Assembly: GCF_963676935.1 (NCBI RefSeq)
Contig: NZ_OY781470.1
Span: 2,700,680 to 2,764,679 of the forward strand
Length of the DNA stretch: 64,000 nucleotides
Direction: 5' to 3'
From: Halarcobacter sp.
Lineage (GTDB): Bacteria; Campylobacterota; Campylobacteria; Campylobacterales; Arcobacteraceae
Made by a program: the position numbers and the translations under genes. Positions 1-64,000 of the stretch are shown in pieces. The stretch's first letter is position 1; each line of letters opens with the position of its first letter. Below the pieces are notes generated by a model. The model had not been told where the DNA came from and ran no database searches. It was given only the letters and a program-made list of their open reading frames with translations.

Positions 1-1336
1 CCGTTTGAGGATTAACTTTTTCTCTTACTTCAATTGCAACTTTTCTTAACATTGAAGTTACATCATCCACAACAAGTACTGGTATTTTTAAGCCTTTTGC
101 ATACTCTTCTCTATCAACAACAATTGTGTTTACACCTTTTTTTACACAAGAGTTTATCCTTTCCATAATAACTTCAGAAGAAAGGTTTTCTTTTCTCCAA
201 TCTGATAAAGATACAAAAAAACTAATAAAACCTTTTCTAGCATCGCTGTGAGTTCCAACTCTTGAGTATAAAATATTTGGATTAAAATTAATCCATTTCC
301 CACCTGTTATTTTTGTTAAATTTTCAGGAGTCAAATATATAGAATCTTCAATATTTAAAGGTATTTCAAAAGAGAATTTCTCAATAGTAGAAATAAACTT
401 TGAAGCCATATCTTTGAACTTTGAAATCTCTTCAGCTGAAGCTTCTTCTATAGAGTAGTTATATAGTTTTTCATTTGGATTTTCTAATAATTTCTTAGTG
501 CATTCCATCCCTTTTTTTATCTCATAAGCATACTCCTTATAAGAATAGGTACCATCAAAGTTTGGATTTTCAATCATTGTTGGTAATAAACCTTTATATA
601 ACAATAGATGATTTGTCAAAGTTAAAAATGTTCTACAGTTTCCATCTGGGAAAGGGTGTAATAACTCAATCTCCTGAATAAACTTAGCTATTTCACTTAT
701 GATATTATCTTCACCTTCTAGTTTTTGTAGTTTTTGATTAAATCTATTTACAATCTCTTCCATTTTTTTTGCAAATTGAAGTTGCACATAAGCTTTAGCT
801 TCATAAAACTCTACAAAACTTCCTTTTTGATCCAAGATATTTTTAGTCTTTTCATCCAACTCTGGAAACCAAGGATTAAATTGTAGTTTTCCTCTTTTCA
901 TTAATCGTTTATATACATCAAAAACATCTAAATCTTTCGCAGATTTTTCAAAACCTTTATTATGAAAAAGCTTTACATTGTCATTTTTTCTTAATTCAAA
1001 TAACTCTTTAAAAAACTCTAATGTTGTTCTTGCAGCAAAAAATTTAAAACCAGTTTCTTCACATCTTAAATCTCCTGGTGAAGCTTCCCTTAACGTTGAA
1101 TGAACATTAAACATACAAATATGATGAAGGTTTCTTAAATAGTGGCAACTAACACCTTTTGATAAATCAAAATTTTCTAGCATATGGGTATATGCATTAA
1201 TCATCCCTTGCGTTGAACCATTCTCTTGATTTTCATAACCTGTCCAACCACGATATTTTTTATGAAACCTTCCATCAATAAAAAGTCTCCATAATTGTCT
1301 TTTATCAATCTTTTTTAAAGCACTTATACCATCCAT
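1..1336 (-). CDS. Fic-domain protein fused to a Mur-ligase-type domain (partial, 3' end off window)
   Basis: The frame is open from ATG 1336 to the window edge (445 codons seen). Residues ~227-235 read HPFPDGNCR, the Fic active-site loop (consensus HPFx[D/E]GN[G/K]R). Cys stands where Gly or Lys is usual, and Leu stands at the second Arg. Fic enzymes usually transfer AMP or another phosphate-containing group to proteins. Residues ~336-445 resemble the N-terminal domain of MurE/MurF ligases: LTKITGGKW, a YSRVGTHSDARKG stretch like the family's DSRKxxxGD segment, then IPVLVVDDVTSML. The ATP-binding GKT domain would lie beyond the edge. The gene starts 24 nt after the toroid gene's stop, so they are probably co-transcribed. 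Fic is well supported; the Mur assignment is from pattern only, and the substrate is unknown. Confidence 0.72.
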   Translation of the reverse strand, partial: MDGISALKKIDKRQLWRLFIDGRFHKKYRGWTGYENQENGSTQGMINAYTHMLENFDLSKGVSCHYLRNLHHICMFNVHSTLREASPGDLRCEETGFKFFAARTTLEFFKELFELRKNDNVKLFHNKGFEKSAKDLDVFDVYKRLMKRGKLQFNPWFPELDEKTKNILDQKGSFVEFYEAKAYVQLQFAKKMEEIVNRFNQKLQKLEGEDNIISEIAKFIQEIELLHPFPDGNCRTFLTLTNHLLLYKGLLPTMIENPNFDGTYSYKEYAYEIKKGMECTKKLLENPNEKLYNYSIEEASAEEISKFKDMASKFISTIEKFSFEIPLNIEDSIYLTPENLTKITGGKWINFNPNILYSRVGTHSDARKGFISFFVSLSDWRKENLSSEVIMERINSCVKKGVNTIVVDREEYAKGLKIPVLVVDDVTSMLRKVAIEVREKVNPQT

Positions 1337-1360
1337 TAAATTACCCTTCACTCATATAAA

Positions 1361-3172
1361 CTATTTTAATACTTTTAATAATCTTGCAAAAAAGCAAGCT
1401 GCATGTTGTACAGAATCAACCCTTACCCATTGTCTAGTTAATTTAAACCTAAAGCTATGTAGTGCTTTTTTAGGATTTATATGACAATAGTTTGATTTTT
1501 CATCATGAAAAGTTTTCATCAAACCTTCTGCACTTAACAACATATGCTCCATTATCCACGAAACCTTCTCTTCATCTTCTAAATATTTAGCCAAATAATA
1601 AGCACTAACTACACCTTCACATCTTGAAGCATCATGATAAACATGGTCTCCAAACTGATAAAAGAACCCACCTATATAATCTTTATTTCTTTTCAAAGTA
1701 TTATATTCTGTATACATATGCTTAAACATCTGTTTTGTATCATTAAATACAAAATCTATATAAGCTTGTTTTTTTAAGCCATCTACTTTTACCCACTCCT
1801 CAATTGCTTGCATAAGCCATGCATCTGCTGGTAAGGGTTCAAATAAATAATCATACTTTATGGGTCTAATATCAACTAAAAAATCTAATGCTTTTTCACT
1901 TTTTTCTTTTATCTCTTCTTGAAGTTTTTCATCGACATTTTTCATATGTCGATAGTATAAAGCTAGACCCAAAAGAGCTTCACCGGGATAATAAAAAGAG
2001 AATAATTCTTTTTTTGTTTCATCATCAGGATTAATTATTGGTTTCCCATCATTATATTTAGGATGGATATAATAACCAATCATTTCACCCTCTTCATCAA
2101 TTCTACTAAGAATATGTCTTACTAGACCCTCCATATATTTATTATATTTATTACTTTTAGAATTAAGATAATAATGCATTAAAGATACAAGTCCTATTCC
2201 AGCCCCACCAAGTTTAGATTTTTTGTTAAAAAAAGGGAAACAAGAATATTTTCCATCTATTTTTTCTTCTTTAAATGTTGAGATAAAAAAATCAATTGAA
2301 TCTTTTGCTTTTTCTAAATAACTCTTTTCACCTGTTAATTCATATCCTCTAAGTAAAGTTATCGTTCCACCACTATGTCTTAATATATTATTATATAAAG
2401 GATCAATCATATTAGGATGCATATCATCAACTATTGTATTTTTATAAGGGTCGTAAAAATATAAAAAACTTCCATTATCATTCATATTTTCAACTAACCA
2501 ATTAATACTTTTAATAGTTTTATCATAAACTATTTCTTTATTAAAATCTACAGGTAAAGGGTACCCCCTTTGTAATTCTAATACCTGATTTTCGTAACTT
2601 ACATAAGCTTTTGAATCTATAAAAGTATATTCTATATCTTCCCTTCTCATTAAATGAACACGTTCACTAATTTTATTTGTTCTTTTTGCTATATCACACT
2701 GTTTTGATAGAAAATTTAATAACTGATTTACACTCATGATAGACTTGGTATAAGCATCCGTTGGCATAAAATAGTGAAGAATATTTTTATATTTCCATTT
2801 TAAACCATTTACTCCAGGTTCAAACCTATTTGGAGAGTTCATTTTCATTGTGGTTAAATTTCTTATATTGCAAGGATATTCTTTAGTGACTATCTCAAAT
2901 AAAATACGACATTTTGTTTTATCAAGTAAATTAAAATTTAAAAAGTTAGGATTTGTTCGTAATTTAAAAATTACTCTATTTATACTATCTTCAAAAGTAT
3001 TCTTTTTTGACCCCCATCTAATTGGTCTTTGAGCTTCTTGAAAAAGAGTTATATATATTTGAGAGATTTTAGGGTCAAAATCTATTTTATTTTTATTAGT
3101 TGCTACAAAAGGCTTATTATATGATAAAGCCTCTCTTATATCATTAAAAAGATTTTCTACAGTCTTTATCAT
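1361..3172 (-). CDS. Alpha/alpha-toroid (six-hairpin glycosidase-like) protein, function unknown
   Basis: This 603-aa protein has no signal peptide, so it is probably cytoplasmic. Residues ~215-600 are regularly spaced helical hairpins with aromatic/Gly turns (LRHSGGTITLLRGYELTGE, FSFYYPGEALLGLALYY, YHDASRCEGVVSAYYLAKY), the look of the six-hairpin glycosidase / epimerase toroid fold. Residues ~1-190 are a separate domain; its FEPGVNGLKWKYKN...FMPTDAY stretch faintly recalls AMMECR1, which I do not rely on. A ribosome site AAAGGTG precedes the ATG. It lies 13 nt after the ankyrin-OmpA gene and 24 nt before the Fic-Mur gene, suggesting one transcript. It could process a glycan or peptide product of the ligase partner (inference). 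Confidence 0.6.
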   Translation of the reverse strand: MIKTVENLFNDIREALSYNKPFVATNKNKIDFDPKISQIYITLFQEAQRPIRWGSKKNTFEDSINRVIFKLRTNPNFLNFNLLDKTKCRILFEIVTKEYPCNIRNLTTMKMNSPNRFEPGVNGLKWKYKNILHYFMPTDAYTKSIMSVNQLLNFLSKQCDIAKRTNKISERVHLMRREDIEYTFIDSKAYVSYENQVLELQRGYPLPVDFNKEIVYDKTIKSINWLVENMNDNGSFLYFYDPYKNTIVDDMHPNMIDPLYNNILRHSGGTITLLRGYELTGEKSYLEKAKDSIDFFISTFKEEKIDGKYSCFPFFNKKSKLGGAGIGLVSLMHYYLNSKSNKYNKYMEGLVRHILSRIDEEGEMIGYYIHPKYNDGKPIINPDDETKKELFSFYYPGEALLGLALYYRHMKNVDEKLQEEIKEKSEKALDFLVDIRPIKYDYLFEPLPADAWLMQAIEEWVKVDGLKKQAYIDFVFNDTKQMFKHMYTEYNTLKRNKDYIGGFFYQFGDHVYHDASRCEGVVSAYYLAKYLEDEEKVSWIMEHMLLSAEGLMKTFHDEKSNYCHINPKKALHSFRFKLTRQWVRVDSVQHAACFFARLLKVLK

Positions 3173-3185
3173 ATATCACCTTTTT

Positions 3186-4490
3186 CTATCTAGTTTCTAT
3201 TCTAAATTCAACTCTTCTTGATAATTCATAATTCTCACTTCCATCTTTGTTATAAATAACTTCTGAAGATGATTTACCTTCAGGGATAAAAGTATTTTGT
3301 ATAAAATTTTTATTATCTAAAACTATTGAATTATTAATTCCTTCTAAATATTCTAAAATAGCATCTGCTCTTTTTTGAGATAAAATTTTATTTTTTTCAA
3401 ATTTTTCCTCAGGTGTTGGAGCTGTTCTGTATCTAGATGAAGTATGACCCTCCACATGAATATTTATAATCTCATTGTTATAATTTTTTAAGATATTTAC
3501 ATATTTAGGAAAAAATTGATTTAAAATCTTTTTATACTTATCATTTATTTTACTACTTCCCCTTTTAAACATCATAGCTGGATCTTTAAATCTAAATGTT
3601 AATGTATCTTCATCTAACTGGGCATTCCATATTGCAAAATCATCTTTAAACTCATCATTTAAAACATCATATAATTCATTTATCACATAAATTTTTAACT
3701 CATCTTCAACTTTTCCTCTTTGACTAGCAGAGTTTATAGCCATAGCCATTACATTGTATGTTCCATTTTCAACTTTTGTCTCAACTTGTGCACACCATCT
3801 ATTATCTTTTAATTCTGCTTCAGTTACGGTTTTCCCACCATCAAATGTTATTTGTACTTGTTTTACATCCGAGTCAATAATATTCCCACATATTTTTGGA
3901 GTATTATCATTGATTACATCATTATCATCAATTGTAATTAAATTATAAAACTGTTCTTTAGGCTCAACTTCCACCTCTTCTTTATTTGAACAAATAGGTT
4001 CAATATCATCAGCTCTTAAAAGTTTAGAGATATAAACATCATTTGTTTTAGAAGCATAATGTAATGCAGACATTTCGTACTTATCTAAAGTATCTCTATT
4101 TGCTCCATTACAAATTAAAAGTTTTGATACATTTGTGTAACCATTTCTAGTAGAATCTATTAAAGGTGTATCACCATATTTATCTTTTGTATTAACATCT
4201 GCACCTTTTTCAACTAATAGTTTTGCAATATCAAAATGATTAAATCTAGCTGCAAGATGTAAAGGGGTATAACCAAATCTATCTTTTTTGTTTAAATCTA
4301 CACCTTTATTAATAAAAGTTTTAACTAATTCTAAATCGTTAATTCTAACTGCATCATGTATTGTTGTACCAATTGTATTCTCTTTTTTTGCACTTATATC
4401 TGATAAATTTAATTGATTTTCTTTTTTTACACAACCTGTAAATATGAAAATTGTAACTATAAAAAATGAATATATTAATTTTTTTGACAT
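3186..4490 (-). CDS. Ankyrin-repeat / OmpA-domain lipoprotein
   Basis: The 434-aa product begins with a lipoprotein signal peptide; the lipobox is FTGC with Cys ~20. Residues ~40-160 carry about four ankyrin repeats (DRFGYTPLHLAARFNHFDIAKLL, shortened here: GYTPLHLAA, GDTPLIDST, EMSALHYAS). Residues ~195-270 look like a bacterial Ig-like domain (VQITFDGGKTV...NGTYNVMAMA). Residues ~305-434 are an OmpA C-terminal peptidoglycan-binding domain (INIHVEGHTSS, KRADAILEYL, LSRRVEFRIE). It is therefore an outer-membrane lipoprotein that could grip peptidoglycan and present ankyrin repeats in the periplasm. A TATAAT box lies 35-40 nt upstream of the ATG. It heads the probable operon with the toroid and Fic-Mur genes. 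Ankyrin-OmpA fusion is uncommon; its role is unknown. Confidence 0.8.
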   Translation of the reverse strand: MSKKLIYSFFIVTIFIFTGCVKKENQLNLSDISAKKENTIGTTIHDAVRINDLELVKTFINKGVDLNKKDRFGYTPLHLAARFNHFDIAKLLVEKGADVNTKDKYGDTPLIDSTRNGYTNVSKLLICNGANRDTLDKYEMSALHYASKTNDVYISKLLRADDIEPICSNKEEVEVEPKEQFYNLITIDDNDVINDNTPKICGNIIDSDVKQVQITFDGGKTVTEAELKDNRWCAQVETKVENGTYNVMAMAINSASQRGKVEDELKIYVINELYDVLNDEFKDDFAIWNAQLDEDTLTFRFKDPAMMFKRGSSKINDKYKKILNQFFPKYVNILKNYNNEIINIHVEGHTSSRYRTAPTPEEKFEKNKILSQKRADAILEYLEGINNSIVLDNKNFIQNTFIPEGKSSSEVIYNKDGSENYELSRRVEFRIETR

Positions 4491-4524
4491 TAGTATGTAC
4501 CTCTTTTTGATAAAAAATAAAATT

Positions 4525-4530
4525 ATTATA
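4525..4530 (-). promoter_or_regulatory. Probable -10 box for the ankyrin-OmpA operon
   Basis: On the minus strand these bases read TATAAT, followed ~35 nt later by the ATG at 4490 and preceded by T-rich DNA, the usual form of a Campylobacterota housekeeping promoter. No clear -35 is seen, as is normal in this phylum. Confidence 0.45.
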
Positions 4531-4577
4531 CTTATATGTAGTTAATAAACAGTTAATATAGCCCTAAAAAGGTTTAT

Positions 4578-6497
4578 TTATATCTCCTCTTCTTTATCTA
4601 ATTCTATTGTAAATACTGCACCTTTATATTGTTTTTCATCATATTTAAAAGTTTCATTATTTAAATAAAATTTTCCTTTTAAATGCTTAACTACTATTTC
4701 TTTACTCATATATAAGCCTATTCCTGTGCCCTGTTTATCTTTTTTTGTTGTAAAGTATGGTTCAAAAATCTTATCTTTTATATTTTCAGGGACTCCTCCT
4801 GCGTTATCTTTTATACTAATAAATATCTTTTTATCTTTCTCATACATATCAATAAAAATTAATTTTTTACTATCTTTATCAAGTAATTCATCTTTTGCAT
4901 TATTGAATATATTTATCAATACTTGAATTAATTCATTTTCAATAGTTTGAAACTCTATAAAATCAATATTTGAAACAATTTCAATATCATGGGCTTTAAA
5001 CTGAGCACTAAGTAGAGTCATAACTTTTTTAAATATATCTTGAGCTAAACACTTTTTAAACTTTTTGTCAGGTTTAAAAAAGTTCCTAAAATCATCAATT
5101 GTACCTGATAAATATTTAATAGTATTTGCAACTTGGTCAAAAGATTCATTTAACTCTTTATCTTCTAAAATCCCTAACTCTTTTTTTAACTTCATTCCAC
5201 TAGTTACCGTTAATATATTTGATAAAGGTTGTCTCCATTGGTGAGCAATATTTCCAATCATCTCTCCCATACCTGCCATTCTTGATTGATATGCCAATAT
5301 ATTTTGTTGCCTTGTATTATCTTTAATATGTTTGTCAATTTCCTTTCTATAAGTTATAAATTTTTTTTCTAATAAGGAAGTAATATATATGGATAAAAAT
5401 AAAAAAATTATAGTTAATATCAAAGCAATAATTAACATATCTTGTATATATTTTTCAAATCTTTTTTCATATTTTTCTTGTGTATTATTTATTTTTTCAT
5501 ATAATTCATCTTCATAAAAACCTGTACCTATTATCCATTTTAAATTAGGGACATTTTTTATATATACAGTTTTCATTGATAAATTTTTTTTATTTGGATT
5601 AAATATCCCTTCATATTGCAAAAAACTTTCCCCTTTTTTACCAGTATCTACAACTTTTTTCCCTATCGAATACATTTGTTTATTTTCCTTAAACTCTTTA
5701 TAATTTCTATTTTCAATTTTTTTATTTAAATGAACTAATGAGTTTCCATCATAATCAAATACAAAAATATACCCATTCTTCCCATACCTCAATTCTCTTA
5801 AATAAGTTAATATATTCTCTTTCACATCTACTTCAAAATCTTCTAAATATTCACCTGTACCTATAAACCAATTATAAGGAGTAAACTTTTTAAAAAAACC
5901 TATCTTTTTAACCTCTTTAGACTCATTGTCATCTGGTTTTTCCCAATACCAATCATAAAATGTTTCATCACTATTTGATAATATTTCTTTCATCTCCTGT
6001 AAAAGAAAGGTGCCTTTTAAATCTTGATAATTCCATAAAGACTTCCCTTCAAGATTTGGGAAACCAGCATTCAATATATTTTTCCCATCAGTTTCATAAA
6101 TAAATAGATAACCTCTAGTTTTATTAAATCTTATAGGTCTTAGTGCATTTATAATCATCTTTTTTACATCTTCTTCTGATTTATCAGCATTTTGTTTATA
6201 GATATTCATCGCAATAGCATGTGCATTCAGAACTTCTTTTTTTAAAGATTCTTTTAATTTTTTTTCTGTGTTATTAAAAGTTTTATTAGTATAAGTGCAA
6301 GCTCTATTTACAATCTCTTTAATTTTTTCTTTGTTAATTGTTATATATTCTTTTTTCATACTATTTTTTTCTGTTTGAAAAATTGCATTTTGATCAATAT
6401 ATGTAAAAATGATAACAAAAATAGAAAAAAGGAAAATCAGTATCAATGGAGTATATTTTATAAGTTTTAAAAGTTGTTTTTCATTTTTTGATTTCAT
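4578..6497 (-). CDS. Cache-domain sensor histidine kinase
   Basis: This 639-aa protein has a TM segment at ~13-33, a periplasmic sensor made of two Cache-type modules (~95-210 with RGYLFIYETDG and WFIGTGEYLED; ~225-340 with GYIFVFDYDG and WIIGTGFYEDEL), and a second TM at ~350-372. A phospho-acceptor box MGEMIGNIAHQWRQPL follows (His ~420), then a HATPase domain (N-box NIFNNAKDEL, KDNAGGVP, GTGIGLYMS). It is an intact membrane kinase of the class abundant in Campylobacterota; Cache modules typically bind small organic ligands. No response regulator is adjacent, so the partner is unknown. It lies 87 nt upstream of the ankyrin-OmpA gene, which has its own -10 box. Confidence 0.9.
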   Translation of the reverse strand: MKSKNEKQLLKLIKYTPLILIFLFSIFVIIFTYIDQNAIFQTEKNSMKKEYITINKEKIKEIVNRACTYTNKTFNNTEKKLKESLKKEVLNAHAIAMNIYKQNADKSEEDVKKMIINALRPIRFNKTRGYLFIYETDGKNILNAGFPNLEGKSLWNYQDLKGTFLLQEMKEILSNSDETFYDWYWEKPDDNESKEVKKIGFFKKFTPYNWFIGTGEYLEDFEVDVKENILTYLRELRYGKNGYIFVFDYDGNSLVHLNKKIENRNYKEFKENKQMYSIGKKVVDTGKKGESFLQYEGIFNPNKKNLSMKTVYIKNVPNLKWIIGTGFYEDELYEKINNTQEKYEKRFEKYIQDMLIIALILTIIFLFLSIYITSLLEKKFITYRKEIDKHIKDNTRQQNILAYQSRMAGMGEMIGNIAHQWRQPLSNILTVTSGMKLKKELGILEDKELNESFDQVANTIKYLSGTIDDFRNFFKPDKKFKKCLAQDIFKKVMTLLSAQFKAHDIEIVSNIDFIEFQTIENELIQVLINIFNNAKDELLDKDSKKLIFIDMYEKDKKIFISIKDNAGGVPENIKDKIFEPYFTTKKDKQGTGIGLYMSKEIVVKHLKGKFYLNNETFKYDEKQYKGAVFTIELDKEEEI

Positions 6498-6604
6498 GAT
6501 AATAGCTACCTTTAATAATCAATTATAATATTAAAATCCTGAAATCAGGAAATTATTATTACTTTTTTGGTAAATTAATTAAAAATTATAAAAAAGGAAA
6601 CACT

Positions 6605-6904
6605 ATAAAAAAGACAATAAAATTAATATTATTACCTATATTAATTGTTATAACACTAACTGTTTTAGCATCAAATTACTTACACTACAAAATGAAAGAT
6701 GAAGTAATTGCATATTATTTAATTGCAAATGAAATTACAAACTTACAAGATGTATATACTCTTTGTTCAGGATTATTACTTTCAAATCCTTCTAAAAACA
6801 ATCTTCAAACTTGCAATTTAATTTCTAATAAAATTGAACAAAAAACTGTACAGATAAAAGAGTCTTGTCCTCATATATATTTTTATACTAAATATATAAA
6901 ATAA
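6605..6904 (+). CDS. Short membrane-anchored protein or sensor fragment, start uncertain
   Basis: From the first ATG (6692) the product is 70 aa, but the frame stays open upstream and encodes a convincing TM helix just before it (LILLPILIVITLTVLASNYL). A ribosome site AAAAAGGA ends 6 nt before an in-frame ATA at 6605, which would give 99 aa with an N-terminal signal anchor. That layout matches the N-terminus of a Cache chemoreceptor or kinase, ending after ~65 periplasmic residues. It may be a remnant of such a receptor, or a small protein using a rare ATA start. Nothing in the soluble part (Cys pairs near QTCNLI and ESCPHI) is recognised. Confidence 0.35.
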   Translation: MKKTIKLILLPILIVITLTVLASNYLHYKMKDEVIAYYLIANEITNLQDVYTLCSGLLLSNPSKNNLQTCNLISNKIEQKTVQIKESCPHIYFYTKYIK

Positions 6905-6971
6905 TAAAAAAATTACCATTTTTATAATATTTTCTTTACAAAAATAATTTTTTTTGATAAACTAACAAAAA

Positions 6972-7080
6972 ACTTGCCAAACCTAAAGCGATTTAGGGAC
7001 GGAAAGCCACGAGTCTCAAGTAGATAGTCGGGTTGCACATTTTATTTATGCCCTCTTTGAGACTCCTAAATTAAGGAGTA
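6972..7080 (+). promoter_or_regulatory. c-di-GMP-I (GEMM) riboswitch with ribosome-site switch
   Basis: The aptamer core (6976-7037) has the GEMM-I signature. CAAACC is followed by a perfect stem CCTAAA/TTTAGG closed by the GNRA tetraloop GCGA (88-91 of 6900s), then GGGACGGAAAGCC, a short variable hairpin, and GTCGGGTTGC. Downstream, ACTCCT (7062-7067) can pair with AGGAGT (7074-7079), which covers the ribosome site of the next gene. The alternative is GAGTCTCAA (7011-7019, inside the aptamer) pairing with TTGAGACTC (7057-7065), which would free the ribosome site. This arrangement predicts that ligand binding lowers translation. A TATAAT lies at 6923-6928. The aptamer identity is strong; the switch direction is inferred from pairing. 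Confidence 0.88.
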
Positions 7081-7084
7081 AAAA

Positions 7085-7312
7085 ATGTATACTATTAAAC
7101 CTCAAGTAAAAGTTTCTATTAAAATTCTTTGTATCTATTTTTTCATTTGGAGTTTACCTCTAAGTACAATAGTTTTAAATGTTGTTAAAGAAAGAGAAAT
7201 CTTTAATATAAATGTATTAGTAGCTTTTTTTCTAGGATTAGTAATAAATTTAGTGTGGGATTTTGCACTTATATCAATACAAAAAAAAGAGTACCATAAG
7301 AGTTACTTATGA
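7085..7312 (+). CDS. Small two-TM membrane protein under c-di-GMP riboswitch control
   Basis: The 75-aa product has two hydrophobic helices (~11-30 and ~44-66) with a short polar connection and a basic C-terminus (QKKEYHKSYL). No family is recognised. The start is fixed by AAGGAG six bases upstream, which is the very element sequestered in the riboswitch. A c-di-GMP-controlled protein of this kind would usually serve surface attachment, motility or envelope change, but nothing in the sequence says which. The stop codon sits inside an inverted repeat that may end the transcript, so the gene looks monocistronic. Confidence 0.7.
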   Translation: MYTIKPQVKVSIKILCIYFFIWSLPLSTIVLNVVKEREIFNINVLVAFFLGLVINLVWDFALISIQKKEYHKSYL

Positions 7313-7317
7313 TACTC
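7289..7317 (+). terminator. Hairpin overlapping the stop of the riboswitch gene
   Basis: GAGTACCATAAG (7289-7300) and CTTATGATACTC (7306-7317) form a 12-bp stem with one C-A mismatch and a 5-nt loop. No T-run follows, so termination is uncertain. The remaining stretch to the hydrogenase operon (7318-7540) is very AT-rich and holds only a TATAAT-like box near 7520. Confidence 0.35.
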
Positions 7318-7540
7318 ATTAGATATGCATGAAATTAATCAAGGAAATAATAACGCTATTTATATAAATTTATCCTTAATATTCCATAAGTTTTACTTAT
7401 AATAAACACTTTTTTTAAAATTTACATTATTAAAAATCTAAAATTCACTTAAGCTTATTAAAATATAAACTATTTATAATAAATATACATATTCGTAATA
7501 TTATTGAAACCTAAACTATATATAATATATAAATTAAATC

Positions 7541-8038
7541 ATGAAAGGATTTACTTTGTTAGCAACTATACCTAATGATTCCCGTTACAAGATGGTTGAA
7601 AAGACCATGAAAAAATTAAATTATGATAGAAGTGCGCTAATTGAGACATTACATACTGCACAAGAAAGTTTTGGTTATCTTGAAAATGAAACGTTGAAAT
7701 TCATTGCAAGAAGGCTTAAAATACCTTTTTCAAAAGTATATGGTGTTGCAACATTTTACCATTACTTTAGACTAAAACCTAAAGGAAAACATACAATAGT
7801 TGTTTGCATGGGTACAGCCTGCTATATAAAAAATGCAAATAAAATACTTGAAAGACTTGAACAAAGATTTAAAATAAAAGCAGGAGAAACTACAAAAGAT
7901 AATTTGGTTTCTCTAATTAGTGCTAGATGTGTTGGGGCATGTTCATTGGCACCTATTGCTATTTATGATAATAAGTCTGTTGGTCATCTAGATGTTGATC
8001 AATCAATTATTGAAGCTGAGGAGTTAATAAAATGTTAG
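7541..8038 (+). CDS. hoxE: NAD-linked [NiFe]-hydrogenase diaphorase subunit HoxE
   Basis: This NuoE/HoxE-type thioredoxin-like [2Fe-2S] protein of 165 aa carries the ligands CMGTACY (~93-98) and SARCVGACS (~132-138). It passes electrons between the diaphorase HoxFU and the hydrogenase module in the cytoplasm. The ATG at 7541 has no ribosome site, whereas AAAGGA sits 6 nt before an in-frame TTG at 7556 (giving MLATIPNDSRY), so the true start may be that TTG. First gene of hoxEFUYHW, all overlapping or nearly so. Confidence 0.93.
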   Translation: MKGFTLLATIPNDSRYKMVEKTMKKLNYDRSALIETLHTAQESFGYLENETLKFIARRLKIPFSKVYGVATFYHYFRLKPKGKHTIVVCMGTACYIKNANKILERLEQRFKIKAGETTKDNLVSLISARCVGACSLAPIAIYDNKSVGHLDVDQSIIEAEELIKC

Positions 8039-9651
8039 ATTCATTAGAAAATTTAAAAAAACTTGCTCAAGAAAAAAGAGATTTAAAAAGAAATTCCCAT
8101 GAAGAATTAAGAGTTTGTGTTGGTAGTGGTTGCTGTTCTTTAGGTTCAGAAGAACTTCTAAAAGATTTAAAAAAAGAGATAAAAGATAATGGTTTAGATG
8201 AAAGATGCAAAGTAAAGGGGGTTGGATGCAATGGTTTATGCTCTGAAGCAATTATGGTTTCACATTACCACAAAGTAAAAGACTCCGCATCAATTTATAG
8301 TAAAATAAGTGCTACGGACTCAAATAGTTTTATTGAAACCCTTAATAAACAAACACCAATAAAGAAAAAAAAATGTGATGTTACACAAAGTTTTTTTACA
8401 AGACAAAAGAAAATTGTTTTAGAAAATGCGGGTATTGTAGACCCTGATGATATTGATGACTATATTGCCTATGATGGATACTTAGGATTATATACTGCAT
8501 TAGAAGATATGTCACCTCAAGATGTTATAAATGAGATAAAAATATCTGGATTAAGAGGTAGAGGTGGTGGTGGATACCCTACTGGATTAAAATGGGAAAC
8601 TGTATCAAAAGTTGATGCCCAACAAAAATATATTATATGTAATGGGGATGAGGGAGATCCTGGTGCTTTCATGGATAGAGCAATAATGGAAGCTGATCCA
8701 CATAAGATTATAGAGGGCATGGCATTGGCTGGTTATGCTTGTGGAGCAACAAAGGGCTTTATATATGTAAGGGCAGAGTATCCAATTGCTGTACAAAAAT
8801 TAAATAAAGCAATTAAACAAGCCAGAAAAAAGGGAATTCTTGGAAACCAAATTGCAGATAGTGGTTTTAGTTTTGATATTGAAGTACGATTAGGTGGAGG
8901 AGCATTCGTATGTGGTGAAGCAACAGCTTTAGTTGCTTCAATAGAAGGGAATAGAGGGAATCCAAGACAAAAGCCTCCACACTTAAGTGATTATGGTTTA
9001 TGGAAGTCTCCTACTGTGTTAAACAATGTGGAAACATTTGCAAATATTACTCCTATAATAAGAAATGGTGGAGAATGGTTCAAAAGTATTGGAACTGAGA
9101 AATCTCCTGGAACAAAAGTTTTTGCCTTAACAGGTCATATTAAAAATACCGGTTTAGTTGAAGTCCCTATGGGAATTACACTAAGGGAATTAATTTACGA
9201 TGTTGGTGGAGGCTTAAATGAAGGGAAAAAGTTAAAAGCTATTCAAACAGGAGGTCCAAGTGGAGGATGTATTCCTGAAGAACTTCTTGATATACCAGTT
9301 GATTATGAATCATTAAAATCAATAGGCTCTATCATGGGTAGTGGTGGGCTTATTGTTATGGATGACAGTTCTAATATGGTTGAAGTTGCAAGATTTTTTA
9401 TGGAATTTTGTCAAAGTGAATCTTGTGGAAAATGTGTTCCATGTAGAGTGGGAACTTCAGAATTAACAAATCTATTAGATAAATTTATAAAAAAAGATGC
9501 AACAAAAAGTGATTTTGAACTTCTAAAAAATATGTGTGAAGTTGTACAAGACACCAGTCTTTGTGGACTTGGTCAAACAGCACCAAATCCAGTATTAAGT
9601 ACAATAAAATATTTCGAAGAAGAATATTTAGAGGGGATTAAAGATGCTTAA
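8032..9651 (+). CDS. hoxF: NAD-linked hydrogenase diaphorase subunit HoxF (NADH/FMN)
   Basis: At 539 aa this is the NuoF-like subunit that exchanges electrons with NAD(H). Residues ~1-110 form a thioredoxin-like [2Fe-2S] domain (CVGSGCCSLG, CNGLCSEA). The FMN/NADH domain follows, with GLRGRGGGGYPTGLKW (~178-193) and GDEGDPGAFMDR. The C-terminal [4Fe-4S] motif is ESCGKCVPCRVGT (~464) with a later Cys in TSLCGLG. It overlaps hoxE by 7 nt, which suggests translational coupling. Confidence 0.96.
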   Translation: MLDSLENLKKLAQEKRDLKRNSHEELRVCVGSGCCSLGSEELLKDLKKEIKDNGLDERCKVKGVGCNGLCSEAIMVSHYHKVKDSASIYSKISATDSNSFIETLNKQTPIKKKKCDVTQSFFTRQKKIVLENAGIVDPDDIDDYIAYDGYLGLYTALEDMSPQDVINEIKISGLRGRGGGGYPTGLKWETVSKVDAQQKYIICNGDEGDPGAFMDRAIMEADPHKIIEGMALAGYACGATKGFIYVRAEYPIAVQKLNKAIKQARKKGILGNQIADSGFSFDIEVRLGGGAFVCGEATALVASIEGNRGNPRQKPPHLSDYGLWKSPTVLNNVETFANITPIIRNGGEWFKSIGTEKSPGTKVFALTGHIKNTGLVEVPMGITLRELIYDVGGGLNEGKKLKAIQTGGPSGGCIPEELLDIPVDYESLKSIGSIMGSGGLIVMDDSSNMVEVARFFMEFCQSESCGKCVPCRVGTSELTNLLDKFIKKDATKSDFELLKNMCEVVQDTSLCGLGQTAPNPVLSTIKYFEEEYLEGIKDA

Positions 9652-10363
9652 AGATAAAGTTAGGGTTAAAACATTCAAAATTGATGAAGTTGATGTTACA
9701 GGAAGATCTGATGCTACAATTTTAGAAGTTGCAAATGAGCATGGCATAAAAATCCCAACACTATGTTATTTAGAGGGATTAAGTAGTGTAGGTTCATGTA
9801 GGATGTGTATGGTTGAAGTAAAAGGAGCAAAAGGTTTAGTTCCTGCATGTACTTCAAAGATAAAAGAGGGGATGGAAGTTACTACAAATTCAGAAAAACT
9901 TCAATCCCATAGAAAAATGGTTTTATCAATGATTTTTGCAGAAAGAACCCACACTTGCAGTGTTTGTGTTTCAAATGGTCATTGTGAACTACAAGATCAA
10001 GCTATTGAGTTAGGACTTGAACATAGTCATGTGCCATATATTCATAAAAACTTTGAAATAGATGCTTCACATAAAGATTATGTTTACGACCCAAATAGAT
10101 GTATTCTTTGTACAAGATGTATTAGAGTTTGTGATGAAGTAGAAGGAGCCCATGCCCTTGATTTATTTGGACGGGGGATAGATTCAAAAATCATCCATGA
10201 TATGGATGAACCATGGGCTGATAGTGAAAGTTGTACAAGTTGTGGAAAATGTGTTCAAGTTTGCCCAACAGGTTCACTTTTTGAAAAAGGTCTAAGTGCA
10301 ACAGAGATGGTTAAAAAGAAAAATATAGTAACAAATCTAATTCAAGCAAGGAAAAACAAATGA
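9644..10363 (+). CDS. hoxU: NAD-linked hydrogenase diaphorase subunit HoxU
   Basis: The 239-aa ferredoxin-like small diaphorase subunit (NuoG N-terminal homologue) wires HoxF to HoxY. It has an N-terminal [2Fe-2S] domain (SCRMCMVEV, VPACTSK), a His/Cys cluster motif (CSVCVSNGHCELQDQA), and two ferredoxin-type sites (CILCTRCIRVCDEVEGA; CTSCGKCVQVCPTGS). It overlaps hoxF by 8 nt and hoxY by 4 nt. Confidence 0.95.
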   Translation: MLKDKVRVKTFKIDEVDVTGRSDATILEVANEHGIKIPTLCYLEGLSSVGSCRMCMVEVKGAKGLVPACTSKIKEGMEVTTNSEKLQSHRKMVLSMIFAERTHTCSVCVSNGHCELQDQAIELGLEHSHVPYIHKNFEIDASHKDYVYDPNRCILCTRCIRVCDEVEGAHALDLFGRGIDSKIIHDMDEPWADSESCTSCGKCVQVCPTGSLFEKGLSATEMVKKKNIVTNLIQARKNK

Positions 10364-10905
10364 TAGATACTGAAAAAATTAGAGTTGGAACAATATGGCT
10401 TGATGGATGCTCTGGTTGTCATATGTCTTTTTTAGATATGGATGAAAGAATTATTGAATTAGCTGAATATATGGATGTTGTTTATAGCCCATATGTTGAT
10501 GCAAAAGAGGTACCAAAAAATATCGACCTTTTTATTGTTGAAGGAGCAATAAGTACAGACCATGATTTAAAGATTATAAATACAATAAGAAAAAATTCTA
10601 AAAAAATATTAGCCCTTGGAGATTGTGCAATTACAGGAAATGTATCCACATTAAAAAATCTTGCAGGTACAGATGCGGCATTAGAAAAAGGATATTTTGA
10701 TTTAGCTGATTTAAATAAAGGGAAATATCCAGATAAAATTGTTCCTAAACTTTTAGAAAAAGTTATACCCCTAAATGAAGCTGTGGATGTTGACTATTTT
10801 GTACCAGGTTGTCCAACTCCTGCAAATGCTATTTATGAAGTGTTAAAAGGGCTTATAAATGGAATTGAAGTTGATGTTAGCAAATACACAAGATTTGGTA
10901 TATAA
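10360..10905 (+). CDS. hoxY: [NiFe]-hydrogenase small subunit HoxY
   Basis: This 181-aa small subunit has no Tat signal and a single proximal [4Fe-4S] cluster, as in cytoplasmic group 3d enzymes. Cluster Cys are seen in LDGCSGCHMSF (~15-21), ALGDCAITG (~87) and VPGCPTP (~147). It pairs with HoxH to form the H2-splitting module. Confidence 0.95.
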   Translation: MIDTEKIRVGTIWLDGCSGCHMSFLDMDERIIELAEYMDVVYSPYVDAKEVPKNIDLFIVEGAISTDHDLKIINTIRKNSKKILALGDCAITGNVSTLKNLAGTDAALEKGYFDLADLNKGKYPDKIVPKLLEKVIPLNEAVDVDYFVPGCPTPANAIYEVLKGLINGIEVDVSKYTRFGI

Positions 10906-10916
10906 AAGGATTAAGA

Positions 10917-12344
10917 ATGGGTGAGAAAATAGTTATAAGTCCAGTAACAAGAATAGAGGGTCATGCTAAAATCACAATAGATTTAAATGAAAAAAAAGAG
11001 GTTGAGGATGCAAGAATACATGTAACTCAATATAGGGGATTTGAAAAAATTTGTGAAGGAAGACCTTATACAGAAATGCCAGCACTTACAGCTAGAACAT
11101 GTGGTATATGTCCTGTAAGTCATGCTATAGCTTCATCAAAAGCTTGTGATAACCTTTTGGCAGTTCGGCCACCAAAAGCAGCTAGGAACTTAAGAAGAAT
11201 TATAAACTTAGCTCAAATAGTTCAATCACATGCTTTAAACTTTTATCATCTTAGTAGTCCAGATTTTGTTTATGGATTTGATGCAAAACCAGAAGATAGA
11301 AATATATTTAAACTTATGCAAACTAATCCAGAAATGGCAAAAGATGGAATTAAACTAAGAGCTTTTGGTCAAAAAATTATTGAAACTCTTGGGGGAAAAA
11401 GAATCCATCCAACATGGATTGTTCCAGGTGGAGTAAGTCATGAGATTACCAAAGAAACAAAAGAGAGTATCTTAGCTCAAATTCCTGAAGCAATGGATAT
11501 AGCCCAAAATACACTTAAATATTATATTCAAAGTCTGCATAAATTTGAGAAAGAGATAAACTCTTTTGCAAATTTTCCATCACTATTTATGTCTATTGTA
11601 AGTAAAAAGGGAAAACTTGAGCACTATGATGGATTTTTAAAATTTATTGATAGCCAAGGAAATATTCTAGAAGAAAAAATTGACCCAAAAGATTATAAAG
11701 ATTATATTGGAGAAGCTGTTGAAGAGGATAGTTTTCTAAAATCTCCATATTATAAGCCATTAGGTTATAAAGAAGGAATGTATAGAGTTGGACCCCTTGC
11801 TAGATTAAATATTGCAAATAGATGTGGAACATATTTAGCAGATATTGAATTTGAAAGATTTAAAAACCTAAACAATGGAAAACCTGTGTTAAATTCATTT
11901 TATTACCATTATGCAAGACTAATTGAAATTATCTATGCAATAGAAAGAATAGAAGAGTTATTAAATGAAGAACAAACACTAGATTCACAAATAAGAGCCT
12001 ATGCAAGTATTAACAGAAATCAAGGAGTAGGTTGTTCAGAAGCACCAAGAGGTACTTTATTCCATGATTATAAATCTGATAATAATGGAGTAATCACAGG
12101 AGTAAATCTAATAATTGCAACAGGGAATAACAATCTTGCTATGAATCAAGGTGTAAAACAAGTTGCCCAAACTTTTGTTGATGGTAAAGATATAAGAGAT
12201 GGGGATTTAAATAGAGTCGAAGCTGTTATTAGATGTTTTGACCCTTGTTTAAGTTGTTCAACCCATGCTTTAGGAGTAATCTCTTCAAATATTGAGATAA
12301 GAGATTTTAATAAAAATATTATAGAAAATATAAAAAGAGGATAA
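10917..12344 (+). CDS. hoxH: [NiFe]-hydrogenase large subunit HoxH
   Basis: The 475-aa subunit holds the Ni-Fe site. The N-terminal ligand pair is in RTCGICPVSHA (~61-71) and the C-terminal pair in DPCLSCSTHALG (~443-454). A C-terminal tail of about 24 residues follows that His, the part normally removed by a maturation protease; a candidate protease gene lies directly downstream. The residue pattern and partner genes place it with bidirectional NAD(P)-linked group 3d hydrogenases. No hyp maturation genes are in the window, so they must be elsewhere. Confidence 0.96.
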   Translation: MGEKIVISPVTRIEGHAKITIDLNEKKEVEDARIHVTQYRGFEKICEGRPYTEMPALTARTCGICPVSHAIASSKACDNLLAVRPPKAARNLRRIINLAQIVQSHALNFYHLSSPDFVYGFDAKPEDRNIFKLMQTNPEMAKDGIKLRAFGQKIIETLGGKRIHPTWIVPGGVSHEITKETKESILAQIPEAMDIAQNTLKYYIQSLHKFEKEINSFANFPSLFMSIVSKKGKLEHYDGFLKFIDSQGNILEEKIDPKDYKDYIGEAVEEDSFLKSPYYKPLGYKEGMYRVGPLARLNIANRCGTYLADIEFERFKNLNNGKPVLNSFYYHYARLIEIIYAIERIEELLNEEQTLDSQIRAYASINRNQGVGCSEAPRGTLFHDYKSDNNGVITGVNLIIATGNNNLAMNQGVKQVAQTFVDGKDIRDGDLNRVEAVIRCFDPCLSCSTHALGVISSNIEIRDFNKNIIENIKRG

Positions 12345-12345
12345 A

Positions 12346-12765
12346 TTGCTAATAATAGTTGGTTTTGGCAATGAATTAAGGGGAGAAGATGCTTTTGGAG
12401 TAGATGTAATAGCTAAACTTCAAAAGCTACAACTTCCCAATACAAAACTTATATCAACTTTTCAACTAACCCCTGAATTATCTTTAGAATTAAAAGATGC
12501 AAAAAAAATTATATTTATTGATGCCTCTTATTGCATAGACAATCAATATAAACTTGCTTGTGCTTTAGATAATCACTCATCAAACTCTCTTTCCCATCAA
12601 ATAAGTATTAAAACACTAATGTATATGATAAAAGAACTTTATAGTAAAAATCCAACTTATGAAGTTTTTTCAATGTTAACAAACAGTTTTAATGAAATTC
12701 AAAATAAAAAAAATTATGAGAGATGTATAAAAGAGACCATAAAGTCTCTTCAAATAGTTAACTAA
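12346..12765 (+). CDS. hoxW: Hydrogenase maturation protease (HoxW/HyaD type)
   Basis: The 139-aa endopeptidase starts at TTG (12346), two bases after the hoxH stop, with AGAGG five bases upstream. GFGNELRGEDAFGVDV at ~5-20 is the family's GxGN...D(D/E)G motif, whose acidic residue contacts Ni in the precursor; FIDASY is the second conserved acidic segment. Its job would be to remove the HoxH C-terminal tail after Ni insertion. It is slightly short for the family. It is last in the operon and faces a convergent gene across a shared hairpin. Confidence 0.88.
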   Translation: MLIIVGFGNELRGEDAFGVDVIAKLQKLQLPNTKLISTFQLTPELSLELKDAKKIIFIDASYCIDNQYKLACALDNHSSNSLSHQISIKTLMYMIKELYSKNPTYEVFSMLTNSFNEIQNKKNYERCIKETIKSLQIVN

Positions 12766-12780
12766 AAAAGTTAACTATTT
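12752..12780. terminator. Bidirectional terminator between hoxW and the FBPase-like gene
   Basis: AAATAGTTAACT (12752-12763) and AGTTAACTATTT (12769-12780) make a perfect 12-bp stem with a loop of five A. The stem contains the stop codons of both convergent genes. An A-run follows on the plus strand, which reads as T-rich for the opposite transcript. Confidence 0.7.
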
Positions 12781-13616
12781 AAAAAAGAGTCTTCAACTGC
12801 TTGAATCTCTTTTGTCGAACCAAAATATATAGGTGTTTTTTGACCAATTTCAACAGAAGTCATATCAAGAATTCTTCCTTTTTTACTAATTGCTCTACCA
12901 CCTGCTTGCTCTATTATATATGAAATAGGGAAAGCCTCAAATATAACTTCTAACTTACCATCAGGGAAAGATTTAGTTGAAGGAGAAGTATATACTCCAC
13001 CTTTTTTAAACAATATTTGATGTGTATCTAAAGATAAAGAATCTGAAAATCTTAGTCTATATCCTTTGTTAAAAAAGCTATTAACTAATTGCTTGTGCTC
13101 TTCACTCCACTCAGGTACAAGACCAGCCGTAGAGTTAATTCTACCCTCATTTGCTAAAAGAAGAGGCTCTTGTTCAATAAACTCTCCATCTTCAAAAGAG
13201 AAATAAATAACCCCTTCTGTTTTTGAAGCAAACACTAATTGAAAAGTTGGTCCATATGTTATATACATCGCAGCTTTAAGGTGAAATGCATCCATATGAG
13301 ATTCATAAATACCAAAAATTGAACCGAGTGAAAAATTCACATCCAATAAATCTAAGTTGTCTATTGCAACATAACTTATTTTATATTTTCCACTCTCATT
13401 AATTGTTGTATACTCTTTTTTATCTTTACCAATAAAACCATGTACAGATTTTACTTTTTTTAGTTCTCTTTGTATAACCTCTGAACAGTATTTATGTACA
13501 CTGTCGTGCATCTGTTTATCAGAAAGACCTCTTTCTAAAAAGCTTTCACAATTTACAAATACATTTTTTTCTATATCTTCTGCAATATTTGTTATCGCAT
13601 TAAAAACAGCTATCAT
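12771..13616 (-). CDS. Fructose-1,6-bisphosphatase class I homologue with altered active site
   Basis: The C-terminal half is clearly FBPase class I: KKGGVYTSPSTKSFPDGK, then FEAFPISYIIEQAGG and RILDMTS...PIYFGS. The 281-aa length is a little short. The metal/phosphate loop, DPLDGSSNID in active enzymes, reads IDNLDLLD here (~86-93), with loss of Gly-Ser-Ser. The preceding Glu-Glu metal pair is also not recognisable (INESGKYK). It may therefore be inactive on FBP, or a regulatory or altered-specificity paralogue. It is the last gene of the storage operon, 11 nt after the branching-enzyme gene. Confidence 0.8.
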   Translation of the reverse strand: MIAVFNAITNIAEDIEKNVFVNCESFLERGLSDKQMHDSVHKYCSEVIQRELKKVKSVHGFIGKDKKEYTTINESGKYKISYVAIDNLDLLDVNFSLGSIFGIYESHMDAFHLKAAMYITYGPTFQLVFASKTEGVIYFSFEDGEFIEQEPLLLANEGRINSTAGLVPEWSEEHKQLVNSFFNKGYRLRFSDSLSLDTHQILFKKGGVYTSPSTKSFPDGKLEVIFEAFPISYIIEQAGGRAISKKGRILDMTSVEIGQKTPIYFGSTKEIQAVEDSFLNS

Positions 13617-13627
13617 TATAATTTACC

Positions 13628-15217
13628 TTAACTTGTAATAAATATTCTAAAATCAATAAAATCAAATATAGAGTTTTTATTCTCTAAAGAATTTACCTTT
13701 TCAAAATCTATGTTATTGCTGTTTATCATACCAAGTAATTCATTAAAATTTGATATATGCTCTTTTGTTCTTTTCTCACTATATTCTGTTGCTGTTGCTG
13801 TTGTCATCAAAAAAGCCCAGTCACTACTTTGTGCTAAAAGTAGTTCCCTTAACATTTGAGTTAAAACTCTTGAGATATTTTCATCACTTGTGTGAAAATA
13901 CTCTTTTGCTTTAGCTTCCATAACATCTGCCATCTCATGAAGATGTCTATAAATCCAATCATTTCCTTCATTTAGCCATACATCATAATAGCCCTTGTCT
14001 CCCCAAGAAGAAGGGTTTGGGTTTACAATTTGATTTTTTGGATACATATTTAAATACTCCATTGGAGTAACTGCTTTTATTGTTTTATTTTTATCAATCT
14101 CTCTAAACATATTTGATAAAAACTCAGGACCTTCAAACCACCAATGACCAAAAAGCTCCGCATCGTAAGGTGAAACAACCATTGGTGTTCTGTCCATAAG
14201 TTTACTTAAATGGTCAAACTGTTGTTCCCTATGACAATGAAAATCTTTTGCATGTTCTTTTGTTTTTTCCAAAGCAACCCAAGGGTTATAAACCTCTTTA
14301 TAGTCTGTTGTTCCTGTGATTTTATGATATTTAAAACCAGTAAATACTCTTATTCCATCTGGATTAATATAAGGTTTTATATAATCAAAATCTAAGTCAT
14401 AACCAATATCCCTATAAAAGTCTCTATAATTAAAATCACCAGGATATCCCTCTTTTGAACTCCATACTTGTTTTGATGATTGAGAATCCCTACCAAAAGC
14501 TGCAACTGCATTTGGTGTATAGGTTGGAGAATAAACTCCATTTAATGAAGTTGGTCTTCCATAGGTTAAAGCATGAGAATCTACAATAAAAAACTTGATC
14601 CCTTTTTCATTTAAAATCTTATCTAAACCATCATAATATGCACACTCAGGAAGCCAAATTCCATTTGGATGTTTCCCAAAATGTTTTTTGTGAGCTTTTA
14701 CAGCTATATCAATTTGAGTTCTAACCGCATGTTCATTTACACTTAAAATAGGCAGATACCCATGGGTTGCCCCGCAAGTAATCACCTCTAAACTTCCATT
14801 ATAGTAAAAATGTTTATATCCATTTAATACATTTCCATCTAAGAAACCTTCAAAAAACTCTTTTATTTCAATAAATGTTTCTTTATAAAAATTCGCAATT
14901 GAATGGAAATGTTCATCATTTATAGTTCTTTCTATCTCTTTATCTCCAAGTTCAATATGAGTATCTAAATATTTTCTATATTTGCCCATTAGATGTTCAT
15001 CTGATAACATCTCAGCTAAAGGTGGAGTAACTGACGTTGTAAGCTTAAAATCAATACCATCATCTTCAAGCTTTTTTAATCTTTTTAAAAGGGGAATATA
15101 ACATTCTGTGATAGCTTCAAATAACCAATGTTCTTCTAAAAAATTTTCATATTTCGGGTGTTTTACAAAGGGTAAATGTGAATGTAAAACTGGAACCCAG
15201 TAACCTTTAACCATCAA
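13628..15217 (-). CDS. GH57 1,4-alpha-glucan branching enzyme
   Basis: The 529-aa protein starts with the GH57 hallmark (GYWVPVLHSHLPFV). The likely nucleophile is Glu in GIWLPECAYYD (~189) and the acid/base Asp in VVSPYDAELFGHWW (~351). The C-terminal helical part (~430-510) carries the WAFLMTT segment seen in archaeal and bacterial GH57 branching enzymes. It would introduce alpha-1,6 branches into glycogen. It overlaps the DUF4912 gene by 11 nt. No GH13-type branching enzyme is in the window. Assigned to branching enzyme rather than amylase from the overall pattern and partner genes. Confidence 0.88.
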   Translation of the reverse strand: MMVKGYWVPVLHSHLPFVKHPKYENFLEEHWLFEAITECYIPLLKRLKKLEDDGIDFKLTTSVTPPLAEMLSDEHLMGKYRKYLDTHIELGDKEIERTINDEHFHSIANFYKETFIEIKEFFEGFLDGNVLNGYKHFYYNGSLEVITCGATHGYLPILSVNEHAVRTQIDIAVKAHKKHFGKHPNGIWLPECAYYDGLDKILNEKGIKFFIVDSHALTYGRPTSLNGVYSPTYTPNAVAAFGRDSQSSKQVWSSKEGYPGDFNYRDFYRDIGYDLDFDYIKPYINPDGIRVFTGFKYHKITGTTDYKEVYNPWVALEKTKEHAKDFHCHREQQFDHLSKLMDRTPMVVSPYDAELFGHWWFEGPEFLSNMFREIDKNKTIKAVTPMEYLNMYPKNQIVNPNPSSWGDKGYYDVWLNEGNDWIYRHLHEMADVMEAKAKEYFHTSDENISRVLTQMLRELLLAQSSDWAFLMTTATATEYSEKRTKEHISNFNELLGMINSNNIDFEKVNSLENKNSIFDFIDFRIFITS

Positions 15218-15857
15218 TATTTCCTTTTAGGTTTGTTGAAGAAGATATTTTATCTTTTTCATTTTGTTTTATAAATGTTTTTAATCTCTCTAACTCTTCT
15301 ATATACTTTGATGATGATCCTGCAGAATCAAAGTGTTCAACTGTTGTTCTTATTATTTCACTCCAACTGTATCCTTTGCTTAATAAGGCTTCATATTCAT
15401 CTTGGCTAGGAAAGTTTATTTTTGAAGAGAATGTATGGATTACGTTTGAGCAAAATAATTCTTTAAATTTTCCATTTTCTATAACACCCACTCTAACTAG
15501 AATATCCATATTTTCAAATTTTGAATTTATATAATAATCTCCTAAAGCAAAAGAAGAATCAAAACTATATAATTCATTTCCATCTATATCATCAATTTTA
15601 AAAAACAATTTTTCATTCTCTAAATTAATTTTTTCATCGTCTAAAGTTTTATCACTAACTTCCCAATATACAAAATACTTTTCTGTATTTACTAATATTA
15701 TCCGTAAAGTATCTTTATTATATCTATTAGGTATTTCAAATTCTACTTCAGTATTTTTCACCTCTGAGGCAAAATTATCTATTACATGAGAAGCACTAGA
15801 AAAATCATTTTCGTTTTTTAAACTCTCTTTTATCAAATTTTCTGAATCTATTTTCAT
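15207..15857 (-). CDS. DUF4912 domain protein
   Basis: The 216-aa protein has a central beta-rich DUF4912-like domain (~45-145), including YFVYWEVSD, the conserved aromatic 'YWEV' patch, and ILVRVGV. DUF4912 genes are often found beside GH57 branching enzymes, so a role in binding or handling alpha-glucan is plausible; no activity is known to me. The C-terminus is a Ser/Lys-rich, possibly coiled segment. It overlaps the branching-enzyme gene by 11 nt, implying coupled translation. Confidence 0.75.
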   Translation of the reverse strand: MKIDSENLIKESLKNENDFSSASHVIDNFASEVKNTEVEFEIPNRYNKDTLRIILVNTEKYFVYWEVSDKTLDDEKINLENEKLFFKIDDIDGNELYSFDSSFALGDYYINSKFENMDILVRVGVIENGKFKELFCSNVIHTFSSKINFPSQDEYEALLSKGYSWSEIIRTTVEHFDSAGSSSKYIEELERLKTFIKQNEKDKISSSTNLKGNIDG

Positions 15858-15918
15858 AATTTTTCCTAATATTAATATATTTTTTTATTATACAAGAATT
15901 CGCATACATTTTTGGTTA

Positions 15919-17535
15919 TTAAAGATTACTAAATATACTATTTGCAATCTCTTGTGCTTCTTCTTGAATTAACTTTAAATGATCTGCACCTTTAAAGCTT
16001 TCTGCATAGATTTTATATATATCCTCCGTACCAGAAGGTCTTATTGCGAACCATCCATTTTGAGAAACAACTTTTAAACCACCTATTTTTGCTCCATTAT
16101 CAGCTTTAGTTATGATATTTTCAATCTTCTCTCCAGCTAAAGTATCTTGTTTGATATCTTCAGGTTTTAATTCTTTTAATGCTTGTTTTTGTTGTACATT
16201 TGCTGGTGCATCTAATCTTCCATAAACAGGTTCTCCAAATTTTTCAATTAAAGAATCGTAATATTCACCTGGATCTTTTTTTGTTTTTGCTAAAATTTCT
16301 GCTGCTAAAAGATTTAAAATAATCCCATCTTTATCTGTACTCCAAACTTCACCATTTTTTCTTAAAAAAGATGCCCCTGCACTCTCCTCACCACCAAAAA
16401 ATATCTCTTTTTTGATAAAAGGTTTAACAAACCATTTGAATCCTACTGGTGTTTCAAATACTTTTTTACCATTATCTTTTACAACTCTATCTATCATTGA
16501 ACTACTAACTAAAGTTTTCCCAACACCTAAACCATCAAATTCTCTATTTCTTGATAAATAATCAATCACTACAGATAGATAATGATTAGGATTTAATAAA
16601 CCTTTACTTTTAGTTACAATCCCATGTCTATCAAAATCAGTATCATTTCCAAAGGCAATATCAAATTGATCTTTTAAATCAATTAATCCTGCCATTGCGT
16701 ATGAGGAAGAACAATCCATTCTTATTTTTCCATCTTTATCACAATGCATAAATGAAAATGTGAAATCGGCAGTATCATTAAATATTTCCATATTTAAATT
16801 ATACTTCTCTTTTATAGCTCTATAAAAAGCCATCCCTGAACCGCCCATTGCATCAGCACCAATTTTAAGATTTGCATCTTTTATGGCATCCATATCAATT
16901 ACATTTTTCAAATCTTCTACATATGGAGTTATATAGTCATATTCAATTAGAAAACCTGTTTCTAATGCTTCATCTAAATCCATTACTCTAATATCTTCTA
17001 AATCATTTTTTAAAATCTCATTTGCTCTTTGTTCAATAACTTTTGTAATAGTCTCATCTGCTGGTCCACCATCATTAAAATTATATTTAAACCCACCATC
17101 ACTAGGAGGATTGTGTGAAGGAGTTATTACAATTCCATCACTATTCTCATGGGTTAAAATTGCATGAGAGATTACTGGAGTTGGAGTATATTCAAAATCT
17201 TTTGCATAATATGTTTTAATACCATTAGCAGCTAAAACTTCAAGAGTAGTTCTATGGGCTGGAATTGATAAAGCGTGTGTATCCATACCTAAAAAAAGTT
17301 GACTATGTTTTTTTTCTAAATGGTACTCTGCAACTGCTTGAGCCATCGCTAAGATATGCTCTTCATTAAAACTGTTTTTCGAAGCACTCCCCCTATGACC
17401 AGAAGTTCCAAAGCTAACTAGATGTGCTGGATTTTCTACATCTGGAACCTTTACATAATAATCACTTATTAATTTTGGTATATTTTCTAAAATCTCTTTT
17501 GGTGCCTTTTTTCCTGCAAATTTATTTATCCCCAT
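15919..17535 (-). CDS. pgm: Phosphoglucomutase (alpha-D-glucose phosphate-specific)
   Basis: At 538 aa this has the length and motifs of the bacterial glucose-specific phosphohexomutase. The phosphoserine loop is TPSHNPPSDGG (~138-148), the metal loop FGNDTDFDRHG (~295-303), the sugar loop GGEESAGASF (~385), and the phosphate site RPSGTEDIYK near the C-terminus. It interconverts glucose-1-P and glucose-6-P and so joins glycogen turnover to glycolysis. It lies mid-operon, 22 nt after the phosphorylase-like gene. Confidence 0.95.
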   Translation of the reverse strand: MGINKFAGKKAPKEILENIPKLISDYYVKVPDVENPAHLVSFGTSGHRGSASKNSFNEEHILAMAQAVAEYHLEKKHSQLFLGMDTHALSIPAHRTTLEVLAANGIKTYYAKDFEYTPTPVISHAILTHENSDGIVITPSHNPPSDGGFKYNFNDGGPADETITKVIEQRANEILKNDLEDIRVMDLDEALETGFLIEYDYITPYVEDLKNVIDMDAIKDANLKIGADAMGGSGMAFYRAIKEKYNLNMEIFNDTADFTFSFMHCDKDGKIRMDCSSSYAMAGLIDLKDQFDIAFGNDTDFDRHGIVTKSKGLLNPNHYLSVVIDYLSRNREFDGLGVGKTLVSSSMIDRVVKDNGKKVFETPVGFKWFVKPFIKKEIFFGGEESAGASFLRKNGEVWSTDKDGIILNLLAAEILAKTKKDPGEYYDSLIEKFGEPVYGRLDAPANVQQKQALKELKPEDIKQDTLAGEKIENIITKADNGAKIGGLKVVSQNGWFAIRPSGTEDIYKIYAESFKGADHLKLIQEEAQEIANSIFSNL

Positions 17536-17557
17536 TACTATTTACTCCTTTTGTTTT

Positions 17558-19201
17558 CTATTTATTATACATTAACGTATAATACTCATGTACCATTCTT
17601 CCCGAATCAAAGGCTGGTATTACATCTGAAATTGAGTTTTTCTTCACATTTAACCATTCTTTTTTATTATCATAATATAAAGGTATAATTTTATTTTCTA
17701 AAGTGTCCATCAAGTTTTTATTATCTAATCTATCTTGTTCTTCTATTGATAGACCTCTTCCCTCTGTTGGAATTGTAAAAGAGTTAATCCCTTCTCTACA
17801 AAATTCTGGATGCCAACCATCAGCAATAGATAAATTAATCGCTCCATTCATTGCAGCACTCATACCACTTGTACCACTAGCTTCCCTTGTAACTCGTGGA
17901 GTATTAAGCCAAATATCAGATCCTTTTTTTAGTTTCATTGAAAGATCTAATTCATACCCAATCAATACTGCAATATTTTTGTACGATCTTGCCATATAAT
18001 TTAATTCATTAAAAATATTTATTGCTTGTGCATCAAAGGGATAAGGTTTCCCTGCCCATACAATTTGAATAGGGTATTTTTGATTATTTATCATATTTTC
18101 AAATCTTTGCAAATCGTGCTTTAATAAGCCAGGTCTTTTATATTCAGCAAATCTTCTCGCCCAAACTATAGTCAAAATATCAGGATCAAACATCTTTCCT
18201 GTTTGATTTGCCACCTCATCAAAAAGCAATCTTTTTAAGTGCTTTTTTCTAGCTTCTAGTTCAAAATCTTCATGTTCATCTAAAGCTTTCAATAAGCCTT
18301 TATCAGTCCAATATTTTCTATTTTGTGCATTAGTAATAGATATAATATCGCATCTTTCATCTACAAAATTCCACATCTCATTTGCAACATCACTATGGAT
18401 TTTTGAAACACCATTAGCAATCTTTGAGATTTTTAAAGCCCCTACAGTTAATGAAAATTTTTCACCCTCAACACCTGTTATAGTTCTAACCTCTTCTAAT
18501 GAAGTTTCACTAAAAAATCCCATTTTATTTAAAAGATTTATATCATGCTCTTCATTTCCTGCTGCCTCAGGGGTATGAGTAGTAAAGACAACTCTTTTTT
18601 TAACCTCTTCTATATCTTTAAATTTTTTATATAATTCAAAAGCCATTGGCAAAGAGTGCCCTTCATTCATATGATAAACATCAGGATTATATTTCAACTC
18701 CTCTAATACTTTTGTACCACCAATTCCCAATATAATCTCTTGTGCAATTCTAGTTTCTGTATTTGAGTCATAAAGCTTATGGGTAATAGTTCTTGATAAA
18801 TAATCATTTTCTGGAATATCTGTAGATAAAAGAATTAAAGGAGCACTGTTAAATAGTTCACTTGGTACTAAATATGCTCGTACATAAACAGGTTTTCCAT
18901 TTATATCTACACTTACAGTTATATTTAAATCTTCTAAAAAATAGTATCTTTTTCTTCTAAACTCAATTTTCAAATATCTATCTTCATCTCTATTTTGGTC
19001 ATAATAACCATAACTCCACAACATCCCTATACCAACAAGATTTTGTTTTAAATCGTAAGCACTTCTCATATGTGAACCTGCAAGGAATCCTAAACCACCT
19101 GAATAAATTTTTAAAGCTTGATGGATTGCAAACTCCATCGAAAAGTAAGCAACACTTTTTGAATACTTTTTGTCAATCTCATATTTATGTAAATAACTCA
19201 T
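17558..19201 (-). CDS. Alpha-glucan phosphorylase family (GT35-like) protein lacking the PLP lysine
   Basis: The 547-aa protein belongs to the short alpha-glucan phosphorylase group: VAYFSMEFAIH at ~18, GGLGFLAGSH, VVFTTHTPEAAGNEEHD, WARRFAEYKRPGL and TREASGTSGMSAAMNG. In phosphorylases the last motif has Lys directly after GTSGM or GTGNM, the residue that binds PLP; here it is Ser (codon AGT, residue ~448). Without PLP it should not perform phosphorolysis by the known mechanism and may instead be a glycosyltransferase of the same GT-B fold. It sits beside glgA and pgm in the operon. Confidence 0.82.
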   Translation of the reverse strand: MSYLHKYEIDKKYSKSVAYFSMEFAIHQALKIYSGGLGFLAGSHMRSAYDLKQNLVGIGMLWSYGYYDQNRDEDRYLKIEFRRKRYYFLEDLNITVSVDINGKPVYVRAYLVPSELFNSAPLILLSTDIPENDYLSRTITHKLYDSNTETRIAQEIILGIGGTKVLEELKYNPDVYHMNEGHSLPMAFELYKKFKDIEEVKKRVVFTTHTPEAAGNEEHDINLLNKMGFFSETSLEEVRTITGVEGEKFSLTVGALKISKIANGVSKIHSDVANEMWNFVDERCDIISITNAQNRKYWTDKGLLKALDEHEDFELEARKKHLKRLLFDEVANQTGKMFDPDILTIVWARRFAEYKRPGLLKHDLQRFENMINNQKYPIQIVWAGKPYPFDAQAINIFNELNYMARSYKNIAVLIGYELDLSMKLKKGSDIWLNTPRVTREASGTSGMSAAMNGAINLSIADGWHPEFCREGINSFTIPTEGRGLSIEEQDRLDNKNLMDTLENKIIPLYYDNKKEWLNVKKNSISDVIPAFDSGRMVHEYYTLMYNK

Positions 19202-19212
19202 TTTTATCCCTT

Positions 19213-20640
19213 TTATGATTTATATAGATTTAAATACTCTTTAGCAGAATGGATCCATGAGTTATCAACACCCATATTGTGCTTAGAGATTCTTTCAAAT
19301 TTGTCTTTATTTCCATATAAAGAAAATGCCTTTGCAAGTGCATGATTAAACCAAAAAAGATTATACTCATCAAAAGTTATTCCTAAACCTAAAGAAGAGT
19401 TTTCAATATCTTTTATATCAGTAAAATCTGTCACAGTATCTTTTAACCCACCAGTTTTTGATACAAGGGGAAGAACTCCATATTCCATAGCAATCATTTG
19501 ATTTAAACCACAAGGTTCAAAAAGTGAAGGCATCAATAAAAAATCTGCACTAGCATAAAGTTTTCTACTAAAAGCTTCGTCATAACCTATTTTTATATGA
19601 ATATTATCATATACACCTACCAAGCTTCCAAAACTATGATTATAAATATCTTCTCCACTTCCTAAGATAACAAAGTTAGCTTCATAGGTTTTGAATAAAC
19701 TAATTGCATCTAATATTAAATCAACACCTTTTTGAGAAGTGAATCTTCCTACAAAGATAAAAAGAGCTCTTTTGTCATCTTTTAAACCTAATTCTTTACA
19801 TAAATTTATTTTATTTTCTAACTTTCCACCATATTCATCTATTGAAAAATTTTTATCTATAAATTTATCTTTTGAAGGACTAAATACTTCAGTACTTATA
19901 CCATTTACAATACCTTTTAATTTATAACTATTAACTCTCAATGTTTCATCTAATGTTTCACCAAAAGCTGGAGTTTGTATCTCTTGCGCATATGTTTTAC
20001 TAACTGTTGTAATACTATCACTAAAAGATATTCCTGCTTTTAAAAAATTTACATTATCAAAATACTCTAAACCATCAAATTTAAAACAACTTTTCCAGTC
20101 TATTTCCAATTCATCCATCACTTTTTTAGGAAAAATCCCTTGATAGGCCAAATTATGTATAGTTAAAACTGTTTTTTGTTTTAGTTTGTATCTAGTTTTC
20201 ATAAGTAATGGGATTAAAGAAGTTTGCCAATCATTTACATGAACAACATCTATTTTTAGTTTCAGCCTTATCATAACTTCTAATACAGCATATGAAAAAA
20301 GTCCAAATCTTAAAGCGTTATCACCAAAATCACCAAAATCATCATTGTACAATCCCCATCTATCACATAAAACTGGATTATAAATAAAAAGTTCATCCCT
20401 ATTGTTTTTATTTTCAAAAATATCAAACTGGTGTCTAACACCAAAAAGCCAATAGTCAAAAGTTAGCCCATTGTAAATAATTTCATATTTTTCTCTATCA
20501 ACTTGATTATATAAAGGCATAACAGTATAAACTTTTTGCCCTTCGTCTCTTAATGACTCAGGAAGCGCATGAGCCACATCTGCTAAGCCTCCTGTTTTTG
20601 CATAAGGGAATATTTCACTTGCGGCAAATAGAATATTCAT
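19213..20640 (-). CDS. glgA: Glycogen synthase (GT5)
   Basis: The 475-aa GT5 enzyme carries FPYAKTGGLADVAHALP (~12-28), the nucleotide-sugar KxGGL motif, plus HVNDWQTSLIPL, a FVGRFTSQKG stretch and the C-terminal EPCGLNQMIAMEYG with its catalytic Glu. It elongates alpha-1,4-glucan from ADP-glucose (usual in bacteria) or UDP-glucose. No glgC-type ADP-glucose pyrophosphorylase is in the window. It overlaps the GalT-like gene by 4 nt. Confidence 0.95.
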   Translation of the reverse strand: MNILFAASEIFPYAKTGGLADVAHALPESLRDEGQKVYTVMPLYNQVDREKYEIIYNGLTFDYWLFGVRHQFDIFENKNNRDELFIYNPVLCDRWGLYNDDFGDFGDNALRFGLFSYAVLEVMIRLKLKIDVVHVNDWQTSLIPLLMKTRYKLKQKTVLTIHNLAYQGIFPKKVMDELEIDWKSCFKFDGLEYFDNVNFLKAGISFSDSITTVSKTYAQEIQTPAFGETLDETLRVNSYKLKGIVNGISTEVFSPSKDKFIDKNFSIDEYGGKLENKINLCKELGLKDDKRALFIFVGRFTSQKGVDLILDAISLFKTYEANFVILGSGEDIYNHSFGSLVGVYDNIHIKIGYDEAFSRKLYASADFLLMPSLFEPCGLNQMIAMEYGVLPLVSKTGGLKDTVTDFTDIKDIENSSLGLGITFDEYNLFWFNHALAKAFSLYGNKDKFERISKHNMGVDNSWIHSAKEYLNLYKS

Positions 20641-21659
20641 CTACTCTCCTTGTATATTTTTGCTGCCGTTTCTGGCAATATTACATTTATATTTATATCT
20701 GTATTTTGTTCAAATCCAGCCTCTTTATAAATTCTTGGTTTTATTTCAATATTAAATCTAAAATAGTTTTTTGTATTTACGTCATAATCCTTATATGGAG
20801 CATTATTAATTATCATATTAAAAGAGATATCTCCTAATGCTGCATAAAATTTTGAGAAATACTCTTTTGTTATATCACATAAAGCACTTAAATCACTTTT
20901 ATTAAATTCACTTAAAGAAGCTAATTTTTTCTTTGATACAATTTTTACTTCAAAGGCAAACTGTGATGCATAAGGACAATACAATACAAATTCACTATTC
21001 TGTGCAATTATATTTTTCTCATAATTCAACTCTTCATATAAGATATCATCAAATAATGCTCTATTATGGGTTTCAAAATACTCTTTTTGATACTCTACAT
21101 TCTCTTTAATTTTTTTAGGTAAAAAAGGCAATCCCATAATTTGAGAATGGGAATGGGACATTGAAGCACCAGCATCTTCACCTTGGTTTTTAAAAATAGA
21201 CAAATAGGCTAACCTATCATCATTTTTTAAATTTATAACCCTACTTTGCAATATTGTAAAATAGTTTATTAAATCATTAAAATCGTAATTCCAGATTTGC
21301 TTATCATGATTTGGTGTTTCTATTACAACTTCATGAGCCCCAAAACCACTTGATTTTTCAAAAAAACTGTCTCTAGTTGATTGAAAGGGAATATCTATTG
21401 ATAAAGCATTATATAGATTAGGTACGACTCTGCATTTCCATTTTCCATCTTGTGAAACCCTTGCAATTTCATGGGGAGTAAACTCCTCTCTTTCTAAATC
21501 AAAAGGACATTTATCATGTATTATTTCACCAAGATATATATCCTTTTTATTGTTTAAATCTTTTGGTCTCTTAAGCCGTTCAGGAGCGAAAAGTGTCCAT
21601 TCTCTTGCTAATTTACAATATCTAAACTCTGACACATTATCTCCTATTAAATATACCAA
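20637..21659 (-). CDS. GalT-like hexose-1-phosphate nucleotidylyltransferase
   Basis: The 340-aa HIT-superfamily protein is of the GalT branch. The active site is MSHSHSQIMG (~165-174; consensus HPHxQ), preceded by a GAHEVVIETPNHD segment. The CxxC zinc pair of GalT is reduced to CPFDLER, with one Cys. Members move UMP or AMP between sugar phosphates; relatives include ADP-glucose phosphorylases. Placed between glgA and a GH57 amylase, it may act on glucose-1-P and nucleotide-glucose rather than galactose (inference). It overlaps both neighbours (4 nt and 13 nt). Confidence 0.82.
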   Translation of the reverse strand: MVYLIGDNVSEFRYCKLAREWTLFAPERLKRPKDLNNKKDIYLGEIIHDKCPFDLEREEFTPHEIARVSQDGKWKCRVVPNLYNALSIDIPFQSTRDSFFEKSSGFGAHEVVIETPNHDKQIWNYDFNDLINYFTILQSRVINLKNDDRLAYLSIFKNQGEDAGASMSHSHSQIMGLPFLPKKIKENVEYQKEYFETHNRALFDDILYEELNYEKNIIAQNSEFVLYCPYASQFAFEVKIVSKKKLASLSEFNKSDLSALCDITKEYFSKFYAALGDISFNMIINNAPYKDYDVNTKNYFRFNIEIKPRIYKEAGFEQNTDININVILPETAAKIYKESR

Positions 21660-23728
21660 TTTTTTAAAAATAGATTATCAAAATCAAGAATAACTTCATC
21701 ATATAAAGGATATCTTTGGATTTTTTTATTATTTTCATACAACTCAAACATAAGATTTATTTTTTTCTCTCGATAATCATAAAGTTTTAACTCTACACCT
21801 TTATCAAAAGCAATATCAAAATATAAACCATTTTGTTCAATACTTGTTTTCTCTTTTTTTATATCAAATATAAATATCATATCATTTAAAGTTAACCTTA
21901 ACTCAAAATTTGATTTATATTGGATCTTTTCACCCTTTAAATATAGAAAAAGATTTGGTTCTTTGTCAATACCATAATAAAGATATTCAACTAATAAAGC
22001 TGAGGAATCCATAGTACTAAACTCTTTTTTTATATCAAATCTTCCACTATTTAACCATTCAAAAAAGTTACTCATATTTCCATCAATAGTAGGAAAAATA
22101 AAATCTGTAGGTTCTATATTTATTAACTTACCTTTATCTTTTTTTACTATTGGAGTATAGATATCTGAAGGTACATCTTGATCCATTAACCTATAAATAT
22201 TTTTTAAATGTGCCCTAAACTGATCATCAAATTGATGATTTAGTTCTGTATAGTGATCATCTCCATACCACCAAAACCAGTCACTTCCCAATGCAATTAA
22301 AAACTCTTTTTCTATTTGTTTTATTGTTCTTTCATCTAAAGAGTCTTTTATTTTATCATAATCAAATTTTGTCATATCAAGAAGTTCCCAAGCTTTGTTC
22401 TTTTGTGAACTTCCTATCCAAATATCAAAATTTCCATTAATCCAACTACCACTTGATAATCTATGTAAAGGTGTAGTTTCAAGTTCATCTATAGTTTCGA
22501 TCTCATCAAAAAGAGTTAACTCACACCAATCTTGTGTAGATAAAAGTTCATATAGATTTTCAAAAAAATCCTTTGCATTGTTTGGGAAAAACTCCCAAGC
22601 ATTTTCTCCATCCAAAATAACTGGTACTACTATACTATCTTGTGCACTTAGATATATGTTTTTTAAATGTGAAACAAAATCACTTGCTGCTTCTTTTGCA
22701 TTTTTTTTACTATATTCAAATCCTATTAAATCACTTAAATATTTATCTCTAAAAAATAGATTTACTTTTCCCTCTTCTGTCATAAAAGAATAAGACTTAT
22801 ACAACATCTCTTTATTAGATTTTTGTAAAGATTTAAAAAGTATCTCTTCATCAGAGCATGCCCATTTTACACCATTTTTAGCCAATAGTTCTATGGTTTT
22901 TTCACTAACACTTCCTTCACTTGGCCAAAACCCATTTGGTTTTGTATCAAAATGTTTCTCATAATATTCAATTGCATTACTCACTTGTTTTGAAGCAAAT
23001 CCTTTATAATCTGCACTCTTAGTAATAGGCAAAATGACATCTGGTTTTGCTTCAACAGCACTTTTCCTATCAAGTAATAGGGGCAAGATTGGATGATAAA
23101 AAGGTGTTGTTGATATTGCAATTTGCCCTTTTTCTTTTAACTTTTTATAATAAGGAATAATTTGTTCAAGAAAAGAAAACATTGCTTGAACTAAATCTAG
23201 TTTTTGATTTTGAGAGAAACCCCTTTGTTGATTTATCAACTCTTTTATTAAAAAATTAGTTTCCCTTAAATAATTACCACACCAAGTAAGTAAAAATAAA
23301 ACCTCTAATTCTATTATCTCTTCATTACTAAAGTTTAACAAAGTATTATTATCTGATCTAAATTTTAGTAATAGTTCATTGTATCTAGGAAAGGGTTTTA
23401 TCATATGTTGTTCATTTGGCAAGAAAAGATACTCTTCTAAAAATAGCCTCTCTTCATTGCTTAAGGTTGAAGGTTCTTTTCTTAAATACTCAATAAACTT
23501 ATCATTTGCTTCACCTTTTATATACTCTTCTATTTGTGCCAATAAAGATGGTACTAAATTAAAAGTAGCCTTTATGTTAGGAAAATTTTCCATATACCAA
23601 GGTATATCATAATAGTCTTTTGTAGCATGTAAAAAGACCCAAGGCATTAAAGTTGATTTAGAATAATCATCTTTATAATAAGGTTGATGCATATGCCATA
23701 AAAATGACAAATATATTTTTTTATTCAC
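21647..23728 (-). CDS. GH57 alpha-amylase-type glycoside hydrolase
   Basis: The 693-aa protein opens with the GH57 motif FLWHMHQPYY. The likely nucleophile is Glu in WPSEGSVSEK (~270) and the acid/base Asp in VILDGENAWEFF (~372). The WFWWYGDDHYTEL motif (~490) is typical of the long GH57 alpha-amylase / alpha-mannosidase-like subgroup. There is no signal peptide, so the substrate is intracellular, presumably stored glucan. It overlaps the fusion gene upstream by 8 nt. Confidence 0.88.
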   Translation of the reverse strand: MNKKIYLSFLWHMHQPYYKDDYSKSTLMPWVFLHATKDYYDIPWYMENFPNIKATFNLVPSLLAQIEEYIKGEANDKFIEYLRKEPSTLSNEERLFLEEYLFLPNEQHMIKPFPRYNELLLKFRSDNNTLLNFSNEEIIELEVLFLLTWCGNYLRETNFLIKELINQQRGFSQNQKLDLVQAMFSFLEQIIPYYKKLKEKGQIAISTTPFYHPILPLLLDRKSAVEAKPDVILPITKSADYKGFASKQVSNAIEYYEKHFDTKPNGFWPSEGSVSEKTIELLAKNGVKWACSDEEILFKSLQKSNKEMLYKSYSFMTEEGKVNLFFRDKYLSDLIGFEYSKKNAKEAASDFVSHLKNIYLSAQDSIVVPVILDGENAWEFFPNNAKDFFENLYELLSTQDWCELTLFDEIETIDELETTPLHRLSSGSWINGNFDIWIGSSQKNKAWELLDMTKFDYDKIKDSLDERTIKQIEKEFLIALGSDWFWWYGDDHYTELNHQFDDQFRAHLKNIYRLMDQDVPSDIYTPIVKKDKGKLINIEPTDFIFPTIDGNMSNFFEWLNSGRFDIKKEFSTMDSSALLVEYLYYGIDKEPNLFLYLKGEKIQYKSNFELRLTLNDMIFIFDIKKEKTSIEQNGLYFDIAFDKGVELKLYDYREKKINLMFELYENNKKIQRYPLYDEVILDFDNLFLKNWYI

Positions 23729-26204
23729 TTATCCACTTTTCTATTTTATCTTGATATGAGTAAAAAATCTTTCCAGCACTTTTTTCATCTTCAGCCTGAA
23801 CATAAAGATTTATATACTCATTGTGTTGATCAGGAACCATAAGTATCCATTCATCATCATTCATCCAAATTTTAATTCCATCTGTTGAAGATGTTTTTTT
23901 CCCTTTAGCATCTTCAAGAAATTTTCTCATCATTTTCCCTTTTAGAGAACTAGGACAAGGTATATTTTCACCTTTATATGAAAATTCTGGTATATCATTA
24001 TGTAATTTAGATAATTTTTTACCTGATTTTTCAAGTAATTCCAAAATTTTAAAACTTGTGAAAATAGAATCCCTATTTAATCCAAATTCATTAAAAGCGA
24101 AATGCCCATCACTATCAGCAATCAAATCATACTCTTTTAACTGCTCAGCTTTAAAACTAGATAGTTTTTCCCTTGAAACCTCTATATTATCATAAGTTAC
24201 AAAGTCTGGTGCCCATGCAGGTAAAATCACTTTTAATTTTCTATCTGTTGTACTATCTAATAAAGCTAAAATCACTAATAACAATTTATAATCATAAATC
24301 AATTCACCTTTATTATCAATCACTTGTAGTTTATGTCCATTTGGATATATTAAAAAACCACAATCAAAATTTAAACCTCTAACAATATTTTGCATATTTT
24401 CTTGGGTTTTGACAATATCATTAGGTTTTAATTTTTCACTTTTATGAGCATTTAATATAATGTTTTCAACCCCCAATTCATTTATGATTTTAGGATAAAT
24501 ATCTGAAGTTGAACCATTCATAATATCTATAGCAACTTTAAGTTCACTATCTTTAAATAAGTTTTTATCAAAAGAGTTTTCAATTGTTTGAATATAAACA
24601 TCTCTAAGATTTTTATCTTCACTAATTGTACCTATCTCATCATATTTTACTTTTCTAAAATTTTCTCTAAAAAATATTCTCTCAACAGATTGAGCTAATT
24701 TAGTATCTAAAACTAATCCCTCATTTGTAAAAAATATTATCTCTGTTTGAGTTGGGTCAAAAACTGATTGTCTTAAGTGTATCCCTGCAACAACATCATC
24801 TGTTTTGCTTAAAGCATGTCTCATCACGTTTGACGGAACATTATATGGGTCAACAATATTAACTCCGGTTGAAAGAATCCCTGCAACAAATGCTCTTTTT
24901 AACATAAATGTAGATTTATGATAATCCCTTGAAACATAAATTGAACACCCAACAGGAAGAATTGAACCAAAAGCACCTGCAAGCTTAGTAGTCATTTCAC
25001 AAGAAAGTTCTATATTAGTTCTTCCTATAACTGCCCCATCTTCAAAAATTGAAGATTTATATCTATTCCCCCAGATTATATTTGAACTAACTACAGATGA
25101 AGCTTCTAAAACTTTATCTGGCCACATAATAATATCCTTTTCAAAAGATACTTTCTTATTTACCAAACATTTTTCAGCCATAATAACACCAAATGAAGCT
25201 TTAGTTTCATCTTTTATAGTATTATTATTACAAATAACTGAATTATTTAGTTTTACTTTTACACCAATTTTTACATCATTCCAAAGTATTGAATCAATAA
25301 TTTCTGAATGTTTACTAATTCTACAATTATCTCCAATTACACAATTTTTTAAAGTAACACCCTCATCAATAGATACATTTTTACCAATGATTACGGTTCC
25401 TTCTACTCTAATTTTTTTATTAAGTTTACTACCATCTTCTAAATAAACATTACCTTTGTCTATCTTTGATACTTGACCCTTAGAAGGAAGTTTTATTTCA
25501 CCACTAAATATATCTTTAAATACTTCTCTATAACTTTCAGGATTACCTACATCTCTCCAGTAACCTTTATGAGAGCATCCCCAAAGAGGTATCTCTTGCT
25601 TCATCATTTTAGGAAATAAATCTTTAGCAAAATCAAAATTTTGTTTATAAGGAATCAAATCTAAAACTTCAGGTTCAATAATATATATACCTGTATTAAT
25701 AGTATCACTAAAAACCTCACCCCAACTAGGTTTTTCTAAAAACCTTTCTATTCTATCCTCTTCATTTGCAATTACAACACCAAATTGTAATGGATTTTCA
25801 ACAGATGTAAGTGTAATTGTTAATTGTGATTGTTTTTTTTCATGAAATCTTTTTATTTTTTTAAAATCAAAATCAGTAACTAAATCTCCACTAACAATTA
25901 TAAATGTTTCATCCAAAAACTCTTTTGCAAAAGCAACTGCTCCAGCTGTTCCATAATCATCATCAGGTAAAAAGTACTCTATTTTAACACCTAAGTCTGA
26001 ACCATCTTTAAAATAGTCTTTTATAATATCAGGTTTAAAATATAATAATACTCCAATTTCAGTAATACCTAACTCATCCCTTAACTTTATGATTATATGC
26101 TCCATCATAGGTCTATTTAATATAGGAAGCATAGGTTTAGGAACAGAATTTGTCAATGGTTGAATTCTTGTTCCAAACCCACCAGCTAATACAATCGCTT
26201 TCAT
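23721..26204 (-). CDS. Sugar nucleotidyltransferase - LbH - phosphomannomutase-type fusion
   Basis: The 827-aa three-part protein comprises residues ~1-230, an NTP_transferase (LAGGFGTRIQPLT, then VPKPMLPILNRP, GDLVTDFD and EKPSWGEVFSDTINTGIYI); ~245-370, hexapeptide left-handed beta-helix repeats; and ~380-827, a phosphohexomutase-like part. The mutase part keeps RDYHKSTFMLKRAF in place of a TASHNP loop and DSDGHF in place of DGDGDR, as in mannose-1-P guanylyltransferase fusions of other bacteria. By context it may supply nucleotide-glucose for GlgA; GDP-mannose synthesis is the family's usual label. Confidence 0.85.
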   Translation of the reverse strand: MKAIVLAGGFGTRIQPLTNSVPKPMLPILNRPMMEHIIIKLRDELGITEIGVLLYFKPDIIKDYFKDGSDLGVKIEYFLPDDDYGTAGAVAFAKEFLDETFIIVSGDLVTDFDFKKIKRFHEKKQSQLTITLTSVENPLQFGVVIANEEDRIERFLEKPSWGEVFSDTINTGIYIIEPEVLDLIPYKQNFDFAKDLFPKMMKQEIPLWGCSHKGYWRDVGNPESYREVFKDIFSGEIKLPSKGQVSKIDKGNVYLEDGSKLNKKIRVEGTVIIGKNVSIDEGVTLKNCVIGDNCRISKHSEIIDSILWNDVKIGVKVKLNNSVICNNNTIKDETKASFGVIMAEKCLVNKKVSFEKDIIMWPDKVLEASSVVSSNIIWGNRYKSSIFEDGAVIGRTNIELSCEMTTKLAGAFGSILPVGCSIYVSRDYHKSTFMLKRAFVAGILSTGVNIVDPYNVPSNVMRHALSKTDDVVAGIHLRQSVFDPTQTEIIFFTNEGLVLDTKLAQSVERIFFRENFRKVKYDEIGTISEDKNLRDVYIQTIENSFDKNLFKDSELKVAIDIMNGSTSDIYPKIINELGVENIILNAHKSEKLKPNDIVKTQENMQNIVRGLNFDCGFLIYPNGHKLQVIDNKGELIYDYKLLLVILALLDSTTDRKLKVILPAWAPDFVTYDNIEVSREKLSSFKAEQLKEYDLIADSDGHFAFNEFGLNRDSIFTSFKILELLEKSGKKLSKLHNDIPEFSYKGENIPCPSSLKGKMMRKFLEDAKGKKTSSTDGIKIWMNDDEWILMVPDQHNEYINLYVQAEDEKSAGKIFYSYQDKIEKWISE

Positions 26205-26243
26205 TTTTTACCTTTCCTTTTAGATTTTTTTAGACTTTTTTTA

Positions 26244-27221
26244 TTAGTTAACTAACCTTTTGGCTAATTCTAATAAATCATCTCTAATTTTATATTTTTG
26301 TGAATTTACGTGTTCAATTGTTACAAATTGGAATTCACTTTTGTTATAAACTATTACACTTCCTCCCTTATGGTCTGAAAGAAGCTTATCTATAGAGTAT
26401 GTAACAAACTCTGAAGCCATTAATCTATCAAAAACCGTTGGATTACCTCCCCTTTGAACATGTCCTAAAATTGTTGCTCTTGTTTCAATACCAATATCAG
26501 TTTCTAACCATTGTACAAGTTGATTTGTACTTGTACATTTATCATGATTACAACCTTCTGCAACAACACAAACTATATATTTACGCCCTTTTTCTAATTC
26601 TTCTTTAAGTCTATTACCTATAGATTCTAAATCATAATCAAGTTCAGGAATAATACAAACCTCAGCCCCACAAGTAATTGCAGATACCAATGCCAAATAT
26701 CCACAATCTCTTCCCATAGTTTCAATCACACAAGCTCTTTTAAAAGAAGCAGAAGTATCTCTAATAGCATCTGTTGCTTCTCTTATTATATTTAGTGCGG
26801 TATCCACACCTAAACAATACTCTGTACCATATATATCATTATCAATTGTAGCAGGAACTCCTACAAAGTTCACCCCAAAATCTTTATAAAATTGGTTTAA
26901 TGCTCTAAAAGAACCATCTCCACCTAAAATAACAATCTTATCTATTCCATGCTTTTTTAGATTTTCAAAAGCTTGTTTTCTATACTCATATTCAAAAAAT
27001 CTTTTTGACCTTGAAGACCTTATTTTGGTACCACCTTCATGCATGATTCCAGCTACATCTTCATATGTTGCAGCTTTAATATTTCCATCAATGAGACCTT
27101 CCAAACCATCATATATTAAATATGGTTGAACATCTTTTGTAAAACAATAATCTACAAACTGTTTAATTGCAGGGTTCATACCTGCACAATCTCCTCCGGA
27201 GGTCATTATTGCTATTGACAT
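26244..27221 (-). CDS. pfkA: 6-phosphofructokinase (ATP-type)
   Basis: The start is taken at ATG 27221 (MSIAIMTSGGDCAG), with AAAAGGT upstream; the frame extends 9 codons further but into the gap gene. The protein is 325 aa with SGGDCAGMNPAIK, ILGGDGSFRALN (Gly after GGD as in ATP-dependent enzymes), PATIDNDIYGTE with catalytic Asp, and ETMGRDCGYLAL. It phosphorylates fructose-6-P. It is the operon's second gene, 10 nt after gap. PFK is absent from well-studied Campylobacter and Helicobacter, so its presence is informative. Confidence 0.93.
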   Translation of the reverse strand: MSIAIMTSGGDCAGMNPAIKQFVDYCFTKDVQPYLIYDGLEGLIDGNIKAATYEDVAGIMHEGGTKIRSSRSKRFFEYEYRKQAFENLKKHGIDKIVILGGDGSFRALNQFYKDFGVNFVGVPATIDNDIYGTEYCLGVDTALNIIREATDAIRDTSASFKRACVIETMGRDCGYLALVSAITCGAEVCIIPELDYDLESIGNRLKEELEKGRKYIVCVVAEGCNHDKCTSTNQLVQWLETDIGIETRATILGHVQRGGNPTVFDRLMASEFVTYSIDKLLSDHKGGSVIVYNKSEFQFVTIEHVNSQKYKIRDDLLELAKRLVN

Positions 27222-27231
27222 CAAATACCTT

Positions 27232-28227
27232 TTAATTTTGACCAACAAATAAAGTCATATCAACTAACCTACTTGTATATCCCCATTCATTATCGTACCA
27301 AGCTAAAACTTTTACTGTTTTACCATCAACTACTGAAGTCATATCAGGAACAAATGATGAAGAGTATGAACTTCCTATAAAATCACTTGAAACTCTTTTG
27401 TCATTATCGATTTCAATAAATCCATCAAACTGTGATTGACTTGCCAATTCCATAGCTTTATTTACATCCTCTTTTGTTACATCTTTTTTAAGATTAACAG
27501 TTAAATCTACCACTGAAACATCAGCTGTTGGAACTCTCATAGCATACCCATTTAATTTACCTTGTAAGTGAGGCATAACTAAACCAATAGCTTTTGCAGC
27601 TCCTGTAGTTGTTGGTATCATATTAAGTGCAGCTGCTCTTGCTCTTCTTTTATCTTTATTATGTTTTACATCTAAAATATTTTGATCATTTGTATATGAG
27701 TGAATTGTAGTCATTAAACCATTTTCAATCCCAAAATTATCATCTAAAACTTTACAAATTGGAGCTAATCCATTTGTTGTGCAAGATGCATTAGAGATAA
27801 TTTTTTCTCCATTATAAGAATCTGTGTTGATATTTAAAACAAATGTTGGAGTATCATCTTTTGCAGGAGCACTCATTACAACTTTTTCAACTCCACCTTT
27901 TAGATATGCTTGACATTTTTCAGTTGTTAAAAATGCACCTGTACACTCAATAACTACTGTAGCTCCACAACCACCAAAATCAATATTTTTTGGATCTCTA
28001 TCAGAAAATACTTTTACTTTGCAACCATTTATACTAATATGATTATCATCTATTATTTCAGCATCTACTCCCATGTGTACGCTATCATACTTTAACAAAT
28101 AAACTAGCATATCTAAATCACTAGTAGTATTTAATGCTACTAACTCAATATCACTTCTTTGAGCAATAATTTTTGCTGCTATAAGACCTATTCTACCTGT
28201 TCCATTGATTGCTACTTTTAATGCCAT
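27232..28227 (-). CDS. gap: Glyceraldehyde-3-phosphate dehydrogenase
   Basis: The 331-aa class I GAPDH has GTGRIGLIAAKI for the dinucleotide fold, catalytic Cys in SNASCTTNGLAP (~152), HSYTNDQN, and WYDNEWGYTSR near the C-terminus. The residue after the second beta strand, Asp in NAD-specific enzymes, is Thr here (VALNTTSDLDML), so NADP or dual use is possible. It is the first gene of the storage operon, reading away from the divergent promoter region at 28228-28417; AAAAGGA precedes the ATG. Confidence 0.95.
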   Translation of the reverse strand: MALKVAINGTGRIGLIAAKIIAQRSDIELVALNTTSDLDMLVYLLKYDSVHMGVDAEIIDDNHISINGCKVKVFSDRDPKNIDFGGCGATVVIECTGAFLTTEKCQAYLKGGVEKVVMSAPAKDDTPTFVLNINTDSYNGEKIISNASCTTNGLAPICKVLDDNFGIENGLMTTIHSYTNDQNILDVKHNKDKRRARAAALNMIPTTTGAAKAIGLVMPHLQGKLNGYAMRVPTADVSVVDLTVNLKKDVTKEDVNKAMELASQSQFDGFIEIDNDKRVSSDFIGSSYSSSFVPDMTSVVDGKTVKVLAWYDNEWGYTSRLVDMTLFVGQN

Positions 28228-28259
28228 AATTTTTCCTTTTATATTTATTTGTATTAGAA

Positions 28260-28331
28260 TAACAAAATATTATATTATAATACATGAAATCAATTACATT
28301 CTAATTGCAAAAGTATATAATGTAATCAATT
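28260..28331. promoter_or_regulatory. Divergent promoter region with inverted repeat between gap and the glucanotransferase gene
   Basis: ATTACATT (28293-28300) and AATGTAAT (28319-28326) are an inverted repeat with 18 nt between, and each arm is joined to an ATCAATT-type sequence (28289-28295 and 28325-28331). TATAAT-like boxes are seen on the minus strand at about 28274-28281. The spacing suits a dimeric regulator controlling both the storage operon and the divergent gene. Confidence 0.45.
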
Positions 28332-28417
28332 TGTTAATGATAGTTACTATTATATTTAAGTAAAATAAAATATAGGTATAAATTATTTACTATTTTATAA
28401 AAAATTTAAGGATATAT

Positions 28418-30424
28418 ATGCAAACAAATCTTTTATTTGGTATTCATTGCCACCAACCTATAGACAATTTTGATAAAGTTGTTTATGAAATAATTGAAAA
28501 ATCTTATCAACCTTTTTTCCAAATACTAAAAGACTATCCTGATTTTAAATGTTCAGTTCACTTTAGTGGCTGGTTATTTGAGTTTATTAAAAAAAATAGA
28601 CCCGAACTTTTTTCGTTAATAAAAAGTTTGAGTTCACAAATTGAGTTTTTTACTGGGGGATATTATGAACCAATTTTAGCTTCTATTCCTAGTTGTGACA
28701 GAGTTGCACAAATAAATAAATTATCAGATTTTATAATAGAAAATTTCAATCAAAAACCAAGAGGACTTTGGTTAACTGAAAGAATTTGGGATGACTCTAT
28801 TATTGATGATTTAAAGGAGTGTGATATTGATTATGTTATTGTTGATGATTATCACTTAATTGCATCAGGATTTAAAAAAGATGAATTAAATGGCTATTTC
28901 CTAACAGAAAACAGTAATAATCAAATGGCTCTTTTCCCTATAAATAAAGACCTAAGATATATTATCCCTTTTGCAACTATTGATAATAGTATTAAAAAAA
29001 TAAAAGAGTTTTCAAATATAGAGGGTAAAAATGCTGCAATTATCTTTGATGATGGAGAAAAATTTGGAGTGTGGCCAAAAACATATGAAAAAGTTTATGA
29101 GAAACAATGGCTTAAAAACTTTTTTGAAAAATGTATTCAAGATGAAACAATAAATGTCACTACATTTACAGATTTTTATGATAAAAATAAAGCAATATCA
29201 TTATCATATTTACCAACAGTATCTTACCATGAAATGGGAGAATGGGCAACACTTCCAACAAATGCAAATGATTATTTAAATTTAGTTCATCAACATATGG
29301 ATAAAGAATATCTAATTCGTGGTGGAATTTGGAAAAACTTTTTTATTAAATACAATGAAAGTAATTGGATACATAAACGAGCATTAGAACTTTCTAAAAC
29401 AAAAGAGGTATCTGAACAATTTAAAGATTATCTATATAGAATCCAGTGTAATGATGTTTTATGGCATGGAGTTTTTGGAGGTATTTATCTTCCTAATTTA
29501 AGAGATAATGCTTATAAATATATTATTAAATGTGAAAATATTCTAGATAATACTGGCTGTAAAAAATGTGATATAAATATGGACTCTTATGAGGAATACA
29601 AATTTTACACTCCTGATTTAATCACAATAATTGATCCGAAAATGGGTGGACAGATTATTGAATTTGATTTAAGAAAACAATGTTTCAATTTACAAAACAC
29701 ACTTACTAGATACCATGAAACCTATCATGACAAAATTGAAAAAGTTGAAGAAAAAGATATACTAGAAGTTGAAGAGATCGATAGTTATGAGGAGATTGCT
29801 ACAATACACAATGATTCATTATTGTCTACAACTGAAGATATTGAACTATTTACAGATTGGTATATAAAAAAATCAGCAATTGATCATATAACAGATAAAA
29901 GTTTAAATAAAGAGAGTTTTAAAGCTTGTAACTTTAATGAATATGCAGATTTCGCAAATCAAGCTTTTGAAGTAGAAAACGTTAGTCAAAATAGTATTAA
30001 ACTTAAAAGAAATGGAGGGGTATACAAAGAACAAAAAAAGAATACGCAGTTAACAAAAAGCTTTATATTTAATAACAAAAAAGTAGAATCAATTATAGAA
30101 ATAAAAAGTGAAGAAAACTCTACTATGAAATATTTATTGGAGTATAACTTTCATTTTCAAGACTATGAAATTCTAACAGTAAATGGACACAATATAAATG
30201 AAGCTTTACATCTTGAAAATTCGCAAGTTACAATTTTAGATCAGTCAATGAACAAAACAATATCTTTTTATTTTGACCAATGTATGGATATTTATATATA
30301 TCCTGTAAAAAGTGTTAGTCAAAGTGAAGCAGGCGTTGATTATACAATCCAAGGTATTGCTTTAGGTTTTGCTAAAGATTTTAGCTCTCAACTTAATTTA
30401 AAATATCATATTGATATTCAATAA
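28418..30424 (+). CDS. GH57 4-alpha-glucanotransferase
   Basis: The 668-aa protein starts LLFGIHCHQP. The nucleophile Glu is in LWLTERIWDD (~120) and the acid/base Asp in AIIFDDGEKFG (~211), matching the spacing of Thermococcus-type amylomaltases. The C-terminal half has the DUF1925/DUF1926 beta-sandwich layout (~300-660), including the EYKFYTPDLITIIDPKMGG core that follows the catalytic barrel. It disproportionates maltodextrins, useful for both making and clearing glucan chains. AAGGA sits 7 nt before the ATG. It is transcribed away from the storage operon and likely co-regulated. Confidence 0.92.
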   Translation: MQTNLLFGIHCHQPIDNFDKVVYEIIEKSYQPFFQILKDYPDFKCSVHFSGWLFEFIKKNRPELFSLIKSLSSQIEFFTGGYYEPILASIPSCDRVAQINKLSDFIIENFNQKPRGLWLTERIWDDSIIDDLKECDIDYVIVDDYHLIASGFKKDELNGYFLTENSNNQMALFPINKDLRYIIPFATIDNSIKKIKEFSNIEGKNAAIIFDDGEKFGVWPKTYEKVYEKQWLKNFFEKCIQDETINVTTFTDFYDKNKAISLSYLPTVSYHEMGEWATLPTNANDYLNLVHQHMDKEYLIRGGIWKNFFIKYNESNWIHKRALELSKTKEVSEQFKDYLYRIQCNDVLWHGVFGGIYLPNLRDNAYKYIIKCENILDNTGCKKCDINMDSYEEYKFYTPDLITIIDPKMGGQIIEFDLRKQCFNLQNTLTRYHETYHDKIEKVEEKDILEVEEIDSYEEIATIHNDSLLSTTEDIELFTDWYIKKSAIDHITDKSLNKESFKACNFNEYADFANQAFEVENVSQNSIKLKRNGGVYKEQKKNTQLTKSFIFNNKKVESIIEIKSEENSTMKYLLEYNFHFQDYEILTVNGHNINEALHLENSQVTILDQSMNKTISFYFDQCMDIYIYPVKSVSQSEAGVDYTIQGIALGFAKDFSSQLNLKYHIDIQ

Positions 30425-30438
30425 AAAAGGGAAATAAA

Positions 30439-30792
30439 ATGAAAATGTATGGAATAAAAAGTTGTGCAAGTGTTAAAAAAGCAAAAGCTTTTTTTGATAA
30501 TAATAATATCTCATATGAGTTTATAGACTTAGCTAAAACTCCTGTAGGGAAAGACAAAGTTGAACAATGGACAACTTTTACACCAGCTACTTCTATGCTA
30601 AATCCTAGAAGTAAATCATACAGAGACTTAGGTTTAAAAGATAAAAAACCTACAGAAAAAAAAGCATTATCTTTAATAGAAAAAGATAATGGAATTTTAA
30701 AAAGACCTGTAATTGAACATGGATTGAATGGTGAATACAAATTTACAATAGGTTTCAATGAAGAGGAATATAATTCTACATTCTTAAATTAA
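30439..30792 (+). CDS. ArsC/Spx-family reductase-like protein
   Basis: The 117-aa thioredoxin-fold protein carries MYGIKSCASVKKA, a single active Cys ~9 followed by Lys, and RPVIE near residue 93, the ArsC/YffB pattern. YffB-like members may use glutathione or act as generic reductases; arsenate reduction is not implied by sequence. It lies 14 nt after the glucanotransferase gene and is probably co-transcribed, although no functional link is evident. Confidence 0.82.
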   Translation: MKMYGIKSCASVKKAKAFFDNNNISYEFIDLAKTPVGKDKVEQWTTFTPATSMLNPRSKSYRDLGLKDKKPTEKKALSLIEKDNGILKRPVIEHGLNGEYKFTIGFNEEEYNSTFLN

Positions 30793-30802
30793 TCACTCAA
30801 TA

Positions 30803-30824
30803 AGAAGCAGTTTATTCTGCTTCT
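30803..30824 (+). terminator. Hairpin after the ArsC-like gene
   Basis: AGAAGCAG (30803-30810) and CTGCTTCT (30817-30824) form a perfect 8-bp stem with loop TTTATT, 11 nt after the stop. There is no T-run, so termination is likely but not certain. Confidence 0.5.
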
Positions 30825-30978
30825 CAACTCTAAATATAAGACTAACCTTACAAAAATAAATTAATTCTTAATTTAACATTAAATTAACTAATAATTAACA
30901 ACAACTAGATAATATCCTAAAATTAAAAAGTTCCCACTCTCACTTGTTTGGCCACAAAAGAATGGAAACTTGGTATTT

Positions 30979-31047
30979 GACACCAATATTATTATAGTTA
31001 AATCTCTCTTTTACTATTGTTAATATTAGTGTCCTTAATTATGGAGG
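30979..31047 (+). promoter_or_regulatory. Long hairpin in the leader of the TonB-receptor operon
   Basis: GACAC (30979-30983) pairs with GTGTC (31029-31033), then AATATTA with TAATATT (31021-31027), then ATAG with CTAT (31014-31017), with small mismatches. The stem ends just upstream of ribosome site GGAGG (31043-31047). The preceding stretch (30925-30978) has short pairing pieces (TTGGT/ACCAA) but fits no riboswitch class I know. Probably a regulatory leader. Confidence 0.4.
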
Positions 31048-31051
31048 AACA

Positions 31052-33166
31052 ATGAAAAAAACAGTAATCTTATCTATGGCTCTATCAACACTTTTATTTG
31101 CATCAGAGGATTTGGGTGTTATTAGTGTTGATTCAACAACAATTGATGACAAGTTTGAAGCAAAAAAAAGTGAAGTCTCATCAGTTACTATAATTGATGA
31201 AAAAAAAGTTGAGCAAATTAACCCTCAGAATATAGTTGAAGTTTTAAACTCAACTCCTGGTATCACTGCAATGCAAACAGAAGGTGATATTGTAAAATTA
31301 CATATTAGAGGTGTTGATAATCAAGTTTACATGGGGGAAAGACCTGGTATTGCCGTTGTTATTGATGGGGTTCCAGTTCAAGAGACTACTGGAAAAATAA
31401 ATATTGACTTAGATAATATTGAAACAATAAAAATAATAAAAGGTGGAGCATCTTACCTTTATGGAAATGATGCTTTATCTGGAGCTGTAGTAATTACGAC
31501 CAAAAGACCAAAAGGGAAAGATTTTAGTAAATTAGAAGCTCAACTTGGAAGTTTTGGTTATGAAAAAGTATTAATTTCAACAAACAAAAGTTTTGAGAGT
31601 TCTGCTTTACAAATCCAAAGTAGCTATAAAAATACTGATGGTTATTGGGATAGAGCTTTTAAAAAAGATAAAACTTTTAGTACAAAATATAACTACTATT
31701 TAGATGATACAAGTGATGTGGTATTTGGTTTTAGTTACAATAAAATTGATAGTGGTGATGGAAGTGGTGTTCATGGAACAAGTGCATCAATACTAGACCC
31801 AAAAAGTGTTAGGGAGATTACTTACTCTTCTGACTATGATACTACACTTGTAAAAAGTTTTATTACTTACTCAAAAGATTTTGAAAACAACTCAAATTTA
31901 ATGTTAAATACATATAGATATACTGATGATAAATCATATCAATCAGCATATGAAGATATAAATGGTGATGGATTTAATGAAGCCCATGATTATTCTAATG
32001 ATGAGAAATGGTCACAAAATGGGATAAAAGGGGAATATAGATATTCTTCAAATAATTATGCAGTGATGTTAGGTCTTGATATACAAAGAAATAATGAAAC
32101 AACAAAAAGAACACCTCTTCCGTGGGGAACAACTTCATACGGTAGACTAAGTCCTAGCTCTTCAAATCTAGATGAAGAGATAAATGCTTTTTATACTGAA
32201 TTTAAATATGAACTAACAAAAAAACTTACTTCAACTTTTAACTTTAGATATGATGACATAAATTATAATTTAGAAAATCTATTAAATCCGTTACAAAATA
32301 TAGCTCCATCTTTTGATGAAAGCTCTTATAGAGCAGGATTAAACTATGAAATCAATCCAAATACAAATTTATATACAAGTATCTCAACAGGTTTTAGAGC
32401 ACCAACTGCTGGACAAATAAGTAGTAATAGCAATAATGGATATAAAACAGATATAGACTCAGAAGAGATTTTAAATTATGAACTTGGATTAAGAGGGAAA
32501 ACTGATTACTTTAATTATGAAGCATCAATCTACCAATTAGATAGAAAAGATTATATTGGTATGAGAGCAGGAAATTATATAAGAAGTTCCGATGAAGACA
32601 ATTATTATGATAATGTAGGAGATATGAGAAGTAGAGGTTTTGAATTAGCTTTAAATAGTTCTCCACTAGATAATCTGTCAGTAAATCTTGCATATACATA
32701 TTTAAATGCCCAATTTACTAGAAATAATTACAAACAATTAGTTTCAGATGCTGTCTATGCATATCCTATGGGCGTAAGAACTTTAATTAGTCCTGCAGTA
32801 TTTCAAACACTAGACTTAACAGGCTATCAAGTTCCAAGAACTCCAAAACATACTCTTAATTTAACACTGAATTATACCCCAATAGATAAGTTAACAATCT
32901 CTCCTGAATTAATTGCAAAAAGTAGTTACTTTGCTGATGAAACTAATAATTTTGAACAAGGTGGATACGCTTTAGTAAACTTAAGAACCTCATACAAAGT
33001 TAATGAAGATTTAGAAATTTTTGCAAGAATTGATAATCTATTTGATAGAGAATATAAACAATTTGTACATCTAACTGCTAGTAGAGTTGATAATACAATG
33101 GAAGATTCAACTATTATTGTTGGTCCATCTAGATCATTTTATGCTGGTTTAAGATATAAATTTTAG
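31052..33166 (+). CDS. TonB-dependent outer-membrane receptor
   Basis: The 704-aa protein has a signal peptide (~1-17), a plug domain (~45-150) with VVIDGVPVQE, VLNSTPGI and YGNDALSGAVVITT, and a 22-strand barrel ending in the outer-membrane signature YAGLRYKF. It has no clear TonB box in the first mature residues beyond LGVISVDS. It is followed by a polyferredoxin-NosL protein and ExbB-ExbD-TonB, so it is the specific entry gate for that uptake system. The substrate is unproven; the NosL partner points to copper, though a siderophore or heme is possible. Confidence 0.9.
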   Translation: MKKTVILSMALSTLLFASEDLGVISVDSTTIDDKFEAKKSEVSSVTIIDEKKVEQINPQNIVEVLNSTPGITAMQTEGDIVKLHIRGVDNQVYMGERPGIAVVIDGVPVQETTGKINIDLDNIETIKIIKGGASYLYGNDALSGAVVITTKRPKGKDFSKLEAQLGSFGYEKVLISTNKSFESSALQIQSSYKNTDGYWDRAFKKDKTFSTKYNYYLDDTSDVVFGFSYNKIDSGDGSGVHGTSASILDPKSVREITYSSDYDTTLVKSFITYSKDFENNSNLMLNTYRYTDDKSYQSAYEDINGDGFNEAHDYSNDEKWSQNGIKGEYRYSSNNYAVMLGLDIQRNNETTKRTPLPWGTTSYGRLSPSSSNLDEEINAFYTEFKYELTKKLTSTFNFRYDDINYNLENLLNPLQNIAPSFDESSYRAGLNYEINPNTNLYTSISTGFRAPTAGQISSNSNNGYKTDIDSEEILNYELGLRGKTDYFNYEASIYQLDRKDYIGMRAGNYIRSSDEDNYYDNVGDMRSRGFELALNSSPLDNLSVNLAYTYLNAQFTRNNYKQLVSDAVYAYPMGVRTLISPAVFQTLDLTGYQVPRTPKHTLNLTLNYTPIDKLTISPELIAKSSYFADETNNFEQGGYALVNLRTSYKVNEDLEIFARIDNLFDREYKQFVHLTASRVDNTMEDSTIIVGPSRSFYAGLRYKF

Positions 33167-33174
33167 GAAAAGAT

Positions 33175-35004
33175 ATGATAACTAATAAAAATAGAGATAA
33201 TAATGATATCTATAATATTCCAATATTAAAATTCTTTTTTAAAAATAAAAAAGTAATAAGAAGTGTTCAAATATTAACTTTAGCACTTTTTATTTATGGG
33301 ATATATTTTGGTTTTAAAGAACCAGAATCAGGAAATATATTTACAAGATATTTATTTTGGGGACTTTTTTGGTCATTGTTTATGGTTGTTACCCTTGCAA
33401 CTTTTGGAAGAATTTTTTGTGGTATTTGTCCACATGGTTTTCTTGGTAAATATCTTACAAAAATTGGTTTAAATAAAGAGTTTCCAGATTTTTTAAAAAA
33501 TAGGTATATTGGAATATCTATATTAATTATAGGATGGTGGTTTGTTTATTATACTTTCCCTGGTTTTTGGAAAAGCCCTGGAAATACTGCATTAATGTTT
33601 ACTATTCTAACAATACTTGCATTTTTACTCTTTTATCTATACAAAGATATGAATTATTGTAAATATATATGTCCTATTGGAACTTTAACAAAAGCATTTC
33701 ATAAAATATCATCTACTTTTCTTGGAACTTATAAAGAGGATTGCAAAGAGTGTAAAACTTTTGATTGTGCAAAAGCCTGTAGTTACAATCTAAAACCTTT
33801 TACTTTTGAAAAAAAGAATTCAATGGAGGATTGTACTTTATGTATGGATTGTAGTGATGCTTGTGAAGGAGTTAATTTTAAAATCACTAAACCATCAAAT
33901 ACATTATTCAAAAAATTTAAAACTGATTTAACTGAAGTATGGACATACATACTTATAGTTGCAGCAATTCCTATTACAATGTCATTTCACCATGGGTTAA
34001 ATAGAACTAATATTGCAGACCAATTTATTTGGAGTAAAACAGCAAACTTTTTTGAAAAAACTTTTAATATAACTTCAATTGATACAGTAGGAATGTTTTC
34101 TTTTTTTTATGCCCTATTTTTTTCAATATCAATTGTTTATCTTGGTATGTTTATTGCTTCAAAATTTTTAAATAGTGATACTAAAAAAACACTTAGTACT
34201 TTAGGTTATGCTTTTATTCCCATATTTATTATAGGGGGATTAGCTCACTTATTGCATAGCTTTTTTACTCATACATATGCAGATATCGTAAATGGTTTTT
34301 TATATGGATTTGGATTTGAAGAGATTAAGGTTTCGAATCTAGCTTCAAGACAAGACAATTGGTTAAAAATATTCAACTTTTTTCCCTATTTAGCTGTTAT
34401 ATGGGGATATTTAATCTTAGCAAAAAGAATAAACTTTTTTGAAGTATCAAAAAGTAAAAAAGTTTTAGCATTTATATTTGCTTCTTCATTAATAACATTT
34501 TACTTAGTATTAAATTTTTATAGAGCTTATGTATTTAGTACGCATGGTGTAAAGCGTGGTGGGCACAATCACAATTCGCACAAAACTTCTAAAATGTTTC
34601 AATCAGTAGATATAAAGCAGGCTGTTTTACTTCAAAGTGGTAAAAATAAACAAAATGGAGCAGTTTGTGGAATGAATCTACCAATGTTTTATAAAACAAA
34701 CCATAGTGCAACAGTTAATGGTGAAGTAAAACAATATTGTTCAATTCATTGTTTAACTGAAGATTTAAAATTAAAAAAATTACCTCTAAAAGATATAAAA
34801 GTTGTAGATACAAATACCTTAAAATTTATAGAAGCAACAAAAGCTTTATATGTCATTGGAAGTAATAAAAAAGGAACAATGTCACCTATTAGTAAATATG
34901 CATTTAAAAAGAAATATGATGCAGAAAATTTTCAAAAAAAATATGGAGGAGAGATTAAAAACTTTGAAGAAGCTATAAAAGTTTCATTAAAAGATTTTAA
35001 CTAA
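33175..35004 (+). CDS. Membrane polyferredoxin with C-terminal NosL domain
   Basis: The 609-aa protein has about eight TM helices. Residues ~75-240 resemble NapH/CcoG/NosR polyferredoxins: CGICPHGFLG and CKYICPIGTL at membrane loops, then two ferredoxin sites (CKECKTFDCAKAC; CTLCMDCSDAC). After a His-rich loop (GGHNHNSHKT, ~463-472) comes a NosL-like domain (~475-605) with VCGMNLPM and YCSIHCLTED. NosL binds Cu(I) in other bacteria. The fusion suggests electron delivery coupled to metal (copper) reduction or handling at the inner membrane. Start ATG 33175 lies 8 nt after the receptor gene. Confidence 0.8.
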   Translation: MITNKNRDNNDIYNIPILKFFFKNKKVIRSVQILTLALFIYGIYFGFKEPESGNIFTRYLFWGLFWSLFMVVTLATFGRIFCGICPHGFLGKYLTKIGLNKEFPDFLKNRYIGISILIIGWWFVYYTFPGFWKSPGNTALMFTILTILAFLLFYLYKDMNYCKYICPIGTLTKAFHKISSTFLGTYKEDCKECKTFDCAKACSYNLKPFTFEKKNSMEDCTLCMDCSDACEGVNFKITKPSNTLFKKFKTDLTEVWTYILIVAAIPITMSFHHGLNRTNIADQFIWSKTANFFEKTFNITSIDTVGMFSFFYALFFSISIVYLGMFIASKFLNSDTKKTLSTLGYAFIPIFIIGGLAHLLHSFFTHTYADIVNGFLYGFGFEEIKVSNLASRQDNWLKIFNFFPYLAVIWGYLILAKRINFFEVSKSKKVLAFIFASSLITFYLVLNFYRAYVFSTHGVKRGGHNHNSHKTSKMFQSVDIKQAVLLQSGKNKQNGAVCGMNLPMFYKTNHSATVNGEVKQYCSIHCLTEDLKLKKLPLKDIKVVDTNTLKFIEATKALYVIGSNKKGTMSPISKYAFKKKYDAENFQKKYGGEIKNFEEAIKVSLKDFN

Positions 35005-35012
35005 GGTAAAAA

Positions 35013-35456
35013 ATGAATATAGAATTAATAAGTAAATTAGCAGATTATGGTGTGATTGGATTTTTAGGATTTTTAAGTTTTTTAACAATTATGTTTTGGA
35101 TTGAAAGAATTTGGTTTTATAAAACAATTAAACTTGAAAATTATGATTCAAAAGAGGAGCTTGAGATTGCTTTAACAAATAATCTTGGAATAATCTCTAC
35201 AACTGCATCAAATGCTCCTTATATAGGTTTATTAGGAACTGTATTTGGGATAATTATTACATTTTATATAATGGGAGAAAGTGGAGATATAGATGTAAAA
35301 AATATTATGACTTCACTTGCCTTAGCTCTTAAAGCAACAGCAATGGGACTAATTGTAGCAATTCCAGCAATTGTATTTAATAACCACTTAGTAAGAAAAG
35401 TAGAAGTACTTCTTGCTAAATGGGATATAAATCAAAAGGCAAAATGTGAAAATTAA
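35013..35456 (+). CDS. exbB: ExbB-type energy-coupling protein
   Basis: The short (147-aa) MotA/TolQ/ExbB protein has three TM segments; the core SNAPYIGLLGTVFGIIITF (~66-84) and LALALKATAMGLIVAIPA (~103-120) are diagnostic. With ExbD it forms the proton channel that energises TonB. It overlaps exbD by 11 nt. Confidence 0.93.
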   Translation: MNIELISKLADYGVIGFLGFLSFLTIMFWIERIWFYKTIKLENYDSKEELEIALTNNLGIISTTASNAPYIGLLGTVFGIIITFYIMGESGDIDVKNIMTSLALALKATAMGLIVAIPAIVFNNHLVRKVEVLLAKWDINQKAKCEN

Positions 35457-35835
35457 AAAGTTTGATTCAATAAATGTAATTCCATTTATTGATATTATGC
35501 TAGTTCTTTTAGTTATTATATTAACTACTGCTTCATTTGTAGCTAAAGGGATGATTCCTGTAGATTTGCCAGAAGCATCAAGTGCAAAAACTATTGAAAA
35601 TAAAAAAAGTATCACTATTACTGTAAAAGAAAATGGTGAAATACTATTTGAAAAAAATCATATAGATAGATCTGATTTTGAAAAAAGACTTATAACATAT
35701 GAGAAAAAAACACCTATTCAAATAAACTGTGATAAAAACGTAAAATTTGAAAACTTTATTTTTTTATTAGATATATTAAAAAATAACAATTACGAAAATA
35801 TAGGGATAATTACCAAAAAGGAAAAACTAAATTGA
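35446..35835 (+). CDS. exbD: ExbD-type energy-coupling protein
   Basis: The 129-aa protein has a single N-terminal TM (~14-34) with the essential membrane Asp in VIPFIDIMLVLLVI, then a periplasmic domain. It is the partner of ExbB, overlapping both neighbours, so the three proteins should be made together. Confidence 0.93.
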   Translation: MKIKKFDSINVIPFIDIMLVLLVIILTTASFVAKGMIPVDLPEASSAKTIENKKSITITVKENGEILFEKNHIDRSDFEKRLITYEKKTPIQINCDKNVKFENFIFLLDILKNNNYENIGIITKKEKLN

Positions 35836-36500
35836 GATACTTTGGTTCTTTTTTTATAACGCTGATTTTATATGCAGCTACTATTACAAGTTTATTTTAT
35901 AGTTTTAATAATCAATCAAACATTACCAATAAAGAAGAAAAAAAGTCTTTAGTTAAAGTATCACTTATTGAAGCAAAAGTAGAACAAAAAAAAGAAATTG
36001 AGCAAAAAAAAGAAAAAGAGAGAATCAAAAGCTTAAAAAAAGAACCTAAGAAAATAGTAAAAAAAATCATTAAATCAGTAAAAAAGCCAAAAAAGAAAAT
36101 AGTAAAAAAAATCATTAAATCAAAAACTTGTATTAAAAATGAGACAAAAGAAGTTAAGAAATCACCTTCAAAAAATGTAGAAAACATAGTATCTGTAGCA
36201 CCTAAAATAAATATATCTAAAATAAAAAATGATTATATAGCAAAAGTGAAAAAAACAATCAATAGTAATAAATTTTATCCAAATAGTGCAAGAAGACGTG
36301 GTATTGAGGGAAGTGTAAAGGTTGAATTCACTATCCAAAATAATGGAAAACTAACAATGGTAAAAATTATACAAGGAAAAAAGATTTTTTTTAAAGCAGC
36401 AAAAGAAGCTATCATAAATAGTTTCCCAATTCAAGGATATAAAGATAATAAAATATTTCCTATAAATCTTACTCTTGTACTAAAGTATAATTTAAAGTAG
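35832..36500 (+). CDS. tonB: TonB
   Basis: The 222-aa protein starts at TTG (35832) overlapping the exbD stop. It has an N-terminal TM (~5-23), a long Lys-rich periplasm-spanning linker (~45-110) and the TonB C-terminal domain (~135-222) with YPNSARRRGIEGSVKVEF. Most TonB linkers are Pro-Glu/Pro-Lys rich; this one is almost pure Lys/Ile/Val and contains a 45-nt internal duplication. It transmits energy to the receptor at 31052. Confidence 0.92.
   Translation: MRYFGSFFITLILYAATITSLFYSFNNQSNITNKEEKKSLVKVSLIEAKVEQKKEIEQKKEKERIKSLKKEPKKIVKKIIKSVKKPKKKIVKKIIKSKTCIKNETKEVKKSPSKNVENIVSVAPKINISKIKNDYIAKVKKTINSNKFYPNSARRRGIEGSVKVEFTIQNNGKLTMVKIIQGKKIFFKAAKEAIINSFPIQGYKDNKIFPINLTLVLKYNLK
36048..36122 (+). 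repeat. Two direct 30-nt repeats inside tonB (45-nt period)
   Basis: The 30 bases 36048-36077 recur without change at 36093-36122, beginning AAGAAAATAGT and ending CATTAAATCA. The 45-nt period is 15 codons, so copy-number change would lengthen or shorten the TonB linker in frame. Confidence 0.9.
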
Positions 36501-36575
36501 TCTAGATTTTATATTTTATTTTAAGATTACTTTCATAGAATTTATTCATATAAATATTATTTTTGAGAGTTTAAT

Positions 36576-38678
36576 ATGAATTATTCAATTTCTGCAAAAA
36601 AGAACGCTTATTTTTTTATTATTATTGTAGCTATATTAAATGGGCTTATAACTTTTCTTATGTACAACTATTTTAAAAATTCTCTAACAGAATCACTTTA
36701 TAAGAAAAATCTAGAAATTGCAAAATTGGAATTTATACAAACAGAAAAAGAGATAAAAAACAAGATTGACCACTTTAAACTTATTCTTGAAAATGTGAAG
36801 ATAAGTCCCCATTTTATTCACTATTTAAATAACAACTCAAATTGGGAAAAAAAAGCTTTACTTTTACATGATTTTGAAACCTTTTCAAAAACAAATAAAA
36901 ATATTTTCCAATTTAGATTTTTAGATAAAAATGGAATTGAGGAATTAAGAGTAGATAAAATCAATAATAAAGTCGTTGTAATAAATAAGCTGCAAAATAA
37001 AGGGAATAGATACTATTTTAAAAAAACAAAACTTTTAAAAAACAATCAATTTTATATTTCAGATTTTGATTTAAATATTGAAAATGGAAAAATTGAAATA
37101 CCTTATAAACCAACAATTAGAGTATCAACTCCTATTTATTTAAATGATACATTCAAAGGTATTCTGATAATAAACTATAATGCTAAAGAGCTAATTGATT
37201 ATATTTTAGAACAACGAATTTTTGATGTTTATTATATGGATAAAAATAAAAACTTTTTACTTCATCCAAATAAAGAAAAATCATGGAGTAGCCAACTAAA
37301 AACAAATTATCAAGTAAAAGATGAAATTAAAAATATTGATAATCTAATAAACAACGAACTTACAGATAAAAATCATATTTATTATATAAATAAATTTTCA
37401 ATTACTGATAATGATTTTTTTATAATCTATTCAATAAAAAAACAATTTTATAAAAATGAATTAATAGAATTAAAAAAGAGTATTATTAGCATGTTTTTTA
37501 TAATATTTTTAATTACACTACCTATTGTAATATTAGGTTCATATCTACAAACTTTTCAAATGAAAATATTAGAGACTTTAATTGATAGTTTACCTTTTCC
37601 TATAGTACTAAAAGATAGCAAAGGTAATTTTATTTTAGTAAATACATCTCTTTCAAAACTTTATGGCTTCTCTAATAAACATAGTTTATTAGGAAAAAAT
37701 TCATACAAATTTAAAGATAAAGATCTTCCATATAGTAATAAAAAAATAGATTCAGAAGTGCTTTCAAAAAAGAATATTAAATTTGAAGATAGTTTAATCC
37801 TCCCTAACAATAAAAAATTGTATTTTGATACAAGATTAATTAAAATTACATTCTTAGGAGTTTTAAATAAAGATTTTATTTTAGGTATTGCTATTGATAT
37901 AACAGAATTAAAAGAGTTAAACAAAGATTTAGAGAATAAAGTACTAGAAGAAGTATCAAATAGATTGTTAATGGAAGAAAAATTGTCAAAAAAGCTTAAA
38001 CAAGCACAAGTTGGGAATTTAATTGACAATATTATTTTACAATGGAAATATCCTCTAAATCTTATTTCATTAAGCGTACAATCACTTGAAATAGATTCTG
38101 AGACAAATAATATTACAGCTGATAAATTATCAAAAAATCTTAATACAATTAAAGAAAACACTTCTTATATATATAATACAGCAGATGATTTTAAAATCTT
38201 TTTGTCTACCGAAAAAGGTGTTGAACTTTTTAATTTAGATCAAATTATAACTACTTTAGAAAGAATTTTAAAAAATCGATTTGTAAAAGGAAGCATTATA
38301 ATAGAAAAGAATATTGATAAAACCATTAATTTAAAGGGACATAAAAGTGAATTTGCACAAGTTATTTTAAATATTCTAAACAATTCTTTAGATGAATTTG
38401 ATATTGCAAATAAAAAATTTAAAGAAAAGAAAATCCTTATAGATATTTCACATGATACAAAATTTTATAATATAAAGATCAAAGATACAGCAGGTGGTAT
38501 TGAACCTAAGTTTATAAATAAAATATTTGAAAATAATTTTACACTAAAAGAAAAAGAATCTTCAGGAATGGGTCTTAGCATCTCCAAAAATATTATAATA
38601 AATGAGTTTAAAGGTAAAATTACTGCTTACAATGAAAACCTAGGTACAACAATTGAGATCAATATTCCCTTTAATTAA
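36576..38678 (+). CDS. Sensor histidine kinase homologue lacking the phospho-acceptor His
   Basis: The 700-aa protein has a TM at ~9-30, a large periplasmic dCache-like sensor (~35-290), a TM at ~305-325, a PAS domain (~330-450; SLPFPIVLKDSKGNF), then a kinase core. In the box that reads GNIAHQWRQPL in the other kinases here, this protein has DNIILQWKYPL: His is replaced by Leu (residue ~488). The ATP domain keeps Asn (LNNSLDEF) and GMGLSIS, but the G1 box is DTAGGI. It may bind ATP and act as a scaffold or phosphatase, or pair with another kinase. A response-regulator gene follows 82 nt downstream. Confidence 0.88.
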   Translation: MNYSISAKKNAYFFIIIVAILNGLITFLMYNYFKNSLTESLYKKNLEIAKLEFIQTEKEIKNKIDHFKLILENVKISPHFIHYLNNNSNWEKKALLLHDFETFSKTNKNIFQFRFLDKNGIEELRVDKINNKVVVINKLQNKGNRYYFKKTKLLKNNQFYISDFDLNIENGKIEIPYKPTIRVSTPIYLNDTFKGILIINYNAKELIDYILEQRIFDVYYMDKNKNFLLHPNKEKSWSSQLKTNYQVKDEIKNIDNLINNELTDKNHIYYINKFSITDNDFFIIYSIKKQFYKNELIELKKSIISMFFIIFLITLPIVILGSYLQTFQMKILETLIDSLPFPIVLKDSKGNFILVNTSLSKLYGFSNKHSLLGKNSYKFKDKDLPYSNKKIDSEVLSKKNIKFEDSLILPNNKKLYFDTRLIKITFLGVLNKDFILGIAIDITELKELNKDLENKVLEEVSNRLLMEEKLSKKLKQAQVGNLIDNIILQWKYPLNLISLSVQSLEIDSETNNITADKLSKNLNTIKENTSYIYNTADDFKIFLSTEKGVELFNLDQIITTLERILKNRFVKGSIIIEKNIDKTINLKGHKSEFAQVILNILNNSLDEFDIANKKFKEKKILIDISHDTKFYNIKIKDTAGGIEPKFINKIFENNFTLKEKESSGMGLSISKNIIINEFKGKITAYNENLGTTIEINIPFN

Positions 38679-38760
38679 TTCTCATAATTATATTGATTAT
38701 TAAATCTATAGTAATATAATAAGTTGTATAATAAAAAAAAGAGGAGACAATACTATTAAA

Positions 38761-39462
38761 ATGGAAAATAATCAAACTAGTCCTAATATACTTGTAGTAG
38801 AAGACCAAACAATTGTGGCTTTAGATATAAAAAAAACTCTAGAAAGTTTAAACTTTAAAGTTACTGCTATAGCTTCAGATTACAATACAGCTTTAAATAG
38901 TGTAAGAATAAATAAACCCGATTTAATTCTTATGGATATCAATTTAGGAAGTGGAAAAGATGGTATTGAAACAATTGAAAAAATACATACAATTGAAAAA
39001 ATTCCCGTTATATATATAACTGCATTTTCAGATGAAATTACCATAGAAAGGGCAATTAAAACAGAACCCATTTGTTATATTATTAAACCTTTTAAAAGAG
39101 AAGAATTGAAATCAAATATTCAACTTGGATTATATAAGATAAAAAAAGAAACAAAAGAGAATGTTAGTCCTAAAGAGATACACATAGGTCTAGATTATTA
39201 CTATAATTTTCAAGAGAACAATTTATATTTTAAAAACTTTCCTATATCTTTAAGCAAAAAAGAAAATCTTCTTCTTCGAATACTAATAGAAGCAGAAAAT
39301 AAAATTGTACCATTTAAAGAGATTGAAGAAAGAATATGGCCAAATACAGAAGTCTCAACAAGTACTTTAAGAACTCTAATTTATAGATTAAGAAGTAAAC
39401 TTGAACATAAAATCATTGAAACTATACAAAAAGTTGGTTGCAGATTAAGTAAAGAATTTTAG
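38761..39462 (+). CDS. Response regulator, receiver plus winged-helix DNA-binding domain
   Basis: The 233-aa protein has a receiver domain (~8-125) with acidic pair ED, phospho-acceptor Asp in LILMDINLG (~60), Thr/Ser switch YITAFS and Lys in IIKPFKRE, then an OmpR-type winged helix (~150-233). The DNA-binding half is intact. GAGGAG lies ~14 nt before this ATG, rather far; an in-frame ATT two codons upstream is better spaced. It follows the His-less kinase, so either phosphate comes from elsewhere or the kinase controls it in a non-standard way. Confidence 0.9.
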   Translation: MENNQTSPNILVVEDQTIVALDIKKTLESLNFKVTAIASDYNTALNSVRINKPDLILMDINLGSGKDGIETIEKIHTIEKIPVIYITAFSDEITIERAIKTEPICYIIKPFKREELKSNIQLGLYKIKKETKENVSPKEIHIGLDYYYNFQENNLYFKNFPISLSKKENLLLRILIEAENKIVPFKEIEERIWPNTEVSTSTLRTLIYRLRSKLEHKIIETIQKVGCRLSKEF

Positions 39463-39568
39463 TATATTTTTAAAATCAAAATAAAACAAATAACATTATA
39501 TATTTTTTATAAGTTCCATTTAATTTCTACTTTTATATCATAATTTGTAAAGATTAAAGGAGCTAATC

Positions 39569-41851
39569 ATGTTTAAAAATTTAAGTATAAAACTGAAATT
39601 AATATTTTCATTCAGCCTAATATTACTATTTGTCGTTGTTCTTGCTATATATAATATAATAGGATTAAATAAATCTTCGGATGGCTTTTCAAACTATCGA
39701 GAACTTGCAAGAGATAGTCTGTTAGCTAGTAGAGTTCAAGGTAATATGTTGATGATGAGAATGCAAGGCTCAACTTATTTAAGAACTCAATCAAAAGCTA
39801 GTATAAAAGAATTTGATCTTTATTATAAGAATACTTCTGAATTGCTAAAAATAGCAATGAAAGAGATAAAAAGTCCTAAAAGGGCTGAAATGCTAAATCA
39901 AATAATAAATCAATTAGATACTTACAATAAAGATTTTTATAATGTAATCTCTTTAATAAATCAACGAAATCAAATTGTAAATGAAAATTTAAATATAAAT
40001 GGTAAAAAAATAGAACAAATGTTAACTTCAATTATGTATGATGCACAAAATCAAAATCAAAATCAAAATATTGAAGCTTTAGAAGTATCTCACTCAATTA
40101 GATTACTACTCTTAGCTCGGTTATATGTCGTTAAATTTTTAAATACCAATTCAACAGAAGATATAAATAGAGCACAAGAAGAGTTTTCTTTATTAAAAGA
40201 TGATATTAGTAAAATATCAACAATAATGACATCTCAAAAAAGAAAAGATGAAATTAAAAAAACAATAAATACAATCTCTATATATCTTGATGGACTAAAT
40301 AACTTAGTTGAAATTATAGAAAAAAGAAATAATATCACAACTAAATCCTTAGCTCCTATTGGAACTAAAATAGCTTCTTTAGCTGAAGATATAAAATTGT
40401 CTATAAAAGAGGAACAAGATGAGATTGGACCAATGGTAGCAAAACTCAATAAAAATCTTATCCAAACTTCAATAATCATTTCAATTATTATAGTGATTGC
40501 TATTGTATTATTCTCAATTTCTATACCTATGAGTATAGCTTCTTCATTAAATAAATTAAATAAAGGAATTCTACAACTACTCAATAGTGGAGATGTTAAA
40601 TCAAGAGTTGAAGTTTCATCAAAAGATGAGATTGGAATGGTGTCTGATAACTTTAATAAATATCTTCAAACTATTGAAGATGGAATACACAAAGACCTGC
40701 TTGTAATTGATGATGTTAAAAGAATTGTAAATGAAGCTAAACATGGTATCCTTTATAAAAAAGTTGAACTTGATTCACAAAATGAATCACTTCATGAATT
40801 AAGAAATATTTTTAATGAAATGCTTAATATTATGGCAGATAAAGTTTGTGGAGATATGAATAAAGTTCAATTAGGCTTAGAAAAGTTTCAAGACTTAGAT
40901 TTTACTCATAGAATCCCAAATCCTACAGGAAAAACTTCTCAAGGATTAAATTCATTAGCTGAAATTATTAATAATATGCTAAAAGAGAATAAAGCAAATG
41001 GTCTTACTCTACAAAATAGTGCAGATATTCTTCTTGAAAATGTTGATATTTTAAGTAATTCAACAAATGAAGCTGCCGCTTCACTTGAAGAGACAGCTGC
41101 AGCTTTAGAGGAGATTACAAGTAATATTGTACAAAATACAGAAAATGTAGTTAAAATGTCTAAATATGCAGAAGAATTAAATTCTTCTGCTGATGATGGG
41201 CAAAAACTGGCTTCAGAAACAACTTTTGCAATGGACGAAATAAATAAACAAGTAAATGCAATCAATGAAGCTATTACAATAATTGATCAAATAGCATTCC
41301 AAACAAATATTCTTTCTCTAAATGCAGCAGTAGAAGCTGCAACAGCTGGTGAAGCTGGTAAAGGTTTTGCTGTAGTTGCCCAAGAAGTAAGAAACCTTGC
41401 ATCAAGAAGTGCTGAAGCTGCAAATGAAATAAAATCATTGGTTGAAAATGCAACCACAAAAGCAAATGATGGTAAAACAATTGCAGATAAAATGATTCAT
41501 GGATATCATGATTTAAATGAAAATATCTCTAAAACAATTGAAATTATTAAAGATATAGAGATGTCTTCAAAAGAACAACAATCAGGAATTGAACAAATAA
41601 ACGATGCAGTAACTGAATTAGACCAACAAACTCAAGAAAATGCAAGTGTTGCTACACATACAAAAGAAGTTGCCGTTCAAACACAATACATAGCAACAAA
41701 AATTGTAAGTAATGCTGATGAGAAAAAGTTTCTGGGAAAAGAAACTGTTACAGCAAAAGATTTAAACATCAGTGATCTAAATACACAAGATAAAAGTAAA
41801 GAAAAACAAAATAATACAAAAAAAGATGATGAACAATGGGAAAGCTTTTAA
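39569..41851 (+). CDS. Methyl-accepting chemotaxis protein with C-terminal CheR-tether motif
   Basis: The 760-aa protein has TM1 ~8-28, a helical periplasmic ligand domain (~30-295), TM2 ~298-320, HAMP (~322-375), a second HAMP-like stretch, then the signalling coiled coil with hairpin [17 protein letters not shown] (~590). The last residues, DEQWESF, match the xWxxF pentapeptide that tethers CheR/CheB in E. coli Tsr/Tar (NWETF). The sensor contains an in-frame Gln-Asn run from (CAAAAT)4 near 40046. A hairpin spans its stop codon. It would sense an unknown ligand for taxis. Confidence 0.93.
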
Positions 41852-41858
41852 GCTTTCC
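41839..41858 (+). terminator. Hairpin spanning the chemoreceptor stop codon
   Basis: GGAAAGCTT (41839-41847) and AAGCTTTCC (41850-41858) form a perfect 9-bp stem over the final codons and stop. A weakly T/A-rich stretch follows without a clear T-run. Confidence 0.45.
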
Positions 41859-41975
41859 TAAAATAATTATTTAAATAATATCTTTCAAACACCATAAATT
41901 AATAACTTCTAATATTTTTTTAATTGCTAAATCTAAAACAATAATTTGTTATAATAATAAAAAATAAGGTTAAAA

Positions 41976-43106
41976 ATGTCACAAAATGAATCGTTAGATT
42001 ATTTTGAAGTATTTCCATGGAACAAAAACTTTGAAATAGGTCATAAAGAGGTTGATAAACAACATAAAATATTAGTAAAATTACTTAATAATTTAGCCAA
42101 TACGCTTATAAATGAAAAAGAGATAGAAATAGAAGATGCTTTCAATGAATTAGCAAAATATGCTGATTACCATTTTGATGCGGAAGAAAAAATCTGGGAA
42201 GAATTTCTAGAAGATAGTTCCTTATTAAAAGCTCATAAAAAAAGTCATACAAAATTTTTACCTACAGTTATTGAATTAAGAGAAAAAAATAAAGATAAAT
42301 CTCTTATTGATATTATTGAAGAGGTTATCAAATTTTTAATTAGATGGCTATCTTTTCATATTATTGATGAAGATAAAAGATTAGCAATAGTTATTAAAGA
42401 GATACAAAAAGGTAAATCTAAAGAGGAAGCAAAAAGAGTTTCAGATCGACTTATGAATGGTTCAATTAGAACTCTTATTGAAGCAATCCTTTCTATGTAC
42501 GATGGTGTTTCAGCAAGAACTCTTAGCTTAATGAGAGAAAGAAATGCAAGAATTAAAGCAGAAAAAGCTTTAAAAGATGTAAATAAACAGTTACAAGAGC
42601 TTTCAATTACGGATCAACTAACTTCTTTATATAATAGAAGACATTTTGAGAATATCTTTGATTTAGAGATGAAAAGAGCAAGAAGAGAGAAAAAATACTT
42701 TTCAGTTATACTTTTTGATATAGACTATTTTAAACTTCTAAATGATATGTATGGTCATGCATATGGTGATGAAGCCTTAAAGAAAATTGGAAAATGTTTA
42801 AAAGAAACCTGTAAAAGACCATCGGATTTCGCATTTAGAGTAGGTGGAGAAGAGTTTGCAATAGTTTTTAATTGTTATAAAAGTGACGCTTGTTACAATT
42901 TAGCCTTAAAATTACAAGAAAATATAAATAATCTTAAAATAGAAAGTAAAGGAAGTAAAATTTCTGATTATATGACAGTTTCTATTGGCTTAGTATCAAT
43001 TATTCCAACAGATGAAGATGATTTAGAATCAGTAATGAAAACTGTTGATAAAAGATTATATATCGCAAAAGAAAGTGGAAGAAATCAAATAATTCATTAT
43101 AATTAA
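41976..43106 (+). CDS. Bacteriohemerythrin-GGDEF diguanylate cyclase
   Basis: The 376-aa cytoplasmic protein has residues ~10-145 as hemerythrin: HKEVDKQHK, YHFDAEEK, KAHKKSHTKF and FHIIDED supply the di-iron His/Glu/Asp ligands. A coiled linker (~170-205) leads to a GGDEF domain (~210-376) with DIDYFKLLNDMYGH and active RVGGEEF. The inhibitory I-site RPSD sits five residues before GGEEF. It should make c-di-GMP in response to O2 or redox state, with product inhibition. It ends 4 nt into the convergent kinase gene. Confidence 0.95.
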   Translation: MSQNESLDYFEVFPWNKNFEIGHKEVDKQHKILVKLLNNLANTLINEKEIEIEDAFNELAKYADYHFDAEEKIWEEFLEDSSLLKAHKKSHTKFLPTVIELREKNKDKSLIDIIEEVIKFLIRWLSFHIIDEDKRLAIVIKEIQKGKSKEEAKRVSDRLMNGSIRTLIEAILSMYDGVSARTLSLMRERNARIKAEKALKDVNKQLQELSITDQLTSLYNRRHFENIFDLEMKRARREKKYFSVILFDIDYFKLLNDMYGHAYGDEALKKIGKCLKETCKRPSDFAFRVGGEEFAIVFNCYKSDACYNLALKLQENINNLKIESKGSKISDYMTVSIGLVSIIPTDEDDLESVMKTVDKRLYIAKESGRNQIIHYN

Positions 43107-44629
43107 TCAATCAAAGGAAGTTCTATATAAAATTTTGCACCATTTTGTGTATTTTTTGTATATAACTTTCCACTTAAACTTTCAACTACAATCTTATAAC
43201 TCATATATAATCCTAAACCTGTACCTATAGATTTGTGTTTTGTAGTAAAATATGGTTCAAACACTTTATCAATAATCTCTAAAGGAATACCTCCTCCATT
43301 ATCTTCAAAAGATAAAATTGCCTTATTTTTTTTAGTTTTTAGATTTATTTTTATCCAAGGTTTTTTTATATTATTTTCTATCAAAATATCTTTTGCATTA
43401 CTTACAATATTTATAATCACTTGAGATATTTCTCCTGAAATTAACCTTACTTTTAAAGGAACTGAATAATCAATGTTATTTATAAGTTCAATATGGTTTC
43501 CAACTAAAGCTGCATCTAAAATTTCCAATGACTTATCAACTCTTTCTTGAAGTATCACTTCTTTATAAACTTTCTCTTCTTTTATAAAATCCCTAAAAGT
43601 ATTTATAGTGTTTGATAAATACTGCACTTGCATATTTATACTGTTATATGAATTTTCTAATGATTCATCTGATAATGTACCTAAAGCTTTTTGAATTTGG
43701 ACTCCAGTTGTAGCAGCAGAAATAACACTTAAAGGCTGCCTCCATTGATGAGCAATATTACCTATCATTTGTCCCATAGCTACATGTTGGGATTGTATAT
43801 TTATAATTCTTTCTTGATGTTTGTTCTCTTCACTAAGTTTCTCTTCATCACTAATATCTTTTATATAATAAACAATTCTATCTTTTTCAGAGTCTTTCTC
43901 TTTGAAAAAAGACAAAGAAAGCATGCAGGTTAATATTTCAGATGATTTATTTATTAATTTTACTTTTTTCTCAAAAGGGTTGTTTTCAAGATCTTTTAAA
44001 TCAAAGCTTTTAATCTTTTCCTGTAATTCCTCAGGTAAAATTATATTAATATTTTTACCTCTTACTTCTTCAACTTTATATCCAAAAAGTTTTTCTGAAC
44101 TTTTATTCCAAGTTATAATATTCCCACATTTATCACTAGTAATAATAGAATCATGTATTTGCTCAATAATTTGAGCCTGCTTTGCTAACTCAAGTTGAGT
44201 CAATTTTAATTGTGTTATATCTCTACCTGAACCAACAGTACCAATAATATTCCCCTCATTATCATAAAAAGGTGCCTTATTTACCTCTAAATAAAGTAAC
44301 TTACCTTTTACATTACCCCACTCTTCAAACTTCATTGGTTTGTTTGTATCTATTACCACTTGGTCACTATTAAAACATAATTCTCCAAAAGTATGCCATT
44401 TAGGATTTTCTTTATGTGCTTCTCTTTCTCTCATTGCAAAAAAAACATCATTTTTCCCTATTGGTTCATTAATATCCTTTGCCATTAATAAACCTTCACA
44501 AATAGCTTTATTTGCATATATATAATAACCATTTAAGTCTTTAATCCAAAGCATATCTGGTAAATGTTCAGTTAATAAATGAAGAAGATTTTTATCAAGT
44601 TTTGATAATTCTTGTAGATTGTATGGCAT
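43103..44629 (-). CDS. PAS-domain sensor histidine kinase (cytoplasmic)
   Basis: The 508-aa protein has no TM. PAS1 is at ~15-130 (DMLWIKDLNGYYIYAN, with the GTVGSGRDIT exit), PAS2 at ~145-265 (DSIITSDKCGNIITWN), then MGQMIGNIAHQWRQPL with His ~293, and a HATPase domain (NIVSNAKDIL, EDNGGGIP, GTGLGLYMS). All kinase motifs are intact. It is an orphan: no receiver gene is adjacent, and it is convergent with the GGDEF gene. Confidence 0.93.
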   Translation of the reverse strand: MPYNLQELSKLDKNLLHLLTEHLPDMLWIKDLNGYYIYANKAICEGLLMAKDINEPIGKNDVFFAMREREAHKENPKWHTFGELCFNSDQVVIDTNKPMKFEEWGNVKGKLLYLEVNKAPFYDNEGNIIGTVGSGRDITQLKLTQLELAKQAQIIEQIHDSIITSDKCGNIITWNKSSEKLFGYKVEEVRGKNINIILPEELQEKIKSFDLKDLENNPFEKKVKLINKSSEILTCMLSLSFFKEKDSEKDRIVYYIKDISDEEKLSEENKHQERIINIQSQHVAMGQMIGNIAHQWRQPLSVISAATTGVQIQKALGTLSDESLENSYNSINMQVQYLSNTINTFRDFIKEEKVYKEVILQERVDKSLEILDAALVGNHIELINNIDYSVPLKVRLISGEISQVIINIVSNAKDILIENNIKKPWIKINLKTKKNKAILSFEDNGGGIPLEIIDKVFEPYFTTKHKSIGTGLGLYMSYKIVVESLSGKLYTKNTQNGAKFYIELPLID

Positions 44630-44897
44630 AGAGATTTCCTGAAAACCTTGAAGATAATTTTATATTTTACTAAAATATAACTTATAATATTGTTTACATA
44701 AAGCTCTATCTGACTTCCAACACTTATTCTAATAAAAGGATATTTCATATAGATGATGAGTAGAAATATCTTTTTAATAGTTGTAGATGTTCTAAACTAT
44801 AGTTGTAAATATAAATCTGAGATTGAAAACTATATGAAGATAGAAAAGTTTTTGTTTATAAGAATTCTAATAATCTTTAATAATAAAATATTTAAAT
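44630..44897. other. AT-rich intergenic stretch, no gene assigned
   Basis: Apart from a possible 54-codon plus-strand frame from 44754 with a poorly placed AAAAGGA, nothing recognisable is seen. The upstream side presumably holds the promoter for the PAS kinase gene. Confidence 0.5.
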
Positions 44898-44987
44898 CTA
44901 TTTTGAATTATAAATAAAAAATCCTACTAATGAAACAATGAGAACTACACCAATAAATCCAAATAAAACAATATCAACTATTGACAT
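44898..44987 (-). CDS. 29-aa single-TM microprotein
   Basis: On the minus strand an ATG at 44987 opens a 29-residue frame that is one hydrophobic helix (~5-25; starts MSIVDIVLFGFIG, ends FFIYNSK). AAAGGG lies five bases upstream, a near-ideal ribosome site. Basic C-terminus, very short length and single helix are typical of small subunits or regulators of membrane complexes. No family is recognised. The leader holds a 12-bp inverted repeat (45011-45066). Confidence 0.6.
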   Translation of the reverse strand: MSIVDIVLFGFIGVVLIVSLVGFFIYNSK

Positions 44988-45010
44988 AAATACCCTTTGA
45001 AAATTAAAAG

Positions 45011-45066
45011 CTAAGTACAAAACTTGCAAATTTAGTTTTAGTCATATTTTGCTATTTTGTACTTAG
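45011..45066 (-). repeat. Perfect 12-bp inverted repeat in the microprotein leader
   Basis: CTAAGTACAAAA (45011-45022) and TTTTGTACTTAG (45055-45066) are exact reverse complements. Just inside, GCAAA and TTTGC can also pair, making a long bulged hairpin that ends 24 nt before the microprotein ATG. It could be a structured leader or a regulator-binding palindrome. Confidence 0.7.
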
Positions 45067-45252
45067 AAACACTTTATTAAGAGTTAGAATTATAATTATA
45101 AAATGTCAATTTCACAAGGCTTATTATCTTTACTATTTCTTGACATATTGAAAATATAAAATTTAAATCGTATTTAAATAAGTCTATTAAAAAACTTTTA
45201 ATTTAAAAATAAATTATATGAAAAAATAAAATTATGATTGTGATTGAAAACG

Positions 45253-45328
45253 TGGAGGAGGTAGCCGGACTCGAACCGACGCATACAGGATTTGCAATCC
45301 CGGGCATTACCAACTTTGCTATACCTCC
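45253..45328 (-). tRNA. tRNA-Cys (GCA)
   Basis: The cloverleaf is complete: acceptor GGAGGTA/TACCTCC, anticodon loop TTGCAAA, T-arm GTCGG-TTCGAGT-CCGGC, discriminator T (U73, the tRNA-Cys identity base) and an encoded CCA. Third of three tandem tRNA genes on this strand. Confidence 0.95.
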
Positions 45329-45374
45329 AAAGAATCATTTTTGACAATAGAAAGAAAAATGATTTATTGAAAAA

Positions 45375-45463
45375 TGGCAGAGAGCAAGGGATTCGAACCC
45401 TCGGAGGCGTGAACCTCGCCGGTTTTCAAAACCGGTGCTTTCGACCAACTCAGCCAACTCTCT
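45375..45463 (-). tRNA. tRNA-Ser (UGA)
   Basis: The 89-nt gene has the long variable arm of class II tRNAs. The anticodon stem CCGGT..ACCGG encloses TTTTGAAAA with anticodon TGA; acceptor AGAGAGT/GCTCTCT; T-loop TTCGAAT; encoded CCA. Confidence 0.95.
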
Positions 45464-45501
45464 ACGCAAAAAAAAAGATGCTCTCGCATCAAATGATATA
45501 G

Positions 45502-45588
45502 TGGTGCGAATGGTGAGAATCGAACTCACACTCCGAAACCGGAATGGGATTTTAAGTCCCACGCGTCTACCTATTCCGCCACACTCGC
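45502..45588 (-). tRNA. tRNA-Leu (UAA)
   Basis: The 87-nt class II tRNA has anticodon loop CTTAAAA (TAA), acceptor GCGAGTG/CATTCGC, T-arm with TTCGATT, discriminator A and an encoded CCA. First of the Leu-Ser-Cys set in the direction of transcription. Confidence 0.96.
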
Positions 45589-45635
45589 ACTATTAACAGT
45601 AGTTTTAAGAAACGTTCTTCTTAAATTGGAGTGGA

Positions 45636-45664
45636 ATTATATTCTAAATTTTTTTATTTGTCAA
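45636..45664 (-). promoter_or_regulatory. Consensus promoter for the tRNA Leu-Ser-Cys operon
   Basis: On the minus strand TTGACA (45664-45659) and TATAAT (45641-45636) are separated by 17 nt, the exact housekeeping-sigma consensus, about 48 nt upstream of tRNA-Leu. A full -35 box is unusual in this phylum and suits a strong stable-RNA promoter. Confidence 0.85.
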
Positions 45665-45766
45665 GGGTTTTTGAAAATTTTTTGAAAATTTTTTTATTTA
45701 AAGAAAAATCAACGGCAAAAAATGTATAATGCAAGCCATAACAAAACCCGAAAAAAAGGATATAAA

Positions 45767-47455
45767 TTGAGAAGTGATGAAGTTAAAAAAGGTTTTGACC
45801 GAACTCCACATAGATCGCTATTAAGAGCAACAGGATTACAAGATGAAGATTTTGATAAACCTTTTGTTGGAGTTGCAAACTCTTTTATTGAATTAATTCC
45901 AGGACATTTTTTCTTAGATGAAGTTTCAAAAATCATAAAAGAAGAGATTAAAGCAAATGGTTGTGTTCCTTTTGAGTTTAACACAATTGGTGTTGATGAT
46001 GGAATTGCAATGGGTCATGATGGTATGTTATTTTCATTACCAAGTAGAGAGATTATTGCTAACTCTATTGAAACAGTTATGAATGCACATAAATTAGATG
46101 CAATGATTGCTATTCCAAACTGTGATAAGATTGTACCTGGCATGATTATGGGTGCATTAAGAGTAAATGTTCCAACTGTATTTGTAAGTGGTGGTCCTAT
46201 GCAAAAAGGGCATACAAAAGATGGTACACCTATTGATTTAGCAACTGCTTTTGAAGCTGTTGGTAAACATGAAAAAGGTGATATGTCTGATGAAGAGTTA
46301 AAAGATATCGAATGTAATGCATGTCCTAGTGGAGGTTCATGTTCTGGGATGTTTACAGCAAACTCTATGAATACACTTATGGAGGCTATGGGTATTGCAC
46401 TTCCAGGAAATGGAACAATCTTAGCTTTAACTCCCCAAAGAGAAGAGTTATATAGAAAAGCAGCTAGAAGAATTTGTGAGATTGCAAAAGATGCAAAGAA
46501 AAGAGAAAAATACAAATTAAGAAACATCTTAAATGAAAATGCAGTAAGAAATGCTTTTGCAGTTGATATGGCTATGGGTGGAAGTTCAAACACTGTATTA
46601 CATATGTTAGCTATTGCAAAAGAAGCAGAAGTAAACTTTAACCTAGAAGATATTAATTCTATCTCTAAAAAAGTTTCACATATTGCTAAAATCTCTCCAT
46701 CTTTATCTACAGTTCATATGGAAGATATTAATAAAGCTGGTGGAGTTAATGCTGTTATGAAAGAGATGACAAAAAGAGGTGATGATATCTTAATAGATAA
46801 CTTAACAATCTCTGGTGAATCTTTATATGAAAAAATTGCTGACGCCTTTATCAAAGATACAAATATAATTCATACTATTGATAACCCATATTCAAAAGTT
46901 GGTGGTCTAGCTATTCTTTATGGTAACTTGGCAGAACAAGGTGCAGTTATTAAAACAGCTGGGATTACAGGAGCTAGAGCCTTAACAGGTAAAGCTGTAT
47001 GTTTTGATGGTCAACCTGAAGCTATTGCAGGAATCATTGGTGGAAAAGTTAAAGCTGGTGATGTGGTTGTTATTAGATATGAAGGTCCAAAAGGTGGTCC
47101 AGGGATGCAAGAGATGTTAGCTCCAACTTCACTTATCATGGGAATGGGTCTTGGAGATAAAGTTGCACTTATAACTGATGGTAGATTTTCTGGTGCTACA
47201 AGAGGTGCTTCAATTGGTCACGTTTCACCAGAAGCAGCTGAAGGTGGTATGATTGGTTTATTAAAAGATGGAGATGAGATTCATATCGATGTTGATAAAT
47301 ATATTTTAAGTGTTAATTTATCCGATGAGGAAATTGCAAAAAGAAAAGCAGAGTTTACTCCTCTTAAAAAACCACTTAACTCTAAATGGCTTGGTCAATA
47401 TAGAGCACTTGTAACAAATGCAAGTTCAGGTGCAGTTTTAAAAACTGATTTATAA
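45767..47455 (+). CDS. ilvD: Dihydroxy-acid dehydratase
   Basis: The start is set at TTG 45767 ([23 protein letters not shown]) because AAAAGGA sits 7 nt upstream and the family begins there; the in-frame ATG at 45722 lacks a ribosome site. The product is 562 aa. Fe-S cluster Cys are seen in [11 protein letters not shown] and [15 protein letters not shown], and the C-terminal GRFSGATRG is conserved. It dehydrates dihydroxy acids in isoleucine, valine and leucine synthesis. No other ilv gene is nearby. It ends at a strong hairpin shared with the prophage remnant. Confidence 0.96.
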
Positions 47456-47460
47456 AATAT

Positions 47461-47481
47461 AGTATAGCGTAACGCTATACT
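47461..47481. terminator. Bidirectional hairpin between ilvD and the phage amidase gene
   Basis: AGTATAGCG (47461-47469) and CGCTATACT (47473-47481) form a perfect 9-bp stem with loop TAA, ending convergent ilvD and amidase transcripts. T/A-rich DNA lies on both sides. Confidence 0.65.
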
Positions 47482-47908
47482 ATACTTTCATATAGTTTTC
47501 AAAAAACCAATTTTTATTAAAGTTGGGACAAGTTTTAGAAGAAACCTCATAGTGAAATAAAATATTCTTTAAACTCCAATTGTATTTTTCCATTAATGAT
47601 TTTAATACTTTTGTTAACATCTTAAATTGATTAGTTGTAAAAGAATCAACACCAATCAAACATATACCTAAATGGTCATTAAACCCTTTAGCATGGGCTC
47701 CTGCAATATCCCAATCTCTTCCTGCTTCTATTTGTCCATCCATAAACTCTAAATAGGTGTTGTTTTCAATTTGTCCATTTAAGATAACTAAATGGTATCC
47801 TATGGTTTGCCAACCCCTTTGTTTATGCCAACTCTCTATAAGCTGAGCATTTCCAAAACTACTATCACTACAATGAACAACTACCCCTTTATAACTTTTT
47901 TTCATCAT
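47480..47908 (-). CDS. N-acetylmuramoyl-L-alanine amidase (T7-lysozyme type endolysin)
   Basis: The 142-aa Amidase_2 protein has zinc ligands His in VVHCSDS (~12) and His/Cys in FHYEVSSKTCPNF (~120 and ~129); the Lys two residues before that Cys matches the catalytic Lys of T7 lysozyme. There is no signal peptide, so export would need the holin-like partner. It cuts the amide bond between MurNAc and peptide. It overlaps the holin-like gene by 20 nt. Confidence 0.9.
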   Translation of the reverse strand: MMKKSYKGVVVHCSDSSFGNAQLIESWHKQRGWQTIGYHLVILNGQIENNTYLEFMDGQIEAGRDWDIAGAHAKGFNDHLGICLIGVDSFTTNQFKMLTKVLKSLMEKYNWSLKNILFHYEVSSKTCPNFNKNWFFENYMKV

Positions 47909-48299
47909 CCAAGCCTTTTCTTTTTATGCTCTCAATAAAGCCTCCACCAAAATAAAAAGAAACAATAGAGATCATAATCTCCCCTAACCACATTTTATCT
48001 GCAAAAACTCTAGCTTCTTGAACATTTTTCATATCAATCCAGCCATACAAAGAACCTAAAACTCCATTTATCATAATAAACAAAAAAACAAGTGTAAACA
48101 TAAGAGCTAGGTATCTTTGGGCTATTTTAAAAGGGGCATAAGCTGCTATTAAATCAATCTTTGCCTTTGCTTTTGTTTCTATTAACTTTGCCTCATTTTC
48201 TGCTTTTTCTTCATCACTTGTCCAAACCTCATCAATAAGATCAAAACCTCTTTTTATAACATTGTCATTACCAAAAATAATTTTAAAAATATCAAACAT
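47889..48299 (-). CDS. Holin-like phage membrane protein
   Basis: The 136-aa protein has two clear TM helices (~63-85 and ~106-122) and an acidic/Ala-rich helical N-terminal half (EEKAENEAKLIETKAKAKID) typical of 3TM-type phage holins. Its position directly upstream of the amidase, with overlap, supports a lysis role. Family name is by resemblance only. Confidence 0.65.
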   Translation of the reverse strand: MFDIFKIIFGNDNVIKRGFDLIDEVWTSDEEKAENEAKLIETKAKAKIDLIAAYAPFKIAQRYLALMFTLVFLFIMINGVLGSLYGWIDMKNVQEARVFADKMWLGEIMISIVSFYFGGGFIESIKRKGLDDEKKL

Positions 48300-48310
48300 T
48301 TCCCCCTCCT

Positions 48311-48616
48311 TTATTTTTTTTCAAGATAAGTTAGAATCTTCCCCATGGTAGATTCTAAAGTATCAAATCGTCTATCAATATGTTTTTCAAAAAGTTCAAA
48401 CTCTTTTCTCCTTAGATAAACATCATCTGCTTTATCTATTGTTAGATACTGTTTCCTTTGGGTTTGAAGTTGGACAATATCTTCAGCATGTTCATCATAC
48501 TTTTTAAAAAGAGTTTCAATTTGTTTTTTGAATTCTGCATTTTGATATTTGTTTACAGCAAATTGTGCAATAATTCCACATGTCACAACAGCTGAAGATA
48601 TATGCCAACTCTCCAT
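48311..48616 (-). CDS. Small phage protein, N-terminal TM plus coiled coil
   Basis: The 101-aa protein has a short hydrophobic N-terminus (~8-20) and a long charged helix (~28-101). The layout suits a spanin- or holin-accessory protein in the lysis cassette. No family is recognised. It lies 11 nt upstream of the holin-like gene. Confidence 0.6.
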   Translation of the reverse strand: MESWHISSAVVTCGIIAQFAVNKYQNAEFKKQIETLFKKYDEHAEDIVQLQTQRKQYLTIDKADDVYLRRKEFELFEKHIDRRFDTLESTMGKILTYLEKK

Positions 48617-48624
48617 AGATTCTC

Positions 48625-49764
48625 CTAATATTTAATACAATACATCATTGCTATATTTCTTGGTCTTGTTTCATTTCCACCAACAGCAGTTGTATCTCTA
48701 TTTCCTCTAACCTGTCCTATAGGACTACCTGCTACACCTGAACCTGAACCAAGTAATGTATATACACTATGAGAATGCTTTTTAAAGGTATCAACTTGAA
48801 AACTTCCAAGTCCACGCCCTGAATCTACACCTCTACCATGGTCATATCCTCTTATAAATTCACCCCTTAAATCTGGTAAATTAAAAGTTGTACTTCCATT
48901 TCCTGATCCATATCTTGTACCTATTTTTGAATACAATGCAGAATATGCAGCTCTTGATACCGCTGCCCCATTACATTCTAAAAATCCACTTGGAATAGAA
49001 GGAGTAGGATTAATCATTATAAATCCTATTGGAACAACAGAATTATTTGCTTTGTTATAGGCACTAGTAGCTTTATCATAAGCAGTTTTTACAGCTTTTG
49101 AACTTGCACCTACACTAGAACTTGTACTTGATACACTATCACTTACAGGTCTCCAAGTATTTGTATCTATGTCTGCTTTATTATTCCAAGTATCTATTTG
49201 AGTATCTGTTACAAATCTATGTGCTGTATCTTCTTCAATCATTGTTGCAGCGTGTGATACTGGATGAATATATTTATTTGCACCCTCTTCAATTGATTCT
49301 AGTTTATCTTTTAACTCTTTACTAAAGTGTTTTAAAGTATCAGTTTCAGCGATATTACTTAAATCAAGGTTTGCTAAATCATCTCTATTTTGTTTGATAA
49401 AATTTACAATCTCTTGTAACTCATCTAAAGTTGTATCATCACTTGTTAGAATTACTCTTAAAGATTCAATTGCTTCTTGTAAAAGAGCAATCTCTTCATT
49501 TAAAACTCTTCCTTGATTTGCACTAAGTGGTGCATCTGCTAAAGTAGAAGTTAAATCATCTATAATATCTGCAATATTTACTTTTAAATCTAAGGCTTCT
49601 TGTAAACCATTGATTTGTTCCACTGATAGATTTTCTATCTTTTGTCTGTTTTCTTTGATAAAATCAACTATCTCTTGTAGTTGATCTAAACTTGAATCAT
49701 CACTTGATAATAGGTTTGTAAAAGATTCAAGTAAGTTTTCAAATGCTGTTTTTTCTGTTTCCAT
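48625..49764 (-). CDS. Phage tail-collar fibre protein
   Basis: The 379-aa protein has two diverged copies of a ~90-residue repeat in its N-terminal half (LDQLQEIVDFIKENRQ at ~25 and LDELQEIVNFIKQNRD at ~105), then a helical stalk. A Phage tail Collar domain follows (~245-330; FLECNGAAVSRAAYSALYS, FNLPDLRGEFIRGYD), with the terminal segment ETRPRNIAMMYCIKY. These are tip domains of tail fibres that bind cell surfaces. No baseplate gene accompanies it here. Confidence 0.9.
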   Translation of the reverse strand: METEKTAFENLLESFTNLLSSDDSSLDQLQEIVDFIKENRQKIENLSVEQINGLQEALDLKVNIADIIDDLTSTLADAPLSANQGRVLNEEIALLQEAIESLRVILTSDDTTLDELQEIVNFIKQNRDDLANLDLSNIAETDTLKHFSKELKDKLESIEEGANKYIHPVSHAATMIEEDTAHRFVTDTQIDTWNNKADIDTNTWRPVSDSVSSTSSSVGASSKAVKTAYDKATSAYNKANNSVVPIGFIMINPTPSIPSGFLECNGAAVSRAAYSALYSKIGTRYGSGNGSTTFNLPDLRGEFIRGYDHGRGVDSGRGLGSFQVDTFKKHSHSVYTLLGSGSGVAGSPIGQVRGNRDTTAVGGNETRPRNIAMMYCIKY

Positions 49765-49910
49765 AATATTTTCCTTTTATATTTATACTGTTAAGACATT
49801 TTGTTCACCTTGTAAAACCAACCTTCTAGAACAGTTTGTTTTACTCGTTCAACAGTCAAATTATAAAAGAAACTCTGTGCATAAAATAGATACTTTTTTT
49901 CAAATTCTAT

Positions 49911-50075
49911 TTACAGTTTTAAAAGTAGTTCCTCCTCTTCCTCTTTAGATGCTGAGGCATTTTTAACCTTTTGCACTAGTTTTTTATCTATATAAGCTAT
50001 CTCTTTTACTAATGTTTCTATATCTACTTTTTTTCTATCTTTTTTAGTCTTCATATTTTTATTTTCTACATTCAT
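49911..50075 (-). CDS. 54-aa charged phage protein
   Basis: The frame runs from ATG 50075 (MNVENKNMKTKK) to TAA 49911. AGGAGGTGGAAG directly precedes the ATG, a very strong ribosome site placed inside the end of the Mor-like gene (17-nt overlap), so translation is probably coupled. The product is Lys-rich then Glu-rich (SKEEEEELL), with no family recognised. Together with 49765-49910, which shows nothing clear, it fills the gap before the fibre gene. Confidence 0.6.
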   Translation of the reverse strand: MNVENKNMKTKKDRKKVDIETLVKEIAYIDKKLVQKVKNASASKEEEEELLLKL

Positions 50076-50337
50076 CTTCCACCTCCTGTATTATTTTATA
50101 AATAACCCTTTTGCTTAAATCCATCTCTTCACTAAAAAACTTAACAAATCTTGTTTTTTTATCCTCCTTTTGTAAAAGGGATAGATGTCTTTTTACTATC
50201 TCTTTTATCCTATAAGTTTTGTGAGCTTTTTTAGGTATTTTTAAATCAATTCCCGAAAAACATTCACACACTTTAAAAGCAATCTCCTCCCCCAACTCTT
50301 GAACAAGAAGTTCATAAGTGTTTATTCTAATACACAT
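50059..50337 (-). CDS. Mor-type phage transcription activator-like protein
   Basis: The 92-aa protein has an N-terminal helical half (YELLVQELGEEIAFKVCECF) ending in a GIDLKIPKK strand, then a helix-turn-helix (FSEEMDLSKRVIYKIIQEVE, residues ~68-87). This is the arrangement of the Mor/C activators of Mu-like phages. It would turn on the minus-strand row downstream. It lies divergent from the repressor, sharing the operator region at 50340-50490. Confidence 0.7.
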   Translation of the reverse strand: MCIRINTYELLVQELGEEIAFKVCECFSGIDLKIPKKAHKTYRIKEIVKRHLSLLQKEDKKTRFVKFFSEEMDLSKRVIYKIIQEVEDECRK

Positions 50338-50405
50338 TTTTAATCCTTTTTAGTTATTTTATTTCTATTTATTTATATATTAGTAATTTAATATCTAAAT
50401 TAATA

Positions 50406-50475
50406 GTAATATAATTTCTATGAAAGGAATCTTAAATAGTATTTTAGTTACTATATATTTTGGTAATATAATTAC
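50406..50475. promoter_or_regulatory. Candidate phage operator repeats
   Basis: GTAATATAATT occurs at 50406-50416 and again at 50463-50473, 57 nt apart; the second copy extends to the palindrome GTAAT-ATA-ATTAC (50463-50475). Related half sites (TTAGTAATTTAA near 50383, TAGTTACTATA near 50445) lie around them. The sites fill the divergent Mor/repressor region and directly precede the repressor ribosome site. Confidence 0.5.
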
Positions 50476-50491
50476 TAGAAAAGGAGTTTTA

Positions 50492-51217
50492 ATGCAATTT
50501 AGTAATAACCTTAAATTTTATAGAAACCAAGTAGGTCTATCTCAAGGGGTTTTAGCCCAAAAAGTTGAAGCAATTACTGGGAAAAAAACAACCTATGAAA
50601 ATATAAAATCATGGGAAAATGGAACAAATGTTAAAATAAGTGATATATATGCCCTTGCAGAGGCTTTAAATATTCCCGAGCAACTTCTTTTTGACAATTC
50701 CCAAAGAACATTAAAAAAAATATCAAAATATCAAACAGTACAAGCAAATAGTGAAGATTTTATATTTAACAACTCTTTTGAAGATGATAGTTATACCTTA
50801 GAGATATATAATGGAGCTGTTGGAGCAGGAAGTGAAGGTGTAATAGAGGAAAACAATGCAAAAAAAATAAGAGTTAGTAAAGCTTTTGTTTTAGATGCAA
50901 ATATAAAACCTGACAATCTTATGTTATTTAAAGTAGTAGGGGATAGTATGGAACCTACTATTAGTATGAATGATTGGGTTATTATCGATATGGCAAATGG
51001 AAGGTGCTTTTATGAGGTTGATGGTATATATCTTGTAAATATTGATGATACTATTCAAATAAAAAGATTACATTTTAGAGGAACTAAAGGAATAGACATA
51101 ATTTCTGATAATAAAGAGTTTCCTAAACTAAATAGTATAAATGATTGTGATAGAGTAACTGTAATAGGAAAATTATACACTCATATAAAAATTGGATCGG
51201 GGTTAGCATTAAAATAA
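50492..51217 (+). CDS. Phage repressor, XRE helix-turn-helix plus S24 peptidase
   Basis: The start is set at ATG 50492 (MQFSNNLKFYRNQ), which has AAGGAG five bases upstream; the frame also opens at 50420 but that part reads as operator DNA. The 241-aa product has an HTH (~10-65; LSQGVLAQKVE, YENIKSWENG) and a LexA-like S24 domain (~120-235) with Ser in VVGDSMEPT and Lys in TIQIKRLHF. An Ala-Gly near GAVGAGSEG is a possible self-cleavage point, so release after DNA damage is likely. Confidence 0.92.
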   Translation: MQFSNNLKFYRNQVGLSQGVLAQKVEAITGKKTTYENIKSWENGTNVKISDIYALAEALNIPEQLLFDNSQRTLKKISKYQTVQANSEDFIFNNSFEDDSYTLEIYNGAVGAGSEGVIEENNAKKIRVSKAFVLDANIKPDNLMLFKVVGDSMEPTISMNDWVIIDMANGRCFYEVDGIYLVNIDDTIQIKRLHFRGTKGIDIISDNKEFPKLNSINDCDRVTVIGKLYTHIKIGSGLALK

Positions 51218-51312
51218 TATAAAATACTAGAAACCCCACAAAAACTCCACGTTGTATTAATTTTTTATTTACGTTTTATTCAAATATAGTTTACATTTAG
51301 ATATTATAATTC

Positions 51313-51330
51313 TTTCTATATATATAGAAA
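51313..51330 (+). promoter_or_regulatory. Perfect 18-bp palindrome between -10 box and htrA
   Basis: TTTCTATATATATAGAAA is its own reverse complement. It lies just after a TATAAT (51305-51310) and 16 nt before the htrA ATG, where a bound regulator would block transcription. The adjacent regulator gene is the obvious candidate (inference). Confidence 0.5.
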
Positions 51331-51346
51331 ACGTAAAGGAATTATA

Positions 51347-52765
51347 ATGAAAAAGAAACTATTTTTTATAGCTATCTTTATAGCGAGTAGTCTTTTTGCC
51401 AATAATATTGATTTTCAAATGGCAGAAAAAAATCCACAAAGAGTTGCACCTAGCAATCCAAATCAAATATTATCTTTTAATAGTAGCGTCAATGGGGCTA
51501 TGAAATCTGTTGTAAATATTGCAGCAAAAAGAAGAGTAATATCAAATGCGGCAAATATCCCATTTCAAATGTTTAACGACCCTTTTCTAAGAAGATTCTT
51601 TGGAGACCAGTTTAATGAACAATTTAACCAAAATAGAATTCAAAGATCACTTGGTTCTGGTGTTATAATTTCAAAAGATGGATATATTGTAACAAATAAT
51701 CATGTTGTTGAAAATGCCGATGAGATCTCTGTAACTATTGGTAATAATCCAAAAGAGTACAATGCAGTTATTATAGGTAAGGATTCAGATAGTGATTTAG
51801 CAGTAATTAAAATTGAAGGTGAAAATTTTGAAGCTATTAAATTTGGATATTCAACAGATTTAAAAGTTGGAGATTTAATTTTTGCTATTGGTAACCCATT
51901 TGGTATAGGAACAACAGTTACACAAGGTATTATCTCAGCACTAAATAAGGATCATGTAGGTATTAACAGATATGAAAATTTTATTCAAACAGATGCCTCA
52001 ATTAACCCTGGTAACTCAGGTGGTGCTTTAGTTGATAGTAGAGGAGCTTTAATTGGTATTAATAGTGCAATTATTTCTAAATCAGGTGGGAATAATGGTA
52101 TAGGTTTTGCTATCCCTGTTGCAATGGTAAAAGATGTTGTAAAAAAATTAATTAGTGATGGTAAAGTTACAAGGGGTTATTTAGGTGTAGTTATTGATGA
52201 TTTAAAACCAAACTTATCAAAACTATATAAACATAAATCTGGTGCACTTATCTTAGATGTAGCAGGAGATACACCTGCTCAAAAAGCTGGTTTAAGAAGA
52301 GGTGACTTAATTTATATGATAAATAATGTTCCTATAAAAGATAGAAAAGCCTTACAGAATACAATTGCTTCATTTAAACCTAATGAAACTATCTCTATAA
52401 AATTAGAAAGAGACAAAAAAGATATTCAGTTAAACATCACACTAGGAAATAGAGCTGGACTTGTAACCTCAGCTGCAAATAATGGGAAATTTCTAGGTGG
52501 TTTAAAACTAACAGAGCTAGATGCGAACATAATTAAAAGATTTAGGTTAAATGCCAATACAAGAGGTGTACTTATTGCCTATGTTGAACCAAATTCTGAA
52601 GCTGAAAAAGTAGGTTTTCAACCAGGGGATGTTATTATTCAAATAGAAGATATAGAGATAAAAAGTTTTGCAGATATGCAACAAGCTATTAGAAAATATA
52701 ATAAGCAACTAAAAAGAGTCTACGTAAACAGATACGGACAGACAATTCCATTTGCTATAAAATAA
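51347..52765 (+). CDS. htrA: Periplasmic serine protease/chaperone HtrA (DegP family)
   Basis: The 472-aa protein has a signal peptide (~1-19). The trypsin-like domain has the triad His in VTNNHVVENA (~119), Asp in DSDLAVIK (~149) and Ser in NPGNSGGALV (~225); two PDZ domains follow (~265-360 and ~375-470). It degrades or refolds damaged envelope proteins. The gene is followed at once by a two-component pair, as htrA-cprRS in Campylobacter. Confidence 0.96.
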   Translation: MKKKLFFIAIFIASSLFANNIDFQMAEKNPQRVAPSNPNQILSFNSSVNGAMKSVVNIAAKRRVISNAANIPFQMFNDPFLRRFFGDQFNEQFNQNRIQRSLGSGVIISKDGYIVTNNHVVENADEISVTIGNNPKEYNAVIIGKDSDSDLAVIKIEGENFEAIKFGYSTDLKVGDLIFAIGNPFGIGTTVTQGIISALNKDHVGINRYENFIQTDASINPGNSGGALVDSRGALIGINSAIISKSGGNNGIGFAIPVAMVKDVVKKLISDGKVTRGYLGVVIDDLKPNLSKLYKHKSGALILDVAGDTPAQKAGLRRGDLIYMINNVPIKDRKALQNTIASFKPNETISIKLERDKKDIQLNITLGNRAGLVTSAANNGKFLGGLKLTELDANIIKRFRLNANTRGVLIAYVEPNSEAEKVGFQPGDVIIQIEDIEIKSFADMQQAIRKYNKQLKRVYVNRYGQTIPFAIK

Positions 52766-52790
52766 AGGATTTATTATAGTTCAAGTACTT

Positions 52791-53450
52791 ATGATAGAGG
52801 ATGATTTAGAGTTAGCTCAAATCATCACAGATTATTTAGCTTCATACGATATTGAAGTTACAAATACAGATAGCCCATATAATGGGCTGTCTATGTTAAG
52901 TTTAAAAGATTACAAACTTCTTATTCTAGATTTAACTCTTCCAGAGATTGATGGACTTGAACTAATTCCAAAAATTAGAGCAAAATCTGATATTCCTATT
53001 ATTATCTCAAGTGCAAGAGATGATATTTTAGATAAAGTTATGGGTCTTGAAAGAGGAGCAGATGATTATTTGCCAAAACCTTATAACCCAAGAGAATTAC
53101 AAGCAAGAATAAAAGCTATTCTAAAAAGAATCATGCCCGTAGAAAAAGTAGATGAAAATGTTAAAAAATCTGATTTTATATTAAAAGAAGATGATATTCA
53201 AATCTATTTTAAAGACCAATTATTAAATTTAACTCTAGCAGAATTTGATATTTTAAGACTTATGATTCAACGAAATGGTGCTGTTATAGCAAGAGAAGAT
53301 TTTATTTATGCAAGTGATCATATTGAAGATGACAGTAGTTTAAAAAATATTGATGTAATGGTTTCAAGAATTAGATCAAAAATCTCAAAAATAGATGATA
53401 GTAAAACCTACATTAAATCAGTTAGAGGAATAGGTTACCAACTTATATGA
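52791..53450 (+). CDS. cprR: OmpR-type response regulator (CprR-like)
   Basis: The 219-aa protein has a receiver with Asp in LLILDLTLPEIDG (~48), ISSAR and LPKPYNPREL with Lys, and a winged helix with KNIDVMVSRIRSKI. The first ATG (52791) cuts into the first beta strand; VQVL precedes it in frame and an ATA at 52776 lies six bases after AAAGGA, so the real start may be upstream. It lies 25 nt after htrA and overlaps the kinase by 4 nt. The symbol rests on synteny with Campylobacter. Confidence 0.88.
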   Translation: MIEDDLELAQIITDYLASYDIEVTNTDSPYNGLSMLSLKDYKLLILDLTLPEIDGLELIPKIRAKSDIPIIISSARDDILDKVMGLERGADDYLPKPYNPRELQARIKAILKRIMPVEKVDENVKKSDFILKEDDIQIYFKDQLLNLTLAEFDILRLMIQRNGAVIAREDFIYASDHIEDDSSLKNIDVMVSRIRSKISKIDDSKTYIKSVRGIGYQLI

Positions 53451-54667
53451 TACGTAATATTTCAATCTCTGCATTTATCAATACAATTTTTATTTTAGCA
53501 TTAATAGCTATTTCATTAACTTTTACTATTTTTATAAAACTTGATAAACAAAGATTTAATATTACTATGCAAAAGAAATATGAATTAGTTGCTGAAAATC
53601 TTCTTAAAACATTAGATTTTGCTCCCTCAAAAAATGGCATAAAATCTATTCTTGAACAGTTTAAGATGAAACAACTAGACGATACTGAATTTACTTTAAA
53701 ACTATTAAATGAAGCAAAACCAATCTTGATAAGACAAAATTCAAAAGGGATGTATAGAATATTTATATTAGAAGATAATCTATATACTTATGTTCAAAAA
53801 GATGGATACAACTTAATGCTTCAAGATTCACAAAACTATTCTTACAATCTATCTATTATCTCTTTAGCTATTGCTTTATCTTTAGGTACATTGTTTTCAT
53901 TATATTATATTTTAAAAAGAAAATTAAAACCTCTTAGAAATTTAAATAAAGAGATTAAAAAATTCTCAGAGGGTGATTTAAATGTAAAAATACAATCTAA
54001 TAGTTCTGATGAGATAGGAACTATTGCAAAAACTTTTGATGAAGCTATTACCCATATAAATAACCAAACAAAATCAAAAGAGCTTTTTATGCGTAATATG
54101 ATGCATGAGCTTAAAACACCTATTACAAAAGCTATGTTTATTGCTGAAACATTAGAAGATGATAAAAAAAGAGAAACTCTACAAAGAGCTTTTAAAAGAA
54201 TGGATGATATTATTAAAGAACTTGCAATGGTAGAAAAGCTTACCTCAAATAATACAGCCGTATATAAAGAACCTACCTCATTTTTTAAAATCTATAAAAA
54301 GACTGTTGAAATAGCTCTTTTAAGTCCAGATAAACTCAGTGCCAAAATAAATGACTTCAAACTAAATGCAGATGTAACAATGTTTTCCGTTGCACTTAAA
54401 AATTTAATTGATAATGGAATAAAATTTTCACCAAATAACCATGTAGTAGTAAAAGCAAACAAACATAGAATTGACATCATCTCTTTAGGTGAAAAATTAA
54501 AACACGATTTAGAATATTATACTGAAGCTTTTTCACAAGAGGAGAAAAGAAGTGATGGTTTTGGATTAGGTTTATATATTGTAAAAACTATTGCAAATCT
54601 TCATGGTTATAAATTAATATATAAACATAATCAAGGGAAAAACATCTTTACTATTTTGATAGATTAA
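53447..54667 (+). CDS. cprS: Sensor histidine kinase (CprS-like)
   Basis: The 406-aa protein has TM1 ~8-27, a small periplasmic loop, TM2 ~137-157, HAMP (~158-210; LKPLRNLNKEI), His in MMHELKTPITK (~220), Asn in LKNLIDNGIKFS, and GFGLGLYIV. The G1 box is weak (IISLGEKLK), as in the epsilonproteobacterial ArsS/CprS group. It would sense envelope conditions and drive CprR and probably htrA. Confidence 0.9.
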   Translation: MIRNISISAFINTIFILALIAISLTFTIFIKLDKQRFNITMQKKYELVAENLLKTLDFAPSKNGIKSILEQFKMKQLDDTEFTLKLLNEAKPILIRQNSKGMYRIFILEDNLYTYVQKDGYNLMLQDSQNYSYNLSIISLAIALSLGTLFSLYYILKRKLKPLRNLNKEIKKFSEGDLNVKIQSNSSDEIGTIAKTFDEAITHINNQTKSKELFMRNMMHELKTPITKAMFIAETLEDDKKRETLQRAFKRMDDIIKELAMVEKLTSNNTAVYKEPTSFFKIYKKTVEIALLSPDKLSAKINDFKLNADVTMFSVALKNLIDNGIKFSPNNHVVVKANKHRIDIISLGEKLKHDLEYYTEAFSQEEKRSDGFGLGLYIVKTIANLHGYKLIYKHNQGKNIFTILID

Positions 54668-55076
54668 CCTCTTTCATAATCTCAAACCAATCTCTATTAA
54701 AATGTTTTTTTATATATCTTTCTTTATGAGGAACTATACATCCTGAACAATTTTGGTGTATATAATCTTCACCTTTGTATTGTGCCCCATCTTTTGAATC
54801 TATACTACAATATGAAAATAGTGTTTTATCCTCTTGTTTTTTAATCCCATCATCATCAAATCTAAAATTTGGACAGGCACATAAATAACAATTTAACTCT
54901 TCATAATCATGGCATTTTTTATTATTTTTATATAGAGGACAAAAATCATTCTCTTTTTCAACCATATTCTCAAATCTAAAATACTTTATCACTTCATCAT
55001 CTGATAAATCTTTTAACTTTTCTAAAATTTTTCCATGTTTTTTTCCATGTTCATTGAACCACTCATTATAAGTCAT
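54651..55076 (-). CDS. Cys-rich conserved protein, function unknown
   Basis: The 141-aa protein has eight Cys in paired motifs (DFCPLY, KKCHDYEELNCYLCACPNF, FSYCSID, HQNCSGCIVPHKE), which suggests zinc or Fe-S binding. There is no signal peptide. Short proteins of this look are common in Campylobacterota genomes. It ends 17 nt inside the convergent kinase gene. Confidence 0.7.
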   Translation of the reverse strand: MTYNEWFNEHGKKHGKILEKLKDLSDDEVIKYFRFENMVEKENDFCPLYKNNKKCHDYEELNCYLCACPNFRFDDDGIKKQEDKTLFSYCSIDSKDGAQYKGEDYIHQNCSGCIVPHKERYIKKHFNRDWFEIMKEVNLSK

Positions 55077-55091
55077 ATTTTCATTTCCTAA

Positions 55092-55778
55092 TTAAATATA
55101 TATCATCTTTTTTGTCATACCACCATCTACAACAAAATCACTTCCAGTAATAAAACCTTTGTTTTTTAATAAAAACTTTACTATATCAACTATATCATTT
55201 GGTGTTCCAACTCTACCACTAGGATGTTGATAATTATCTTGCGTAGATGGAATAAAGTTTTCATCTGTATTTATCCATCCGGGACTTATTGAGTTTACTT
55301 TTACATAAGGAGCTAATGAGATTGATAAAGCATGGGTTAAAGAACTAATACCACCCTTTGAAGCACTATAACTTTCTGTTCCTGATTCACTCATAAGGGC
55401 TCTTGTTGAAGAGATATTTATAATATGTCCTTTTGCTTCTTTTAAAAGATAACTAAACTCTTTTGATAAAATATATGGAGCTCTTAAGTTTGTATTTAAA
55501 ACCTCATCCCACTCATCATAAGTTTGTTTATCCAAAGATTTAAATAATCCAAATCCAGCATTGTTTATAAGTGCATATAAAGAATCTAATTCTAATTTTA
55601 TCGCTTCAATTATGTTTAAAAGTTCCTCTTTATTTGATAAATCACATTTATAAAAAGTGATTCCATCTATAGAATTTTCTTCTTTATCTATATTTATAAT
55701 ATTGTATTTTTTACTAAGCTTTTTAGCAAGAGCTTTTCCAATACCATTTGAAGCCCCTGTTATGATTATATTTTTCAA
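55092..55778 (-). CDS. Short-chain dehydrogenase/reductase
   Basis: The 228-aa classical SDR has cofactor motif TGASNGIGKALA (~6-17), NNAGFG (~75), catalytic Ser in ISSTRAL (~120) and YSASKGG (Tyr ~135, Lys ~139), with SPGWINT after. The acidic residue after the second strand (NIDKE) favours NAD. The substrate is unknown. It abuts dtd with no gap. Confidence 0.93.
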   Translation of the reverse strand: MKNIIITGASNGIGKALAKKLSKKYNIINIDKEENSIDGITFYKCDLSNKEELLNIIEAIKLELDSLYALINNAGFGLFKSLDKQTYDEWDEVLNTNLRAPYILSKEFSYLLKEAKGHIINISSTRALMSESGTESYSASKGGISSLTHALSISLAPYVKVNSISPGWINTDENFIPSTQDNYQHPSGRVGTPNDIVDIVKFLLKNKGFITGSDFVVDGGMTKKMIYI

Positions 55779-56225
55779 CTAAATCTCCTTGGAATCAACT
55801 ATAAAAGTTACAGGCCCATCATTTTGAATACTAACATCCATCATAGCTGCAAACACTCCTGTTTGAACCTCAATCCCCTCTTTTATCATATCATCTATAA
55901 ACTCTTCATAAAGTTCTTTTGCTACTGCTGGGTTTTCACTAGAGTCAAAGCTAGGACGTCGCCCTCTTTTTATATTTCCAGCTAAAGTAAATTGGGAGAT
56001 AATCAAGGCTTTACCTTTTATATCAAGTAACGATAGATTCATCTTGTCATTTTCATCTTGGAAGATTCTAAGGTTTACTATCTTGCTTACTAGTTTTTTT
56101 ACATCTTCACTAGTATCACCCTTTTTTACTCCCAAAAGAATATTTAATCCTTTATCTATCTTACCAACAATTTCACCATCTACTTTTACACTTGAACTGC
56201 GTACTCTTTGAATAACTGCTATCAT
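55779..56225 (-). CDS. dtd: D-aminoacyl-tRNA deacylase
   Basis: The 148-aa protein is of standard length: AVIQRVRSSSVKVDG start, the catalytic SQFTLAGN (~78-85; family SQFTL) and the NDGPVTF gate (~137). It removes D-amino acids (and Gly) from tRNA. It overlaps the transglutaminase-like gene by 4 nt. Confidence 0.96.
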   Translation of the reverse strand: MIAVIQRVRSSSVKVDGEIVGKIDKGLNILLGVKKGDTSEDVKKLVSKIVNLRIFQDENDKMNLSLLDIKGKALIISQFTLAGNIKRGRRPSFDSSENPAVAKELYEEFIDDMIKEGIEVQTGVFAAMMDVSIQNDGPVTFIVDSKEI

Positions 56226-56824
56226 CTATACTCCAAAGTATCTACTACTAATTTTTTGTTTTTAAATGGATCAATAAATGCTTTTATTTCATCAAAGCTA
56301 TATTTTAAAGGGAAACCTATTTGTGAACCTTTTGCTGTACTCTCTAAGATATAAAAAGGTCTTCCATTTATATATAGAGCTTTTTTATTTGGTAATATAA
56401 GATTTAGATGTACTACTACAAAAATATGCTTTGGAACCAATACAAAATAAGCTTCATAATCTCTTGCTTTAAGTAGTGATATTAAAAGATTGCTTTTATC
56501 ATCACAATCTCCATAATTTTGTTTTATAACATTTTTACCACTTCTTGCTACTGATTTATTTACCTTATAAGGGATATTTGTAACCAAATCCAACATACTT
56601 TGTACTTCACAAACTTTTGTATCACATCCTTGAATTAAGTTTTTTGCTAACTTTAAAGTATAGTCATCTTCCCTTACTTGGTTTACATAAGTCAATCCAC
56701 CTATATCAATAAATTGGTTTTTTACTATAAAAAAAGATTTAAATATCATTCCTACAATAAATAGAATTATCACAACAGATACAATAATTGAACTATAATA
56801 TATAAATTTATTCTCAAATAGCAT
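56222..56824 (-). CDS. Membrane-anchored transglutaminase-like protein
   Basis: The 200-aa protein has an N-terminal TM (~9-31) and a transglutaminase-fold core with Cys in NYGDCDDKSNLL (~109), His in HIFVVVH (~135-141) and an acidic residue in YILESTAKG. The Cys-His-Asp/Glu triad appears present. These bacterial proteins are usually thiol proteases or peptide-bond processors in the envelope; the target is unknown. Confidence 0.75.
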   Translation of the reverse strand: MLFENKFIYYSSIIVSVVIILFIVGMIFKSFFIVKNQFIDIGGLTYVNQVREDDYTLKLAKNLIQGCDTKVCEVQSMLDLVTNIPYKVNKSVARSGKNVIKQNYGDCDDKSNLLISLLKARDYEAYFVLVPKHIFVVVHLNLILPNKKALYINGRPFYILESTAKGSQIGFPLKYSFDEIKAFIDPFKNKKLVVDTLEYR

Positions 56825-57746
56825 ATAACACTTCTTTTAGTTTTTGAATATTATCTTTACCATTAACATAAATATTTATAAAATATTCATCAATAAAATC
56901 ATACTTAAGGCAATTGTATATTTTTATGTTTTCTTTTTCTAACTTCTCTCTAAATTTTTTAGAATCTATATTTTTTAATTTTATTAATAAAGAGTTTGAA
57001 CTACTATGAAATAGAAAATCTACAAATCTACATGAGTGAAATATCTTTTCTAATTCAATTCTATTTTTTATATTTATACTATTTGATATTGCTCTAAATT
57101 CTCTATCTTTTAATGATTCCTCTAAATACTTCATATCATACATAGATAATTTATCTTCAGGTTCAAATTTTCTTAGATTGTTTATATTTTCCATGGTTGA
57201 AAATATAGAAGATATATTTAAATTTTTATTTGAATAATATATTGAGTAGTTTTTTATGATATAAAGCTTTTCATATTGGTTTAGATAACTTACAGCAATT
57301 GTATCTGAACAAAAATCTAAAAGTGTTTCATCGATTATTATAGTTGCATTTTTTGATACCCAATACTTAAATAAATTTTCTAAATCATAAAAAGTTCCAT
57401 CAAGATAAGAAGGGTTTGCAAAAACAATTATACTATCCTCTTTTATTGGCAAAAATATATTCTCAAATCTATTTATAAGCCTTACTTCATATTTTAAGTT
57501 TGTTGCAGCTTTTTTGTATTCTAAACTACAAGGAGAATAGATAAAACAATATTTCTTATTCAAAAATTTTAATATTGAGTATATTGAAGAGCTGTAACCA
57601 TTGAATAATTCAACTTGTTTTTCAGATATTTTATATCTATTCTTTAAAAGTTCAAGTAGATATAAATAATCTAATTTTTCTATATTATTATAATCGATTT
57701 GTATATTTGGTTTTAAAAAATTCTCTTTTTTACTAAAATCTATCAT
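56814..57746 (-). CDS. Fold-type I aminotransferase-like protein lacking the PLP lysine
   Basis: The 310-aa protein resembles the HisC/CobC aminotransferase group: FNGYSSSIYSIL, FANPSYLDGTFYD (family NPNNPTG-like), IIIDETLLDF (family DEAY.DF). Where these enzymes have Ser-Lys, the PLP-binding residue, this has NYSIYYSNK, with Ile at ~169. A nearby Lys at ~174 could shift in, but the motif GLRLGY is also gone. It is probably not a working aminotransferase. Confidence 0.65.
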   Translation of the reverse strand: MIDFSKKENFLKPNIQIDYNNIEKLDYLYLLELLKNRYKISEKQVELFNGYSSSIYSILKFLNKKYCFIYSPCSLEYKKAATNLKYEVRLINRFENIFLPIKEDSIIVFANPSYLDGTFYDLENLFKYWVSKNATIIIDETLLDFCSDTIAVSYLNQYEKLYIIKNYSIYYSNKNLNISSIFSTMENINNLRKFEPEDKLSMYDMKYLEESLKDREFRAISNSINIKNRIELEKIFHSCRFVDFLFHSSSNSLLIKLKNIDSKKFREKLEKENIKIYNCLKYDFIDEYFINIYVNGKDNIQKLKEVLYAI

Positions 57747-57749
57747 TGT

Positions 57750-58349
57750 CTATATATTTAAAAAGTTTTTTATTCCAGTAAACATAATTTGTGCAGATAA
57801 TGCAGCAAGAAAAAGACCTGTGATTTTTGATACTACAAGAAGACCTTGTTTACCAATAACTTTTTTTATCACATGAGAAAAATATAACATAAATCCTATA
57901 ACTACAACAGCACATATAAGTGCTATGATACCTATCAGATTTTCAGTTGCATTTTTAAATCCAGCACCCATAACAAGTAAAATACCTATAGCTCCTGGTC
58001 CAATTGTAATAGGTATAGCTAAAGGAACAACTGCTAAATCATGTAGATTTGAGGCATCAACTTTTTGTCCATCTTTACTACCTTTAATCAATTCCACAGC
58101 TGATAAAAATAAAAGTGCTCCAGCACCTATTCTAAATGCATCTAAAGTGATTCCAAATATTGCAAAAAGATGTCTTCCAAAAAATAGTAATGCTAAACTA
58201 AGAAAAACAAGAGCTATTGTAACTTTTATCGCAAGAGTTTTTTTCTCTTTTGTAGAAGCTTCATTTGTCAAAGTTAAAAAAACTGACAAAACAAAGAAAG
58301 GTGTCATAATAAAAAACATTTTTAAAAATGTAGCAACAAAAAGTTCCAT
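57750..58349 (-). CDS. MarC-family inner-membrane protein
   Basis: The 199-aa protein has six TM helices with the MarC motif PLAIPITIGPGAIG (~105-118) and RIGAGALLFLSAVELI. The function of MarC proteins is not settled; the older antibiotic-resistance link was not upheld. Its ribosome site AGGAAG lies inside the hairpin that ends dsbD. Confidence 0.92.
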   Translation of the reverse strand: MELFVATFLKMFFIMTPFFVLSVFLTLTNEASTKEKKTLAIKVTIALVFLSLALLFFGRHLFAIFGITLDAFRIGAGALLFLSAVELIKGSKDGQKVDASNLHDLAVVPLAIPITIGPGAIGILLVMGAGFKNATENLIGIIALICAVVVIGFMLYFSHVIKKVIGKQGLLVVSKITGLFLAALSAQIMFTGIKNFLNI

Positions 58350-58353
58350 AAAA

Positions 58354-58382
58354 ACTTCCTAAAAATTATAATTTTAGGAAGT
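58354..58382 (-). terminator. dsbD terminator that also holds the marC ribosome site
   Basis: Read on the minus strand, ACTTCCTAAAA (58382-58372) and TTTTAGGAAGT (58364-58354) form a perfect 11-bp stem followed by TTTT, a standard intrinsic terminator. AGGAAG in its 3' arm is the ribosome site for ATG 58349. Confidence 0.7.
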
Positions 58383-58405
58383 ATATCAAAATAAAGAATA
58401 ATTTA

Positions 58406-60148
58406 CTAAAAGTGTTTGTTTAAAATCTCTAAAAAATCATCAGGATTTTTATATCCAACAATTTGTGCAGCTTTTATTTCATTATTGTCTTTATCCCAAA
58501 AAATTAATGCTGGAGGACCCACTACTCCAAACCTTTTTTGCATAGCTTTATCATCTGCATTATTTTCAGTTACATCAGCTTTTACTAAAGTAAACTCTTT
58601 TAGTTTGGCTATAACTCTTGGGTCTTTAAAAGTTATCTCTTCTAACTCTTTGCAAGAGATACACCAAGTGGCATAAAAATCAAGCATAACTGGTTTACTT
58701 GAAGCTTTTACAGCGGCATCAATTTCTATATTGTTTTTTACATAAACTACTGGCAAGGTTTCACTTTTAACTGCTGCCACACCTGAAGTAAATTTATCTA
58801 ATGGTTTTAAAACATTTGTAGCTCCACTAACTGCACCTACAAAAACAAGTACCCCATAAATAAGAATAACAATTGTTAAAATTCTTGCTAGAATATGTTC
58901 AAATATTTTTAAATAAACTGCTGTACCAATTAGTAATAATGCCCATAAGTACATAATAATACTTGGATCTAATACTCTATCTAACATCCAAACAGCAACA
59001 GCAAGCATAACTATACCAAATATCTTAGTAACAGATTCCATCCATCCACCAGGTTTTGGCATATATTTTCCTGCACCTAAACCTATTAATAATAGTGGTG
59101 CTCCCATTCCTATACTCATAACAAAAAGTGCTGCCCCACCAAGTATTGCATCACCTGTTTGTCCAATATACACTAAAGCTCCAGCAAGAGGTGGTGCAAC
59201 GCAAGGTCCAACTATTAAAGCAGATAAAAATCCCATAATAGCAATACCCACTACACCTTGATTCTCTTTACCATCTGTTGTTTTATTTATCTTATTTTGT
59301 AAACTTTGAGGTAATTCAAGTTTAAAATAACCAAACATAGAAAATGCAAGAGCAACAAAAATTGCAGCAAAGGCAACTAATACATATGGATTTTGAAGTG
59401 CTACTTGTAAATTAGCTCCAAACAATCCAGCTAAAACCCCAGCTATTGTATAAGCTACAGCCATTGATAAAACATAAACCAATGACAAAAAGAAACCCTT
59501 TGAAGCTGTTAAGTTACCACTATCTCCCGCTTTTACAATAATTGAAGATAAAATAGGAATCATTGGGAAAACACAAGGAGTTAAAGATAATAAAAGACCA
59601 AATCCAAAAAATGTTGCTAAAACTAAAAGTACATTTCCATCTTTTAAAGTTCCTGCGATAATATCAGTTTCATTTTGTGAAGTTGCAGTTTGCTCATTAG
59701 AAGAATCTAATTTTTCGACATCTTTTCCTGATTCATTTAAATCTACAGTTATAGTCTCACTCATTGGTGCATAACATAAACCTTGTTTTGAGCACCCTTG
59801 AAAATCAATTTGTACTTCAAAAGTAGAGCTTGAAGATTTTTGTTTTAACAAATCATATGGAATTTCAATATTTAAATCTTTTGTATGTATTTGCCAAATC
59901 TCATAAGGTTTTGCTTCAGGGACTATTAAATCTTTTCTAATATCTATTTTCTCTGGTTTAGTAATGAAAAATTTTAATTTATCATCATATAAATAGATAT
60001 CTTTACCTAGCTTTAGTTTAAAAACTAATTTATCTTCTTGTTTCTCAAAACTTGTTTTAAATGCTTCTTCTGGCTCTAGAAAACTTTGTTGTTGAATTCC
60101 AAAAGCATATAAAGAACAAATCAAAAGCAATAATATTTTTTTTATCAT
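58406..60148 (-). CDS. dsbD: Thiol:disulfide interchange protein DsbD
   Basis: The 580-aa protein has a signal peptide (~1-17) and an N-terminal periplasmic domain with Cys pair in QGCSKQGLCYAP (~118-124). Eight TM helices follow, with LTPCVFPMIP (~191) and GPCVAPPLAG (~315), then a C-terminal thioredoxin domain with ATWCISCKEL (~494-497). It carries electrons from the cytoplasm to periplasmic thiol proteins. A thioredoxin gene lies 13 nt upstream. Confidence 0.96.
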   Translation of the reverse strand: MIKKILLLLICSLYAFGIQQQSFLEPEEAFKTSFEKQEDKLVFKLKLGKDIYLYDDKLKFFITKPEKIDIRKDLIVPEAKPYEIWQIHTKDLNIEIPYDLLKQKSSSSTFEVQIDFQGCSKQGLCYAPMSETITVDLNESGKDVEKLDSSNEQTATSQNETDIIAGTLKDGNVLLVLATFFGFGLLLSLTPCVFPMIPILSSIIVKAGDSGNLTASKGFFLSLVYVLSMAVAYTIAGVLAGLFGANLQVALQNPYVLVAFAAIFVALAFSMFGYFKLELPQSLQNKINKTTDGKENQGVVGIAIMGFLSALIVGPCVAPPLAGALVYIGQTGDAILGGAALFVMSIGMGAPLLLIGLGAGKYMPKPGGWMESVTKIFGIVMLAVAVWMLDRVLDPSIIMYLWALLLIGTAVYLKIFEHILARILTIVILIYGVLVFVGAVSGATNVLKPLDKFTSGVAAVKSETLPVVYVKNNIEIDAAVKASSKPVMLDFYATWCISCKELEEITFKDPRVIAKLKEFTLVKADVTENNADDKAMQKRFGVVGPPALIFWDKDNNEIKAAQIVGYKNPDDFLEILNKHF

Positions 60149-60161
60149 CTGTTTTTAGTCC

Positions 60162-60527
60162 TTATTCAAAATAATCTTTAACGCTACTTTTTAACTCTTT
60201 AATACTTTTTAATCCAACTTCTGTTGTAACTAATTCTCCATCTTCAAAATAAGCAAGGGTAGGAAGTGCTCTAACACCATATGATATAGCTAAATCTCTA
60301 TATTGGTCTATATCTACTTTATAAATTGTTACATTTGATGGTTTAACTTTATTAAACTCTTCTAAAGTTCCTCCAAGAATTTTACAAGGTGGACACCAAG
60401 TAGCATAAAAATCAACTATAACATTTTTACCTTTTATTTTTTCAATAAAATTATCTTTTGTTAAATGTTCAAATGCAAATAGCTTACCAAAAGCAAAAAA
60501 TAATACAAGTAATAAGATTTTTTTCAT
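60162..60527 (-). CDS. Periplasmic thioredoxin-like protein
   Basis: The 121-aa protein has a signal peptide (~1-17) and a thioredoxin fold with active site ATWCPPCKIL (~44-47) and the cis-Pro in VRALPTLAYF. It is probably reduced by DsbD, encoded immediately downstream, and used in envelope disulfide repair or cytochrome c assembly. Confidence 0.92.
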   Translation of the reverse strand: MKKILLLVLFFAFGKLFAFEHLTKDNFIEKIKGKNVIVDFYATWCPPCKILGGTLEEFNKVKPSNVTIYKVDIDQYRDLAISYGVRALPTLAYFEDGELVTTEVGLKSIKELKSSVKDYFE

Positions 60528-60679
60528 TAAATTCCTTTTATTTTTTTTCTATTATACAAAAACTATGTGAAGTCTTTGTTTACTTATAAGAAAATCTAAG
60601 ATAAGAATTATAATTAAAAATTATATAATAATTAATATTTTTTTGATAAAATTTACTTTTTTAGTATAAAAGGTTACAT

Positions 60680-61036
60680 ATGAATACATTAATAGACCTT
60701 CCACCAAAAAGTGTTGAGTTTATGATAAAAGACAATATCCCTATGATTGATATTAGAAGACCTGATGAATGGAAAACTACTGGGGTTATAAAAAATGTAC
60801 ACAAACTAACATTTTTCGATGAGTATGGAAATCATGACATCCCAACTTGGATGAGAGAATTTGAAAAAATAGTTACTTCAAAAGATGAAACTTTTGTTTT
60901 GATTTGTGCACATGCAAATAGAACAAGAGTTGTAGGAGATTTTTTAATACAAAATCATGGATATACAAATGTTACTCATTTAGCAGGTGGAATGGCTTTA
61001 TGGCTTGAAGAAAATAGAGAAGTAGTTTTTGATTGA
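60680..61036 (+). CDS. Rhodanese-like domain protein
   Basis: The 118-aa single-domain rhodanese has MIDIRRPDEWK (~23) and active loop ICAHANRTR (Cys ~77) with LAGGMALWLEE near the end. It probably transfers sulfane sulfur or has a phosphatase-like relative role; no signal peptide. It ends at a T-tailed hairpin. Confidence 0.9.
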   Translation: MNTLIDLPPKSVEFMIKDNIPMIDIRRPDEWKTTGVIKNVHKLTFFDEYGNHDIPTWMREFEKIVTSKDETFVLICAHANRTRVVGDFLIQNHGYTNVTHLAGGMALWLEENREVVFD

Positions 61037-61065
61037 GAAGAAGAGTTTTAATCTTCTTCTTTTTT
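61037..61065 (+). terminator. Intrinsic terminator after the rhodanese gene
   Basis: GAAGAAGA (61037-61044) and TCTTCTTC (61052-61059) form the stem, followed by TTTTTTTC. It overlaps the 3' end of the convergent 76-aa gene. Confidence 0.75.
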
Positions 61066-61278
61066 CTTTTCACTAGCTTCTTGTAAAATAGCTATAACAT
61101 CATCTAAGTTTTCATAAGGAATATGAGATTTCCACTCAATATCTTTCCCATTTAAAGAGATTCCTATACTTACAATATCAGGTGTTCCTTTACCATATGG
61201 TTCAGAAACATTTGAAATAGAGATTTTACCTTTTTTTGTTCCAGCTAACTGAAGAGTTCCTAATTCTGTTGTTGCCAT
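61048..61278 (-). CDS. Conserved hypothetical 76-aa protein
   Basis: The small soluble protein is beta-rich at first (TLQLAGTKKGKISISNV, SIGISLNGKDIEW), with a helical, Lys/Glu-rich C-terminus (LQEASEKKKEED). AAAGGATAT precedes the ATG. No family is recognised. Confidence 0.6.
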   Translation of the reverse strand: MATTELGTLQLAGTKKGKISISNVSEPYGKGTPDIVSIGISLNGKDIEWKSHIPYENLDDVIAILQEASEKKKEED

Positions 61279-61391
61279 ATAATATCCTTTTGTAATTTTA
61301 AATATTACTATTTTACAAAAAGAAACTTTTGTTATCTTAAATTTATAATATTAATCGCTTTAGTTGGATTAAAAAGTAACCTTGGAACCCA

Positions 61392-62207
61392 TCAACTTGG
61401 TTTTGTAGCTATTCTTTGTCCATATTTTACATTTTGTCCTAACAACTCTTCTAATTGAACAAAATCTTTTTCCCAAACCATAACTACTGTTGAACCCATT
61501 TTAAAATAACCTAAACATTCACCTTTTTTAATCTCTAAAGATTCATATTCATATATTTTTATCTCTTTTGTCTCATTATTTGTTTCAACTTTTGGTTCAA
61601 AGTTAAATACCATTTGCCCCACATTTAAAGCTCCAACGAATACCATATAAAAAAGTTTTTCCTCATGTATACATTCTAAAATCACTCTTTCATTTTCAAC
61701 AAATAAATCAATCTGCTTATTTAGATATTTTAAATTAACAGGATACAATTTTCCTGGAACATGAATAAGTTTATTTACTTTAAAATCACATGGAGCATGA
61801 TATCTATGATAATCTTTTGGAGATAGGTAAAAATTCATATAAGAACCATTTTGAATCTTCTTAAAATTGTTTGCACAATTATAAGTTAACATCTCCTCAA
61901 CAGAATATTCCATACCTTTTATTTGAAGTAATAAATCATCTTCTAAATTTCCACATTGAGTTATTAAACTATCAGATGGTGAAATGAAGCAATCTTTGTC
62001 GTTATCTATTTCTCTTGGAATTGCAAGCTCTCTTGTAAATAGATCATTTAATGATTTATAGAATTTTGGATTTCTAAATTCACTCATATTTAAACCCAAA
62101 AATTTTACATATGCTCCATTTATAAATTTTTGAATAAATAATGGAAACTCAAATTTTGCAAACTTGCCAAAATATTGAGAAATTATATTTGTTATATGCA
62201 TAAACAC
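61392..62207 (-). CDS. psd: Phosphatidylserine decarboxylase
   Basis: The 271-aa protein has FTRELAIPREI and SPSDSLITQCG near the N-terminus, LSPKDYHRYHAP with the catalytic His (~135), and a KMGSTVVMVW cleavage motif (~237) where self-cleavage before Ser makes the pyruvoyl cofactor (LGST in most members). It makes phosphatidylethanolamine at the inner membrane. Confidence 0.93.
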   Translation of the reverse strand: MFMHITNIISQYFGKFAKFEFPLFIQKFINGAYVKFLGLNMSEFRNPKFYKSLNDLFTRELAIPREIDNDKDCFISPSDSLITQCGNLEDDLLLQIKGMEYSVEEMLTYNCANNFKKIQNGSYMNFYLSPKDYHRYHAPCDFKVNKLIHVPGKLYPVNLKYLNKQIDLFVENERVILECIHEEKLFYMVFVGALNVGQMVFNFEPKVETNNETKEIKIYEYESLEIKKGECLGYFKMGSTVVMVWEKDFVQLEELLGQNVKYGQRIATKPS

Positions 62208-62347
62208 CCTTATTAAATTTTATAATCTTTGCAAATTTTATCTAATCCCAAATTAAAATAGCTATTTAACAAAAAAATCTAAGTATTTTTAAACGCTATT
62301 TAGATAATCTTCCAAAATATATTTATAATTATTTAAAGGAAATAAAA

Positions 62348-62587
62348 ATGCACAAAATCATTGTAGAAAATCAATGTGGTTGCTTCAAAAGAAGTGACTT
62401 AGAAAACAATTTAGAACTAACTTCTAAAGATGAAGCTTTAAGTAAAGCAATACAAATGAAAAATCATATGAATGCACAATTTTGTGGAAAACATGAGTTT
62501 CAATTAATTGAAGATTCAGAAAATTTTGTTATCTCTTTTAGAGCGCCTCAAGAATCATCATGTTGTGGTACAGGATGCTGTAGCTAG
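62348..62587 (+). CDS. Small protein with Cys-rich C-terminal tail
   Basis: The 79-aa protein has NQCGCFKRSD near the N-terminus and ends SSCCGTGCCS, giving seven Cys in total, including one in AQFCGKHEF. The tail resembles metal-binding or carrier tails of small Campylobacterota proteins. AAAGGA lies 7 nt upstream of the ATG. Function unknown. Confidence 0.65.
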   Translation: MHKIIVENQCGCFKRSDLENNLELTSKDEALSKAIQMKNHMNAQFCGKHEFQLIEDSENFVISFRAPQESSCCGTGCCS

Positions 62588-62610
62588 GGATATGGTTAAA
62601 ACCATATTCC
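62587..62610. terminator. Bidirectional terminator
   Basis: GGGATATGGTT (62587-62597) and AACCATATTCC (62600-62610) make an 11-bp stem with one G-T pair, placed between convergent genes at 62587 and 62610; the plus-strand side is followed by TATTTC. Confidence 0.65.
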
Positions 62611-63338
62611 TATTTCAATTCTTTTTTTCTTTGTAAATATTTATCTATAGCTTTTTTTATCAATTCATAATTTTGACCATCACCTTGTATTCTTTGAAAA
62701 CATTTTTCATAATCAGCAATAGGATCAACTTTTTCTATCTCAAACATAATATCTAAAAAAGCATGGAAAGGCACATGATCACCACTTCTTGTAAAATGTA
62801 TCGCTCTTTGTAAAGATACAAATGGATTTTGATTTATTCTTGTAATATCGTTATATCTTTTTTCCATATAATCAATAAACTCTTTTCTAACTTCCCACTG
62901 AATAACTTCAACTTTATTAGTTTTAGTATTTAGCTTACACTTAAATCCAATTTTTGTTGAATAAAAATCAAAAATATCTATTACAAATTTTAAATCTTTA
63001 TTTAAAAATCTTTCTCTATAAACACATTGAAAGATGTCATCCTCAAAAATAAAAGTATGCGAATTGTTTTTATATAAAAAATACTCCTCATCAATTGAAC
63101 TTACCATCTCTTTTAAATCAGAATCAGTTAAAAAAAACATATCAATATCTCTAAAAGTGTCTCTTTTTAAACACGAACCCGCTAAATAAAACTCAACAAA
63201 ATCTTCATCCATAGGATTAGAGATAACATTTCTAAAAAAATTTTCTATTCTATCAATTACATTTTTTAATCTTTTATCTAGTTTATAAGTCAATTCGTCA
63301 TTGATAAAATCATACTCTTTCCAAAATTTGTAATTCAA
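62610..63338 (-). CDS. Nucleotidyltransferase-fold protein
   Basis: The 242-aa protein has the pol-beta-type motif AGSCLKRDTFRDIDMFF (~51-67; GS followed by DxD), a third acidic residue in FVIDIFDFY (~130), then a helical C-terminal half. It may transfer nucleotides to a small molecule or RNA. No toxin/antitoxin partner is seen, so the role is open. Confidence 0.72.
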   Translation of the reverse strand: MNYKFWKEYDFINDELTYKLDKRLKNVIDRIENFFRNVISNPMDEDFVEFYLAGSCLKRDTFRDIDMFFLTDSDLKEMVSSIDEEYFLYKNNSHTFIFEDDIFQCVYRERFLNKDLKFVIDIFDFYSTKIGFKCKLNTKTNKVEVIQWEVRKEFIDYMEKRYNDITRINQNPFVSLQRAIHFTRSGDHVPFHAFLDIMFEIEKVDPIADYEKCFQRIQGDGQNYELIKKAIDKYLQRKKELK

Positions 63339-63382
63339 AATAACCTCTTTAAATCAATATATATTATTTTATAATATTTATG

Positions 63383-64000
63383 CTAATTATTAGGTACTAA
63401 AATTGTAAGTTTCCCACTCTCTTTCATTCCACCTGCAAAAAGTGCTGCATTTTTTCCAAATCCATAAAAAAAATCTGCCCTGATTTCTCCTGTAATTGCA
63501 CCACCAACATCTGCTGCAACCATAAGCCTATCAATTTTTTCTTGAGTAACTGAATTTTTAGTATTTATAAATACTGGCATCCCTAAGGGGATATATCTTC
63601 TATCAACAGCTAAATTTCTTCCTCCAACTAAAGGTGTACCTAATGCTCCTGTTGCCCCTGATTTTCTTTCAGAAAAGAAGATATAACTTCTATTTTTAAA
63701 AAGTACTTCATCAAGTCGTTGTGGGTTATCTTCAAAATATGCTTTAATACCTTGCATAGAAGCCCCATAATCTTTTAAAACACCCTCTTTTAATAAAAGT
63801 CCTCCTATACCACTATATTTATGACCATTTTGATTTGCATAACCTATATTTATTATTTCCCCTGTATCAAGTTCAACTTTTCCAGAACCTTGCACTTGTA
63901 AAAAGAATAATTCGATTCTATCATCAACATAACAAATTGCTTCTAAATCATCTCTTTTTACTAATTCTTCTCTATCATCATAAGAAACAATTTTACCATC
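63383..64000 (-). CDS. mltA: Membrane-bound lytic murein transglycosylase A (partial, 5' end off window)
   Basis: The frame continues past the window edge: upstream of the internal Met at 63895 it reads DDRIELFFLQVQGSGK, the MltA core. The 3D domain follows (PLGMPVFINTKN; VAADVGGAITG; ADFFYGFG), whose Asp residues form the active site. It cleaves the MurNAc-GlcNAc bond of peptidoglycan to give anhydro ends. The N-terminal lipobox would lie beyond the window. Confidence 0.92.
   Translation of the reverse strand, partial: DGKIVSYDDREELVKRDDLEAICYVDDRIELFFLQVQGSGKVELDTGEIINIGYANQNGHKYSGIGGLLLKEGVLKDYGASMQGIKAYFEDNPQRLDEVLFKNRSYIFFSERKSGATGALGTPLVGGRNLAVDRRYIPLGMPVFINTKNSVTQEKIDRLMVAADVGGAITGEIRADFFYGFGKNAALFAGGMKESGKLTILVPNN

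Follow-up and report, generated by a model that had tools for sequence, protein, structure and literature searches.

The locus and its genes

The window considered here, that is, the whole stretch of 64,000 nucleotides that was analysed, comes from a Halarcobacter genome of 3.1 Mb assembled in one contig (G000:C1:2700680-2764679). At its left edge, a minus-strand frame starting with an ATG at base 1336 stays open up to the window edge and, in the genome sequence, runs on without any stop or frameshift to contig position 2699565, for a total of 816 amino acids from this ATG, or 821 from an upstream GTG. It joins a Fic domain to a Mur ligase, and we will call it Fic-Mur.

This gene stands in an operon, the main features of which are collected in Table 1. 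After a gene that we will call Lan, the minus-strand order is Fic-Mur, a stand-alone Mur paralogue (about 49% identity), a 570-aa protein with weak similarity to metalloproteases, a CapA/PGA_cap protein, a HisC-type aminotransferase, a cytidylyltransferase and a giant adhesin. All the genes from Lan to the adhesin lie on the same strand, and the gaps from Fic-Mur onwards are of 2, 4, 9, 17, 8 and 61 bases. The genes that follow Fic-Mur are outside the window. TolC-like and ABC genes of a T1SS, named by inspection, lie behind the adhesin. At the other end, the gene for an ankyrin/Big_13/OmpA-domain protein, which also adjoins Lan in two other loci (L037 and L040), probably belongs to the operon.

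Table 1. Features of the locus (window positions, unless another sequence is named)
Feature	Position	Strand	Basis or remark
Fic-Mur fusion gene	window 1..1336	-	first 445 of 816 codons; continues past window base 1 to contig C1:2699565
AnkX-type Fic domain, residues 1-325	window 362..1336	-	phmmer, NCBIfam, model against 4bet
Fic active-site loop HPFPDGNCR, residues 227-235	window 632..658	-	conserved in 19 relatives
N-terminal domain of MurF-like ligase, residues 331-445	window 2..346	-	model; central and C-terminal domains outside the window
Lan, 603 aa: AMMECR1-like N-terminal fold and (alpha/alpha)6 barrel	window 1361..3172	-	model, fold searches; 24 bases upstream of Fic-Mur
Ankyrin/Big_13/OmpA-domain protein, lipoprotein-like N-terminus	window 3186..4490	-	13 bases upstream of Lan
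Putative T1SS giant adhesin, 5,406 aa	G000:C1:2676118-2692335 (L003:1-2336 and L004:5116-19501), outside the window	-	last gene of the operon

Lan is strongly conserved across phyla (51-72% identity). Pfam and PDB sequence searches with it gave nothing usable, and the fold search alone was informative. In the model (pLDDT 77.5), the N-terminal fold matches 1zq7 and 1vaj (Foldseek E 2e-5 and 6e-5), which we take to be AMMECR1-like entries, and the (alpha/alpha)6 barrel matches the GH76 structure 6y8f (Z 26.4) and cellobiose 2-epimerases (Z about 24). Sharing the (alpha/alpha)6 fold does not give Lan its function. The name Lan goes back to a weak LanC hit (E 0.05); as the fold search points to AMMECR1 followed by a glycosidase/epimerase-like barrel, we do not ascribe lanthionine chemistry to the protein.

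A Fic domain of the AnkX type joined to a MurF-like ligase

Three Pfam families match Fic-Mur above their cut-offs (Fic, E 2e-7; Mur_ligase_M, E 1e-19; Mur_ligase_C, E 2e-7). An earlier note on this DNA had recognised a Fic loop and a Mur-type segment in one frame, and this is borne out by the 816-codon frame, the Pfam matches, the model folds and the recurrence of the fusion in 29 genomes. That one polypeptide unites a Fic and a Mur enzyme is practically certain, and chance or an assembly artefact can be ruled out as the source of the fusion, since 29 genomes carry it. The whole protein was modelled with AlphaFold2 from an alignment of 19 relatives (pLDDT 85.1); the pTM of 0.60 is modest, so that the model does not fix how the two halves lie with respect to each other.

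In the ligase half, residues 331-809 of the model superpose on MurF 4qf5 (Z 35.0, 446 residues aligned, rmsd 3.1), and the MurF profile TIGR01143 matches residues 399-807 of the 821-aa frame with an E-value of 6e-46, its 157 bits being well below the cut-off of 288.6. The P-loop GTVGKT (within VGGTVGKTG) and the Mur_ligase_C domain lie in the continuation beyond the window edge, where the earlier note had proposed to look for them, and the Mur fold does cover residues 336-445. With a GTxGKT P-loop, a central and a C-terminal domain, the protein belongs to the Mur superfamily. As for the note's reading of the segment as a MurE/MurF N-terminal domain, the Mur assignment stands, the ligase being MurF-like and not MurE-like. 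The fusion Mur domains conserve the P-loop as well as the His and Lys of the central domain, and they have in common a YDQSxRG-like motif (DQSxRG), which takes the place of the C-terminal motif usual in MurF. The same genome has a separate and distant MurF-like match (C1:809055-810068), to which cell-wall synthesis would be left.

The Fic half groups, by sequence search and by model comparison, with AnkX, the FIC phosphocholine transferase of Legionella. Indeed, phmmer matches AnkX chains across the entire Fic module (residues 7-318 of the 821-aa frame, E 2e-23), whereas ordinary Fic proteins reach an E-value of about 1 at best. The NCBIfam model T4SS_AnkX matches with E 6e-31, at 107 bits, which is far below its equivalog cut-off of 1400. 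In the model, residues 1-327 align with AnkX 4bet over 293 positions (Z 27.4, rmsd 3.6, 27% identity), and the three AnkX structures 4bet, 4ber and 6sku give 26-28% identity and Z 24.6-27.4. The ankyrin repeats that follow the Fic module in AnkX are absent from Fic-Mur, where the Mur ligase takes their place. A second, ordinary Fic domain (45 bits) is found elsewhere in this genome, in a 404-aa frame (G000:C1:80309-80641, locus L001).

The active-site loop deserves particular attention. Fic-Mur has the HxFx(D/E)(G/A)NxR loop in a Fic fold that marks FIDO proteins, and the H, P, F, D, G, N and R of this loop are invariant in 19 fusion proteins. The earlier note had pointed to two oddities, a Cys in the loop and a missing second Arg, and had suggested that the transferred group may not be AMP. 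Both oddities are real, and kinship with AnkX explains them. The position of the second Arg in the AMP-type loop HxFx[DE]GNGRxxR is occupied by A, S or L in all 19 relatives, and AnkX likewise lacks this Arg (HPFRDANGRTFVN in the alignment). The Cys position, which aligns with Gly236 of AnkX, is C (10) or S (9) among the 19 relatives; in two relatives that are more divergent it is G or A. The equivalent of AnkX Glu226 is E in 18 relatives and D in one, and that of Asn262 is N in all 19. Gly236 of AnkX is a choline-facing position, among those used for cross-linking, in an enzyme that moves phosphocholine from CDP-choline onto a Ser of Rab1 (PMC7228754); in vitro, AnkX also moves phosphoethanolamine from CDP-ethanolamine (PMC10115812). 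A group other than AMP is therefore probable for a Fic of the AnkX type, and since AnkX lacks the second Arg and the Cys falls on the choline-facing position, the donor is most likely linked to CDP or CMP rather than being ATP.

Distribution of the fusion

Taking together a scan of a species-representative genome collection (30 loci, one Legionella locus, L072, being set aside) and the loci of the window's family, Fic and Mur are found in one frame in 29 genomes, usually 6-25 residues apart. The scan loci come from Campylobacterota, Gammaproteobacteria, beta groups, Magnetococcales, Desulfobulbus and Geobacteraceae. Within the phylum the fusion is rare and patchy, since only 7 of 397 genomes have a full match, an eighth hit being a fragment of 28.8 bits.

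Elsewhere the Fic domain is fused to Lan or to an ATP-grasp domain, or stands alone. It is unfused in L038, whose genome also has a fusion, in L067 and in L070, and in the clusters L038 and L070 an ATP-grasp amide-ligase-like (RimK-like) protein adjoins it, which supports a tie between this Fic and an amide ligase. The third of these is a lone AnkX-like Fic of 341 aa (L067:9941-10966) in an Alcaligenaceae MAG, with the cluster genes absent nearby. Some other arrangements may be mentioned: in L047, L049, L055 and L060 the Fic-Mur frame also includes a Lan-like domain, ahead of Fic; in L041 (L041:1-5433) a single frame of 1,811 aa encodes both Lan and a Mur ligase; and in the ATP-grasp-Fic-Mur proteins of L062 (L062:2775-6941) and L063 (L063:4132-8232) the Mur part has about 324 aa, its C-terminal domain seeming to be missing.

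The cytidylyltransferase and the nature of the donor

The operon provides its own cytidylyltransferase, whose best PDB matches in profile searches are PntC (6pd1, E 1e-36) and LicC (1jyk, E 6e-24). The homology is full-length and covers the metal and head-group residues, Asp104 and Glu193 being invariant. An enzyme of this type is found in 32 of 34 Fic genome entries (three of which are second copies of the same genomes), at 264 bits at least in 31 of them and at 125 bits in L070, where it is fused to a HisC-type domain. As for the other two, the L066 genome is without a LicC/PntC-type gene, and its locus combines genes for PEP mutase, Ppd and a PhnW-like protein with one for a PF01467-like cytidylyltransferase, and the L067 genome has neither cytidylyltransferase nor cluster, its Fic being unfused. 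The cytidylyltransferase tracks Fic-Mur rather than Lan: it is present in 8 of 8 Fic-Mur genomes and in 0 of 9 genomes with Lan and without Fic-Mur (p 4e-5, overstated because the genomes are related), the latter nine having no LicC/PntC-type gene and nothing beyond generic matches, 64 bits at the highest. All this makes it quite probable that the donor of Fic-Mur is CMP-linked.

The enzyme that would make the amine varies at the same place of the clusters, being of HisC type, a class-V aminotransferase, or PEP mutase with Ppd and PhnW. Genes for 2-aminoethylphosphonate (AEP) are found in two loci. In particular, a complete AEP set adjoins an ATP-grasp-Fic-Mur gene in L039 (L039:4838-9072), in which PEP mutase and a PF01467 cytidylyltransferase domain form one protein, alongside Ppd, a PhnW-like and a PntC-like protein. 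Among 16 aligned sequences, the PntC Glu104 position holds Glu only in this AEP-gene locus and Asn in the other 15, so the donor probably differs between loci. AEP as a general donor was rejected for most genomes, most of them missing PEP mutase: a true one exists only in G035, in the L050 genome and, as a fragment, in that of L066. In the genome of the window, the best PEP mutase match has 122 bits, below the TIGR02320 cut-off of 319.55, which makes AEP an improbable donor in this organism. Comparable steps in Campylobacter jejuni yield serinol phosphate and ethanolamine phosphate (PMC12409886), and by this analogy the two would be the best candidates for the head group used by the window's organism.

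The Thr-Asp adhesin and its association with Lan

The adhesin at the end of the operon contains 1,235 uninterrupted Thr-Asp units, that is, 2,470 perfectly alternating residues, which is to our knowledge among the longest perfect dipeptide tracts. It is written in eight synonymous hexamers, and 826 units depart from the commonest one, in every case synonymously, which points to selection on the protein.

Runs of 12 (S/T)D units were searched for in the 397 genomes of the phylum, the reversed pattern serving as a control and giving 0-2 matches. The runs are found in 14 of the 16 genomes with Lan and in 0 of the 381 genomes without it (Fisher p 5e-24, overstated because the genomes are related). 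The two Lan genomes without a run, G375 and G379, are drafts of about 100 contigs, and within the genus g27 the association holds with p 1e-4. With Fic-Mur, the count is 6 of 7 genomes against 8 of 390 others (p 4e-9, again overstated by relatedness), and matches are more numerous in Fic-Mur genomes than in those with Lan and without Fic-Mur (p 0.04). In the window's family, long runs occur in 5 of 5 Fic-Mur genomes and in 1 of 99 others. This exception, G057, belongs to the same genus; next to the same hydrogenase genes, and hence at the corresponding site, it has Lan and an adhesin whose tract is of 12 units; Fic-Mur, Mur, CapA, aminotransferase and cytidylyltransferase are all absent from its locus.

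The idea that Fic is what constantly accompanies the repeats was rejected, since Lan fits better. Repeats are also present in eight genomes with Lan and without Fic-Mur (342 matches in one of these), and Fic-Mur is therefore not required for them. Lan is present in all 14 repeat genomes and, without the module, in G057, and this makes it the constant partner of the tracts, the Fic-Mur module being an addition that tends to accompany longer ones. Outside the window's family, a run was not seen in 11 of 29 Fic genome entries, perhaps drafts that break at repeats.

A possible pathway and its alternatives

We lean, with moderate confidence, towards Fic-Mur being a bifunctional protein-modifying enzyme of surface-protein maturation, which would take a CMP-linked donor, act on Thr/Ser of the repeats and complete its work with a Mur-made amide. 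In the order that we propose, an aminotransferase-type PLP enzyme would make a small amino-phosphate or, where PEP mutase and phosphonopyruvate decarboxylase are present, an amino-phosphonate, which the LicC/PntC-type cytidylyltransferase would couple to CMP, using CTP. In the cytoplasm, the AnkX-type Fic domain would then move the phospho- or phosphono-aminoalkyl group onto Ser/Thr hydroxyls, most likely those of the Thr-Asp/Ser-Asp tract of the adhesin. At the same sites, the MurF-type domain would form an ATP-driven amide, either acylating the new amine or amidating an Asp carboxylate, and the modified adhesin would finally be secreted by the T1SS. The parts of this scheme do not have the same weight. 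We find it rather likely that the repeat tract is the acceptor, and the idea of a ligase tagging a protein, raised in the earlier note, comes close to this best explanation, with the giant Thr-Asp protein as its likeliest possible target. Only tentatively do we propose that the Mur domain acts on the Fic-installed group or on the adjacent Asp. It is just as tentative to see here an undescribed modification, in which Fic would place phospho- or phosphono-aminoalkyl groups along hundreds of Thr/Ser and Mur would convert each of them to an amide, perhaps with a bridge to the adjacent Asp.

The same genes could serve another end, the cluster making a product, peptide-like or glycan, that is secreted or lies at the surface, with Fic-Mur modifying this product or its carrier and the adhesin being a mere neighbour secreted by the T1SS. 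The neighbourhood lends itself to this, with CapA/PGA_cap, ATP-grasp, Mur and LPG-synthase-C-like ligases and a CapA similar to a lasso-peptide epimerase model. Moreover, the decoration of glycans and lipids is a known role of phosphonate and LicC/PntC pathways (PMC6697681). However, none of the genes in the window's operon was recognised as coding for a glycosyltransferase, and the association of the repeats with Lan is near perfect across the 397 genomes. Every characterised Fic known to us modifies proteins, and we regard such a product as unlikely, if a serious contender.

It is improbable that Fic is there to regulate another enzyme of the cluster by modifying it, be it the Mur domain itself, Lan or the T1SS. 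Many Fic enzymes do modify themselves or regulate other proteins, and here Fic is fused to a ligase, but a dedicated pathway of amine-making enzyme and cytidylyltransferase would be costly for a mere regulatory tag, the cytidylyltransferase tracks Fic-Mur, and Fic has no constant partner, being fused to Lan or ATP-grasp or alone elsewhere. No evidence was found for the suggestion, also made in the earlier note, of a Fic modifying its own ligase. Finally, an ordinary AMP-transferring Fic, or a toxin, carried with a duplicate of the cell-wall MurF could account for the Pfam Fic and MurF matches and would have a companion in the ordinary Fic of the same genome, but it is very improbable in view of the full-length AnkX match with its AnkX-type N-terminal region, the missing second Arg, the lack of any antitoxin gene adjoining Fic-Mur, the separate MurF-like match at C1:809055, the distinct DQSxRG motif and the constant cytidylyltransferase.

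If such a modification exists, Legionella AnkX would share ancestry with a bacterial surface-modification enzyme. Non-AMP Fic chemistry is known from very few enzymes, mostly injected effectors that hit host proteins, and an AnkX-type Fic in environmental bacteria, beside donor-making genes, would offer a testable origin and home pathway for it. Fic-Mur also becomes a concrete candidate for the transferase that acts after CMP-aminoethylphosphonate. The giant Thr-Asp stalks, of up to 2,470 alternating residues, gain enzymes dedicated to them, and the fusion, in an operon that ends in such a protein, suggests an undescribed decoration of these proteins with amino-phosphates. Each part is of a known family; neither their combination nor the pathway is described in the literature searched. 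Searches of open-licence papers for a fusion of Fic and Mur, for relatives of AnkX in such a setting and for Thr-Asp adhesins turned up no description, which does not prove that none exists.

Comparison with known systems

With MurF, the ligase half shares the three-domain fold, the GTxGKT P-loop and the central-domain His and Lys; it differs in falling far below the MurF cut-off and in being joined to Fic, and UDP-MurNAc is not expected to be its substrate. The Mur-like domain of the cyanophycin synthetase CphA1 also matches it in model comparison (Z 24-26). With AnkX, the whole Fic module is alignable, including an HPFxD(A/G)NxR loop without the second Arg and the equivalents of Glu226 and Asn262. 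In contrast, AnkX has ankyrin repeats and targets Rab1 of the host, whereas Fic-Mur continues into a Mur ligase, has Cys or Ser in place of Gly236 and is encoded in a biosynthetic operon with its own cytidylyltransferase.

The LicC/PntC enzymes and the tailoring with AEP offer a parallel on the donor side: the same cytidylyltransferase family adjoins Fic-Mur, and PEP mutase, Ppd and PhnW do so in two loci. In that work the transferases acting after CMP-AEP were left open, with sugar or lipid acceptors expected (PMC6697681); in the present case, the candidates are an AnkX-type Fic as transferase and a protein as acceptor. Cj1436 and Cj1437 of C. jejuni are PLP enzymes leading to amino-alcohol phosphates and then to cell-surface amides (PMC12409886), and they give a precedent for the HisC-type and class-V enzymes; the likeness drawn here is one of pathway, and they differ in serving a capsule glucuronamide, with no CMP activation and no Fic. 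The nearest functional parallel is the glycosylation of the staphylococcal Ser-Asp adhesins by SdgA and SdgB (PMC8561734, PMC3794999), where a long (S/T)D stalk also comes with dedicated modifying enzymes. These are glycosyltransferases, whereas in the Gram-negatives considered here a putative T1SS giant adhesin is accompanied by Fic-Mur, Lan and amide ligases.
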